A stretch of 32,081 nucleotides of DNA, taken from Bacilli bacterium (GTDB lineage: Bacteria > Bacillota_I > Bacilli_A > Izemoplasmatales > Hujiaoplasmataceae). Made by a program: the position numbers and the translations under genes. The stretch spans positions 1 to 32,081 of the forward strand of contig JAGYOE010000011.1 of the NCBI GenBank assembly GCA_018399755.1. The letters run 5' to 3'. This document shows positions 1-32,081 of this stretch, piece after piece. Under the pieces are notes generated by a model. It was given only the letters and a program-made list of their open reading frames with translations. It did not search any database and was not told the DNA's origin. Numbering within the stretch: the stretch's first letter is position 1; each line of letters begins with the position of its first letter.

Positions 1-117
1 TAAAAAGTTCTCTTGACTCTTTTTCTTCTGTTTCATTTTTTTGACTTTCGTTGTCTCTTTCGCTTGCATATGTTCAGTTTTCAAAGACATAGTTATTCAC
101 GCGTCTTCTTGACGCGC
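1..117 (-). other. 5' leader of a leftward rRNA operon (16S gene expected just outside the window)
   Basis: On the minus strand this stretch follows a strong promoter and has the look of a Firmicutes pre-16S leader. It has a GC-rich hairpin at 100-116 (CGCGTC, 5-base loop, GACGCG), then the element GTCTTTGAAAACTGAACA at 71-88, which resembles the boxA-containing CTTTGAAAACT leader motif of Bacillus rrn operons. It ends in AGAACTTTTTA at 1-11, the sequence type that usually stands directly before the 16S start. No reading frame of note occurs. The 16S gene itself is not in view, so the identity is an inference from leader features. Confidence 0.72.
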
Positions 118-123
118 TTATAT

Positions 124-152
124 ATTCTATCATAGTGTATATTTAAAGTCAA
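124..152 (-). promoter_or_regulatory. Strong sigma-A type promoter of the rRNA operon
   Basis: Minus strand: -35 TTGACT (147-152), exactly 17 bases, -10 TAGAAT (124-129). An AT-rich tract with A and T runs lies directly upstream (153-182) and could act as an UP element. Transcription would start near 116-118, just at the GC-rich leader hairpin. The arrangement fits a high-output rRNA promoter. Confidence 0.8.
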
Positions 153-188
153 TAATTTTTAATTGCTTTTTTTTATTTTTTTATCAAT

Positions 189-227
189 ATACACCCATTA
201 TCGGTTAAGACCTATAAATAGGTGTAT
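189..227. repeat. Inverted repeat between rseP and the rRNA promoter
   Basis: ATACACC (189-195) and GGTGTAT (221-227) are perfect inverted arms. Nested at 210-223 is a second dyad, ACCTAT-AA-ATAGGT. On the minus strand the hairpin is followed by A-rich and not T-rich sequence, so it is not a canonical terminator for rseP. It could be a factor-independent pause or a protein-binding site upstream of the rRNA promoter; the sequence does not decide this. Confidence 0.4.
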
Positions 228-261
228 AAACTATGATAAAAACGCAAAATATACCCTAAAA

Positions 262-1827
262 TTAGATCCCAATTAGCCTCAAAATATCATGATAAGTTAC
301 ATAAATCATCAATGATATTAACAAGAAAAATACGATAGTGTGTAACCAATTTTCAACCTTTTGATTAGGTTTCTTTTTAGTGATAGCTTCATAACCAATA
401 AAGACAATCCTTCCACCGTCTAAAGCAGGTATTGGTAATAAGTTTAAAATTCCTAGGTTAACTGATAATAAAGCAATAAATTGAATTAAGTAAATAAACC
501 CTTCAGTTGTAGCTTGTCTAACCATCGAAAAAATCCCTACAAATCCAGATAAATCTTTAACACCTACATTATTATTAGATACAAACAATAACTTTATCGT
601 TGAAAAAATCATTGTAGCTGCACCAGCAAAGTTTTGACTAGCATTTCCAAAAGAACCCAAAAAACTAAATTTTGTTGAAGATTCTATTCCCAAACGGGTA
701 AAATGAGTTTCATATCCTAAGCTATTTAATACACCCTCACTATAGGCTACAAATTCAAAAGTCATTTCATCTCCATCTCTATTAACAGTAATCAAAGATG
801 GATTTTCTTCCGTAGATCCAGCTGTAAAATTATTTGAAAAAGCAATTAATTCTTGAAGGTTTATAATCTCTTGTCCCTCTATAGAAACAATTTTATCTCC
901 CGGTTCTAAGTCAGTTTCAACATAAAGCGGTTGATCGATAATCAATTCATCAGTATTAGTTTCTAAAGTAAAACCGAGATTATAAAAGAAGTGTTTAGGT
1001 TCAATCGCTTCTAATGCAACAACTTCTCCATCTCTTTCTACAACAAACTCATATTCACTATAGCCTTTATCTAACTCAGAAATAATTGAAGGAGTTTCTT
1101 TGCTCCAAGAATTTATTGGCTCATCGTTAATTGAAATAACTAAATCATCTTCCTGCAAAACATTCTCCGCCGGCATATTTTCGCTTATTCCACCAATTAC
1201 AGGACTATCTTGATCTGGAACGCCCAAACTAAAAGCGACAATTAAATAGATAAAAAAAGCTAATACAAAGTTCATTAACGGACCACCAAAAGCTATTAGA
1301 AATCTCTCTTTTTTACTTTTCCCAGAGAACCTTCTGTCTTGTGGTGCAATTTGAATTTTATTTTTTGAATAGACATAAAGAGCTTCTTCATCAACTTTAA
1401 AGTCATTAATATGAAGATTATTTCGATCTTTTAAATCAATATCACTAACTCTAACTTCAGGATATTTTTGATATCTTTTATCATTAATATCAATAATTAT
1501 CTCAACAACATTTTGATTTTCATCAAAACCTAATCTTACTGAATCACCAACCTCAACTACTTCGGAATCTAATTCTTCTCCCGCCATTGATACATATCCT
1601 CCAAAAGGAATGGCTCTTATCGAATAAGTTGTTTCACCTTTTTTCTTGCTCCAAACTTTTGGTCCCATACCAAAAGAAAACTCATGGCATAAAACTCCAG
1701 CTTTTTTCGCAAAAAATAAGTGACCTAATTCATGAAGACATATTACTAAACTTAAAACTAATAAAAATATAATTATATTTATAAATACATCAAATGCGGA
1801 TGCTAAAAATCCTAGTGTAATAAACAT
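262..1827 (-). CDS. rseP: RseP-type site-2 (RIP) zinc metalloprotease
   Basis: Membrane-embedded protease of the site-2 family, which cleaves transmembrane segments of anti-sigma factors and remnant signal peptides. The active-site HELGH lies at residues 32-36 in the first membrane helix, and the second motif LDGG begins at 469 within NLLPIPALDGG. A PDZ-like region lies between, and four hydrophobic segments are visible. At 521 residues it is longer than the usual 420-450: residues about 80-155 form an insert rich in Asp, Glu and Lys after the first helix. The start is supported by AGGAG six bases upstream. It is the last gene of uppS-cdsA-dxr-rseP, 16 bases after dxr, an order common in Firmicutes. 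Confidence 0.93.
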   Translation of the reverse strand: MFITLGFLASAFDVFINIIIFLLVLSLVICLHELGHLFFAKKAGVLCHEFSFGMGPKVWSKKKGETTYSIRAIPFGGYVSMAGEELDSEVVEVGDSVRLGFDENQNVVEIIIDINDKRYQKYPEVRVSDIDLKDRNNLHINDFKVDEEALYVYSKNKIQIAPQDRRFSGKSKKERFLIAFGGPLMNFVLAFFIYLIVAFSLGVPDQDSPVIGGISENMPAENVLQEDDLVISINDEPINSWSKETPSIISELDKGYSEYEFVVERDGEVVALEAIEPKHFFYNLGFTLETNTDELIIDQPLYVETDLEPGDKIVSIEGQEIINLQELIAFSNNFTAGSTEENPSLITVNRDGDEMTFEFVAYSEGVLNSLGYETHFTRLGIESSTKFSFLGSFGNASQNFAGAATMIFSTIKLLFVSNNNVGVKDLSGFVGIFSMVRQATTEGFIYLIQFIALLSVNLGILNLLPIPALDGGRIVFIGYEAITKKKPNQKVENWLHTIVFFLLISLMIYVTYHDILRLIGI

Positions 1828-1843
1828 ATGTAACTCCTATCTA

Positions 1844-2995
1844 TCAATTGTATAACTTTTCTATACTTGATTTAATTAAACTATCAATTTCATAAATTTC
1901 TTCTAAACTTGGATTGTCAATTATTTTATGATTGTCCAAAGCTTGTTTAACTATCTTCTCTATCTCTAAAAATGTAATTTTTTCTTCTAAAAATAGTTTC
2001 ACAGCTATTTCATTAGCTGCATTTAGTACAGTTCTCATTGATCCGCCTTGCTTATAAGCATAGATTGCATAATTTAAACAAGGATAACGTGAATAATCCA
2101 TTTTAGAGAAACTAAGATTATTTAAATCTTCTATATTTAATTGCTTAATCTTAGTTTTTCTTCTTTTAGGATAAGATAAAGCATAATTAATAGGTAAATG
2201 CATATCAGGTTTAGATAAATGGGCCATGAATGATCCATCATTAAATTCAACCATTGCATGAACTAGACTTTCTTTATGTATTATTGGTTTTACTTTATCT
2301 ATTGGAATATCAAATAAATAACAAGCTTCTACTATTTCAAATCCTTTATTCATCATTGTAGCTGAATCTATGGTTATTTTATTGCCCATTTCCCAGTTAG
2401 GATGGTTTAGTGCATCTTTAACACTTACCGTTTTTAATTCTTCACGTGACAAATCACGAAAAGCTCCCCCACTAGCAGTAATAATAACTTGTTTAATTGA
2501 TTCTTTATTATGATTTTCAATTAACTGCCATAAAGCACTATGTTCTGAATCGATTGGATATAAATTGAAATTATAATCTTTTTTTAAGTCATTTATTAAA
2601 TGACCACCAACAACTAAAGTTTCTTTATTGGCTAATAAAATATCTCTTTCTATTTTAATAGCTGAAATCGTTGGTTCTAAACCAACCATTCCCACTAAAG
2701 CATTTAGTAAGTAACTGTTTTTATCTTCTTTATTGTGTGTAGCTAAAATATTTAAGCCATCTTTTCCATAAACAGCTTTAATATCGGGATAGCTTTTTTT
2801 AAATTCCAAATAATCAGCCTTATCCTTTAATACAACTATTTCAGGCTTAAATTTATCAGTTATCTCTAAAATCTTTTTATAATTATTATACCCAGAAAAA
2901 CCAACTAATTTAAACTTATTAGGGTTTTTTTCAATAATATCTAAAGTTTGAGTTCCAATAGAGCCAGTTGCGCCTAATAAATAAATGTTTTTCAT
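1844..2995 (-). CDS. dxr: 1-deoxy-D-xylulose 5-phosphate reductoisomerase
   Basis: Second enzyme of the MEP pathway: it rearranges and reduces DXP to 2-C-methylerythritol 4-phosphate with NADPH, in the cytoplasm. The N-terminal NADPH site GATGSIG is at residues 8-14, and ANKET is at 122-126. The metal-binding DSEH is at 149-152, ASGGAFRD at 174-181, HPNW at 198-201 and MNKGFE at 215-220. The length of 383 is typical. The gene starts two bases after the cdsA stop. Its presence shows that isoprenoid precursors are made by the MEP route, feeding UppS encoded upstream in the same operon. Confidence 0.96.
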   Translation of the reverse strand: MKNIYLLGATGSIGTQTLDIIEKNPNKFKLVGFSGYNNYKKILEITDKFKPEIVVLKDKADYLEFKKSYPDIKAVYGKDGLNILATHNKEDKNSYLLNALVGMVGLEPTISAIKIERDILLANKETLVVGGHLINDLKKDYNFNLYPIDSEHSALWQLIENHNKESIKQVIITASGGAFRDLSREELKTVSVKDALNHPNWEMGNKITIDSATMMNKGFEIVEACYLFDIPIDKVKPIIHKESLVHAMVEFNDGSFMAHLSKPDMHLPINYALSYPKRRKTKIKQLNIEDLNNLSFSKMDYSRYPCLNYAIYAYKQGGSMRTVLNAANEIAVKLFLEEKITFLEIEKIVKQALDNHKIIDNPSLEEIYEIDSLIKSSIEKLYN

Positions 2996-2997
2996 AA

Positions 2998-3749
2998 TTA
3001 AAACACCATAACTATCATCATCAAAAATACTGCCGCAAACATTGTAGAATCAAATCTATCTAAAACTCCACCGTGTCCTGGGAAAATATTAGAATAATCT
3101 TTTAAACCAACTTCTCTTTTAAATTTAGAAGCAATTAAATCCCCACTTTGAGAAATAATAGATATTAAAATTGATATGATAATTAAAACAAAAAGATTAT
3201 AAGTAAACACTTCTAAAAAGTATGCGAATAACACTCCGCTAATTGCGCCAAATAACAGCCCTGAAATAGCTCCCTCAACACTTTTTTTAGGAGAAATTTC
3301 TGGAGCTAATTTATGCTTACCAAATTTTATTCCTAGAAAATAAGCAAAAGTATCTGTCATTATTGTAATTATTAACAAATACAAAATAACTGTTAAACTT
3401 ATTTGTCTTAAATAAGCCAAAGCTATAAATCCAATACTAGTATAAAAAATTGTTAAAAAAGCAACACCTAGATTATCTTTTGTAAAATTTTTTAACAAAA
3501 TATATAACAATAAATAGCCTATTAATAAGAAAAAGATAAATATAAAAACAAACTCAAAAAAACTGTTATTAAAAAAGACTATACTTCCTTGATTACCTCG
3601 ATGAAGTTAATCTAATAAACTCATAAGCTGCCATGGTAGATCAATACACAAGTTCCTGAAAAAAGAAATGAATACTCTCCTTCTCCAAGTATAATAATAC
3701 TCCCTAAAACTATAATCAAGAAAAAAGCAGTAATAATTCTTTTTTTCAT
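2998..3749 (-). pseudogene. cdsA: Phosphatidate cytidylyltransferase, frameshifted near the N-terminus
   Basis: CdsA makes CDP-diacylglycerol from phosphatidate and CTP, the branch point of phospholipid synthesis, in the membrane. The reading frame starts at ATG 3747-3749, overlapping the uppS stop as ATGA, and gives MKKRIITAFFLIIVLG before a TGA near 3621. A second frame gives the family-like AAYEFIRLT (about 3605-3632), and a third runs from about 3600 to the stop at 2998. The long frame (to 3510 by its TTG start) holds the conserved C-terminal half: DTFAYFLGIKFGKH, PKKSVEG, and the signature SQSGDLIASKFKRE-LKDYS-PGHGGVLDRFDS. Joined, the product would be about 250 residues, the normal size. 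Two one-base insertions would explain the breaks. Since CdsA is normally essential, sequence error is as likely as true inactivation. Confidence 0.8.
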
Positions 3750-4474
3750 GATTTTAATCCTCCAAACCTACGATTTCTTTTTGTATATTCGATTAATGCT
3801 TTCTCCAAAGATTTTTTCGAGAAAGCCGGCCAATATGTTTTACAAAAGTAAAGTTCTGCATAAGCTACTTGCCATAATAAAAAATTTGATAATCTAACTT
3901 CCCCACTAGGTCTAATCAAAAGGTCTAAATCAGGTAAGTCCTTTGTATATAAGTGTTTATCAATATCTTTTGAAGTAATATCTTCAATCTTAATTTTACC
4001 TGAGTTAACATCGCTTGCTATAGCTTTACAAGCTTCAACTATTTCTGTTTTAGATCCATAATCAAAACAAATATTTAAAATTAAACCTTTTCTATCTTTA
4101 GTGTTTTTAGTAATCCTTTCAAGTATTTCTAAATTTTCTTGACTCAAATGAGTTTTTCTTCCTGAAAACATTACTTTTATATCATACTTTTTAAAATCAT
4201 CTTTAAATTTCTTTTCAAATTCACCAGGTAGTTTCATTAAAAAATCAACTTCATCTTTCGGTCTTTTCCAATTTTCGGTAGAAAAAGCATAAACCGATAG
4301 GGCTTTTATTCCAAAATCTGAAGCTGCAATTGCAATTTTTCTAATGTTTTCAACGCCTCTTTGATGTCCATAAGTTCTTGGCATACCACGTTTTTTCGCC
4401 CATCTTCCATTACCATCCAATATAATAGCAACATGTTTGGGAATATTTAATTCTACATTTCTTTTTTTAAACAT
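3746..4474 (-). CDS. uppS: Isoprenyl transferase (undecaprenyl diphosphate synthase)
   Basis: Cis-prenyltransferase that adds isopentenyl diphosphate units to farnesyl diphosphate, giving the C55 lipid carrier for peptidoglycan and other wall polymers. The family signatures are clear: DGNGRWAKKRG at residues 20-30 with the catalytic Asp20, GHQRGVEN, YAFSTENWKRP, and near the end DLLIRPSGEVRLSNFLLWQ followed by AYAELYF. Most homologues read RTSGE or RTGGE where this one has RPSGE, a mild change. The length of 242 is typical. It is the first gene of the operon, behind its own promoter, and overlaps cdsA by the ATGA stop-start. Confidence 0.95.
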   Translation of the reverse strand: MFKKRNVELNIPKHVAIILDGNGRWAKKRGMPRTYGHQRGVENIRKIAIAASDFGIKALSVYAFSTENWKRPKDEVDFLMKLPGEFEKKFKDDFKKYDIKVMFSGRKTHLSQENLEILERITKNTKDRKGLILNICFDYGSKTEIVEACKAIASDVNSGKIKIEDITSKDIDKHLYTKDLPDLDLLIRPSGEVRLSNFLLWQVAYAELYFCKTYWPAFSKKSLEKALIEYTKRNRRFGGLKS

Positions 4475-4497
4475 AGTCCACCTTTTCTTTCATAAAG

Positions 4498-4526
4498 ATT
4501 ATACTATATTTTAAGTGATATTTCTA
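4498..4526 (-). promoter_or_regulatory. Promoter of the uppS-cdsA-dxr-rseP operon
   Basis: Minus strand: -10 TATAAT (4498-4503), 17-base spacer, -35 TAGAAA (4521-4526, four of six consensus bases). The uppS start codon lies 24 bases downstream of the -10. It sits between the terminator of the potassium operon and uppS, where a new promoter is needed. Confidence 0.6.
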
Positions 4527-4601
4527 TGATTATTATTCGCGATGAAATTGCCATAAGATTATCCTGATATCATTTAATTTCTTTTTAACGCCATAAAAAA
4601 A

Positions 4602-4632
4602 GAACCTATAAATTATATAAGTTTATAGGTTC
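4602..4632 (-). terminator. Rho-independent terminator of the potassium uptake operon
   Basis: Perfect 11-base stem: 4602-4612 (GAACCTATAAA) pairs with 4622-4632, with a 9-base loop. On the minus strand it is followed by a run of eight T (complement of 4594-4601). It starts ten bases after the response regulator stop codon. Confidence 0.92.
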
Positions 4633-4641
4633 AAAAAATAA

Positions 4642-5319
4642 TTAATCATCATTAAAGCGATAGCCAACACCAATTTCTGTAATAATTAAAGAATTCATAT
4701 TTTCGGTTTCAATTTTTTTGCGAATAGAACCAATAAAAACTCTTAGAGTTTGATAATTATCCATAGTATCATAACCCCATACTTTATCTTGAATGAATTT
4801 ATGTGTTAACACTTTACCTTGATATTGAACAAGCAATTGTAGAATTTTAAATTCAATTGGTGTTAAATGGATATCTTCTTCATTAACAAATACTTTGTGT
4901 TTATTAAAATCAATTTTTAACTCTTTAAAAATGAAAGGTTTATCTTCTTCGATTGCTTTAACACTTCTTAAAGACACTCTTATTCTAGCTAAAACCTCAT
5001 CAATATTAAATGGTTTTGTAATATAATCATTGGCTCCATGATCTAAAGCAGCAATTTTATCTTTATCTCTATCTCTTGCTGAAATTATTATTATTGGTGT
5101 TTGTGATACCTTCCTGATTTCTTCAATAACCTTCATACCATCAATATCTGGCAAGCCTAAATCCAACAGCACTAAATCAGGTTTTTGGCTCATGCATTGA
5201 TTAATACCAGTAATACCATTTTTAGCATCAATTATCTCATAGTTATTTGTTTTTAATGCTAACGATAAAAATCTAAGAATAATCTCATCGTCCTCAATTA
5301 TTAGTATTTTTGCTGGCAA
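4642..5319 (-). CDS. kdpE: KdpE-like OmpR-family response regulator
   Basis: DNA-binding response regulator. The receiver domain occupies residues 1-115, with acidic pocket Asp10-Asp11, phospho-acceptor Asp53 (LLDLGLPD) and Lys102 (TKPF). A winged-helix DNA-binding domain follows at about 128-225, with HLTPIEFKILQLL and the recognition region YQTLRVFIGSIRKKIE typical of KdpE. The start is TTG, supported by AGGTGA five bases upstream; it lies eight bases past the kinase stop. The partner kinase and TrkH/TrkA are directly upstream, while no kdpFABC is in the window, so the likely targets are Trk-type transport genes. Assignment as KdpE over other OmpR members rests on the kinase type and the context. 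Confidence 0.85.
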   Translation of the reverse strand: MPAKILIIEDDEIILRFLSLALKTNNYEIIDAKNGITGINQCMSQKPDLVLLDLGLPDIDGMKVIEEIRKVSQTPIIIISARDRDKDKIAALDHGANDYITKPFNIDEVLARIRVSLRSVKAIEEDKPFIFKELKIDFNKHKVFVNEEDIHLTPIEFKILQLLVQYQGKVLTHKFIQDKVWGYDTMDNYQTLRVFIGSIRKKIETENMNSLIITEIGVGYRFNDD

Positions 5320-5327
5320 AATATCAC

Positions 5328-6809
5328 CTACTTACTTTTATTTGGAATATTAAATTCAAAAGTTGCTCCACCTTGTTCATTGTTAAACACAGATATTTTT
5401 CCTCCATGAGCATTAACAATAGCTTTACAAATATTCAAGCCCAAGCCAATTCCTCTATAGTTATCTTCTTTTCTTGTTTCTATGCTTGTAAAATTACTAA
5501 AAATACTTGTAATATTTTCTTCAGGAATTCCTCCGCCATTATCAGAAACTTTAAATATAATATTCTTTTGATCTATTTGATAATTAACTTGAATTACAGA
5601 ATTATCCTTAGTGTGACGAATTGCATTATCAATTAAATTAACAAAGACTTGAGTTAATAATTGTCCGTCGACATTAACTTTTATTAGTTCTTTTCTCTGT
5701 TCTATATTTAACTTTTTATTTCCGAGTCTAGTCTTTACTCTACGATATACATCTAAAAGAATCTCATCTAGAACCTCAATTTTTTTATTTATAGTAAATT
5801 TATTTGCAGTTAATCTTGTCATATTTAATAAATTATCCACAAAATCATTTAGTCTCGAAGTCTCATTATTAATATCTAATAACATTGATTTTTTTGTTTC
5901 ATCATCAATCTTCTCAAAACTGCCATATAAAAAACTAGTGCCTGTTTTTAATGACGTTAATGGTGTTCTTAAATCGTGAGAAATACTTCTTAAAAGCGAA
6001 GATTTTATTTTCTCTTTTTCAATTTCTATTCTTGTATTTTCTTCTTCTCGCAAAATAATTTCTTTATCAATCGCAGTAACAATATTTAAAATACTAGTTT
6101 GAACAAATTCTTTTTCTTGCTTCGAAATATCTTTTGTTAAAGATTTTAAAATTAAAGCTCCTTTAATGTCTTTTGTACTTATTATTGGAAATATTTTAAT
6201 ATCTAAATCATAATATTTTGGTTCTTTAAAACCGCAAACTAGATTTTGAGATATAGCATAATTAATATAATCTTGATATTTATCATAATCTAATTCATTT
6301 AAATCTTTATATTTATATATACCATCAAAGTAAAAAATAACTTCGCAATTTAATATTGAACTTAAATATTTTTTAGAAGTAGAAATAATCTCTTTTTTAT
6401 TTCTTGCGTTTAATAATGATTTTGAAGTTGAATATAATAATTCTAATTTTTTCGAATTATCTAAGGATTTATTAATCTCTAATTGTAATCGATTAGTTAA
6501 AGCCCCCATAAAAAAACCCACTATCGCAAAAATTACAAGTGTAACAATATAATTTGGATCATCAATAATAAATGTATATCTGGGTTCGGTAAAGAAAAAA
6601 TTAAAGACAAAAACCAATGCTAAAATTGAAATAAATCCAAATATAAGCCTTCTAGTTTTAACAATAATAAAAATTAATGTTGCTACATAAATCAAAATTA
6701 TATTTTCTGTTCGAAAGCCAAATCCTTCAAAAGCAATCGAAAATAAAGTTGATAAAATAATAGCAATTACAGTAAAAACAGTATCATTTATTGTATATTT
6801 TTTATTCAT
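5328..6809 (-). CDS. KdpD-like sensor histidine kinase lacking the N-terminal KdpD domain
   Basis: Membrane sensor kinase. Four hydrophobic segments lie within residues 11-104, with FFFTEPRYTF matching the DUF4118 membrane domain of KdpD. A GAF-like region (about 115-245) follows. The HisKA domain has SISHDLRTPLTSL with phospho-acceptor His278. The ATPase domain has NLIDNAIRHT, DNGGGIPE and GIGLGLNICKAIVNAHGG. Full KdpD is near 900 residues, with N-terminal KdpD and Usp domains that sense K+ or cyclic di-AMP. Here these are absent and the protein starts right at the membrane part. The start codon overlaps the trkH stop (ATGA), so translation is probably coupled. It likely phosphorylates the KdpE-like regulator downstream; the signal it senses is not evident. 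Confidence 0.88.
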   Translation of the reverse strand: MNKKYTINDTVFTVIAIILSTLFSIAFEGFGFRTENIILIYVATLIFIIVKTRRLIFGFISILALVFVFNFFFTEPRYTFIIDDPNYIVTLVIFAIVGFFMGALTNRLQLEINKSLDNSKKLELLYSTSKSLLNARNKKEIISTSKKYLSSILNCEVIFYFDGIYKYKDLNELDYDKYQDYINYAISQNLVCGFKEPKYYDLDIKIFPIISTKDIKGALILKSLTKDISKQEKEFVQTSILNIVTAIDKEIILREEENTRIEIEKEKIKSSLLRSISHDLRTPLTSLKTGTSFLYGSFEKIDDETKKSMLLDINNETSRLNDFVDNLLNMTRLTANKFTINKKIEVLDEILLDVYRRVKTRLGNKKLNIEQRKELIKVNVDGQLLTQVFVNLIDNAIRHTKDNSVIQVNYQIDQKNIIFKVSDNGGGIPEENITSIFSNFTSIETRKEDNYRGIGLGLNICKAIVNAHGGKISVFNNEQGGATFEFNIPNKSK

Positions 6810-8278
6810 ATAATTTTCCTTTGCTTAACATCCATAACAATTTTTGCTATAGCAACAAAAACAACATAAAACTCTAATCTACCTAAAAACATACCTACAT
6901 TAGTTGCCCATAACATAAGCGCAGGCGAAGTTGGTGAAATAATTCCCACTGATAAACCTACAGTACCTAAAGCTGATGCAAACTCGAATAAAGAATCTTG
7001 AAGAGAATACCCATAACTTGAAATTATTAATGTTCCTATAACTAGAGCTGTTAAATAAACAAAAATATGGGAATTAGTATTTGCAATTTCTTTTTCAGTA
7101 ACTTTTACTTTCCGTCCAAATTTATGTATGAAATTACCTCTTATCAGATTCCTATGAGCAATTCTATCTTTAAAATTCCAATAAAGGTTTTTTAACGCTA
7201 AAGATACACGATATTGTTTTATACCTCCAGCAGTCGAACCAACGCCTCCACCAATAATCATCAATATTATAACACAAAATACCATAATATTAGGTAAAAT
7301 TATAAAACTAGAAACGGTTGCAAAACCAGTAGTTGTTATTGCGGTAAAAAACTGGAATATTCCAATTCTTATAGCCATTCCTAAATTATCGGTATAATTG
7401 AAATAAACTGATAAAAAGATAATCGGTAAGAAGATAATTGTTAAAATACCTAAAAACTTTAATTCTATATGATTAATAGCATGACTTAACTTACCTTTAA
7501 TAATTATCATATGAATTACAAAGTTAGTATTACCTAAAAGCATTAAACCAATTGTAACAATTTCAATTGAAAGGCTATTAAAGAAGCCAATGCTTTCAGC
7601 CCTAGTTGAAAAACCTCCAGTTGATACTGCAGCGATTGCGTGATTAATTGCATCAAAGAAGCTCATACCAAATGCAACATATAACACAGTTCCAATTACA
7701 ATATAGATTGAATATATCGTTAGTATCAATCTAGCTGATCTAACTAAGTTAGGTAGCAATTTATCGTTATGCCCTTCGGCACTGTATAATTTCATTCCAT
7801 ATCGATCAGATATAGCGGAAGTTAAAACAAGAACTAACCCAACCCCACCAAAAAACTGTAGTAGACTTCGGTATAATAAGAATATATTTGGCGTGTTTTC
7901 AACATCAACAACCGAAAGTCCGGTTGTTGAATATCCACTTGTAGTTTCAAAAACACTCTGAGTAAAAGTATAATTTCCTGTAAGGAAAAAAGGAAAAGAA
8001 GAAATAAAAATAGTTATTACCCATATCATAAAAATTAATAAAGCATCCTGATATTTTTCTAATTTATCTTTCCTTTTTCCAAAAATATAAGTATGTATAA
8101 AATAACCTAATACAATACTTAAAACACCGGGGATAATAAAAAATTTAGCATTAGAAACTTCCTCAGGATAAAAAGGTAATACAACTAATGGCACCATTAT
8201 AATGACACCAATCATTATCATAAATAGTCCTAAGTAACCAAATAATAATTTATAACCTGAGACTACTTTCTTACTCAT
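6806..8278 (-). CDS. trkH: TrkH/KtrB-type potassium channel-like transporter subunit
   Basis: Integral membrane subunit that forms the K+ pore of Trk/Ktr systems. About ten hydrophobic segments are visible, with four pore-loop segments around TTGYSTTGLSV, AAVSTGGFSTR, ITTTGFATVS and GTVGLSVG, each holding the filter glycine. A GGGVGSTAGGIKQYR motif, well conserved in TrkH, is present. Length about 490 is typical of TrkH and longer than most KtrB. Two in-frame ATGs exist at 8284 and 8278. AAAAGG lies nine bases before the second but only three before the first, so I prefer 8278. It overlaps the second TrkA gene by a few bases and is followed by the sensor kinase. Confidence 0.93.
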   Translation of the reverse strand: MSKKVVSGYKLLFGYLGLFMIMIGVIIMVPLVVLPFYPEEVSNAKFFIIPGVLSIVLGYFIHTYIFGKRKDKLEKYQDALLIFMIWVITIFISSFPFFLTGNYTFTQSVFETTSGYSTTGLSVVDVENTPNIFLLYRSLLQFFGGVGLVLVLTSAISDRYGMKLYSAEGHNDKLLPNLVRSARLILTIYSIYIVIGTVLYVAFGMSFFDAINHAIAAVSTGGFSTRAESIGFFNSLSIEIVTIGLMLLGNTNFVIHMIIIKGKLSHAINHIELKFLGILTIIFLPIIFLSVYFNYTDNLGMAIRIGIFQFFTAITTTGFATVSSFIILPNIMVFCVIILMIIGGGVGSTAGGIKQYRVSLALKNLYWNFKDRIAHRNLIRGNFIHKFGRKVKVTEKEIANTNSHIFVYLTALVIGTLIISSYGYSLQDSLFEFASALGTVGLSVGIISPTSPALMLWATNVGMFLGRLEFYVVFVAIAKIVMDVKQRKII

Positions 8279-8945
8279 TTTCATCTACCTTTTTATTTAT
8301 AAAATTGATAATTGTTTCTTGATTTTCAGGACTAGATACAATTATTAATTTATCTCCCGGTTTTATTGTTGAACTCCCGTTAGGAATAATTACTTCAGGC
8401 TCGCGATAAATACAGCTAATATTTACAGCCGGTGGAAAAGTGATGTCTTTTATTTGTTTATTTGCGATATTATAATCATCGCCTATTAAGGCTTCAGCAA
8501 CCATTATCTTATCATTTTCTAGAGATAATTTTTTTGTAAATGTTTCTATGATTGACTCATTTTTTATGCTTTCACCTAACAAGTATGTCGAACAAATTAC
8601 ACTATCTATTCCCAGTTGTTTAAATAAATCTACTCGTTTGGGATTTTGAACTAAACTTACTACTCTTTTTACATTAAAGATTTTTTTCGCTGTAATACAT
8701 GTAACATAATTTTCAATATCATCACCGGAAAGCGCAATTAAAACATCAGCATCCTCTACCCCGGCATCACTTAGTGTATACGCTTTAGAAGCGTCTTCAC
8801 AAAGTACGGGAATTTGATTATTATTACTAGTGTACTCAGCAAAATCTTTATCTTTATTTATAACTATTAAATGATGTTTATCTTTTTTAAATTTTTTTAT
8901 AATAAAATCAGACTCATGTCTTCCGTTTACAATAACCATTTTCAT
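8271..8945 (-). CDS. TrkA-type regulatory subunit with degenerate nucleotide site and RCK_C domain
   Basis: Cytosolic RCK subunit expected to gate TrkH. The N-terminal half has the Rossmann-like TrkA_N fold (ASKAYTLSDAGVEDADVLIALSGDD is typical), but the first loop reads VNGRHES in place of GxGxxG, so classical NAD binding looks lost. The C-terminal RCK_C (TrkA_C) domain is present at about 145-220, with IIPNGSSTIKPGDKLIIVS. Possible starts are GTG at 8954 and ATG at 8945. GTG is almost on top of the only GAG, so 8945 is preferred. It lies between the other TrkA-type gene and trkH, overlapping trkH. Confidence 0.88.
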   Translation of the reverse strand: MKMVIVNGRHESDFIIKKFKKDKHHLIVINKDKDFAEYTSNNNQIPVLCEDASKAYTLSDAGVEDADVLIALSGDDIENYVTCITAKKIFNVKRVVSLVQNPKRVDLFKQLGIDSVICSTYLLGESIKNESIIETFTKKLSLENDKIMVAEALIGDDYNIANKQIKDITFPPAVNISCIYREPEVIIPNGSSTIKPGDKLIIVSSPENQETIINFINKKVDENE

Positions 8946-8946
8946 A

Positions 8947-9366
8947 TTAGTCACGCTCTTTTCTTGTTTCTAAGTAATCTTCAAATGATAAATTAAAAGG
9001 ATATATTGCTCTTATAGTTGTATTTTCAATCAACTTCCCCTTATCTACATCATTTAAACGCACATACACCTCAGGAACATCATAGACAAAAAAACAAATA
9101 TGAGAGATAAATAAATTAACATTATCACTATCTGTTGTTACTATAACTTCATTAACTTCTTTAATTAATGCTTCGTTCTCTAATACAGTTAAATCAGTCG
9201 CATCGCCAATTAAATCATAGCCGCCAAACTCATCATCTAATTTACGAAAAGATTCACCATTTTTATCAATTATAATAACATCTTTTCCCTTAGCAGATAA
9301 ATCAGCAGCTATACTAGCTCCTAATCTTCCTGAACCAACAACTAAGATTTTATTCTTATTTTTCAT
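8947..9366 (-). CDS. Short TrkA-type NAD-binding subunit (RCK_N domain only)
   Basis: Regulatory subunit of the Trk/Ktr system, 139 residues. It carries an intact dinucleotide loop, GSGRLG at residues 11-16, followed by an acidic residue at the end of the second strand (VIIIDKNGE) and GDATD, as in NAD(H)-binding TrkA_N domains. It ends after this one domain, with no RCK_C part. AGGTGA five bases before ATG 9366 decides the start; an upstream in-frame GTG at 9375 lies inside that ribosome site. It overlaps the small upstream gene. The downstream TrkA-type gene has the opposite domain loss, so the two probably assemble together. Confidence 0.87.
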   Translation of the reverse strand: MKNKNKILVVGSGRLGASIAADLSAKGKDVIIIDKNGESFRKLDDEFGGYDLIGDATDLTVLENEALIKEVNEVIVTTDSDNVNLFISHICFFVYDVPEVYVRLNDVDKGKLIENTTIRAIYPFNLSFEDYLETRKERD

Positions 9367-9544
9367 TGTTTTCACCTAAAACAACGATTCTCTTTATATG
9401 ATATACAGAAAAATATTGTGGTCCTGACTCAGTTTCAATTAAAATGAAATGATCAAATACTCTTATTACCTCCCCCGTCATAGTAATAAAACCACTTGTA
9501 TTATTTAATACAATTTTAACATTTAAACCAATTAATTCTTCCAT
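9356..9544 (-). CDS. Small Sm-fold-like protein of unknown function
   Basis: A 62-residue protein, first gene of the potassium operon. The pattern G-x4-GEVIRVFDHFILIE (residues 18-37) then QYFSVYHIKRI (43-53) looks like a small five-strand beta barrel of the Sm/Hfq type, or the DUF2642 family of Firmicutes. The N-terminal helix of Hfq is missing and the usual YKHA motif is only partly matched (VYHI). I do not recognise it as a named gene. Start supported by AAGGAGG eight bases upstream. It overlaps the first TrkA-type gene, so it is co-translated with the K+ uptake proteins. RNA binding or a role as a transporter partner are both possible, and neither is shown. Confidence 0.75.
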   Translation of the reverse strand: MEELIGLNVKIVLNNTSGFITMTGEVIRVFDHFILIETESGPQYFSVYHIKRIVVLGENNEK

Positions 9545-9570
9545 AATAAACCTCCTTAATTTATGCTTAT

Positions 9571-9576
9571 ATTATA
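9571..9576 (-). promoter_or_regulatory. -10 element of the potassium operon promoter
   Basis: Minus strand TATAAT at 9571-9576, 27 bases before the first start codon of the operon. The position 17 bases upstream reads ATATTT, a poor -35, so an activator could be involved. It lies just downstream of the frr terminator, where a new transcript must begin. Confidence 0.5.
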
Positions 9577-9640
9577 AACTCATAGCATATAAAAAATATG
9601 TATATAATTAAGCGATAAACATAAAGATTGTATAAAGAAA

Positions 9641-9665
9641 AAAGGAACTCATTTTGAGTTCCTTT
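9641..9665 (-). terminator. Rho-independent terminator after frr
   Basis: Perfect 11-base inverted repeat: AAAGGAACTCA at 9641-9651 and its complement at 9655-9665, with a 3-base loop. On the minus strand the stem runs into a T-rich tail. It lies 26 bases after the frr stop codon. Confidence 0.92.
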
Positions 9666-9690
9666 ACCTTAATCAATTAAGAAGGTTTAT

Positions 9691-10248
9691 TTATACATGC
9701 ATTATTTCTTCTTCTTTTTCTTTTGCGTTTTTTTCAATTTTATCGATATACTTATCAGTAAGTTCTTGAGTTTCATCCTCGTAATATCTTAAATCGTCTT
9801 CGCTAATTTCAGAATTTTTTTCCATTTTTTTGAATTGGGTTATTACATCTCTTCTAATGTTTCTAATTGACACTTTGCTATCTTCAGCCATTTTATGAAT
9901 TTTTTTTGCAGACTCTTTACGGTTTTCTTCAGTCATTGGTGGCAATGATAATCTTACTCCTACACCATCATTAGAAGGTGTAACTCCTAAATTAGCCGCA
10001 AAAATAGCCTTTTCAATGTCAGCTACTTGATTTTTATCATATGGTTTGATATAAATCTGTGTTGCTTCTGGAACAGAAACAGTAGCAACTTGATTAATAG
10101 GTGTTTCAACACCATAATAATCAACTTTAACTTTTTCTAACATTTTAGGGTTTGCTCTTCCACTCCTAACTGAAGTAAACTCTTTCGATAAAGCTTCAAT
10201 CGTTTGTTTCATTCTTTTTTCTGTTTCTTTTAAAATCATTTCTGGCAT
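9691..10248 (-). CDS. frr: Ribosome recycling factor
   Basis: Splits post-termination ribosomes together with EF-G. The three-helix-bundle protein shows the family signatures REFTSVRSGRA-like (KEFTSVRSGRANPKMLE), IKPYDKNQVADIEKAI, NDGVGVRLSLPPMTEENR and IRRDVITQFKKMEK. With the ATG at 10248 the length is 185, the usual size. AAGGAG lies eight bases upstream of that ATG, whereas the in-frame GTG at 10257 lies inside the ribosome site. It follows pyrH with an almost overlapping junction, and a strong terminator closes the operon, as in most Firmicutes. Confidence 0.96.
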   Translation of the reverse strand: MPEMILKETEKRMKQTIEALSKEFTSVRSGRANPKMLEKVKVDYYGVETPINQVATVSVPEATQIYIKPYDKNQVADIEKAIFAANLGVTPSNDGVGVRLSLPPMTEENRKESAKKIHKMAEDSKVSIRNIRRDVITQFKKMEKNSEISEDDLRYYEDETQELTDKYIDKIEKNAKEKEEEIMHV

Positions 10249-10253
10249 CTCAA

Positions 10254-10976
10254 TCACTCCTTACCGTTTTTAATCAAAGTTCCAATATTTTCTCCAAGCA
10301 CAACTTTTTTTATGTTGCCTGATATATTCATATCAAAAACATAAATATCTATATCATTATCATAACATAAAGCTGCAGCTGTAGAATCCATAACATTTAA
10401 ATTCTTATTTAGTATTTCCTTATGAGTTATATTATCATATTTTTTACTATTTTTAAACTTCCTTGGGTCTTTATCATAAACGCCATCAGTACCATTTTTA
10501 GCCATATATATTGTTGATGAGCCTAATTCTGCAGCTCTTAAAGCCGCGGTAGTATCAGTTGAGAAATAAGGATTACCAGTTCCACCACCAAATATTACTA
10601 TTCTATCTTTACTTAAATGAGATAAAGCTTTTCTGCGAATATAAGGTTCAGCTACTTCAGGAATATTAATAGAAGACATAACTCTAGTCTTAATTGAAAG
10701 TGCCTCAAGTGAACTTTGTAAAGCAAGAGCATTTACAATTGTACCAATCATTCCCATATAATCAGCACTTGAACGATCTATTCCCATTTGATCAGCTAAT
10801 TTTCCACGGAAAATATTTCCGCCACCTACAATGATCCCTATTTGTGCAATATCTAAATCATAAGCTGCTTTAATTTCTTTAGCTACTTCTTTAACTTTTT
10901 CTGGATCAATTCCAATTCCAGTTGGTCCAGCCAAAGCTTCACCACTTAATTTAATCATAATTCTTTTCTTAGACAT
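10254..10976 (-). CDS. pyrH: Uridylate kinase (UMP kinase)
   Basis: Phosphorylates UMP to UDP, using ATP. It belongs to the amino-acid kinase fold: KLSGEAL near the N-terminus, [13 protein letters not shown], the acceptor region [37 protein letters not shown], and [10 protein letters not shown] near residue 160. Starting at the ATG 10974-10976 gives 240 residues, the usual length. GGGAGG five bases upstream supports this start over a longer frame reaching 11009, which would run through the tsf terminator. The gene lies in the usual rpsB-tsf-pyrH-frr order. Confidence 0.96.
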
Positions 10977-11000
10977 AAATACCTCCCAAATCGTGCAAAA

Positions 11001-11021
11001 AAAGGACAAAAAATGTCCTTT
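11001..11021 (-). terminator. Terminator or attenuator between tsf and pyrH
   Basis: AAAGGACA (11001-11008) pairs with TGTCCTTT (11014-11021), loop of five. On the minus strand the stem leads into a run of seven T. It starts four bases after the tsf stop. No separate promoter for pyrH is visible in the short gap, so partial read-through probably feeds pyrH-frr. Confidence 0.85.
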
Positions 11022-11024
11022 ATT

Positions 11025-11915
11025 TTAGCTTGATTGTTTTCTAACTTCTTCAGCGAAGTTTTCTTCTTTTTTCTCAATATCTTCACCAACAGCCAAACGT
11101 TTAAATAAAGCGATTGATGCGCCTTGAGATTTTAAATAATTCTTAACATTTTCATCAGGGTTTTTTACATATGGTTGACTTAATAAACAAATTTCTTTAA
11201 AGTTTTTGTTAAGACGTCCAATAACCATTTTTTCAATGATATTTTCTGGTTTTGGTTTATCTGATTCTGCATTTTCGTTTAAAGCTTGATTAGTAAGTAC
11301 TTTTTTCTCGTGTTCAATATATTCATCAGATATATCATCTCTTGAAATATATATAGGGTTACTAGCAGCTATATGCATCGCAATGTTTCTTGCGGTTTCT
11401 TTATCACCCTCATTTAAAACAACTAAAGAAGCAATACTTCCGCCCATATGAACATAACTACCGAAAATTTGATCAGCAGTTTTTTCAATCATAGTGTATC
11501 TTCTAAATGTAAGCTTTTCACCAATGGTTGTTGTTTGTTCAAGTAATAAATCTTGAAGCTTTTTTGCATCAACTTCTACTGCTAAAGCAGACTCAGTATC
11601 TTTTTTATCCGTTTTAATTAAAGCATCACCAATTTTATTAACTAACGCTTTAAAGTTATCGTTTTTTGCTACAAAATCAGTTTCACAGTTTAGTTCAAAA
11701 ATAATTGCTTTATTGCCATCAACTTTAACTTCTGCCATACCTTCTGCAGCGACTCTTGATGCTTTTTTCTCAGCTTGAGAAACACCTTTTTCTCTTAACC
11801 AGTCTACGGCTTTATCTAAATCACCATCATTTTTAACTAATGCTTTTTTACAATCCATTAAACCAGCACCAGTTTTATCGCGTAATTCTTTTACTAATTT
11901 AGCGCTAATTGCCAT
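11025..11915 (-). CDS. tsf: Elongation factor Ts
   Basis: Guanine nucleotide exchange factor for EF-Tu. The UBA-like N-terminal domain is at residues 1-40 (VKELRDKTGAGLMDCKKAL), and the TDFVAKN signature that contacts EF-Tu is at 79-85. The dimerisation/core domain follows, with MHIAASNPIYISRDDI. The length of 296 is normal. GGAGG lies seven bases before ATG. It is co-transcribed with rpsB upstream and, by read-through, with pyrH and frr. Confidence 0.97.
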   Translation of the reverse strand: MAISAKLVKELRDKTGAGLMDCKKALVKNDGDLDKAVDWLREKGVSQAEKKASRVAAEGMAEVKVDGNKAIIFELNCETDFVAKNDNFKALVNKIGDALIKTDKKDTESALAVEVDAKKLQDLLLEQTTTIGEKLTFRRYTMIEKTADQIFGSYVHMGGSIASLVVLNEGDKETARNIAMHIAASNPIYISRDDISDEYIEHEKKVLTNQALNENAESDKPKPENIIEKMVIGRLNKNFKEICLLSQPYVKNPDENVKNYLKSQGASIALFKRLAVGEDIEKKEENFAEEVRKQSS

Positions 11916-11941
11916 AATATTTCCTCCAATTCTTTTTCTTT

Positions 11942-11963
11942 AAAAAGGGAGCTAAAGCCTCCT
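11942..11963 (-). terminator. Weak hairpin between rpsB tail and tsf
   Basis: On the minus strand GGAGGC, loop TTTA, GCTCC forms a five-pair stem with one bulged G, followed by CTTTTT. It resembles the partial terminators often found between rpsB and tsf that set their relative output. The stem is short, so the effect is uncertain. Confidence 0.4.
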
Positions 11964-11971
11964 AATTGTTA

Positions 11972-12412
11972 TTAAAGTGCTGTTTTAATTAATTCAATTA
12001 ATTCAGCTTTTCTTAATTTCGAGTAATTGTGTAAATCTTTTTCTTTTGCTATTTCTCTTAATTCTTTAACTGTATGTGATTCTAAATCATCTTGTAATTT
12101 TTTATCACTGTCTTTTACTTGTTCTTTAACAGCTGTTTTTTTAGTTGCTTTTTTCTCAGCTTTTTTAGTTTCCGTCTTTTTAGATTCAGCTTTAACTGCT
12201 TTTTTAGGTTCAGCTTTAGCAACTTTTTTAGTTTCTTTCTTTTCAGCTTTTTTAGGTTCTTCTTTGGTTACTTTTTTAGTTTTTTTCTTTTCAGCTTTTT
12301 TAGGTTCTTCTTTGGTTACTTTTTTAGTTTCTTTTTTCTCTTCTTTTGATTTATTAGAAACTTTAACTACAACTGGTTTGTCTGCTTTTTTAGATTCACT
12401 CCGACAATTAAA
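11972..12412 (-). pseudogene. In-frame continuation of rpsB: Lys-rich repeats and a Rho_N-like domain
   Basis: After the rpsB stop TAG at 12413-12415 the same frame stays open for 146 codons to TAA at 11972-11974. It encodes a Lys/Glu/Ala-rich region with 16-residue repeats (KKAEKKKTKKVTKEEP type), then LESHTVKELREIAKEKDL and NYSKLRKAELIELIK, which closely matches the Rho termination factor N-terminal (Rho_N, SAP-like) nucleic-acid-binding domain. There is no ATG, GTG or TTG with a ribosome site at its head, so it does not look like an independent gene. Most probably it is the C-terminal extension of S2, cut off by a local indel, either real or an assembly error. Confidence 0.7.
12158..12349 (-). 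repeat. Tandem 48-base repeats encoding 16-residue Lys-rich units
   Basis: Four successive 48-base units (12302-12349, 12254-12301, 12206-12253, and a worn copy at 12158-12205) encode variants of KKAEKKxTKKVTKEEP. The first two units share an identical 27-base stretch. This is a low-complexity region prone to slippage and to assembly errors. Confidence 0.8.
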
Positions 12413-13042
12413 CTAAGATCTTAATGCATCATCATTTGCAGGAATAATATAATCTATATCATTAGGATCACAGTTAGTATCAATGATACCAAAAACCGGG
12501 ATATCTAATATTCTCGCTTCTAATATTGCATTTCTTTCTTTTTTAGGATCGATAATAAATAATGCTTCAGGTACTTTTCTCATGTTTTTAATACCACCTA
12601 AGAATTTCTCTAAACGCGCCATTTGTTTTCTTAATCCCACAACTTCTTTTTTAGGTAATACATCAAATGTACCATCAGTTTCCATTTTGTAAAGATCATG
12701 AAGTTTTTTAATTGAACGTTTAATTGTTTTAAAGTTAGTTAACGTTCCCCCTAACCATCTCTGATTCACATAGAACTCTTCAGAGCGCAAAGCTGCATCT
12801 TTGATTGGTTCTTGTGCTTGTTTCTTAGTCCCAACAAACAATACTCTTCCTCCGTCAGCGACGATATCGAATAAAGCTTTATAAGCTATATCGATGAATT
12901 TAGTTGTTTGTTGTAAATCAATAATATGGATCCCGTTTCTAGATGTAAAGATGTATCTTTCCATTTTTGGATTCCATCTTCTAGTTTGGTGTCCAAAGTG
13001 TACCCCTGCTTCTAACAGGCTTTTCATTGTAACAATTCCCAT
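12413..13042 (-). CDS. rpsB: 30S ribosomal protein S2, C-terminally interrupted
   Basis: Small-subunit protein S2. The signatures are [61 protein letters not shown], and [29 protein letters not shown] followed by [10 protein letters not shown]. Frame 0 stops there at 209 residues, while S2 is usually 230-260 with one more C-terminal helix. The +1 frame right after reads LSLIVGV, like the missing family sequence (IRAxKLIxxxIADA), then frame 0 resumes as a Lys-rich tail. So the end looks damaged by an indel and perhaps a small deletion. The start at ATG 13042 has AAAGGAGG nine bases upstream; the frame extends further up only through the leader. Confidence 0.92.
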
Positions 13043-13145
13043 TTTTAAATTCCTCCTTTTGATTTTATACCTCCACCTAATCTTCGTTATTGCCACCATT
13101 TGGCTCAAGGCAAATCACTCATAGGTGTGCGTATTTAAATGGCTA
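13043..13145 (-). promoter_or_regulatory. Candidate structured leader of rpsB (possible S2 autoregulation site)
   Basis: The transcript from the rpsB promoter has about 100 untranslated bases. CACCTA (13122-13127 on the minus strand) can pair with TAGGTG (13074-13079), enclosing an internal hairpin ATTTG-CCTTGAGC-CAAAT (about 13097-13114). The closing helix lies just upstream of the AAAGGAGG ribosome site. Autoregulatory leaders of rpsB are known in other bacteria. Whether this is a homologous fold is an inference. Confidence 0.5.
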
Positions 13146-13149
13146 GATT

Positions 13150-13178
13150 ATTCTATCAAATTTTCACTAATAAATCAA
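13150..13178 (-). promoter_or_regulatory. Promoter of rpsB-tsf
   Basis: Minus strand: -35 TTGATT (13173-13178), 17 bases, -10 TAGAAT (13150-13155). The same -10 hexamer and spacing occur at the rRNA promoter at 124-152, fitting growth-linked expression. A 7-base inverted repeat (TTTCACT 13178-13184 and AGTGAAA 13162-13168 read on the minus strand) overlaps the -35 and could be an operator or a weak end for the dut transcript. Confidence 0.72.
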
Positions 13179-13198
13179 GTGAAACTTATCAGTATTAC

Positions 13199-13648
13199 TT
13201 ATTTATCGGTAGAACCAAATCCACCTAATCTTTTTATCTTAGTATTATCTTTATCTATTTTTAAGTATCTTGTAAAAATTCCTTGTGCAATTCGTTCGTT
13301 TTTCTTAATTGAAACTGAATTATCACCAAAATTATAAAGGATTAAACTTATCTCTCCTTCATTGTCAGGATTATTATAATAATCTGAATCAATAATTCCT
13401 ACGCTGTTTATCTTCATTAAGTTCTTTTTAAAACTTAAAGAACTACGTGGATAAACTTGTAAAACTTCATCTTCTTGCATATATGCTTTGATTCCTGTAG
13501 GAACAAATTCAATGGTTTTAGGTTTAATAGTTATATCAATTCTTGATGAAATATCATACCCTGCACTTCCTTTGGTTTTTCTTTCCGGTAAAGATAAACC
13601 AATATCTTTGTACTTGCTAATAATTTCAAAACCGCGTTTTTTTATCAT
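13199..13648 (-). CDS. dut: Deoxyuridine 5'-triphosphate nucleotidohydrolase (dUTPase)
   Basis: Trimeric dUTPase, which hydrolyses dUTP to dUMP and keeps uracil out of DNA. All five motifs are visible: SAGYD (28-32), PRSS (67-70), GIIDSDYY (84-91), RIAQGIF (119-125) and the C-terminal lid GGFGSTD (142-148). The length of 149 is typical. The start codon overlaps the atpC stop (ATGA), so it is translated as the last gene of the ATP synthase operon, an unusual place for dut. Alternative identity is unlikely given five intact motifs. Confidence 0.95.
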   Translation of the reverse strand: MIKKRGFEIISKYKDIGLSLPERKTKGSAGYDISSRIDITIKPKTIEFVPTGIKAYMQEDEVLQVYPRSSLSFKKNLMKINSVGIIDSDYYNNPDNEGEISLILYNFGDNSVSIKKNERIAQGIFTRYLKIDKDNTKIKRLGGFGSTDK

Positions 13649-14037
13649 AGTTTTCCAGCTCCAGTTTGTTTAATTTGTTTTTGTAATTCTTTTTCAGCTT
13701 TTGCTAATTCAATATTCCTTTCGCGGTTTTCAGCGATTCTATCCTTGCGAATTTGTTGAAGGTTTTTCATTGCTTCATCCTTAGACTTACCAATATAAGC
13801 ATCTTGAGCAATTACTCTTATTTGATTATTATGATTTTCTACAATCGCATTTATAACCACTACAAAATAAACCAATTCATCGTGAACAAGTTTAATATAA
13901 CCTGTATCAACAGTTGAAACAATTGGTAAGTGATTTGGTAAAATTTCGTAATCCCCATTATTAGAACTTGAAACAATTATAGAATTAACAGTTTCTTTAT
14001 AAAGTTCACCATCAGGAGTAACTATAGAAATATTCAT
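13645..14037 (-). CDS. atpC: ATP synthase epsilon subunit
   Basis: Central-stalk subunit of F1 that links gamma to the c ring and can inhibit ATP hydrolysis. The N-terminal beta-sandwich begins MNISIVTPDGELYKETVNSI, with the usual GDYEILPNHLPIVS motif at about residues 28-41. A helical C-terminal part rich in Lys, Glu and Gln follows at about 85-130. The length of 130 is normal. Gap of six bases from atpD. Confidence 0.93.
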   Translation of the reverse strand: MNISIVTPDGELYKETVNSIIVSSSNNGDYEILPNHLPIVSTVDTGYIKLVHDELVYFVVVINAIVENHNNQIRVIAQDAYIGKSKDEAMKNLQQIRKDRIAENRERNIELAKAEKELQKQIKQTGAGKL

Positions 14038-14043
14038 AAAAAC

Positions 14044-15465
<1,422 letters not shown>

Positions 15466-16323
15466 CTAATTATTAACTGCATTTGCACCACCGATAATAT
15501 CGGTAAGTTCAATGGTTATTTGTTCTTGTCTTTTTCGATTATAAATTAAATTCTGTTTTTGAATAATATCTTTTGCATTATCAGTCGCGCTCTTCATAGC
15601 GGTCATTCTAGCTGCATGTTCACTTGTTTTTGCATCTAAGATTATTCCATATAAAGTGTTTTCTAAATATATCGGCAATAACTCATTAATTACTTCTTCC
15701 GTTGTTGGTTCAAATAAATAATCAGAAACCATCACATCACTTTTAATTAAATTAGTTATAGGCAAAAATTCTTCTTTTTTAACTGTTTGAGTCAAAGTAT
15801 TAATAAAATCAGTATAGATAATTTCAATTTTATCAACACCTTTCTCAAGATATAATTTAATAAAAGCCCTTGACATCGCTTGAAAATCAATAAACTTAAT
15901 TTCATCTCGAGAATTAATTGATTCTTTATTTAATAAAGGATATCCTCTTTTTTTACAATAACTGTAAGCGCGAAATCCAATAGTACCAACTATAAATTCT
16001 TTATCAATTTCAGCTAATACATTTTCAAAATATTTAAATACATTGTTATTATAAGGCCCGGCTAATCCTCTATCACTTGAAATTAAAATATAGCCTATTT
16101 TTTTTATTTCTCTTTCTTCTAATAAAGGATGCTCTAGCTCTGGATTAGAAGAAATAACATCTTCTAAAATTGTTTTGACTTTAGCTTTTATCGGTTGGAA
16201 TGAACGATATTTTTTTTCAACTTTTCTTAACTTAGAAGCCGAAACCATATTCATCGCTTTGGTTATTTGCGATGTTTTTCTAGTAGCCTCTATTCGTTTT
16301 TTAATATCACGTAGTGAAGCCAA
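15466..16323 (-). CDS. atpG: ATP synthase gamma subunit
   Basis: Rotor shaft of F1. The N-terminal coiled helix reads ASLRDIKKRIEATRKTSQITKAMNMVSASKLRK, and the C-terminal helix ends with RKRQEQITIELTDIIGGANAV, both typical. About 285 residues. An ATG at 16329 sits only two bases from AAGGAGG, whereas TTG at 16323 is eight bases away and gives the usual MASLRDIK start, so 16323 is preferred; ATG at 16329 is the alternative. Confidence 0.96.
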   Translation of the reverse strand: MASLRDIKKRIEATRKTSQITKAMNMVSASKLRKVEKKYRSFQPIKAKVKTILEDVISSNPELEHPLLEEREIKKIGYILISSDRGLAGPYNNNVFKYFENVLAEIDKEFIVGTIGFRAYSYCKKRGYPLLNKESINSRDEIKFIDFQAMSRAFIKLYLEKGVDKIEIIYTDFINTLTQTVKKEEFLPITNLIKSDVMVSDYLFEPTTEEVINELLPIYLENTLYGIILDAKTSEHAARMTAMKSATDNAKDIIQKQNLIYNRKRQEQITIELTDIIGGANAVNN

Positions 16324-16341
16324 ACTCATCCCCTCCTTTTA

Positions 16342-17844
16342 TTAGAATTGATCAGAAAATCTATCAATTGCTTTGTCTAGTTTTTCTGTATCTGGCAAGT
16401 CTTTAGTTTCTCTGATTTCGCGTAATAATTTATTTGCTTTATTATCATTTAAGAAGAAACTATGTAATTCTGTTTCAAAATCCTTAATTTCAGAAGTTTT
16501 AATTTTATCTAAAAACCCATGTGTTAGTGCATAAATACTTATTGTTTGTAATTCAAATGGCATAGGCTTATGTAAACCTTGTTTAAGTATTTCAACTGTT
16601 TTTTCTCCCCGGTTTAGTTTAGCTTTTGTGCTATCATCTAAATCAGAACCAAACTGAGTAAAAGCCTCTAGTTCACGATAACTTGCTAAATCTAAACGAA
16701 GTGTTCCAGACACTTTTTTTATTGCTTTATGTTGAGCAGCACCACCAACACGTGAAACAGATAATCCCGCGTTAATAGCTGGCCTAATACCTGAATGAAA
16801 TAATTGAGATTGCAAGAAAATTTGTCCATCGGTTATTGAAATTACATTAGTTGGAATATAAGCTGAAATATCTCCTTCTTGAGTTTCAATTATTGGTAAA
16901 GCTGTAATTGAACCTCCACCTAAATCATCAGATAATTTCGCAGCTCTTTCCAATAAACGCGAATGGAGATAAAAGACATCTCCAGGAAAAGCCTCTCTAC
17001 CTGGTGGTCTTCTTAAAAGCAATGACAATTCACGATAAGCAATCGCATGTTTGGATAAATCATCATAAATAACTAAAACATGTTTACCTTGAAACATAAA
17101 CTCTTCTGCAATTGATACTCCAGAATATGGTGCAAGATAAGATAATGGAGCAGGATCTGAAGCTCCAGAAGCAACTATAATTGAATAATCCATTGCATCA
17201 TTTTTTTTAAGTGTTTCATAGACATCCAAAACTGTAGTTTGTTTTTGACCAATTGCTACATAAATACAAATAACATCTTTCCCTTTTTGGTTAAGAATTG
17301 TATCAACCGCAATCGATGTTTTACCGGTTTGTCTATCTCCGATAATTAATTCTCTTTGTCCACGTCCAATCGGCACTAAAGCATCTAATACTTTTATCCC
17401 CGTTTCTAATGGTTCATTTACTGATTGACGTTCTATTACTCCCGTGGCTTTATTTTCTATTGGGCGAGTTTTCTTGGTTTCAATTTTTCCTAACCCATCT
17501 ATTGCTTGCCCCAAAGGATTTATTATCCTTCCGATCATTTCTTCGCCTACACCAACTTCCAATATAGTACCTGTGGTTTTAACTTCATCGCCTTCTTTAA
17601 TTTTATTAGTATCATTTAATAATATGGCACCAACATGGTTTTTCTCCAAGTTTTGTACCATACCAAAAACGCCATGAGGAAAAACAAGTAACTCACCGCT
17701 CATTGCATTATCAATTCCATATACTAACGCAATTCCGTCACCAACAGAGATTACTGAACCAATATTTTCAGTTTTAATTATTTTTTCGTAATTTTTTATC
17801 TGTTCTTTTAGCAAAGAACTAATTTCTAAAGGATCTATTTTCAA
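16342..17844 (-). CDS. atpA: ATP synthase alpha subunit
   Basis: Non-catalytic nucleotide-binding subunit of F1. The P-loop GDRQTGKT is at residues 169-176. The Walker B region is [47 protein letters not shown] (conserved throughout), and the signature [14 protein letters not shown] with its arginine finger follows. The length of 500 is standard. The start is TTG, supported by GAGG seven bases upstream; no better ATG occurs nearby. Confidence 0.98.
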
Positions 17845-17856
17845 TTGTATACCTCG

Positions 17857-18375
17857 TTATCCTATTAATGAAGCTTTTAAATCATCAAGAAAAGCATTAA
17901 TTGTTTGATCAAGTACTTGTCCACGATAATCAATTCTTATTCCACCAACAATATTTGGTTTAATAACTTCATTAATAATAATTTTTTTATTAAATTTATT
18001 TGAAAATTTATTTATTAATTTCTCTTTATTAGCCTTTGTTAAAGAGGTTTTAGTATAAACATTTATCTCAGCAATATTTTTACTATCATTTAATAAGTAT
18101 TTATACGCCTCAAAAATATCCTGAAGACTATCAATTCGTTTGTTGTCAATGACTGTTTTCAAAAAATCATTTAAAAGTTTATTATCAGTACTTTTTTCAA
18201 AAAGATTTTTTTTATCATCATCTTCAATTCTTGGATTTAAGAAAAATCGCCAAACTAAATCATTAAACCCAGAAAGTAATTGCTTAAAATCAGTAAAGAT
18301 ATCATCAGTAATTTTTTTTTCAGATGCTAGAGAAAAAAGAGCTATGGCATATTGCTTAGCTACATTAGTGGTCAT
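17857..18375 (-). CDS. atpH: ATP synthase delta subunit
   Basis: Peripheral-stalk cap connecting the b subunits to F1. It starts VAKQYAIALFSLASEKK, the usual N-terminal pattern, with a C-terminal domain around INEVIKPNIVGGIRIDYRGQVLD. 172 residues, typical. The start overlaps the atpF stop as ATGA, so translation is coupled. Sequence conservation in this family is low; position in the operon supports the call. Confidence 0.94.
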   Translation of the reverse strand: MTTNVAKQYAIALFSLASEKKITDDIFTDFKQLLSGFNDLVWRFFLNPRIEDDDKKNLFEKSTDNKLLNDFLKTVIDNKRIDSLQDIFEAYKYLLNDSKNIAEINVYTKTSLTKANKEKLINKFSNKFNKKIIINEVIKPNIVGGIRIDYRGQVLDQTINAFLDDLKASLIG

Positions 18376-18908
18376 AGTTCGTCACTACCTTTAATATTAT
18401 CTACTGTAATATTTTGAAAATCTTTTTCATCAATCTTTTTATTAATCATTTTTTCAGTCATTAAAGCGGCAATTGAAACAACCTCACTTTTAAGTTCTTG
18501 TTTAGCTTTTTTCTTTTCTGCTTCAATTTCTTTTTGAGTGTTAACCATTAAAACTTCAGCTTCTTTTTTTGCGTGATTGATAATTCGATTTTTCTCTTCT
18601 TCGCCTCTTGTTTTTGCCGTTTCAAAATAATCTTTAGACTTCTTACGAATTTCTTTAAGTTCTTTTTCCCGAGTTTTCTTAAGATTGAAAGCTTCTTCAT
18701 TTGCTTTTTCTGCTTCTGATAATTCAGTTTCCATATAAGCTTTTCTTTTGTCTAAGAACTCAGTTATTCTTCCCCAAAAGAATTTTTTAACTATAAGAAT
18801 CAATATTATCGTAGCGGCAATTTGAATAATCATATCAAGCAAATTAATTCCTAAAGCTTGATTAACCGTCTCTTCAACAGCAGTTACCATTTTCTCTAAA
18901 ATACTCAT
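18372..18908 (-). CDS. atpF: ATP synthase b subunit
   Basis: Peripheral stalk of F0F1. One membrane segment at about residues 21-42 is followed by FWGRITEFLDKRKAYMETELSEAE, the conserved start of the cytoplasmic stalk. A long Lys/Glu-rich coiled coil then runs to about residue 145. 178 residues. It sits 41 bases after atpE, and a ribosome site (GGAGGCGATTGCCTG region) precedes the ATG. Confidence 0.95.
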   Translation of the reverse strand: MSILEKMVTAVEETVNQALGINLLDMIIQIAATIILILIVKKFFWGRITEFLDKRKAYMETELSEAEKANEEAFNLKKTREKELKEIRKKSKDYFETAKTRGEEEKNRIINHAKKEAEVLMVNTQKEIEAEKKKAKQELKSEVVSIAALMTEKMINKKIDEKDFQNITVDNIKGSDEL

Positions 18909-18949
18909 CAGGCAATCGCCTCCCTTGTAACAAACTAATAAATTTTGTT

Positions 18950-19246
<297 letters not shown>

Positions 19247-19258
19247 CTATATATTTTT

Positions 19259-19933
19259 CTAAGCTTCTGCAGCCATAGAAATATTAATTGTTGATAACAT
19301 TAAAAATACAAATGCTTGAATCAAACCAAAGAAGATATCAAAAACAGCATGCAATAAAACTCCTGCTAAAATACCAAAAGTCCAGTGCAAAGCAGCATAA
19401 ATCATAGTAGCCATTACTAAACCACTTAACAAGTTAACAAACAAACGCAAACCCATTGAAAACGGTGTTGATATTTCTCCAATAAGATTGATTGGCAACA
19501 TTATTGGAGCCATAGGCTTAACTTCACCTAATAAACTAAGGATTTTTTTCTTAGGGCCTAAAAATTTAATTTCAGCTACTTTAATCGCAAAGAAAGTCAT
19601 CACCGTAAATGATAAGGCTACCCCTAAATTTGCAAGCGGTGGCGTTAATCCAAATAGTGATACAGTATTTGCTAAACCTAGGAAAACAATTATAGTAAAT
19701 AAATATGGTCCAAAAAACCTAAACTTCTTACCGCTTATATATTGAGAGATAAATTTATTAAAACCCTCTACAATCATAATACAACCAAATAAGAACCCTT
19801 TTGGTGTTTTCTTAGGATCAAGCTTCTTTATTTTAATTCCAATTATAATAAAAACAATCGATAAAACAAAAATAATAATTATTGTTGATCTTACCGAAGA
19901 AGAAAGTGATTCAAACAAAGTAAAATCAAGCAT
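19259..19933 (-). CDS. atpB: ATP synthase a subunit
   Basis: Membrane stator subunit that forms the ion half-channels. Five or six hydrophobic segments are visible. The essential Arg lies in GLRLFVNLLSG, preceded by PINLIGEISTPFSM, as in the family; the C-terminal segment is HAVFDIFFGLIQAFVFLMLSTINIS. About 225 residues. Several starts are possible at GTG 19945 and ATG 19942, 19939 and 19933. AGGTGA stands eight bases from the last, which gives MLDFTLFES, so I use 19933 with modest confidence. It overlaps the upstream atpI stop. Confidence 0.95.
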   Translation of the reverse strand: MLDFTLFESLSSSVRSTIIIIFVLSIVFIIIGIKIKKLDPKKTPKGFLFGCIMIVEGFNKFISQYISGKKFRFFGPYLFTIIVFLGLANTVSLFGLTPPLANLGVALSFTVMTFFAIKVAEIKFLGPKKKILSLLGEVKPMAPIMLPINLIGEISTPFSMGLRLFVNLLSGLVMATMIYAALHWTFGILAGVLLHAVFDIFFGLIQAFVFLMLSTINISMAAEA

Positions 19934-20309
19934 CTTCATCATCACCTTTTCTACTAAAAATTATTGCAGTTGGAAAAGAAACAATTACAAATGTTAATAA
20001 ACCAACAAAAGTATAATATTCATTATACTCATCGCTTTGTATTGTAATAAACAATATCAAAACCATAAACAAATACTTAGCAATAAACATCAATATCTGT
20101 CTACTTTTAATTTTATCCGGATGCTCTCTATAGGTAAACTTCATTACTTTATAATTTAATGAATTGACAAATAAAGAAGTTGCTACACCAAGAACAAAAC
20201 TAAGAACAAAATCAAAATTATTAGTAATCAAATAAACAACTAAAGAAAATATAATTGCATAAGGCCAAGAAAACAAAAATGTTTTTTCAATTATGTCCTT
20301 CTTCTTCAT
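19926..20309 (-). CDS. atpI: ATP synthase subunit I-like membrane protein
   Basis: About 127 residues with four hydrophobic segments (roughly residues 10-28, 35-52, 72-90 and 98-116 of the product), placed directly before atpB, as AtpI is in most bacteria. Members of this family help insert or assemble the c ring. Sequence alone is weakly conserved, so the name rests mainly on topology and position. The ATG at 20309 is six bases from AAGGAG; an upstream ATG at 20327 lies inside the ribosome site. It overlaps both neighbours, so translation is probably coupled. Confidence 0.72.
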   Translation of the reverse strand: MKKKDIIEKTFLFSWPYAIIFSLVVYLITNNFDFVLSFVLGVATSLFVNSLNYKVMKFTYREHPDKIKSRQILMFIAKYLFMVLILFITIQSDEYNEYYTFVGLLTFVIVSFPTAIIFSRKGDDEDA

Positions 20310-20538
20310 CATCTTCTCCTTTGTCATAATTTAAAGCTCTAATAACTAAATTTCTTAAACCAGCAAATATTCCAATCACTATAAAAATATAAGTTAAAAT
20401 TACTTTTTCTTCAAAAAGCAATTTATCTAACCATTTGCCTAGAAAATAACCTAATACCATAGCTACAAATGTTTCAAAAAAAAACTGAACAACCATATTA
20501 AATATATATACGGCTGATTTATTGTCGTTTTTTTTCAT
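20287..20538 (-). CDS. atpZ: AtpZ/AtpI-family small membrane protein
   Basis: 83 residues with two hydrophobic segments and the pattern GYFLGKWLDKLL then IGIFAGLRNLV, as in the AtpZ family that often precedes atpI. Some members are reported to act in Mg2+ or Ca2+ transport together with AtpI. A charged tail (KGEDDEEEGHN) closes the protein. The start codon lies immediately after the upp stop, and the end overlaps atpI. Confidence 0.68.
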   Translation of the reverse strand: MKKNDNKSAVYIFNMVVQFFFETFVAMVLGYFLGKWLDKLLFEEKVILTYIFIVIGIFAGLRNLVIRALNYDKGEDDEEEGHN

Positions 20539-21165
20539 CTATTTAGTTCCAAATAAGCGATCGCCACAATCACCTAATCCAGGAACAATATAACCTTTTT
20601 CATTAAGTTTTTCATCGATGCTAATAATATATATATCAACATCTTTATGAGCTTTTTGTAAAGCTTCTATTCCTTCTGGGCAACCAACTAATCCAACAAA
20701 GCGAATATCTTTAGCACCAGTCTTTTTAATTTCGTTGATAGCTGCAATAGCACTATTACCTGTAGCTAACATCGGATCAACCGCCAATACAGTAGCATCA
20801 GTAATTTCTTTTGGAAATTTAGCGTAATACATAATCGGTTTTAAAGTTTCTTCATCGCGATACATTCCTACATGACCTATTTTAGCCGTAGGTATAACGT
20901 TTTGTATCCCATCAACCATACCTAAACCAGCTCTTAATATTGGTACAATTACTACATCTTTAGCCAAAACTATAGCTTTGGTTTTTGAAATCGGAGTTTC
21001 AACTTCAATTTCTTTAGTTTCTAAATCTCTAGTAATTTCATAAGTTACTAAAGAACCAATTTCATTAACATTTTCTCTAAAAGTTTTTGTATTAGTATAT
21101 TTATCTCTTACTATTGCAAGTTTATGTTGAATTAATGGGTGATTAAATACTGTTACTTTTCCCAT
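20539..21165 (-). CDS. upp: Uracil phosphoribosyltransferase
   Basis: Salvages uracil to UMP with PRPP. The PRPP-binding motif DPMLATGNS is at residues 130-138. The [12 protein letters not shown] segment and the uracil-binding end [17 protein letters not shown] are present. The length of 208 is typical. It stands between rpiB and the atp genes, a common Firmicutes order (rpiB-(glyA)-upp-atp), and follows rpiB after five bases. Confidence 0.97.
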
Positions 21166-21170
21166 ATAAA

Positions 21171-21611
21171 TTAACCGATCTCATCCATTTTCTTAACTCT
21201 TCTTTTATGTCGAGATTCTTCTGAATAATCAGCTTCTAAGAAAATATCAATAAATTCTAAAACTTCTTCAATTTTACTTACTCTTGATCCAAAAGTAATA
21301 ACATTTGCATGATTATGGACTTTAGCCGATTCGGCAGTAAATTTTGTTGAGATTAAAGCTGCTCTTATACCTTTCACTTTATTTGCGGCTATTGACATAC
21401 CTATACCTGTACCACAAATTAAAATACCTAAATCATATTCAGGATCTTGACTTACTTTTTCAGCTACTATTTTTGCATAATCTGGATAATCACTGGCTTC
21501 ATCATTATTAGGACCAAAATCTAAGACTTCAATCCCCTTTTCTCTTAAGTGGCTTTTAATTGCATCTTTGAATTCATAACCAGCATGATCTGAACCTATT
21601 GCTATTCTCAA
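21171..21611 (-). CDS. rpiB: Ribose 5-phosphate isomerase B
   Basis: Interconverts ribose 5-phosphate and ribulose 5-phosphate (or related six-carbon sugars). It begins [16 protein letters not shown], with the catalytic Cys66 in [13 protein letters not shown] and KGIRAAL behind it, then [12 protein letters not shown]. The TTG at 21611 is eight bases from AAGGAG and gives the standard 146-residue protein; an in-frame GTG at 21620 overlaps the ribosome site. It is the first gene of the ATP synthase operon. Confidence 0.95.
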
Positions 21612-21647
21612 AAAAATCACTCCTTCTTATAAAACTTTAACATTACA

Positions 21648-21676
21648 ATTATAGCAAACTATAGTTATTTTTACAA
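21648..21676 (-). promoter_or_regulatory. Promoter of rpiB-upp-atp-dut
   Basis: Minus strand: -35 TTGTAA (21671-21676), 17 bases, extended -10 TGCTATAAT with the hexamer at 21648-21653. It lies 36 bases upstream of the rpiB start and is the only good promoter before the ATP synthase genes. Confidence 0.75.
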
Positions 21677-21701
21677 TAATTAAGATGGTTATTTTACCGA
21701 G

Positions 21702-22262
21702 TTATTCATTAATTTTTATATCGCCTTGACGCAATACTTTTTTATTAATTGTATCATAAACTGTTGAAGGCTTATTATGCAAATCGCCACCTTCAATAAT
21801 ATAGTCAACTTTACTTTGATAATTTAAAGCATCCTTAAATTTAGTAATAGCTGGCTCGTTGCTTTCATTAAGACTAGTCACTACCATAGGGCCGTGTTTT
21901 TGTAATAAATTTAAGGCAATTGAATTATTGGGAATTCTCACTCCAACAGTTGCTTTACCAGCTGTAATAATATCCGATATACTAGGATCCTTTTTGAAAA
22001 TTAAAGTAAGTTTTCCCGGCCAATATTTAGTTATCTTTTCATCAAGCTTAACATCCTTGGCTACTACTTGTTTTACTTGTTCCAAAGAATAACAAAGAAT
22101 TGCCATCGGTCTAGAATAATCTCGATTTTTAATATCATAAATTTTCTTTACCGAAGTTATGTCTTGATATTTACAACCAATACCATAAACAGTATCAGTA
22201 GGAAAAATAATTACTTTATTATCAAGGTTTTTGTTAAGAAAATTATTAATTGTTAGAATCAT
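21702..22262 (-). CDS. tsaC: TsaC/YrdC/Sua5-type threonylcarbamoyl-AMP synthase
   Basis: Makes threonylcarbamoyl-AMP from threonine, bicarbonate and ATP, the first step of the t6A modification of ANN-decoding tRNAs. The family signatures are FPTDTVYGIGC, IKNRDYSRPMAIL, YWPGKLTLIF and VGVRIPN with MVVTSLNES. At 186 residues it is the short form, without the Sua5 C-terminal domain. ATG 22262 has GAGGAG seven bases upstream; an earlier in-frame codon at 22277 is less well placed. It overlaps the end of the HAD gene. Confidence 0.88.
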   Translation of the reverse strand: MILTINNFLNKNLDNKVIIFPTDTVYGIGCKYQDITSVKKIYDIKNRDYSRPMAILCYSLEQVKQVVAKDVKLDEKITKYWPGKLTLIFKKDPSISDIITAGKATVGVRIPNNSIALNLLQKHGPMVVTSLNESNEPAITKFKDALNYQSKVDYIIEGGDLHNKPSTVYDTINKKVLRQGDIKINE

Positions 22263-22920
22263 TGTTTTTCTCCTCAATTAATTTTAAAATCTCAAGAGGT
22301 TCTTTAACAATATATGAAGCTTTTGCATTTACTAATTCCATTTCATCTCTAAACCCCCATAAAACTCCTACACTTGTTAATCCAGCATTTAAAGCTAGGC
22401 GCATATCGGTTAAAGTATCTCCAACATAAAGTATTTCACTGTTTTTTAATTTTAATTTTTTTATTAATTTTCTAGCTAAAGTAGGGTCAGGTTTGGCTTT
22501 TATATTATCTTGTTTCCCATATACATTATCAAAAGTATCATTATCAAAAAAAAGATTAATTACCTCTATTGTTTGTTGGTGAGGTTTGTTTGATAAAACA
22601 TTAAGTGAAATATTCTTTTGTTTTAATTTTGTTAATAATTCATTTATTCCGGGATATATTTTTGTATTTTTATGAGCGTTTTTATTATAGATTTGATAAT
22701 ATTCTAGTTTAATATCATCAAAAAAATATTTAGGAACATTACTAGCTTCCATAACTTTTTTTAATAAATGATCCAATCCCTTACCAGCATAATAATTATA
22801 ATTTTTTTCTGGTAATTTATTATATCCGTTATTTTCTAATACAGTATTAGAAATATAAGCAATATCCTCTATTGTGTTTAATAAAGTTCCATCTAAATCA
22901 AAAATAACTGCTTTAATCAT
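22246..22920 (-). CDS. HAD-superfamily phosphatase, phosphoglycolate phosphatase-like
   Basis: Haloacid-dehalogenase fold phosphatase, subfamily IA. The nucleophile motif FDLDGTLLNT begins at residue 7 with Asp8 and Asp10. A helical cap follows, then LNVLSNKP (motif II Ser), KAKPDP (motif III Lys), and LYVGDTLTDMRLALNAG (motif IV). 224 residues. It is close to Gph and PpaX, which remove phosphate from phosphoglycolate or pyrophosphate; the exact substrate cannot be read from sequence. It overlaps rnhB by eight bases. Confidence 0.85.
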   Translation of the reverse strand: MIKAVIFDLDGTLLNTIEDIAYISNTVLENNGYNKLPEKNYNYYAGKGLDHLLKKVMEASNVPKYFFDDIKLEYYQIYNKNAHKNTKIYPGINELLTKLKQKNISLNVLSNKPHQQTIEVINLFFDNDTFDNVYGKQDNIKAKPDPTLARKLIKKLKLKNSEILYVGDTLTDMRLALNAGLTSVGVLWGFRDEMELVNAKASYIVKEPLEILKLIEEKNNDSNN

Positions 22921-23563
22921 TTTTCCCTCCTAAATCTAGTGATTGTTGAATTAAATACGCCATTTTAACCGGTTTATAACTTTTGCGATGAATCTTACAA
23001 GGTTTATATTTATTTAAATTTTGCAAATGCATTTTTGTAGGATATCCTTTGTGTTTTTGAAATCCATAATTCGGGTAAATAATTGAGAATTTATCCATAA
23101 TTTCATCGCGTTTAACCTTAGCCAATATTGAAGCTGCAGCTATACTTGCGGATAACGTGTCACCTTTAATAATATTGCTTTGCGATATATCTAAATCAAT
23201 AGTCATCGCATCTACCAATAAATAATCAGGTTTAACCTTTAATGCTTTTATTGCCCGTTTCATCGCTAATTTTGATGCTTGATATATATTTATTTTATCA
23301 ATTTCTTTTTCATTTACATAACCAAATGCATAAGCAATAGCTTCTTCTCTAATTATTTTATCTAATGCTAAACGTCTTTTTTTAGTTAGTTTCTTAGAAT
23401 CATTAATCCCATCAATGTAAGTGCCAAACTTAAGCATACATGCACAAGCTAAAACACCAGCAGCTAAAGGACCTCTGCCAACTTCATCAACACCAGCAAT
23501 ATATTTAAACCCCTGTTTATTTAATTCGGTTTCATATCTATATAAATTATTCTGGTCTTTCAA
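22913..23563 (-). CDS. rnhB: Ribonuclease HII
   Basis: Endonuclease that cuts the RNA strand of hybrids and removes single ribonucleotides from DNA. The signature YIAGVDEVGRGPLAAGV carries Asp26 and Glu27. The third acidic residue lies in YLLVDAMTID, and SASIAAASILAKVKRDEIM and NYGFQKHKGYPTKMH are typical. 216 residues. The start is TTG, supported by AGGAGAG upstream; the gene overlaps the end of rbgA by 17 bases, the usual ylqF-rnhB pair. Confidence 0.96.
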   Translation of the reverse strand: MKDQNNLYRYETELNKQGFKYIAGVDEVGRGPLAAGVLACACMLKFGTYIDGINDSKKLTKKRRLALDKIIREEAIAYAFGYVNEKEIDKINIYQASKLAMKRAIKALKVKPDYLLVDAMTIDLDISQSNIIKGDTLSASIAAASILAKVKRDEIMDKFSIIYPNYGFQKHKGYPTKMHLQNLNKYKPCKIHRKSYKPVKMAYLIQQSLDLGGKND

Positions 23564-24398
23564 AACTTAACTCTCCTAAAACTCCATTTCTTAAATCATA
23601 TAAAAACAGATTAAAAACTCTATCATAATCAATTTCTTTACCGGCCATTAAAGCTCCGCGCTTTATACCGATTTTGTCTAATATATCTATTTCATGCATA
23701 TCTTTATTTATTGTAAAATTATATCGGTTTTCAATCACTTTTGGATAATGACTCCGTAAATATTTTATCGCAAATATACAAACTTCATCTAGTGGTAATA
23801 ACTCATCCTTAATCGTACCAACAACCGCAAGTTTAAAAGCTTGCTCCTTGGTTTCAAATTTCGGCCATAATACTCCGGGATTATCAAATAACAATAAATC
23901 TTTTTTGGCTTTGATAAAACTTTGACTTTTTGTTATACCAGGTATATTCCCAGTTTTTACTTTATTTTTTTCAGACAAATTATTAATAAATTGAGATTTG
24001 CCAACATTAGGGACTCCAATAACCATTGCTTTAAATTTTCTTTTGGTTTTACCCTTATCTATATCATTTTGATGTAAGTGGTTTAAAACTGAGATTGTTT
24101 TATTATATACTCTATCAATATTCTTATCATTTAAAGAATTACAAACTACATAATCAATCTCTTGTTTATCATAATAATCAAGCCATTTATTTGTAATCTC
24201 TTTGTCAGCTAAATCACTTTTATTTAAAATTAATATTCTCGCTTTATTTTTTATAATATTGTCCATAGCTTTATTTCTAGATGATTCAGGTATTCTAGCA
24301 TCTACTATTTCAAAAACAACATCGATAATTTTTAACTTCTCTTCTATCAGTCTTCTAGCCTTAGCCATATGGCCAGGGTACCATTGAATTTGTTTCAT
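23547..24398 (-). CDS. rbgA: Ribosome biogenesis GTPase RbgA (YlqF)
   Basis: Circularly permuted GTPase for late assembly of the 50S subunit. Motifs come in permuted order: G4 NKSD at residues 59-62, G1 GVPNVGKS at 128-135, and G3 DNPG at 172-175. The N-terminal QWYPGHMAKARR and the NIPGITKSQ switch region are typical. 283 residues. It follows lepB by 13 bases and overlaps rnhB; this trio (lepB-rbgA-rnhB) is conserved in many Firmicutes. Confidence 0.96.
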   Translation of the reverse strand: MKQIQWYPGHMAKARRLIEEKLKIIDVVFEIVDARIPESSRNKAMDNIIKNKARILILNKSDLADKEITNKWLDYYDKQEIDYVVCNSLNDKNIDRVYNKTISVLNHLHQNDIDKGKTKRKFKAMVIGVPNVGKSQFINNLSEKNKVKTGNIPGITKSQSFIKAKKDLLLFDNPGVLWPKFETKEQAFKLAVVGTIKDELLPLDEVCIFAIKYLRSHYPKVIENRYNFTINKDMHEIDILDKIGIKRGALMAGKEIDYDRVFNLFLYDLRNGVLGELSFERPE

Positions 24399-24411
24399 AT
24401 TTTCACTTCCA

Positions 24412-25185
24412 TTATTCTAATTCACAATTTGAATTAGATAGATTAGTTGTAACTTCACCAATAATTTCCTCGGAATTTATAAAGCCTAAAATGCGAGAAT
24501 CGGTAGAATTATCTCGGTTATCTCCAAGCACAAAATAATTTCCGTCTTCAATATAATCATCATAAATAAAATTACCATCAATAGATTCAATGTATATATC
24601 ATTTATATATATAGAATTATCTGAAATTTCCAAATGATCTCCAGGAACACCAATAACTCTTTTAATATATAATTTATCTTTTTCAAACACAATCACATCT
24701 TCTTTATCAATGTTAGAATTATAATTAATCAAAACAATATCATTTGAACAAAAATTTTCCGCCATAGATTTTCCATCCACTACAGCTAGAGAAAAGAAAA
24801 ATCCATTTATTATCATAATAACTAAAAAGAAAACAGGAATAACTGTAAAAAAATCAAAAAAGTTATAGGCTTTAGTCAATTTTTGATTTTCAAGCTTTTC
24901 TCTTTTATTTTTATATGCGATAATAATCAATCTGATATAACTAATTACAAATAATAATATTAAAGCAACTAAAATATAAGAGACAAATTTATAAGTACCA
25001 TAATTACTTATATTTTCTGGTTGACGATTTAATTTAAACATAAATAATTGATGTTTTTGTAAAATAATAAATAAAATTATATCAGCTACAGATACTATGA
25101 AAAAACTGATGATTAGAATTTTAATTTTTTTCATCAGTTTATTTTCATCATTCTCTTTATAAATTATATTTTCGTTATTATCCAC
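24412..25185 (-). CDS. lepB: Signal peptidase I with a three-helix N-terminal extension
   Basis: Membrane serine protease that removes signal peptides. Catalytic Ser140 lies in VDGKSMAENF, and the general base Lys175 in YIKRVIGVPGD; box E is NYFVLGDNRDNSTDSR. Three hydrophobic segments (about 22-43, 66-92 and 112-135) precede the catalytic part, more than the one anchor usual in Gram-positives. GKSM in place of GxSMxPT and the missing Pro are small departures from the consensus. The start is GTG, overlapping the ftsK stop by one base. Confidence 0.9.
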   Translation of the reverse strand: MDNNENIIYKENDENKLMKKIKILIISFFIVSVADIILFIILQKHQLFMFKLNRQPENISNYGTYKFVSYILVALILLFVISYIRLIIIAYKNKREKLENQKLTKAYNFFDFFTVIPVFFLVIMIINGFFFSLAVVDGKSMAENFCSNDIVLINYNSNIDKEDVIVFEKDKLYIKRVIGVPGDHLEISDNSIYINDIYIESIDGNFIYDDYIEDGNYFVLGDNRDNSTDSRILGFINSEEIIGEVTTNLSNSNCELE

Positions 25186-27347
25186 TAATCCAATCCTTCA
25201 AAAATTTGGCTTAAATCTTCAAAATCAACTAAAACTTCTCGTGGTTTAGTACCGACATTTTCTGAAACAACACCAAATTTTTCTAAACTATTAACAATAT
25301 TTGTTGCACGATTAAAACCTATTGCAAACTCTTGAGTTATTTTATTTAAAGAGCATTTGCCTTCTTCTACTACAAAATTAGCAACTTCTTTAAACAGTTC
25401 ATCAATCTCTTCAGCATCAACGCTTGTCTGTGCTTCTAAAGTAAGTTTTTGATGAGTAAAGAAGTAATCTGGCTCTTTTTGTTTCTTAATGAATTCAGTT
25501 ATTTCTTCAATTTCTTCCGGAGATAAATATGCACCTTGGATTCTTCTTGTTAAACCATTTTCTGATAATAACATGTCGCCTTTGCCGAGTAGTTTTTCAG
25601 CTCCAGTTTTATCCAAAACCACACTAGAATCAGTTGATGACGGGACTCTAAAGGCAAAACGTGTTGAGATATTTGCTTTAATTGTGCCTTTTAATATATC
25701 AGCTGAAGGTCTTTGAGTGGCTAAAATAACATGAATACCAACTGCACGCGATTTTTGAGTTAATTTAAGTATACTATCTTCAACATCAGTTCCTCCGCTA
25801 AGTAATAAATCAGATGCTTCTTCAATAATCACTACTATTCTTGGCATTTTTTCAAAATTTGGATTGTTTGATCTTCTTGCATAATAATCAGTAACATTAA
25901 CTGCTTTGAATTTTTTCAAAACATTATAACGTCTTTCCATCTCTTTAACCATCCATTTTAATGATTCATTAGCAACCTTTGTTTCATCTATTATTGGCGT
26001 GATTAAATGTGGAAGATCAGAAAATTGTTGTAAATCAACTTTCTTTGGATCAATTAATAATAATTTAACTTCATCAGGTTTATTCCTAGCAATTAACGAG
26101 ACAATTGTCGCCGCAATACTTACAGATTTACCAGATTGAGTAGAACCGGCAACTAAACCATGAGGCATTTTTTCAATTGAGGTATAAACAGGTAATGCAT
26201 CAATATCTAACCCTACTGCCAATAACAAAGGATCTTTACTTTCGGTATATTTTGGATTATCAATAACATCGCCAAAAAACACTGGTTTTCTAATCTTATT
26301 AGGAACTTCAATACCTATAGTGTTTTTACCAGGAATCGGTGCTTCAATTCTAATAGAAACCGCAGATAGATTCATTTGTAAATTATCAGAGATTGAAGTT
26401 ATTTTTTTTGTTGGCACTCCTGATCCTAGTGAAACTTCATATCTAGTAACAGTTGGGCCTATTGTGTAATTTGTAACCTTACCATCAATACCAAAAGAAA
26501 AGATAGTTTCATTAATTACATCGGTATTATCTTTAACCCAATCAGGTTCTATTGTTTCACTTTCTTTGGTTTTTCTAAATAATGATAAAGGAGGTAATTG
26601 ATAATTTTCTAAATCATCTAAATTTGTCTCAATTGAACTGTTTTTTATTATATCTTCAGGATTATATTCTTCATAATCAATATCTTCTGAAAATTTAATT
26701 TCATCAGCTTCTGGTGGGTTATTAATCTCTTCTTCATCTTCTTTTTCAAATAACACATCATCAATTGCTTCTTCTTCATCATCTTCAAAATCACTTGGAG
26801 TAAAATCTTTATCATTTTCATCTTCAGTAACTAAATCTTGTAAAACTTCATCTTCTTTAACATCAGATTTATTCTCTTCTTGGAATTTGTTTTCACTTTC
26901 AAAAAACTCATCGACTGAAACTGAATTAACTTGTCTATGTTCATCAATTATCGATTCTGTATTAACATTCTCTTCAGTTTTTTCGCGTTGATGAATATCT
27001 TCATTACTTAAACCGTCTTTGCTGTAAATCTTAGGTATAGAACCTTTATTAATTGAGATGAATTCATAATATGAATGTCCGTATCTTTTCTTAGCTTCAG
27101 CTTTTGTTAATCTTCTTTTTTGACGAAAAACATCGTATTTCTTATCAATATCTCCCGTTCCTTTACGATCTGAAGTGACTGACATAACGTTTTTAGAACT
27201 TATACCTGCTGGTCCTACAAAATCTTGTCTCATTCGCTTCTTATCTTCAATTGCGGTAATTTGGGGGATATAAAAAGGCCGATTATCTTTTGTACGAGTT
27301 TTTTTAGGAATAATTCGTTCCGGTTTATTCATCTTTTTAAAAAACAT
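25185..27347 (-). CDS. ftsK: FtsK/SftA-type DNA translocase without membrane segments
   Basis: Hexameric DNA pump for chromosome segregation at division. Residues 1-250 are hydrophilic, with an acidic Asp/Glu-rich stretch at about 150-245, and hold no membrane helix, as in B. subtilis SftA. The alpha/beta motor covers about 260-625. Walker A is AGSTQSGKS (400-408). The Walker B position reads VVIIEEASDLL (505-515), with Glu509 where most FtsK have Asp. ATQRPS and GAEKLLGKGDML are conserved. The gamma winged helix (about 645-708) has AIGFNRATNIVNSLE and GTKPREVLV, so sequence-guided translocation is likely. The gene sits three bases after a single-pass membrane protein gene. Confidence 0.93.
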   Translation of the reverse strand: MFFKKMNKPERIIPKKTRTKDNRPFYIPQITAIEDKKRMRQDFVGPAGISSKNVMSVTSDRKGTGDIDKKYDVFRQKRRLTKAEAKKRYGHSYYEFISINKGSIPKIYSKDGLSNEDIHQREKTEENVNTESIIDEHRQVNSVSVDEFFESENKFQEENKSDVKEDEVLQDLVTEDENDKDFTPSDFEDDEEEAIDDVLFEKEDEEEINNPPEADEIKFSEDIDYEEYNPEDIIKNSSIETNLDDLENYQLPPLSLFRKTKESETIEPDWVKDNTDVINETIFSFGIDGKVTNYTIGPTVTRYEVSLGSGVPTKKITSISDNLQMNLSAVSIRIEAPIPGKNTIGIEVPNKIRKPVFFGDVIDNPKYTESKDPLLLAVGLDIDALPVYTSIEKMPHGLVAGSTQSGKSVSIAATIVSLIARNKPDEVKLLLIDPKKVDLQQFSDLPHLITPIIDETKVANESLKWMVKEMERRYNVLKKFKAVNVTDYYARRSNNPNFEKMPRIVVIIEEASDLLLSGGTDVEDSILKLTQKSRAVGIHVILATQRPSADILKGTIKANISTRFAFRVPSSTDSSVVLDKTGAEKLLGKGDMLLSENGLTRRIQGAYLSPEEIEEITEFIKKQKEPDYFFTHQKLTLEAQTSVDAEEIDELFKEVANFVVEEGKCSLNKITQEFAIGFNRATNIVNSLEKFGVVSENVGTKPREVLVDFEDLSQIFEGLD

Positions 27348-27350
27348 AAC

Positions 27351-28109
27351 TTACTCCTCTTCAATCAATTCATTAATTTTTTCTTCTATTTCAACTTCAT
27401 CATCTTGATCTTTATGTTCCGCAAAGCTTTTGCTATAAATATTATTAGTTTCTTCGCCTACAACTGCAATTATATACTTGCAAATTTCTTTTGTAGCTAC
27501 TTCAGTTGTTGGCTTTATAGCTAATCTTCTAAACCAGTATACTGGATTTGCGAAATTTAAAACAGCTCTACCTGCATTATAAATCTTAGATAATTTATAC
27601 TTACGATTTAACTTCATTAATTTAGAATCATCAATCACTTTTTTCATATGCAACATATTAATTAATGATGAGATACGGTAATTTTTAAAATGTTTTAAAA
27701 TTTTGCCATTCACCATCTCTTCAATTCTTTTAGTTATATAACGATTTAATTCAAGCAATTCTTCAACTGTAATTTCATAAATCGGATATTTAGATTCAGG
27801 AAAATAGTAACTGGCAATTTCTTCTAACAATTCATAACTTAAATCAAAAGCAACTCTAAAATAAGCGTTATCCGTTAATCTTACAGTTTCAAGTAATTGT
27901 GATTGTTTATCTTCTATTAACTCATATACTTCTTTATCGCCTAAAGGCAATTTATTTAATACTCGTTTGCGATAACCTTTTTTTTCATTTATTGTTGCAA
28001 TTAAAATCAGTACTAGAAATAGCAAAACAAACCCAGTAAGAACTCCAATAACAAAATAAAATACAGTTGTCATATTAATTTGTGATAAAAACATAAATAT
28101 ATGTTCCAT
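27351..28109 (-). CDS. Unknown single-pass membrane protein upstream of ftsK
   Basis: 252 residues. A short N-terminus is followed by one long hydrophobic segment at about 14-38 (FYFVIGVLTGFVLLFLVLIL), then a basic stretch KKGYRKR, so the bulk should be cytoplasmic. That part is mostly helical, with LLEEIASYYFPESKYPIYEITVEELL in the middle and NPVYWFRRLAIKPTTEV near residue 190, and it ends in an acidic tail. I do not recognise the family. It is the first gene of the operon, and its stop is three bases before the ftsK ATG. A role as a membrane partner of the TM-less FtsK is possible, from context only. Confidence 0.82.
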   Translation of the reverse strand: MEHIFMFLSQINMTTVFYFVIGVLTGFVLLFLVLILIATINEKKGYRKRVLNKLPLGDKEVYELIEDKQSQLLETVRLTDNAYFRVAFDLSYELLEEIASYYFPESKYPIYEITVEELLELNRYITKRIEEMVNGKILKHFKNYRISSLINMLHMKKVIDDSKLMKLNRKYKLSKIYNAGRAVLNFANPVYWFRRLAIKPTTEVATKEICKYIIAVVGEETNNIYSKSFAEHKDQDDEVEIEEKINELIEEE

Positions 28110-28132
28110 AATTATACCTCTTTGTTAAATAA

Positions 28133-28161
28133 ATTATATCTTAAATTATGCTTTTTATCAA
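28133..28161 (-). promoter_or_regulatory. Promoter of the ftsK-lepB-rbgA-rnhB operon
   Basis: Minus strand: -35 TTGATA (28156-28161), 17 bases, -10 TATAAT (28133-28138). The first start codon is 24 bases downstream. It stands back to back with a rightward promoter in the same 131-base gap. Confidence 0.72.
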
Positions 28162-28174
28162 TCAATATAAAGAT

Positions 28175-28203
28175 TTGCATAATTAAAATTCTTATGAGAT
28201 AAT
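28175..28203 (+). promoter_or_regulatory. Promoter of the Cof-type phosphatase gene
   Basis: Plus strand: TTGCAT (28175-28180), 17 bases, GATAAT (28198-28203). A second possible -10, TATAAT, follows directly at 28204-28209 but has no -35 at standard distance. The only rightward gene of the window begins 37 bases further on. Confidence 0.55.
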
Positions 28204-28240
28204 TATAATATTCTTAGTAAAAGGAGACTATAAAATATCT

Positions 28241-29062
28241 ATGACTAAAAATTATTTAATTGCTTTAGATTTAGATGGTACTGTTCTATATGATTTTGAC
28301 TCTCTATCACAAACACTTATTCAATATATAAAGAAAATTCAAAACCAAGGTCATAAAGTTGTAATTGCAACTGGCAGGCCTTTTAGAAGTTCGAAATTTA
28401 TATATGATAGTTTTGAACTAAATACACCAATAATTAATTATAACGGATCTTTAATACAAAATCCCAATGATTCAACTTTTAAACGAGTAGATTATCGAAT
28501 TGATAAAAACATTATTGTTGACATTTTTGAAAAAAATAAAAAATATATTCGAAATGCTTTTTCTGAATTAAATGATGATATCTATTTATATCGTGAAGAA
28601 AAAGCAATCGAGCCATTACTTCACGCAAATATTGCAACAAATATTACTGTCGGTGGATTTAAAGATAATCTTAAAGGTGATATTAACGGGATGATAATAA
28701 TCGGTAAACAAGGAACTGGGAAAAAAATAAAATCCTATGTTGATAAAAACTATAAAGGAAAAATCAGAGCAAGAATATGGCAGTTATCTGGCGAATATGA
28801 CTCTATTTTAGAAATATATAATCCAGACGTAAATAAGGGAACAGCTTTAAAAATCGTTTCAGAAAATTTAGGGTTTAAACCTGAAGATATTATCGCCATC
28901 GGTGATGGCCATAATGACATTGAAATGTTTAAATTCGCAGGAAAAAGTATTGCGATGAAAGACGCTCATGAGAAACTAAAAGCAGTCGCAGATATTGTTT
29001 TAGATTATACCAGCAGAGAAGATGCGGTATTTAGATTTTTATCTGATTTTCTAGATAATTAA
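28241..29062 (+). CDS. Cof-type HAD-IIB sugar-phosphatase family protein
   Basis: Haloacid-dehalogenase superfamily, Cof/YidA group, acting on phosphorylated sugars or cofactors such as FMN. Motif I ALDLDGTVL has Asp10 and Asp12. ATGRPF is motif II, KGTALK holds the motif III Lys, and IGDGHNDIEMFKFAG is motif IV. 273 residues, normal size. The substrate is not evident. AAGGAG lies 14 bases before the ATG, longer than usual; no ATG, GTG or TTG lies nearer in frame. It is the only gene on the plus strand. Confidence 0.9.
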   Translation: MTKNYLIALDLDGTVLYDFDSLSQTLIQYIKKIQNQGHKVVIATGRPFRSSKFIYDSFELNTPIINYNGSLIQNPNDSTFKRVDYRIDKNIIVDIFEKNKKYIRNAFSELNDDIYLYREEKAIEPLLHANIATNITVGGFKDNLKGDINGMIIIGKQGTGKKIKSYVDKNYKGKIRARIWQLSGEYDSILEIYNPDVNKGTALKIVSENLGFKPEDIIAIGDGHNDIEMFKFAGKSIAMKDAHEKLKAVADIVLDYTSREDAVFRFLSDFLDN

Positions 29063-29087
29063 AGGGATAACTGAGTTATCCCTTTTT
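29061..29087. terminator. Terminator between convergent Cof and ffh genes
   Basis: AAAGGGATAAC (29061-29071) pairs with GTTATCCCTTT (29075-29085), 11 bases with a 3-base loop. On the plus strand it ends in five T (29083-29087). On the minus strand only three T follow directly, so it serves the rightward gene best but probably also ends ffh transcripts. Confidence 0.88.
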
Positions 29088-29089
29088 AA

Positions 29090-30490
29090 TTAGAATCTAA
29101 ATCCACCTTTTTTCTTCATTTTACTTCTTCTATCTTTTCTAGATGTTTTTGGTTGAAAATTGCCCTGAGCCATATTTTGTAAAGAACTTGGATTCATGCC
29201 TTGCATTCTTCGCATCATAGTTTGTTGTTTTTCAAGCATTTGCACTAGTTTATTAACTTCACTATATGATCTTCCAGAACCATTAGCTACGCGATTTCTT
29301 CTTGAAGAAGAACGGTTAATCAATTCTGGTTTTTTTCTTTCATCAAAAGTCATAGAATTTACAATAGCTTCAATATATTCTAGTTGTTTATCATCAACTT
29401 TATCCATGTTTCCAAGATTTTTCATTCCTGGTAACATTTTTAAAATCCCTGAAAACTTACCCATTCTTTTAATCATTTTCATTTGTTTCAGTAAATCGTT
29501 GTAATTAAACTTACCTGTCATCATTTTTTCCATCATTGACATAGCTTCATCTTCATCAATTTCTTCTTGAGCTTTTTCTACAAGTGATAAAATATCACCC
29601 ATACCAAGTATTCTTGAAGCCATTCGTTCAGGATGAAAGACTTCAATATCTTCGAGTTTTTCACCCATACCAGCAAATTTTATTGGTACACCAGTAATTT
29701 TTCTAATTGATAGAGCAGCTCCGCCTCTAGTATCTCCATCTAGTTTAGTAAGAATACAACCAGTAATTGTTAAGGCTTTATTAAAAGTATCAGCAACATT
29801 TACAGCATCTTGACCAGTCATCGCATCTACTGTTAATAATACTTCATCAGGTTTAGAAATCTTTTCTAATTGCTTAATTTCATTCATCATCTTGTCATCG
29901 ATATGAAGTCTCCCTGCAGTATCGACTATAACAAGATCAAAATCATTTTCTTTAGCATAAGCTAATCCATCTTTAACAATTTTTTCGGGATTGATTTGTC
30001 CTTCTTCAAACACTTCAATATTTAATTGTTCACCAACAGTTTGTAATTGTTCTATTGCCGCTGGTCGATAAATATCAGCAGCGATTAAAAGTGGTTTTTT
30101 GCTATATTTTTTTCGAACAAAATTAGCTAATTTTCCTACTGTAGTGGTTTTACCTGCTCCTTGTAAACCAACCATTAAAATAGTTGTTAAACCATCTTTA
30201 TTAAGGTTTAGTTCACTAGCTTCTTCACCCATTAAATTAGTTAATTCATCATTTACTATTTTAACAACTTGTTCGCCTGGTTTTAAACCTTTTAATATTT
30301 TTTCACCATAAGCAATTTGCCTTACTTCTTCGGTAAATTCTTTAACCACTTTATAGTTAACATCAGCTTCTAATAAGGAAAGTCTCACTTCTCTCATCAT
30401 TTCATCAATATCTTTTTGAGTTAACTTAGCTTTACCAGTAAGTCTTCTTAACGCCATTTGAAAGCGACTTGTTAAATCTTCAAAAGCCAT
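29090..30490 (-). CDS. ffh: Signal recognition particle protein Ffh
   Basis: SRP54 GTPase that binds signal sequences and the 4.5S/scRNA. N domain at residues 1-90. The G domain has GLQGAGKT (108-115), DTAGR (190-194) and TKLDGDTRGGAAL. The C-terminal M domain is Met-rich (MSMMEKMMTGKFN, MKMIKRMGKFSGILKMLPG) and binds RNA around RRNRVANGSGRS. A basic tail ends in KKKGGFRF. 466 residues. It follows ylxM by four bases, in the usual ftsY-ylxM-ffh order. Confidence 0.97.
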   Translation of the reverse strand: MAFEDLTSRFQMALRRLTGKAKLTQKDIDEMMREVRLSLLEADVNYKVVKEFTEEVRQIAYGEKILKGLKPGEQVVKIVNDELTNLMGEEASELNLNKDGLTTILMVGLQGAGKTTTVGKLANFVRKKYSKKPLLIAADIYRPAAIEQLQTVGEQLNIEVFEEGQINPEKIVKDGLAYAKENDFDLVIVDTAGRLHIDDKMMNEIKQLEKISKPDEVLLTVDAMTGQDAVNVADTFNKALTITGCILTKLDGDTRGGAALSIRKITGVPIKFAGMGEKLEDIEVFHPERMASRILGMGDILSLVEKAQEEIDEDEAMSMMEKMMTGKFNYNDLLKQMKMIKRMGKFSGILKMLPGMKNLGNMDKVDDKQLEYIEAIVNSMTFDERKKPELINRSSSRRNRVANGSGRSYSEVNKLVQMLEKQQTMMRRMQGMNPSSLQNMAQGNFQPKTSRKDRRSKMKKKGGFRF

Positions 30491-30494
30491 AAAT

Positions 30495-30821
30495 TCACAC
30501 CTTCTTTATTTTTTCTATATATTCTTTAATATCTTTTTTTGAATTAATTTTGGTTTTTAATTCGTCTAAAAGTTTATTTCTTAAATTTGTCTTTTCTAAT
30601 AAATTTAGTTTTTCTTCATAGTCTTCTAGATAAGTTGAAACTTTTTTAATTTGTAAATGTACTGCATTTCTACTAACATTAAATATTTCAGCTATTTCAC
30701 CTAAAGAATAATCTTCTCTAAAATAATACTCAAAATATAAACGTTGTTTTTTGGTTAATAATTTACTATATATATCATAAAGATTATTTAATCTTACTGT
30801 ATCATCAATATTATAACTCAT
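30495..30821 (-). CDS. ylxM: YlxM family (UPF0122) helix-turn-helix protein of the SRP pathway
   Basis: 108 residues with a sigma-factor-region-4-like helix-turn-helix: LTKKQRLYFEYYFREDYSLGEIAEIF and NVSRNAVHLQIKKV, then a charged helical tail. YlxM is known to influence SRP GTPase activity in streptococci. It lies between ftsY (eight bases) and ffh (four bases), as in most Firmicutes, which makes the assignment safe. Confidence 0.94.
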   Translation of the reverse strand: MSYNIDDTVRLNNLYDIYSKLLTKKQRLYFEYYFREDYSLGEIAEIFNVSRNAVHLQIKKVSTYLEDYEEKLNLLEKTNLRNKLLDELKTKINSKKDIKEYIEKIKKV

Positions 30822-30829
30822 ATCAACAC

Positions 30830-31801
30830 CTACTCAAAAAAGTCAGAGAAAAGTCCATAAATATAATCTTCAATATCAAAGTATTCTAGATCACTTAACT
30901 TCTCTCCCATTCCTACAAAACTAATTGGAATATTAAGTTTATTTCTAATCGCAAGCACTATTCCACCTTTAGCAGTCCCATCAAGCTTGGTAAGAATTAC
31001 TCCGCTAATATCAGCTACTTCAGAAAATATTTTTGCCTGAGATAATCCGTTTTGTCCCGTAGTAGCATCAATAACTAAATAAGTCTCATATACATTATTA
31101 TTTGTTTCTCGTTTTATAATTCGGTTGATTTTGCCCAGTTCATTCATTAAGTTTTTCTTGTTTTGTAATCTACCAGCAGTATCAATTAACAATACATCAA
31201 TTTTGTCTTTTTTTGCCTTTTGAATAGCATCAAAAATTACACTTGCTGGATCTGAACCAGCCTTTTTAGCAATAACTTCACAACCAACTCTTTCTCCAAA
31301 AGATTTTAATTGATTGATTGCTCCAGCTCTAAATGTATCTCCGGCAGCCATCATAACTGATTTTCCTTCATTTTTTAGTTTAAATGCAAGTTTTCCAATT
31401 GTAGTAGTTTTTCCTGTGCCATTTACTCCTACAAATAAAATAATAGTTAAATCATCTTTATTAAAGCGAATATTAGTATTAATAACTTCATCTTTTAAAT
31501 AAAGTTCAAACATTTTATCCACAATAACATTTTCTAAATCTATCGGTTTAGAAATTTTTTCTTTATCAACAACTTCTTTTAGTTCTTGAATAAACTCAAT
31601 AACAGTATCTACACCAACATCTGCCATTATAAATATTTCTTCTAATTTATCATATAACTCTTCATCTATTTTTTTTGAATTCCTTAAAACATCTTTTAAA
31701 GAAGACAATGTTTGTTTTCTGGTTTTCATCATCCCAATTTTATATTTTTCTGCTTGTTTGCGTTTATCTTTATTAGAAAACAACTTTTTAAATAAGCCCA
31801 T
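30830..31801 (-). CDS. ftsY: Signal recognition particle receptor FtsY
   Basis: GTPase receptor that docks SRP-ribosome complexes to the membrane. It starts MGLFKKLFSNK, a short amphipathic membrane-targeting helix, with no acidic A domain. The N domain follows, then the G domain with GVNGTGKT (125-132), DTAGRLQNKKNLMNEL and TKLDGTAKGG. GAGGTG six bases before the ATG at 31801 supports this start over an upstream TTG at 31822. 323 residues. First gene of the ftsY-ylxM-ffh operon. Confidence 0.96.
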   Translation of the reverse strand: MGLFKKLFSNKDKRKQAEKYKIGMMKTRKQTLSSLKDVLRNSKKIDEELYDKLEEIFIMADVGVDTVIEFIQELKEVVDKEKISKPIDLENVIVDKMFELYLKDEVINTNIRFNKDDLTIILFVGVNGTGKTTTIGKLAFKLKNEGKSVMMAAGDTFRAGAINQLKSFGERVGCEVIAKKAGSDPASVIFDAIQKAKKDKIDVLLIDTAGRLQNKKNLMNELGKINRIIKRETNNNVYETYLVIDATTGQNGLSQAKIFSEVADISGVILTKLDGTAKGGIVLAIRNKLNIPISFVGMGEKLSDLEYFDIEDYIYGLFSDFFE

Positions 31802-31837
31802 TTTTTTCACCTCAAACTTCAATAAATTACCTTAAAT

Positions 31838-31846
31838 AGTATATCA
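31838..31846 (-). promoter_or_regulatory. Extended -10 promoter of ftsY-ylxM-ffh
   Basis: Minus strand TGATATACT: -10 hexamer TATACT at 31838-31843 with the TG of an extended -10 at 31845-31846. The -35 region (TTTTAT at 17 bases) is poor, as common with extended -10 promoters. The ftsY start lies 36 bases downstream of the -10, and a terminator stands just upstream. Confidence 0.6.
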
Positions 31847-31875
31847 TAAATACCTAATTGATAAAAACGTTTTAA

Positions 31876-31910
31876 AAAAAATCCGTCATATATAAAATAG
31901 ACGGATTTTT
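31876..31910. terminator. Terminator upstream of ftsY
   Basis: ATCCGTC (31881-31887) pairs with GACGGAT (31900-31906), and flanking A and T runs extend the stem to about 11 pairs around a 12-base loop. On the minus strand it leads into eight T. It ends the transcript of the gene at the right edge and of the hairpin region beside it. Confidence 0.88.
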
Positions 31911-31919
31911 AGGAAGGGT

Positions 31920-31963
31920 AAGTGCTTTCGCACTTTAAGGGAAATTAAACTACTTACGTAGTT
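31920..31963 (-). ncRNA. Two tandem GNRA-capped hairpins (candidate structured RNA or 3' UTR element)
   Basis: In the minus-strand transcript, AACTAC-GTAA-GTAGTT (31948-31963) is followed 12 bases later by AAGTGC-GAAA-GCACTT (31920-31935), then ACCCTTCC and the terminator at 31876-31910. Both stems are six perfect pairs and both loops are GNRA tetraloops on this strand only; on the plus strand the loops would be TTAC and TTTC. No reading frame covers it. It may be an RNA of its own or a structured 3' end of the upstream mRNA. Confidence 0.45.
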
Positions 31964-32000
31964 AAATAAATATTATCATAAAAATTTGATGCTTTTGTGA

Positions 32001-32081
32001 TTAATCACAGTCTTTTCCGTCTAAGCAAAACACATCTCCTGATTCATTTTTAACCACAACATTATCGCAGTCTTCGCATTT
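32001..32081 (-). CDS. C-terminal end of a Cys-rich, zinc-ribbon-like protein (partial)
   Basis: Only the last 26 codons are in the window: KCEDCDNVVVKNESGDV then FCLDGKDCD and a TAA stop. Four Cys in a CxxC...C...C pattern suggest a zinc-binding ribbon or knuckle. The full gene extends past the right edge, so size and family are unknown. It stands upstream of the hairpins and terminator and separate from ftsY. Confidence 0.6.
   Translation of the reverse strand, partial: KCEDCDNVVVKNESGDVFCLDGKDCD

Follow-up and report, generated by a model that had tools for sequence, protein, structure and literature searches.

A predicted small RNA gene with conserved C-rich strands between topA and ftsY in bacteria related to mycoplasmas, and its copies in recombinase elements

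In this study, we analysed a stretch of 32,081 nucleotides (hereafter the window; contig JAGYOE010000011.1) from a Bacilli bacterium of the Izemoplasmatales and identified, with near certainty as far as sequence can tell, a small RNA gene that has a promoter and a terminator of its own. Its family, absent from Rfam, is new although its kind is known, and it has an unusual mobile branch. It is most likely a trans-acting, Hfq-independent riboregulator. Our main reading, to which we assign a probability of about 0.6, is that the family is an independent small RNA gene outside Rfam whose C-rich strands would act, without Hfq, as seeds on the ribosome-binding sites of several mRNAs.

Layout of the small RNA gene

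Read along the minus strand, the parts follow each other as the topA end, a -10 box, hairpin 1, UUUCCC, hairpin 2, ACCCUUCC, a terminator, a second -10 box and ftsY. The predicted transcript (31874-31964, minus strand, ~90 nt) was delimited by the -10 box for its start and by the U run for its end, and a promoter box and an intrinsic terminator are thus both present at the sequence level. The extended -10 box TGATAATAT (31970-31978, minus) has the pattern TGnTAnnnT, and the -35 element in the genus of the window is poor (2 of 6 letters). Comparison of upstream sequences by eye gave a further motif, TCACAAAAGCATCA (31987-32000, minus); similar motifs lie upstream of several copies of the same form in relatives, nearer to the -10 box in the genus of the window, and possibly mark a candidate regulator site or a substitute for the -35 element.

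The predicted 5' end is formed by hairpin 1 (AACUAC-GUAA-GUAGUU, 31948-31963), followed by the first C-rich strand (the UUAAUUUCCCUUA region, 31936-31947), hairpin 2 (AAGUGC-GAAA-GCACUU, 31920-31935), the second C-rich strand (ACCCUUCCU, 31911-31919), which is the most conserved part, and the intrinsic terminator (AAAUCCGUC...GACGGAUUU with its U run, 31874-31909), all on the minus strand. Both C-rich strands are predicted to be unpaired, with an unpaired probability of 1.0 for the CCC of the first and the CCCTTCC of the second. An earlier note on this DNA had pointed out the two perfect 6-bp, GNRA-capped stems, 12 bases apart on the minus strand, and the CCC runs beside them, all of which are present. 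It had also regarded the hairpins as two related units, and here we disagree: they are not two copies of one unit. As to their setting, the Cys-rich gene end that it noticed is the zinc-ribbon end of topA, whereas the supposed ftsY terminator terminates the small RNA, upstream of ftsY.

The topA 3' end (32001-32081, minus; stop at 32001-32003) is cut by the window edge, and its identity was read by eye from the 27 codons inside the window; topA occupies the same place in all 15 relatives with the same form of the element. Downstream, ftsY (30830-31801, minus) has a -10 box of its own, TATACT (31838-31843, minus), and by eye a similar box also exists in relatives without the small RNA. The minus-strand gene order at 29090-31801 is ftsY, a YlxM-like gene and ffh (names by eye).

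The hairpin pair is beyond chance. Three GNRA-capped 6-bp stems occur in the window compared with a mean of 1.34 in 100 first-order Markov simulations, and none of the 100 simulated windows had two such stems starting within 45 nt on the same strand. The third perfect stem lies far away (1512-1527, minus, TTTGAT GAAA ATCAAA), one or two per window being the chance expectation. The minus-strand fold of 31860-32030, a segment that takes in the terminator, reached -35.6 kcal/mol against -21.7 +/- 3.7 for shuffled sequences (z -3.8; 1 of 200 as good). In all 16 copies of the window form, the promoter pattern TGnTAnnnT precedes the first C-rich strand by 10-45 nt, while 300 shuffles gave a mean of 0.9 and a maximum of 4 out of 16. 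It is less regular elsewhere (35/42 rows of the sister form described below and 6/16 rows of more distant families, a few of these rows being spurious second matches).

A hidden peptide was considered and rejected: the first ATG frames encode 4 to 27 residues, several of them cut by the stretch, and the window-form copies share no ATG frame.

Conserved structure of the window form

From 262 FtsY-encoding stretches we kept 80 loci, and directly upstream of ftsY 30 of them carried CCCTTCC preceded by TCCC, together with a T run. Two forms of the element can be told apart. The first, here called the window form, AATTTCCC...CTTACCCTTCCT, was present in 15 other loci, in each of them between topA (upstream) and ftsY (downstream) on the same strand. 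CACTTACCCTTCCT is invariant in the 15 window-form sequences, which were chosen by the CCCTTCC inside it. An alignment of both forms by MAFFT, with identical copies counted once, misplaced hairpin 2, and the two forms were therefore modelled apart.

A covariance model, R1, was seeded with 8 of the 15 window-form sequences, the other 7 being left out as misaligned by MAFFT. It matched the window copy at 31877-31971 (98.1 bits, E 5e-14 in its own genome), which is the single match in that genome (80% complete). A strong copy was found in 16 of the 34 family genomes, namely every genome of three genera (g1, 5/5; g6, 6/6; g10, 5/5). The other 18, all of other genera, gave no clear R1 match; the weak one in G019 (E 0.29) is unlike the small RNA.

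In the alignment of the 16 R1 matches, which was fitted to the model, 97.6% of cells were paired and 10 of 24 pairs had changed on both sides, either value being reached in 0 of 500 shuffles. When the 8 seeds were aligned by MAFFT, without fitting to the model, 97.4% of cells were paired (0/500 shuffles) and two-sided changes occurred in 5 of 24 pairs (4/500 shuffles). Two-sided changes affected 4 of 7 pairs in hairpin 1, 1 of 6 in hairpin 2 (4 being invariable) and 5 of 11 in the terminator. Hairpin 2 is little varied in both forms, the changes falling mostly in hairpin 1 and the terminator. These alignments indicate a conserved secondary structure with compensatory changes, the lack of which in homologs had been named beforehand as counting against the hairpins. 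The other such sign, hairpins lost while the terminator stays, is not the pattern either, as the whole element is absent from the seven loci read (L011, L013, L015-L019).

The suggestion that the segment functions as minus-strand RNA agrees with all sequence signs, whereas the GNRA loops are not its conserved core. Only 5 of the 16 window-form sequences, all from the genus of the window, have a GNRA tetraloop on hairpin 2, and on hairpin 1 it is confined to the window. Sequence comparison places the conservation in the C-rich strands between the hairpins rather than in these loops, and the hairpin sequences drift. The intuition about GNRA is partly true for the wider family, because a GNRA loop caps the terminator of the sister form in every one of the 20 aligned rows, as GAGA, GCGA, GAAA or GTGA.

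The sister form and its taxonomic range

The sister form, ACTTATCCCTTACATAGCATGG...ACATCCCCTTCCTTAA, is identical over its first 22 bases in 18/18 loci fetched through FtsY; these copies, which share ACTTATCCCTTACATAGCATGG, had been chosen only by CCCTTCC, TCCC and the T run. The FtsY proteins of sister-form loci are only ~60% identical to that of the window. A MAFFT alignment of 20 copies was 100% paired, with two-sided changes in 7 of 18 pairs (0/500 shuffles). Hairpin 1 is absent from the sister-form model, R2. In the sister-form loci among L020-L068, the first terminator hairpin is followed by a conserved CCC and by another, weaker hairpin, so that these RNAs may have a second terminator or a third C-rich strand.

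The 20-letter pattern CTTATCCCTTACATAGCATG (at most one mismatch) occurred in 48 of 120 genomes: 45/49 of one family (f3), 3/34 of f1, 0/7 of f2 and 0/30 of the other genomes of the class. Searched backwards, the pattern gave no match. Two or three copies were present in 14 genomes. The copies read out show the full small RNA layout; they, like the 53 loci compared for their setting and the 83 folded copies described below, were chosen by near matches to the same motifs. Among 395 genomes of the class, R2 had matches with E <= 0.1 in 59, including 30/30 of f3, and extended beyond the order to f10 (70 bits), f12 (69 and 26 bits), ten genomes of f18 (27-62 bits) and f7 (56 and 29 bits).

The genome of the window was not among the matches of the class-wide R2 run; run on 18 loci only, the model scored the window copy at 19.0 bits (E 0.008). 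It placed 14/14 window-form loci correctly (13-23 bits, E 0.0005-0.31), and up to E 1 these 18 loci held no further match beyond the four true sister-form ones. We link the two forms because they share their place, the order of their parts and a common CCCTTCCT, and because of this placement of 14/14 loci by R2. R1 in turn matched 10 of 11 sister loci at 18-34 bits; opposite-strand matches that arise by chance score up to 19-20 bits, and therefore only L023 (33.7 bits) stands out.

False R2 matches were also found: L202, L203 and L204, at 24.0-25.0 bits, were rejected as members. Since such matches reach ~25 bits, weak ones need support from their place, which exists for G098 (25.8 bits) and the window copy (19.0 bits); this assessment of place left out G155, G215, G335, G380, G406 and G561. 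A further R2 match (32.7 bits) in the genus of the window (G003; L198, 3000-3073) looks like a mobile-type copy of which the first half is missing and the tail and terminator are left. It is at most a broken copy, perhaps the remnant of a lost element.

Genomic settings and mobile copies

A position between an upstream topA and a downstream ftsY, all on one strand, was observed in 25 of 53 loci (two at one place; f3 23, f7 1, f12 1), which is no estimate of frequency since the loci were picked to include mobile copies. One R2 match, the copy of G034 (L329), had been missed by the motif scan behind the 53 loci. Considered together with f1, the topA-ftsY junction is likely the ancestral site.

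Such a constant neighbourhood could suggest a cis leader of ftsY acting by attenuation at the terminator, as ftsY lies directly downstream in all 15 window-form relatives and in 25 of the 53 other loci. We consider this very improbable, given that a separate -10 box for ftsY lies past the terminator and is also present in relatives lacking the small RNA, and that copies stand beside unrelated genes and in recombinase elements. In L011, L013 and L015-L019, read by eye, the element is missing and the -10 box before ftsY is kept; the element is therefore dispensable as a leader of ftsY. The downstream gene is also not of one class, as it would be for a riboswitch or cis leader: the loci read have ftsY, but also lipoprotein-like, recombinase and other settings. 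Hardly more credible, and if anything slightly less so, is a 3' untranslated region of topA with hairpins and a terminator and no further function; the element does start ~40 nt after topA and end in a terminator, but its own -10 box, the invariant unpaired motifs and the dispersed copies speak against it.

At a second site, represented by nine loci, the first C-rich strand begins 71-129 nt downstream of a large same-strand gene; in four of the nine (L315, L317, L325 and L326) a lipoprotein signal is readable at the visible N-terminus. The f18 copies have, in most loci read, neighbours resembling lipoprotein, SGNH-type hydrolase and sigma-factor genes (names by eye).

The third site follows a large serine recombinase, the first C-rich strand lying 57-75 nt after it in eight loci; L219 and L221 are identical over 6961 bases, which leaves seven distinct cases. 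Copies borne by recombinase elements include those on a 93-kb plasmid of Tenericutes bacterium MO-XQ and on four contigs from viral collections. A second recombinase gene lies directly before the first in 5 of the 7 cases (L134, L217, L218, L219/L221 and L220); L137 is cut, and L186 holds only the C-terminal part of the recombinase. Pfam confirmed recombinase domains in L137 and gave no match for the recombinase part of L186. Recombinase remnants were recognized ~356 nt from three more copies (L132, L133 and L324). These loci (L134, L137, L186 and L217-L221, with the remnants in L132, L133 and L324) outline an integrative element family found in Mycoplasmatota-like genomes and carrying large serine recombinases in tandem. 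A cysteine-rich, zinc-ribbon-like protein of 64-67 aa is encoded between a recombinase remnant and the small RNA in two loci (L121, 1242-1445; L114, 1242-1436); Pfam had no match for the L121 protein.

In this element family the small RNA follows the second recombinase, and some elements lie at tRNA or tmRNA 3' ends. The 3' end of a tRNA or tmRNA was located 0.2-0.4 kb beyond the small RNA in L132, L137 and L186, thus making the small RNA the last gene before the apparent attachment site. The DNA that L132 has in common with L133 and L134 ends at the tmRNA end. No tRNA or tmRNA was found near the copies of L134, L135, L122 and L162, and in L133 the distance to them is 5 kb. The idea that the small RNA controls the recombinases was rejected, the C-rich strands showing no strong pairing to the start region of either recombinase in five loci.

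One tentative explanation, which we think less probable than its opposite, is that a core chromosomal riboregulator was copied to these tandem-large-serine-recombinase elements with its C-rich seeds kept letter for letter and its hairpin 2, promoter and terminator changed. On entry into, or exit from, a tRNA or tmRNA gene, the host RNA network might then be rewired or defused, or the host copy might control the element.

Comparison with known RNA families

The earlier note did not recognize any described class of RNA, and indeed Rfam 15 gave no match over the gathering score at the small RNA. Across the window and 19 related loci, the only match at gathering scores was a tRNA beside one copy, and permissive E-values yielded apparent chance matches only. 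LhrC of Listeria comprises multi-copy small RNAs sharing CU-rich unpaired motifs; it is alike in having several copies per genome and such motifs, but differs in sequence, host and setting. Pyrimidine-rich conserved strands are also a feature of CsfG, which we take to be the ylbH leader (RF00516). However, RF00516 matched a sister copy at only 15.8 bits (cut-off 50) and on the opposite strand.

The closest likeness in outline is to RsaE/RoxS of Staphylococcus and Bacillus, described as a short RNA, conserved across genera, with several C-rich regions able to pair with Shine-Dalgarno sites (PMC4409812). The small RNA is likewise predicted to have several C-rich unpaired regions, two compared with the four given for RoxS in that text (PMC4409812). 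In contrast to RsaE/RoxS, it sits at the topA-ftsY junction and in recombinase elements, and its order apparently lacks Hfq. A further trait of RsaE/RoxS is its induction by NO through ResDE/SrrAB.

Descent as a far diverged RsaE/RoxS member seems unlikely to us. A sister copy aligned weakly over its full length to RF01820 (18.2 bits), sharing GUGAA...UUC...CAUCCCCUU, and the order of parts is similar; yet this score is far under the 79-bit cut-off, which RF01820 exceeded in none of 61 genomes and in 1 of 14 control genomes, and the eight RF01820 match loci whose stretches were read are not the small RNA gene. Among the control genomes, four gave matches, B. subtilis among them. The best RF01820 match (L124, 51-135; 35.5 bits, E 2e-4), at a contig start in G008 of the window's family, was rejected as a relative: it has none of the motifs of the small RNA family, and R1 finds nothing in G008. 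The small RNA is like RsaE in outline and is not filed as a member. No description of it was found in the openly accessible literature, although an earlier one is possible.

Possible mode of action and partners

When 83 distinct copies were folded, the C-rich motifs had mean unpaired probabilities of 0.93 and 0.91 compared with 0.42 elsewhere, with five motif values below 0.5; this folding lost three window-form copies, including that of the window, which was folded apart. Pairing with mRNAs is our best guess for what such strands do. The RNA would be transcribed from its own promoter and shielded at both ends by the 5' hairpin and the terminator. The C-rich strands (UUUCCC or UUAUCCC, and ACCCUUCC or AUCCCCUUCC) may then serve as seeds that pair with G-rich ribosome-binding sites, which would block translation or alter the stability of several mRNAs, as described for RsaE/RoxS. 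Seed pairing fits because invariant open C-rich strands sit on replaceable hairpins. The mobile copies keep identical C-rich strands, as if for the same partners.

This action would proceed without Hfq, possibly helped by KH proteins of the KhpA type. Hfq was detected in none of 41 genomes of the order by a search that was positive in 5 of 14 control genomes, and KhpA/B-type KH proteins were present in 21/21 genomes. A target scan of G001 (strain zrk2, which carries both forms; 1.60 of 1.65 Mb; 1378 ORFs from a crude gene-calling script) gave no convincing mRNA, with a weak excess of pairing for the window form and none for the sister form. For the mean pairing energy with start regions, 4/30 and 1/30 shuffles were as good as the two window-form strands, and 14/30 and 11/30 as good as those of the sister form; backwards strands came near the first window-form strand and were better than the first sister-form strand.

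A protein partner is the main rival to mRNA pairing: the C-rich strands could be the site of an RNA-binding protein that the small RNA titrates or docks, with the mobile copies as decoys. The nearly invariant single strands, the outcome of the target scan and the KhpA/B-type proteins in 21/21 genomes are in its favour, but we know of no protein that binds this C-rich motif, and the bases flanking CCC are not the same in the two forms, in keeping with changing partners. We regard it as rather doubtful. The 20-nt invariance exceeds what pairing with many varied targets would require, and could reflect a protein or one fixed RNA partner.

Significance

Many bacteria related to mycoplasmas share these nearly unchanged, unpaired C-rich stretches, the 20-letter pattern being present in 45 of 49 genomes of one family and reaching several others. 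Judging from a 2015 report on S. aureus and B. subtilis (PMC4409812), widely conserved small RNAs are few, and we found none described for these orders in the openly accessible literature. The small RNA offers a clean test of small RNA action where Hfq seems absent, and its copies in recombinase elements would provide one of the rare examples of mobile DNA with a host-type small RNA as a standing part.
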